DNA of 6,383 nucleotides from Deltaproteobacteria bacterium (GTDB lineage Bacteria > Desulfobacterota > Desulfobacteria > Desulfobacterales > Desulfobacteraceae), in the NCBI GenBank assembly GCA_003647385.1, contig QMMT01000133.1:1-6383 (forward strand), given 5' to 3'. The notes under the pieces were generated by a model. It did no database searches, had not been told where the DNA came from, and saw only the letters and a program-made list of their open reading frames with translations. Positions 1 through 6,383 of this stretch are shown here, piece by piece (position 1 is the stretch's first letter; the number at the start of each line of letters is the position of its first letter). The position numbers and the translations under genes were made by a program.

Positions 1-1730
1 ATATTGATTTAGACAAATTTGAATTTACCGGGTTTACTATTGTACGAGCCACGGATGTCACTGAATCAGAGGTTATTTCAGCCTTTAAAAGAGACCTGAT
101 TGACCAGCATTCCATTTTTTCTTCCGATGGTATAAAACTGTTGGAAGATCGACTTCAAGCTCTTTTTCGACGGCCGGACTTGACTTTGGGCCTTGGCGCA
201 CTTCAAGGGGATCAGGTCATGCTCATTAAAAGTGACTGTAATTCCAACATCAACTGTCTGTTTTCCAATTCCCACCATATTAACCTTAAAGATATAGAGG
301 GATCGATCTGGATGCAGGCTGTGGAAAAGGGATCGGTGTTGTATGTACCGGATCTCAGTAAAAAAGAGAACCTGCTTCCTTTAGAACAGCAGGCCGTCGC
401 AGTCGGGGTCAGGTCCATGATTTTATCTCCCTTATATTACCAGGGAGAAATTATCGGACTTCTGGAAATGTTTACCTCGACGCCCAATGATCTGCACTCC
501 ATTAATACCCTTCTGCTGGAACAGATCACTCCTTTGTTCTCTCTGGCCTTGAAAAGAGGTCAGGATGGAATGAACAAACAGGTTCAATCTATTATCAAAG
601 AGGAGTGTACTGCTGTCCATCCTTCTGTGGAATGGCGTTTTGAAAAGGCAGCCATTGACCATATGGAACGACTGCGTCATGGTGATGAATCTTCAGAAAT
701 GGAACCCATCATCTTTAAGGGTGTGGTTCCTTTTTACGGGCAATCCGATATCAGAGGATCTTCTTTAGCCAGAAATAAAGGAATCCAACAGGACCTGAAC
801 CAACAACTGAACCTGGCTCTGGATGTGATGAAAGCCGGATCGAGAAAAAGGCCCTGGCCGCTATTACGAGAATTTAAATACCGAATTGAAAACCTGATTC
901 AGGACGTCTCATCCGGAATAACCTCCGGCGATGAGAATGCCGTATTTTCACTCTTAAATCATGAAGTGGCACCCATCTTTGATGATCTCGCAGAACTTGG
1001 ACCCGGGGTTGTGAATCGAATCAATGCCTATACATCTGCTCTGGACTCATCCACAGGCATGATATACAACAAAAGAAAAGAGTATGAAAACAGCGTCTCT
1101 AAGTTGAATAAAGCCCTGTCCGCTTACCTGGACCAGGAGGACGGGTTGATCCAGCAGACATTTCCCCATTATTTTGAAAAACGCCAGACCGACGGTGTGG
1201 ACTATATGATGTATATCGGTGCTTCCATGATGGAAAACCAGCAACTTGCCGGGTTTCATGTCAAGGATCTGACCCTTTGGCAGCTTTTGCTTTCCTGTGG
1301 TCTGGCCTGGCATACGGAACAGGTTAAACCGCAATTACAAATTCCTTTAGATACATGTCACCTCATCCTGGTCAACCACACACCGCTTTCCATCCGATTC
1401 CGGTTTGATGAAAAACGGTTTGACGTGGACGGTGCCTATGATGCCCGCCATGAAATCATTAAATCCCGAATAGACAAGGCATTGATAAAGGGATCGGGAG
1501 AAAGACTGACCCAGCCCGGCCGGATTGCAGTGGTCTATTCCAACCCGGCCGAAGGTAAGGAAATCCAGCAGCATATTGATTTTCTCATGGGCATTGGCAA
1601 GCTCCATGATGATCTTGAATTTCTGGATCTGGATGACATGCCGGATGTCCGGGGTTTGAAAGCCATCAGGGTCGGCGTGAACCTGAAATCCATGGCCCGG
1701 GAGAATATCATTGAAATGAAGGCTGGATAA
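1..1730 (+). CDS. GAF-domain protein, 5'-truncated by the window edge
   Basis: The frame (codons starting at base 3) is open from the left edge to the TAA at 1728-1730, so the true start lies outside the window. A TTG at 141 is an internal Leu codon, not a convincing start: the 46 codons before it are open and there is no clear ribosome site. 575 residues are visible. Visible residues about 60-185 resemble a GAF sensor domain (pattern SIWMQAVEKGSVLYVPDL, then SMILSPLYYQGEIIGLLEMF). Next comes the block VPFYGQSDIRGSS (DIRGSS at bases 747-764), which I recall from large GAF proteins of Bacteroidota and Desulfobacterota. The remaining ~320 residues are mostly helical and have no catalytic motif I can name. 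No signal peptide or membrane segment is visible in this part, so a cytoplasmic sensor or scaffold is likely. The ligand and output are unknown. GC is similar to the hgcAB region and higher than in the following gene. Confidence 0.85.
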   Translation, partial: IDLDKFEFTGFTIVRATDVTESEVISAFKRDLIDQHSIFSSDGIKLLEDRLQALFRRPDLTLGLGALQGDQVMLIKSDCNSNINCLFSNSHHINLKDIEGSIWMQAVEKGSVLYVPDLSKKENLLPLEQQAVAVGVRSMILSPLYYQGEIIGLLEMFTSTPNDLHSINTLLLEQITPLFSLALKRGQDGMNKQVQSIIKEECTAVHPSVEWRFEKAAIDHMERLRHGDESSEMEPIIFKGVVPFYGQSDIRGSSLARNKGIQQDLNQQLNLALDVMKAGSRKRPWPLLREFKYRIENLIQDVSSGITSGDENAVFSLLNHEVAPIFDDLAELGPGVVNRINAYTSALDSSTGMIYNKRKEYENSVSKLNKALSAYLDQEDGLIQQTFPHYFEKRQTDGVDYMMYIGASMMENQQLAGFHVKDLTLWQLLLSCGLAWHTEQVKPQLQIPLDTCHLILVNHTPLSIRFRFDEKRFDVDGAYDARHEIIKSRIDKALIKGSGERLTQPGRIAVVYSNPAEGKEIQQHIDFLMGIGKLHDDLEFLDLDDMPDVRGLKAIRVGVNLKSMARENIIEMKAG

Positions 1731-1766
1731 CTTCTATAAACAACCCAAACTTTTTAAAGCGATACC

Positions 1767-1790
1767 TTAAAAATAACCTTGTATTTTTAA
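1767..1790. other. AT-only inverted repeat, possible weak terminator
   Basis: Perfect 9-bp arms TTAAAAATA (1767-1775) and TATTTTTAA (1782-1790) flank a 6-base loop, 37 bases after the stop of the GAF gene. The stem contains no G or C, so it would be a weak hairpin; the run of T on its 3' side is the only terminator-like trait. It may just reflect local AT richness. Confidence 0.25.
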
Positions 1791-1806
1791 ACCAATCCAT
1801 TATAGT
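1779..1806 (+). promoter_or_regulatory. Possible sigma70-type promoter for the AAA ATPase gene
   Basis: TTGTAT (1779-1784) and TATAGT (1801-1806) are separated by 16 bases. The -10 matches the consensus at 5 of 6 positions, but the -35 only at its TTG. A start of transcription near 1813 would leave a leader of about 45 bases. The region is AT-rich, so chance matches are likely. Confidence 0.3.
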
Positions 1807-1858
1807 AGTTGAATGATTTTATAACCTGAAGGTCACACGTTAAAACAAGGAGATGGCT

Positions 1859-3157
1859 TTGAAAAGATTAATTGAAAATAAACTTCTGGATTGGAAAAGC
1901 TCAAGAAGAAGAAAGCCGCTTATTTTAAGAGGAGCACGACAAATTGGTAAAACCTGGATAATTCAAAATTTTGGTGATAGATACTATAAAAATATCGTCA
2001 CAATTGACTTTGAGAAAGAAAGAGACTTTCACTCTTTCTTTGAAAAATCTCTTGATCCCATGGTTATAAAACAATCAATCGAAATAATAAAAAAAACCAA
2101 AATAGTACCTGAAGAAACGCTTCTATTCTTTGATGAAATACAAAGTTGCCCGAGAGCAATAACCGCGTTGAGATATTTTTATGAAGAAATGAATGAAATT
2201 CATGTTATTGCCGCAGGATCATTGCTGGAATTCGCCCTTTCTGAGATTTCCTTTCCAGTTGGAAGAGTTCAATATCTAAATATGTATCCAATGACATTTG
2301 CAGAATACCTTATGGCTACTGAAAATGAAACAGCATTGGAGATTATAAACTCAGGGCCTGAAAAATTACCAGAACAAATACATGATTCAATGCTCAGTGA
2401 ACTTAGAACATATTTTTTTATCGGGGGGATGCCTGAAAGTATAAAAGTATTTATTGAAAGTGGTAGCATTTCTGATTCATTTGATGTTCATAAAGAGCTT
2501 ATCACAACATTTCAGGATGATTTTTCAAAGTATGCACCATATGCTGATAAACACTGTTTGAATGACGTATTTAAAAACGTGGCGAAGAATATTGGCAATC
2601 AGATAAAATATACTCATCTTTCCGAATCGTTTTCTTCTCCAACAATTAAAAAAGCGTTTGAGACCTTATTAAATGCCAAAATAATAAAAAAGATACCTTC
2701 ATTAAGTAACATTACGCCCCCTTTTAATTTGAATATTTCTTTAAAAAAATTTAAAACGCTGCTTTTAGATATTGGGTTATGGCAGCATCTGAGTGGAATG
2801 TCAGATTATCTGGAGCTAACAAAATCAGATCTCTCAAATACATACAGAGGTGCTTTAGCAGAACAATTTGTCGGACAGGAATTAATTTGTGCGAATGATG
2901 GAGACATTTGCTACTGGGCTAGAGACAAAAAAGGAAGTAGTGCTGAAATTGACTACCTTGTTACCTTTGAAAGCAAACCATATCCAATTGAGGTAAAAAG
3001 CGGGAAAGCCGGTTCCTTAAAAAGTATGCATATGATTCTAAAAAATTATCCTGATTGCCCTTCAGGGATAGTATTTTCAACCCGGCATTTTGAAAAATTA
3101 GAGGCGCAACGGCTAATTTTTTTGCCATTATACTATGCTGGCGGAATTATTCATTAG
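1859..3157 (+). CDS. AAA ATPase, AAA_14/DUF4143 family
   Basis: Predicted P-loop ATPase of the widespread AAA_14 + DUF4143 type; its cellular role is not established. Counted from the in-frame ATG at 1853, the Walker A motif GARQIGKT is at residues 27-34, Walker B TLLFFDE at 89-95, and a sensor-like AGSLLE at 121-126. The family-typical FPVGRVQYLNMYPMTF follows at 134-149. The C-terminal half has a PD-(D/E)XK-like set: Glu337 in AEQF, Asp367 in EIDYLV, and IEVKSG at 379-384. I prefer TTG 1859 as start: AAGGAG (1847-1852) touches the ATG at 1853 with no spacer but lies 6 bases before the TTG, and the protein would then begin MKRLIENKLLDWK, as relatives do; it is 432 residues that way and 434 from the ATG. 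The gene is AT-richer than both flanks (one sampled 60-base stretch is about 32% GC, against about 55% in hgcA), suggesting separate acquisition. It shows no functional link to hgcAB. Confidence 0.9.
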   Translation: MKRLIENKLLDWKSSRRRKPLILRGARQIGKTWIIQNFGDRYYKNIVTIDFEKERDFHSFFEKSLDPMVIKQSIEIIKKTKIVPEETLLFFDEIQSCPRAITALRYFYEEMNEIHVIAAGSLLEFALSEISFPVGRVQYLNMYPMTFAEYLMATENETALEIINSGPEKLPEQIHDSMLSELRTYFFIGGMPESIKVFIESGSISDSFDVHKELITTFQDDFSKYAPYADKHCLNDVFKNVAKNIGNQIKYTHLSESFSSPTIKKAFETLLNAKIIKKIPSLSNITPPFNLNISLKKFKTLLLDIGLWQHLSGMSDYLELTKSDLSNTYRGALAEQFVGQELICANDGDICYWARDKKGSSAEIDYLVTFESKPYPIEVKSGKAGSLKSMHMILKNYPDCPSGIVFSTRHFEKLEAQRLIFLPLYYAGGIIH

Positions 3158-3178
3158 ACGTTCATACAACATTTCCCA

Positions 3179-3207
3179 TTGACATTTTTTGTTCGAATAG
3201 TTATCGT
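3179..3207 (+). promoter_or_regulatory. Likely promoter of the arsR-hgcAB operon
   Basis: A perfect -35 hexamer TTGACA (3179-3184) is followed after 17 bases by TATCGT (3202-3207), which matches the -10 consensus at 4 of 6 positions. TTATCG, one base to the left, is an alternative. The -10 lies inside the left arm of the palindrome at 3201-3227, so a bound repressor would block polymerase. Transcription would start near 3214, about 30 bases before the arsR start. Confidence 0.55.
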
Positions 3208-3227
3208 TAATAGTCGATTAACGATAA
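3201..3227. promoter_or_regulatory. Perfect palindrome, probable ArsR operator
   Basis: Arms TTATCGTTAAT (3201-3211) and ATTAACGATAA (3217-3227) are exact reverse complements around a 5-base spacer AGTCG. The site is 18 bases before the arsR start and overlaps the proposed -10. Position, symmetry and size suit a dimeric winged-helix repressor controlling its own operon. Binding by this ArsR is inferred from position only. Confidence 0.7.
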
Positions 3228-3245
3228 TACAGGCGGGAGAGACTT

Positions 3246-3581
3246 TTGAAAGCAGCAGTGATCCAGCCAAAACCCACAGTAAAGAGAAAAATGAATACAG
3301 AACAGCTTGCAAAAATATTTAAAGCCCTGGGACATCCGACACGGATAAAAATCGTTGAGCACCTTATTGATATCAACACCTGCGTGTGCGGAGAAATTGT
3401 CGATATCTTTCCCTATTCCCAATCTACCATCAGTCAACATTTGAAACTGTTAAAAGAATCCGGGATTGTCTGTGGAGAAGTCGAAGGCCCAAAAACTTAT
3501 TTCTGCGTGGATAAAACGGTTTTAAATGAATTCAAACAATATATCCAGAGTTTTTATAAGGACGAGAAAACAAATGGATAA
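3246..3581 (+). CDS. arsR: ArsR/SmtB-family metal-sensing repressor of the hgcAB operon
   Basis: Predicted dimeric winged-helix DNA-binding protein of 111 residues, normal for the family, that leaves its operator when it binds a thiophilic metal or metalloid. Family features: KIFKALGHPTRIKIVEHL (23-40), TCVCGEIVDIF (45-55) with Cys46 and Cys48 where ArsR-type sensors carry the ELCVC metal site, and the recognition helix SQSTISQHLKLLKESG (58-73). Two more cysteines, Cys76 and Cys87, lie in the wing region and could complete a three- or four-thiolate site. TTG 3246 is chosen because GGGAG (3235-3239) sits 6 bases upstream; the ATG at 3291 has a weaker site and would cut into the first helix. 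The gene ends overlapping the start region of hgcA, so the two are almost certainly cotranscribed. ArsR-like regulators next to hgcAB are known in other methylators (from memory). Whether Hg, As or another effector is sensed cannot be read from sequence. Confidence 0.93.
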   Translation: MKAAVIQPKPTVKRKMNTEQLAKIFKALGHPTRIKIVEHLIDINTCVCGEIVDIFPYSQSTISQHLKLLKESGIVCGEVEGPKTYFCVDKTVLNEFKQYIQSFYKDEKTNG

Positions 3582-4719
3582 AATATCAAGCTCCGGAGTT
3601 AATATCATGTCCTCCATGGATGAGATCGCAGCGCCGTGCACGACTGAACTTTTTGATCCCATGACAGATTATGAAAACCCTGGCTATAAACTGTGTTCCT
3701 ATGTGGACAGGTTTATAGAAACCGATACGGGCCGTATTCCCATCATCAAGTCAAACTTAGGAAAAGATGACCTTTTTTCAACCTTTTACGTCAGATGCGG
3801 CATCACCCGGCATAAATATACAGTGGCGCCCGGACTCTATGGTATCGGAAATCCGGATAAAAACAGTGAAGTGCTTGTAACAGCAAACTTTAAATTAACG
3901 TTTGATCATCTAAGAAACAAGTTGGCTGATATTAACGCATGGATTCTGGTACTGGATACAAAAGGAGTTAATGTCTGGTGCGCTGCAGGAAAGGGAACCT
4001 TTTCAACCCGGGAACTTGTAAAAAAAATTAAAGACTGCTCCCTTGAAAAAATTGTAGATCATAAACGGGTCATTGTTCCACAGTTAGGCGCAACCGGGGT
4101 GTCGGCAAGAGACGTTAAAAAACAGGCTGGATTCAGGGTGGTATACGGTCCGATCCGGGCAGAGGATATCCCGTCCTTTCTAAAAAACAGCCGAAAAGCA
4201 GACAAAAAGATGAGGCAGGTCACCTTTAATCTGTATGAACGCTTCATTCTGACACCTGTTGAGATTCAAATCGTGCTGAAACCGGCTTTGATTACAGCAC
4301 TTGTTCTGCTGATTATTTCAGGCTTTGGGCCAGGTATTTTTTCTTTTTCTGCGGTCTGGGAAAGAGGCATTATTTCAATTTTTGCCCTTGCAGCGGGGAT
4401 ATTTTCCGGTGCCTTTATTACCCCGACTCTGCTGCCCTTTATCCCAACACGTGAATTTGCCCTCAAAGGTATCATTTCCGGCAGTATTTTCGCCACACTC
4501 CTCATGATTGCCATGTCATCCGCCATTAGCGGCCCGGCAGGATTTACGGCACTGTTTTTGTTCAGTGTGACCATCAGCTCTTTTCTGGCCATGAACTTTA
4601 CAGGTACCACACCATTTACTTCCCCCTCAGGGGTTGAAAAAGAAATGAAACGATACATTCCTGTGCAGCTCGTTGCCCTGGTTATCTCAACCGGGCTATG
4701 GATATACTCTGCATTTTGA
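3574..4719 (+). CDS. hgcA: Mercury methylation corrinoid protein HgcA
   Basis: HgcA carries the methyl group on a corrinoid cofactor and transfers it to Hg(II). The diagnostic cap-helix motif NVWCAAGKGTF is present at bases 3970-4002; its Cys (codon 3979-3981) is the proposed lower ligand of cobalt. The cytoplasmic corrinoid domain comes first, followed by about five membrane helices. Numbered from ATG 3607 they lie near residues 226-241, 254-277, 287-306, 311-330 and 351-369. Two starts compete. ATG 3574 overlaps arsR by 8 bases and has AAGGA 11 bases upstream (381 residues, Cys136). ATG 3607 has CGGAG 8 bases upstream (370 residues, Cys125). Either gives an N-terminus some 30-40 residues longer than in ND132 HgcA (Cys93, from memory). 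The soluble corrinoid iron-sulfur protein of the acetyl-CoA pathway is the related family, but it lacks these membrane helices. hgcB starts 23 bases after the stop. Confidence 0.96.
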   Translation: MDKISSSGVNIMSSMDEIAAPCTTELFDPMTDYENPGYKLCSYVDRFIETDTGRIPIIKSNLGKDDLFSTFYVRCGITRHKYTVAPGLYGIGNPDKNSEVLVTANFKLTFDHLRNKLADINAWILVLDTKGVNVWCAAGKGTFSTRELVKKIKDCSLEKIVDHKRVIVPQLGATGVSARDVKKQAGFRVVYGPIRAEDIPSFLKNSRKADKKMRQVTFNLYERFILTPVEIQIVLKPALITALVLLIISGFGPGIFSFSAVWERGIISIFALAAGIFSGAFITPTLLPFIPTREFALKGIISGSIFATLLMIAMSSAISGPAGFTALFLFSVTISSFLAMNFTGTTPFTSPSGVEKEMKRYIPVQLVALVISTGLWIYSAF

Positions 4720-4742
4720 GCCAAAACTTAAAGGATTTAACC

Positions 4743-5033
4743 ATGGAAAATTTAAGATATTTAGATGATGTATCAACCCTGGTACTTGATGAAGAAAAAT
4801 GTATCGGCTGCAGCCTGTGTACCGAAGTCTGTCCCCAGGCAGTTTTTGAAATGAGACAGAGCAAGGCCCATATCGTTGATTTCAATGCCTGTATGGAATG
4901 TGGCGCCTGTGTTAATAACTGCCCCTCCCAGGCGATATCCGTCAGCCCGGGTGTGGGCTGAGCCGCCTATATTATCCAGGTCTGGATAAAGGGGAAAGAG
5001 AATGCATCCTGTGGCGATGGCGGCTGCTGTTAA
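4743..5033 (+). CDS. hgcB: Ferredoxin HgcB, read as a selenoprotein through TGA codon 73
   Basis: HgcB is the 2[4Fe-4S] ferredoxin partner of HgcA, thought to reduce the corrinoid and handle Hg(II). ATG 4743 is preceded by AAGGA (4731-4735) at 7 bases. Two CxxCxxCxxxC clusters are present: Cys20, 23, 26, 30 and Cys50, 53, 56, 60. The frame then meets TGA (4959-4961) at codon 73. If TGA ended the protein it would have only 72 residues and no C-terminal thiols. Read through, it continues AAYIIQVWIKGKENASC, then GDGGCC, to TAA 5031-5033: 96 residues with Cys90, Cys95 and Cys96. ND132 HgcB has essential Cys73 and a functional Cys94/Cys95 pair at its end (from memory), so the TGA sits exactly at the Cys73 position. 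With the hairpin at 4972-4989 this points to selenocysteine. A nonsense mutation or sequencing error is the alternative. A standard gene caller would end it at 4961. Its end overlaps the convergent cdaA gene by 4 bases. Confidence 0.92.
4959..4961 (+). other. Probable selenocysteine codon (TGA) in hgcB
   Basis: In-frame TGA between SPGVG and AAYIIQVW, at residue 73, the place of the conserved essential Cys of HgcB. Coding sense continues beyond it to a CC terminus and a proper TAA. A Cys/Sec exchange at a functional thiol followed at once by a SECIS-like hairpin is the usual pattern of bacterial selenoproteins. Confidence 0.85.
4972..4989 (+). promoter_or_regulatory. Bacterial SECIS-like hairpin in hgcB mRNA
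   Basis: TTATCC (4972-4977) pairs perfectly with GGATAA (4984-4989) around the loop AGGTCT (4978-4983). The stretch CAGGTCTG is identical to the top of the E. coli fdhF SECIS as I remember it, where the GGUCU part is recognised by SelB. The loop begins 17 bases after the TGA (18 in fdhF by my count). CCT (4966-4968) and AGG (4990-4992) could extend the stem below a 3-base ATA bulge on the 5' side. No T-run follows, so it is not a terminator. Confidence 0.83.
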
Positions 5034-6244
5034 ATAGGTTCTTTTTCTATTGAAGATTTGTCCTCTTGATTCGATTTCAGTCTTCTTTCAAGTGTCAGTT
5101 CCATCTTTGACGGCGTGATATGTACCACATGAATCCTGTCATTGGGCAGTGTTAAATTCCCTGTAGTAATCGTGTAAAATGATGTGCCGGATTTTGCTGA
5201 AAACAAATCAATAGACGTTATGACATTATTTTCATTCAGCAGGCTGACATCTTTCCTAAGCCCTCGGCAGGTGATAGAAATTTTTTGATCAACCGGCTCA
5301 GATATCATGAGTTCCGACGGGATATTTTTGAAGGTGAGCGGCAAATTAATTTTCTTTTCAAAATTCTGCTGCCCGGCAAAAACCAGCCACATAATAAAAA
5401 CCAGGCTAAAAACAGCTGCTTTGATTTTATATCGCCTGGTAAACAAGGATGTTATCTTTTCTTTAATCGTTGTATCGGTCTTTTTGAACTCAAGGACTGC
5501 TTCCCCAAGAAAGACTGACAACTCTTTTTCATCTTTGACTTTTCTGATTTCATTATCAACAGCAAAAGAGACTTCCCCTCTTTCCTCTGAAATAATCATT
5601 ACCCAGGCATCGCATTGCTCTGTCAGGCCAAGAGATGCTCTATGCCGGGTCCCCCACGCCTGGGGCAGATCTTCCCTTGTGGACAGGGGCAGATAACAGG
5701 ATGTTTTTAAAATTTTACCATTGGAAATAAGAGCGGCCCCATCGTGCAGAGGAGATTCTTTATAAAAAATTGAATTCAATATTTCAGGCTGGGGATCGCA
5801 TTCCATGGCAATCCCTTTGGTAATCAAATCAAACACCAGATCTGTTCTTTCAAAAACAATAACCGCACCGATTCTTTTTTTTGCCGCATCAAAGGCCCAG
5901 TTGGCAAATGCCGGGACCCATCCATCAGCTGTAGAACCCCGCTTAAGCCCAATGGTTCTTAAAGGATTGAATCGTTCAAGCATCTGCCTGATTTCTTTTT
6001 GAAACAAAATAATCAAAAGGATAACAAAGACCTGCCACAAAATCTGGAACACCCAGGTCGTCAAAAAAAGTCCCCAGGATTTTGCCACAATGAAAATTCC
6101 GCTTAGAACAACAATACCGATCAGGGCCTTAAACGCTTTGGTTCCCCAAAACCAGATATAAAGTTGATAGGATATGAACGAAATAAAAGCTATATCAAGG
6201 ATATCCGGCAATCCGATATTTGACAATATGGCAAACAGATTCAT
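5030..6244 (-). CDS. cdaA: Diadenylate cyclase CdaA with C-terminal YbbR/CdaR-like domain
   Basis: Membrane enzyme predicted to make cyclic di-AMP from two ATP. Three membrane helices (about residues 15-32, 38-58, 62-82) precede a DisA_N/DAC domain (about 85-255). That domain has the catalytic signatures SPLHDGAALI (DGA at 168-170) and GTRHRASLGLTE (RHR at 200-202), so the enzyme looks active. A fourth membrane segment (about 275-291) leads into a ~100-residue beta-rich region (about 295-390, LPLTFKNIPSELMIS...) resembling one YbbR repeat. Typical CdaA is about 270 residues, with YbbR (CdaR) encoded by the next gene; here both parts are in one 404-residue chain, placing the YbbR part outside the membrane. 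ATG at 6244-6242 has AAAGG (6251-6255) 6 bases upstream. The gene converges on hgcB, and the two stop regions overlap at 5030-5033. The YbbR assignment is less certain than the cyclase. Confidence 0.93.
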   Translation of the reverse strand: MNLFAILSNIGLPDILDIAFISFISYQLYIWFWGTKAFKALIGIVVLSGIFIVAKSWGLFLTTWVFQILWQVFVILLIILFQKEIRQMLERFNPLRTIGLKRGSTADGWVPAFANWAFDAAKKRIGAVIVFERTDLVFDLITKGIAMECDPQPEILNSIFYKESPLHDGAALISNGKILKTSCYLPLSTREDLPQAWGTRHRASLGLTEQCDAWVMIISEERGEVSFAVDNEIRKVKDEKELSVFLGEAVLEFKKTDTTIKEKITSLFTRRYKIKAAVFSLVFIMWLVFAGQQNFEKKINLPLTFKNIPSELMISEPVDQKISITCRGLRKDVSLLNENNVITSIDLFSAKSGTSFYTITTGNLTLPNDRIHVVHITPSKMELTLERRLKSNQEDKSSIEKEPI

Positions 6245-6310
6245 GAAATACCTTTCTTCTTTTTAATTTCTAAAATACTATGGCATACTTCTTTGAAATT
6301 TAATAGTCTG

Positions 6311-6324
6311 TATCATTTATGATA
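6311..6324. repeat. Short palindrome upstream of cdaA
   Basis: TATCAT (6311-6316) and ATGATA (6319-6324) are exact reverse complements around TT. The site is 67 bases upstream of the cdaA start, and 27 bases before a possible + strand start at 6351. On the + strand it overlaps TATGAT (6318-6323), a fair -10 hexamer. It could be an operator, but an AT-rich palindrome this short can arise by chance. Confidence 0.3.
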
Positions 6325-6350
6325 ACCGATTAAAAAAATCATATCATCAC

Positions 6351-6383
6351 ATGGCCGCCCGTCCCATATTAATACCAATGGAT
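6351..6383 (+). CDS. Possible start of a divergent gene, cut by the window edge
   Basis: ATG at 6351 opens a frame reading MAARPILIPMD to the right edge. The string recalls the first strand of universal-stress-type proteins (KILIPVD), but 11 codons cannot support a family call. No clear ribosome site is visible just upstream. The opposite strand has stops in all three frames between 6245 and 6383, so no gene reads directly into cdaA from the right without a gap. Confidence 0.2.
   Translation, partial: MAARPILIPMD

What the first reader, a model, noticed from the sequence alone, without database searches (positions are those of the whole stretch)
4743..5033. HgcB appears to be a selenoprotein: TGA at the essential Cys73 position
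Seen: the hgcB frame meets TGA at codon 73 and stays open and HgcB-like for 23 more codons to a TAA, ending in the CC pair expected of HgcB. Known (from memory): in ND132 HgcB, Cys73 and at least one of the terminal cysteines are required for Hg methylation, and Hg(II) binds selenolates even more tightly than thiolates. Inferred: selenocysteine replaces the key thiol, which could alter Hg(II) capture, redox behaviour or transfer to the methyl-corrinoid. It would also make methylation depend on selenium supply. A standard annotation would give a truncated 72-residue ferredoxin without the Hg-handling tail, so such genes could be missed or mis-scored in methylator surveys. I do not recall a described selenocysteine HgcB but cannot check the literature.
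Basis: partly seen in the sequence, partly recalled or inferred. Interest (0 to 1): 0.97.

Follow-up and report, generated by a model that had tools for sequence, protein, structure and literature searches.

The report
Selenium version of mercury-methylation protein HgcB
In this relative of Desulfobacula, the gene for the mercury-methylation ferredoxin HgcB carries a TGA codon exactly where its relatives encode an essential cysteine, and it is predicted to insert selenocysteine there; selenium HgcB is already listed in a 2026 review, but all 55 HgcB genes found in the sampled genomes of this bacterial family have the TGA, so methylmercury formation by this group would likely depend on selenium.

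Summary
Frame 4743-5033 is HgcB (NF040864: 126 bits read through, 103 cut at the TGA), beside hgcA, with TGA at codon 73. All 55 HgcB genes found in 86 genomes of its family have TGA there; in other families the loci read mostly have Cys. After the TGA, a 7-bp hairpin with a G-rich loop occurs in 60 of 60 distinct TGA stretches and 2 of 119 distinct Cys stretches. Its synonymous sites are frozen (pS 0.10; 0.72 in codons 20-72, 0.78 in 83-91), while the tail keeps its protein sequence (pN 0.04). The genome has SelA and three formate dehydrogenases with TGA at the selenocysteine site, but the incomplete assembly gave no selB, selD or tRNA-Sec. Selenoprotein HgcB is not new: a 2026 review lists it (GVGU), citing Haft and Gwadz 2023, which I could not read.

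The parts
4743..5033 (+). hgcB, read through the TGA (96 residues, predicted Sec at 73)
   Evidence: NF040864 126.2 bits, residues 5-96
4959..4961 (+). TGA at codon 73, predicted selenocysteine codon
   Evidence: aligned with Cys in homologues
4972..4989 (+). predicted SECIS upper stem-loop, UUAUCCA-GGUC-UGGAUAA (loop 4979-4982, 17 nt after the UGA)
   Evidence: 7 bp in 60 of 60 distinct TGA stretches, 2 of 119 distinct Cys stretches; synonymous sites frozen
4962..5030 (+). C-terminal extension after the TGA with conserved KGKENASCG and terminal CC
   Evidence: pN 0.042, pS 0.784 for codons 83-91
4731..4735 (+). AAGGA, likely ribosome-binding site of hgcB
   Evidence: sequence
3574..4719 (+). 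hgcA, corrinoid protein; keeps Cys in NVWCAAGK; ends with an ordinary TGA stop (4717-4719)
   Evidence: NF040863 424.8 bits
3246..3581 (+). ArsR/SmtB-type regulator directly upstream, overlapping hgcA by 8 bases
   Evidence: NF033788 71.3 bits

Best explanation
This is an hgcAB mercury-methylation operon in which codon 73 of hgcB is TGA and is predicted to be decoded as selenocysteine, likely directed by the RNA hairpin that starts 10 nt after it. SelB with tRNA-Sec would bind the GGUC-loop hairpin and insert Sec at UGA; reading then continues through the 23-codon tail to the terminal Cys pair. In the protein, the selenolate at position 73 would take the place of the thiolate that mercury methylation needs, probably as the ligand that exchanges Hg(II) or methyl-Hg with the terminal cysteines near the HgcA corrinoid. 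Shown: TGA at the Cys73 column, its conservation in the sampled family, the hairpin sequence, codon freezing, protein-level selection on the tail, Sec-type genes in the genome. Inferred: actual Sec insertion, hairpin function, and the role of the selenolate in mercury transfer.
For: Profile match through the TGA. 55 of 55 family HgcB loci have GVGU. Hairpin in 60 of 60 distinct TGA stretches against 2 of 119 distinct Cys stretches; it meets the model in PMC13188914 (3-9 nt loop, 4-16 bp stem, G in the first two loop positions, loop 16-37 nt from UGA for most; passage). Codons 77 ATT, 78 ATC, 82 ATA are 61 of 61 and 79 CAG 60 of 61, the lowest synonymous variation of all degenerate columns tabulated; pS 0.097 in codons 77-82 against 0.722 in 20-72, 0.447 in 74-76 and 0.784 in 83-91. 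42 of 62 distinct TGA genes end in a further TGA taken as stop, and hgcA here stops at TGA, so UGA is not simply reassigned. Own genome: SelA 595.9 bits; three formate dehydrogenases with TGA at ARL-U-HSSTVAGL and GGTC 18 nt after UGA. Family: SelB at E <= 1e-60 in 77 of 86 genomes, 42 of 42 of high quality; tRNA-Sec in 66 of 86, 40 of 42. Cys73Ala abolished methylation in ND132 (passage in PMC7305189).
Against: The window's own assembly (81% complete, 5% contamination, 611 contigs) gave no SelB, SelD or tRNA-Sec over cut-off, and a contaminant contig could carry the Sec-type genes found. Hairpin columns are nearly invariant, so there is no covariation; folding of the window's own 45 nt is not exceptional against shuffles (z -1.19, 26 of 200 as good); Rfam has no match. 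Two distinct Cys stretches also form the 7-bp hairpin. No protein, selenium or methylation measurement exists here.
Confidence: 0.88

Rival explanations
1. The TGA is a real stop; the cell makes a 72-residue ferredoxin without the mercury-handling tail, and the tail is a relic.
For: Gene callers stop there: 72-residue proteins are in the databases. The 72-residue piece alone still passes the HgcB cut-off (102.7 against 99).
Against: Tail codons 83-91 have pN 0.042 with pS 0.784, stronger protein conservation than codons 20-72 (pN 0.145). TGA, never TAA or TAG, at this codon in all 55 family loci.
Confidence: 0.03
2. UGA is read as an ordinary amino acid (reassigned code or leaky read-through, for instance as Cys or Trp), without selenium.
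For: The frame is open under such codes.
Against: hgcA in the window and 42 of 62 distinct TGA-hgcB genes use TGA as their stop; the hairpin with frozen synonymous sites is not needed for a reassigned code; the genome has SelA and Sec-type formate dehydrogenases.
Confidence: 0.04
3. Sequencing or assembly error, TGA for TGC or TGT.
For: Single draft assembly.
Against: Same codon in 55 genomes of the family, one of them the named Desulfocicer vacuolatum DSM 3385.
Confidence: 0.01

Closest known systems
Selenocysteine HgcB (NF040864, motif GVGU, example WP_250697400.1), listed in the review PMC13188914 with Haft and Gwadz 2023 as source
   Same: Same protein family, same motif GVGU, hence the same residue.
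   Different: The primary paper could not be read, so its taxa and hairpins are unknown to me; here the TGA is in all 55 family loci, and two different candidate hairpins were seen.
Cys-type HgcB (Pseudodesulfovibrio mercurii ND132)
   Same: Dicluster ferredoxin beside hgcA, conserved position-73 residue, terminal cysteines (PMC7305189 passages).
   Different: Cys codon instead of TGA; only 2 of 119 distinct Cys stretches can form the hairpin.
Formate dehydrogenase Sec genes (three in the same genome)
   Same: In-frame TGA followed by a hairpin with GGTC at the apical loop, 18 nt after UGA (here 17).
   Different: Different enzyme; 5-nt loop in the predicted fold instead of 4.

Membership tests
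HgcB (NF040864) | Score over curated cut-off, full length | tested here: met
   126.2 bits against 99, residues 5-96
HgcB (NF040864) | Two CxxCxxCxxxCP cluster motifs | tested here: met
   CIGCSLCTEVCP and CMECGACVNNCP
HgcB (NF040864) | Cys at the GVGx position (73), or Sec as the 2026 review lists for this family | tested here: inconclusive
   TGA at that codon; met if it is decoded as Sec, the form listed as GVGU in PMC13188914
HgcB (NF040864) | One or more C-terminal cysteines | tested here: met
   C90, C95, C96, all after the TGA
HgcB (NF040864) | Next to hgcA | tested here: met
   hgcA ends 23 nt upstream
HgcB (NF040864) | Mercury methylation activity | not testable with these tools
   none
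Bacterial selenoprotein gene | In-frame TGA aligned with a conserved Cys of homologues | tested here: met
Bacterial selenoprotein gene | SECIS hairpin right after UGA within the published model | tested here: met
   7 bp, loop GGUC, 17 nt
Bacterial selenoprotein gene | Compensatory changes in the hairpin | tested here: inconclusive
   stem is the same in all 60 distinct stretches
Bacterial selenoprotein gene | selA, selB, selC, selD in the genome | tested here: inconclusive
   SelA yes; SelB, SelD, tRNA-Sec not over cut-off in this 81% complete assembly; most family relatives have SelB and tRNA-Sec
Bacterial selenoprotein gene | Selenium or Sec peptide in the protein | not testable with these tools
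   none

The most novel reading that the evidence does not exclude
Selenium has been selected into HgcB repeatedly, always at residue 73: once in the Desulfobacteraceae-type lineage, where it is fixed and has spread to other families of the order, again in Bacillota with an unrelated SECIS hairpin elsewhere in the gene, and perhaps a third time (G236). Position 73 is then the selenium-sensitive step of mercury methylation, and methylmercury formation by Desulfobacteraceae depends on selenium supply.
Probability: 0.5. Interest if true: 0.75.

Novelty: new member of a known kind. Interest (0 to 1): 0.5.

Why it matters
Ordinary gene calling gives a 72-residue HgcB without its tail in this family, so surveys of mercury methylators that rely on it lose the mercury-handling end. 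The switch from sulfur to selenium at the residue that Hg methylation needs offers a natural test of how HgcB handles mercury, and convergent gains at one residue would say that this residue, not the clusters or the tail, is where selenium chemistry helps. The named strain Desulfocicer vacuolatum DSM 3385 carries such a gene and makes it testable.

Tried and rejected
Rfam on the window: no match. tRNA-Sec, SelB and SelD in the own genome: only sub-threshold hits; ARAGORN on the four loci of the tRNA-Sec hits gives tRNA-Ser, -Trp and -Arg in three and nothing in the fourth; the absence was then weighed against Sec-type formate dehydrogenases. Val at codon 80 as a Sec-only mark: rejected, four Cys loci (three distinct stretches) also have IIQVW. 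Covariation: none to count, stem invariant. Rows flagged with TGA that have Cys at 73: L072, L142 and L262-L264 (terminal TGA stop), L265 (TGA in the tail), G858 and G894 likewise have their TGA in the tail. First regex found 27 of 55 family loci and was replaced. In one search, two loci (L207, L223) gave no match and one gave neither U nor C; they were left out of the counts. Of 62 distinct TGA rows, one with a longer stretch between the cluster motifs was left out of the column table. HgcA trees: 24 of 211 loci gave no HgcA by the pattern used, and near-copies were thinned (187 loci to 153 rows; 176 rows).

Full report
Observation. The frame 4743-5033 starts with ATG, meets TGA at 4959-4961 (codon 73) and continues for 23 codons to TAA, ending in CC. 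Read through, it matches the NCBIfam model of HgcB over its full length with 126.2 bits; the 72-residue piece gets 102.7 (cut-off 99). Directly upstream lie hgcA (NF040863, 424.8 bits) and an ArsR-type regulator. The TGA stands at the column that is Cys in the five full-length Cys homologues of a 14-row alignment; one row has Leu and seven end just before it.

How common it is. In 86 genomes of the same family, 55 have an HgcB over the cut-off, and all 55 loci have TGA exactly at this codon, in the context GVG-U-A. Named records with TGA are titled Desulfobacula, Desulfotignum, Desulfamplus, Desulfobacterium and Desulfocicer vacuolatum DSM 3385, among others. The terminal CC is common but not universal in the family (for example L047, L064, L065). 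In the order, 168 of 389 sampled genomes, the family included, have an HgcB at E <= 1e-20. Outside the family I found TGA at codon 73 in seven genomes (eight genes, L099-L106), a lower bound because the match list was cut; the other order loci that I read have Cys, and the listed rows that I did not read show no TGA inside. In the phylum sample 116 of 395 genomes have an HgcB; five rows other than the window carried a TGA, and all five have Cys at 73 (L142, L262-L265); one row with a TAG was not read. Among the 120 listed of 1601 protein hits, 14 are exactly 72 residues long, which is what ordinary gene calling yields.

The hairpin. The 60 distinct 60-nt stretches from the TGA genes of the first three searches and the named loci all can form a 7-bp stem at the same place, with a 4-nt loop that starts with GG (59) or AG (1). 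Of 119 distinct Cys stretches, 2 can; of the 36 among them with IIQxW, 2 can. In the window the stem is UUAUCCA/UGGAUAA with loop GGUC, 17 nt after the UGA. The review PMC13188914 (passage read) gives the bacterial model as a 3-9 nt loop, a 4-16 bp upper stem, a G in the first two loop positions and, for most, a loop 16-37 nt from the UGA; this hairpin fits. Three formate dehydrogenase genes of the same genome have TGA in the context ARL-U-HSSTVAGL (the known Sec site of this enzyme, recalled) and GGTC 18 nt downstream. Against it: the stem never varies, so there is no covariation; the window's 45 nt fold only modestly better than shuffles (z -1.19, 26 of 200 as good); Rfam has no match.

Codon freezing and selection. 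In 61 distinct TGA genes, codons 77 (ATT), 78 (ATC) and 82 (ATA) never vary and codon 79 is CAG in 60; no other degenerate column tabulated is so fixed. In 74 distinct Cys homologues with the frame xxxIIxxW the first two codons are ATC/ATT/ATA 56/15/3 and 41/28/5, and ATA stands at the third in 6 of 74. Pairwise synonymous difference is 0.722 in codons 20-72, 0.447 in 74-76, 0.097 in 77-82 and 0.784 in 83-91; non-synonymous difference in 83-91 is 0.042, lower than in 20-72 (0.145). The tail is thus kept as protein, and the stretch in between is kept at the level of RNA or DNA letters as well.

UGA is not simply reassigned. hgcA of the window ends in TGA, and 42 of 62 distinct TGA-hgcB genes have a further TGA as their end, taken as the stop.

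Machinery. The own assembly is 81% complete in 611 contigs with 5% contamination. SelA is present (595.9 bits); SelB, SelD and tRNA-Sec do not reach their cut-offs. In a complete-looking relative of the same genus (G055, one contig) selB and tRNA-Sec lie about 2 Mb apart, so one missing stretch would not explain both absences. In the family, SelB was found at E <= 1e-60 in 77 of 86 genomes (42 of 42 at least 90% complete and at most 5% contaminated) and tRNA-Sec in 66 of 86 (40 of 42). Of the 55 genomes with HgcB, counted by hand from these tables, 49 show SelB, 47 tRNA-Sec and 52 at least one; the three with neither are the window's own, G065 and G079.

Origins. On an HgcA tree of 153 rows, 56 of 57 TGA rows form one clade with SH-aLRT 100 (no bootstrap); the clade includes genes from six other families of the order, so TGA was either ancestral there or moved between families. 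One row, L101 (G236), sits among Cys rows. Its hgcB front half is 74% identical to the best Cys gene and 70% to the best TGA gene, so the front half alone decides little; its tail is 94% identical in 51 nt to that of Desulfocicer (82% to the best Cys gene), partly because of the frozen codons. It may be a mosaic or a separate gain. In a sample of 398 genomes from the phylum of G777 (a Peptococcaceae record, Bacillota), 32 have an HgcB hit at E <= 1e-20 and four have TGA at codon 73 (L254, L256, L258, L259; I read 23 of the 32, and the nine unread rows list no stop). Their candidate hairpin is different: in L254 and L256 a 7-bp stem with loop AGGTA 29 nt after the UGA, which is also in the predicted fold; in L258 and L259 a 6- or 7-bp stem at 29-30 nt, which the longest-stem scan finds but the minimum-energy fold does not show. 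Two Cys genes of that sample (L242, L244) fold a weaker stem near the same place, and no chance control was run. With these rows the HgcA tree needs three changes between Sec and Cys, and its well-supported branches force three ('quick' method). I infer at least two independent gains of Sec at the same residue.

What it likely does. Cys73 of ND132 HgcB is needed: its change to Ala abolished methylation, and losing both terminal cysteines cut activity by 95% (PMC7305189, passages read). That paper proposes that the tail delivers methyl-Hg to Cys73 and that the tail cysteines may transfer Hg(II), methyl-Hg or both. With Sec at 73 the ligand is a selenolate, which binds Hg(II) more tightly and is deprotonated at neutral pH (recalled chemistry). 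My best reading is that Sec73 serves the same hand-over with a stronger, more nucleophilic ligand. This step is inference.

Literature. PMC13188914 lists 'Mercury methylation ferredoxin HgcB, NF040864, GVGU' and also HgcA among selenoproteins (passages read). [quoted passage not shown] Both cite Haft and Gwadz 2023 (J Bacteriol 205:e00259-22), which is not held. In the held library, the searches (hgcB with selenocysteine, Desulfobacula or 'truncated'; hgcA with selenoprotein and related terms) listed no paper whose title or abstract start names the family-wide distribution or the hairpins; apart from the three papers named here I opened none of those listed, and the primary paper may contain both. 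Hence 'new member of a known kind'.

Noticed in passing
L254, L256, L258, L259 (Bacillota-side genomes): HgcB with TGA at codon 73 and a different candidate SECIS hairpin 29-30 nt downstream; used as evidence of repeated gain.
   Followed up: partly
L265 (G654), frame 1530-1818 on the minus strand: HgcB with Cys at 73 but an in-frame TGA in the tail (SGAPPD-U-SDGCGDGPSSPSSCC), a possible Sec at another tail position; one genome only.
   Followed up: no
L260 (G858) and L261 (G894): HgcB-like ferredoxins below the cut-off, no HgcA pattern seen in the 2.5-kb locus, both with a TGA in the C-terminal GCG-U-D(S/T)GC; possible further selenoprotein family.
   Followed up: no
L101 (G236): TGA-hgcB that sits among Cys genes on the HgcA tree and has a Sec-type tail; possible mosaic or separate gain.
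   Followed up: partly
G061:C1:529912-531948 and G062:C1:576722-579503: A second tRNA-Sec gene beside a second selB in two genomes of one genus.
   Followed up: no
L029 (G064): TGA-hgcB without a recognisable hgcA within 1.5 kb upstream.
   Followed up: partly
P0002: A metagenome HgcB with Leu at position 73 in an otherwise Sec-type sequence; sequencing error or mutant.
   Followed up: no
window 1853-3157 and 5030-6244: AAA_14/DUF4143 ATPase upstream; a CdaA-like diadenylate cyclase on the minus strand whose end overlaps the end of hgcB by 4 bases.
   Followed up: no
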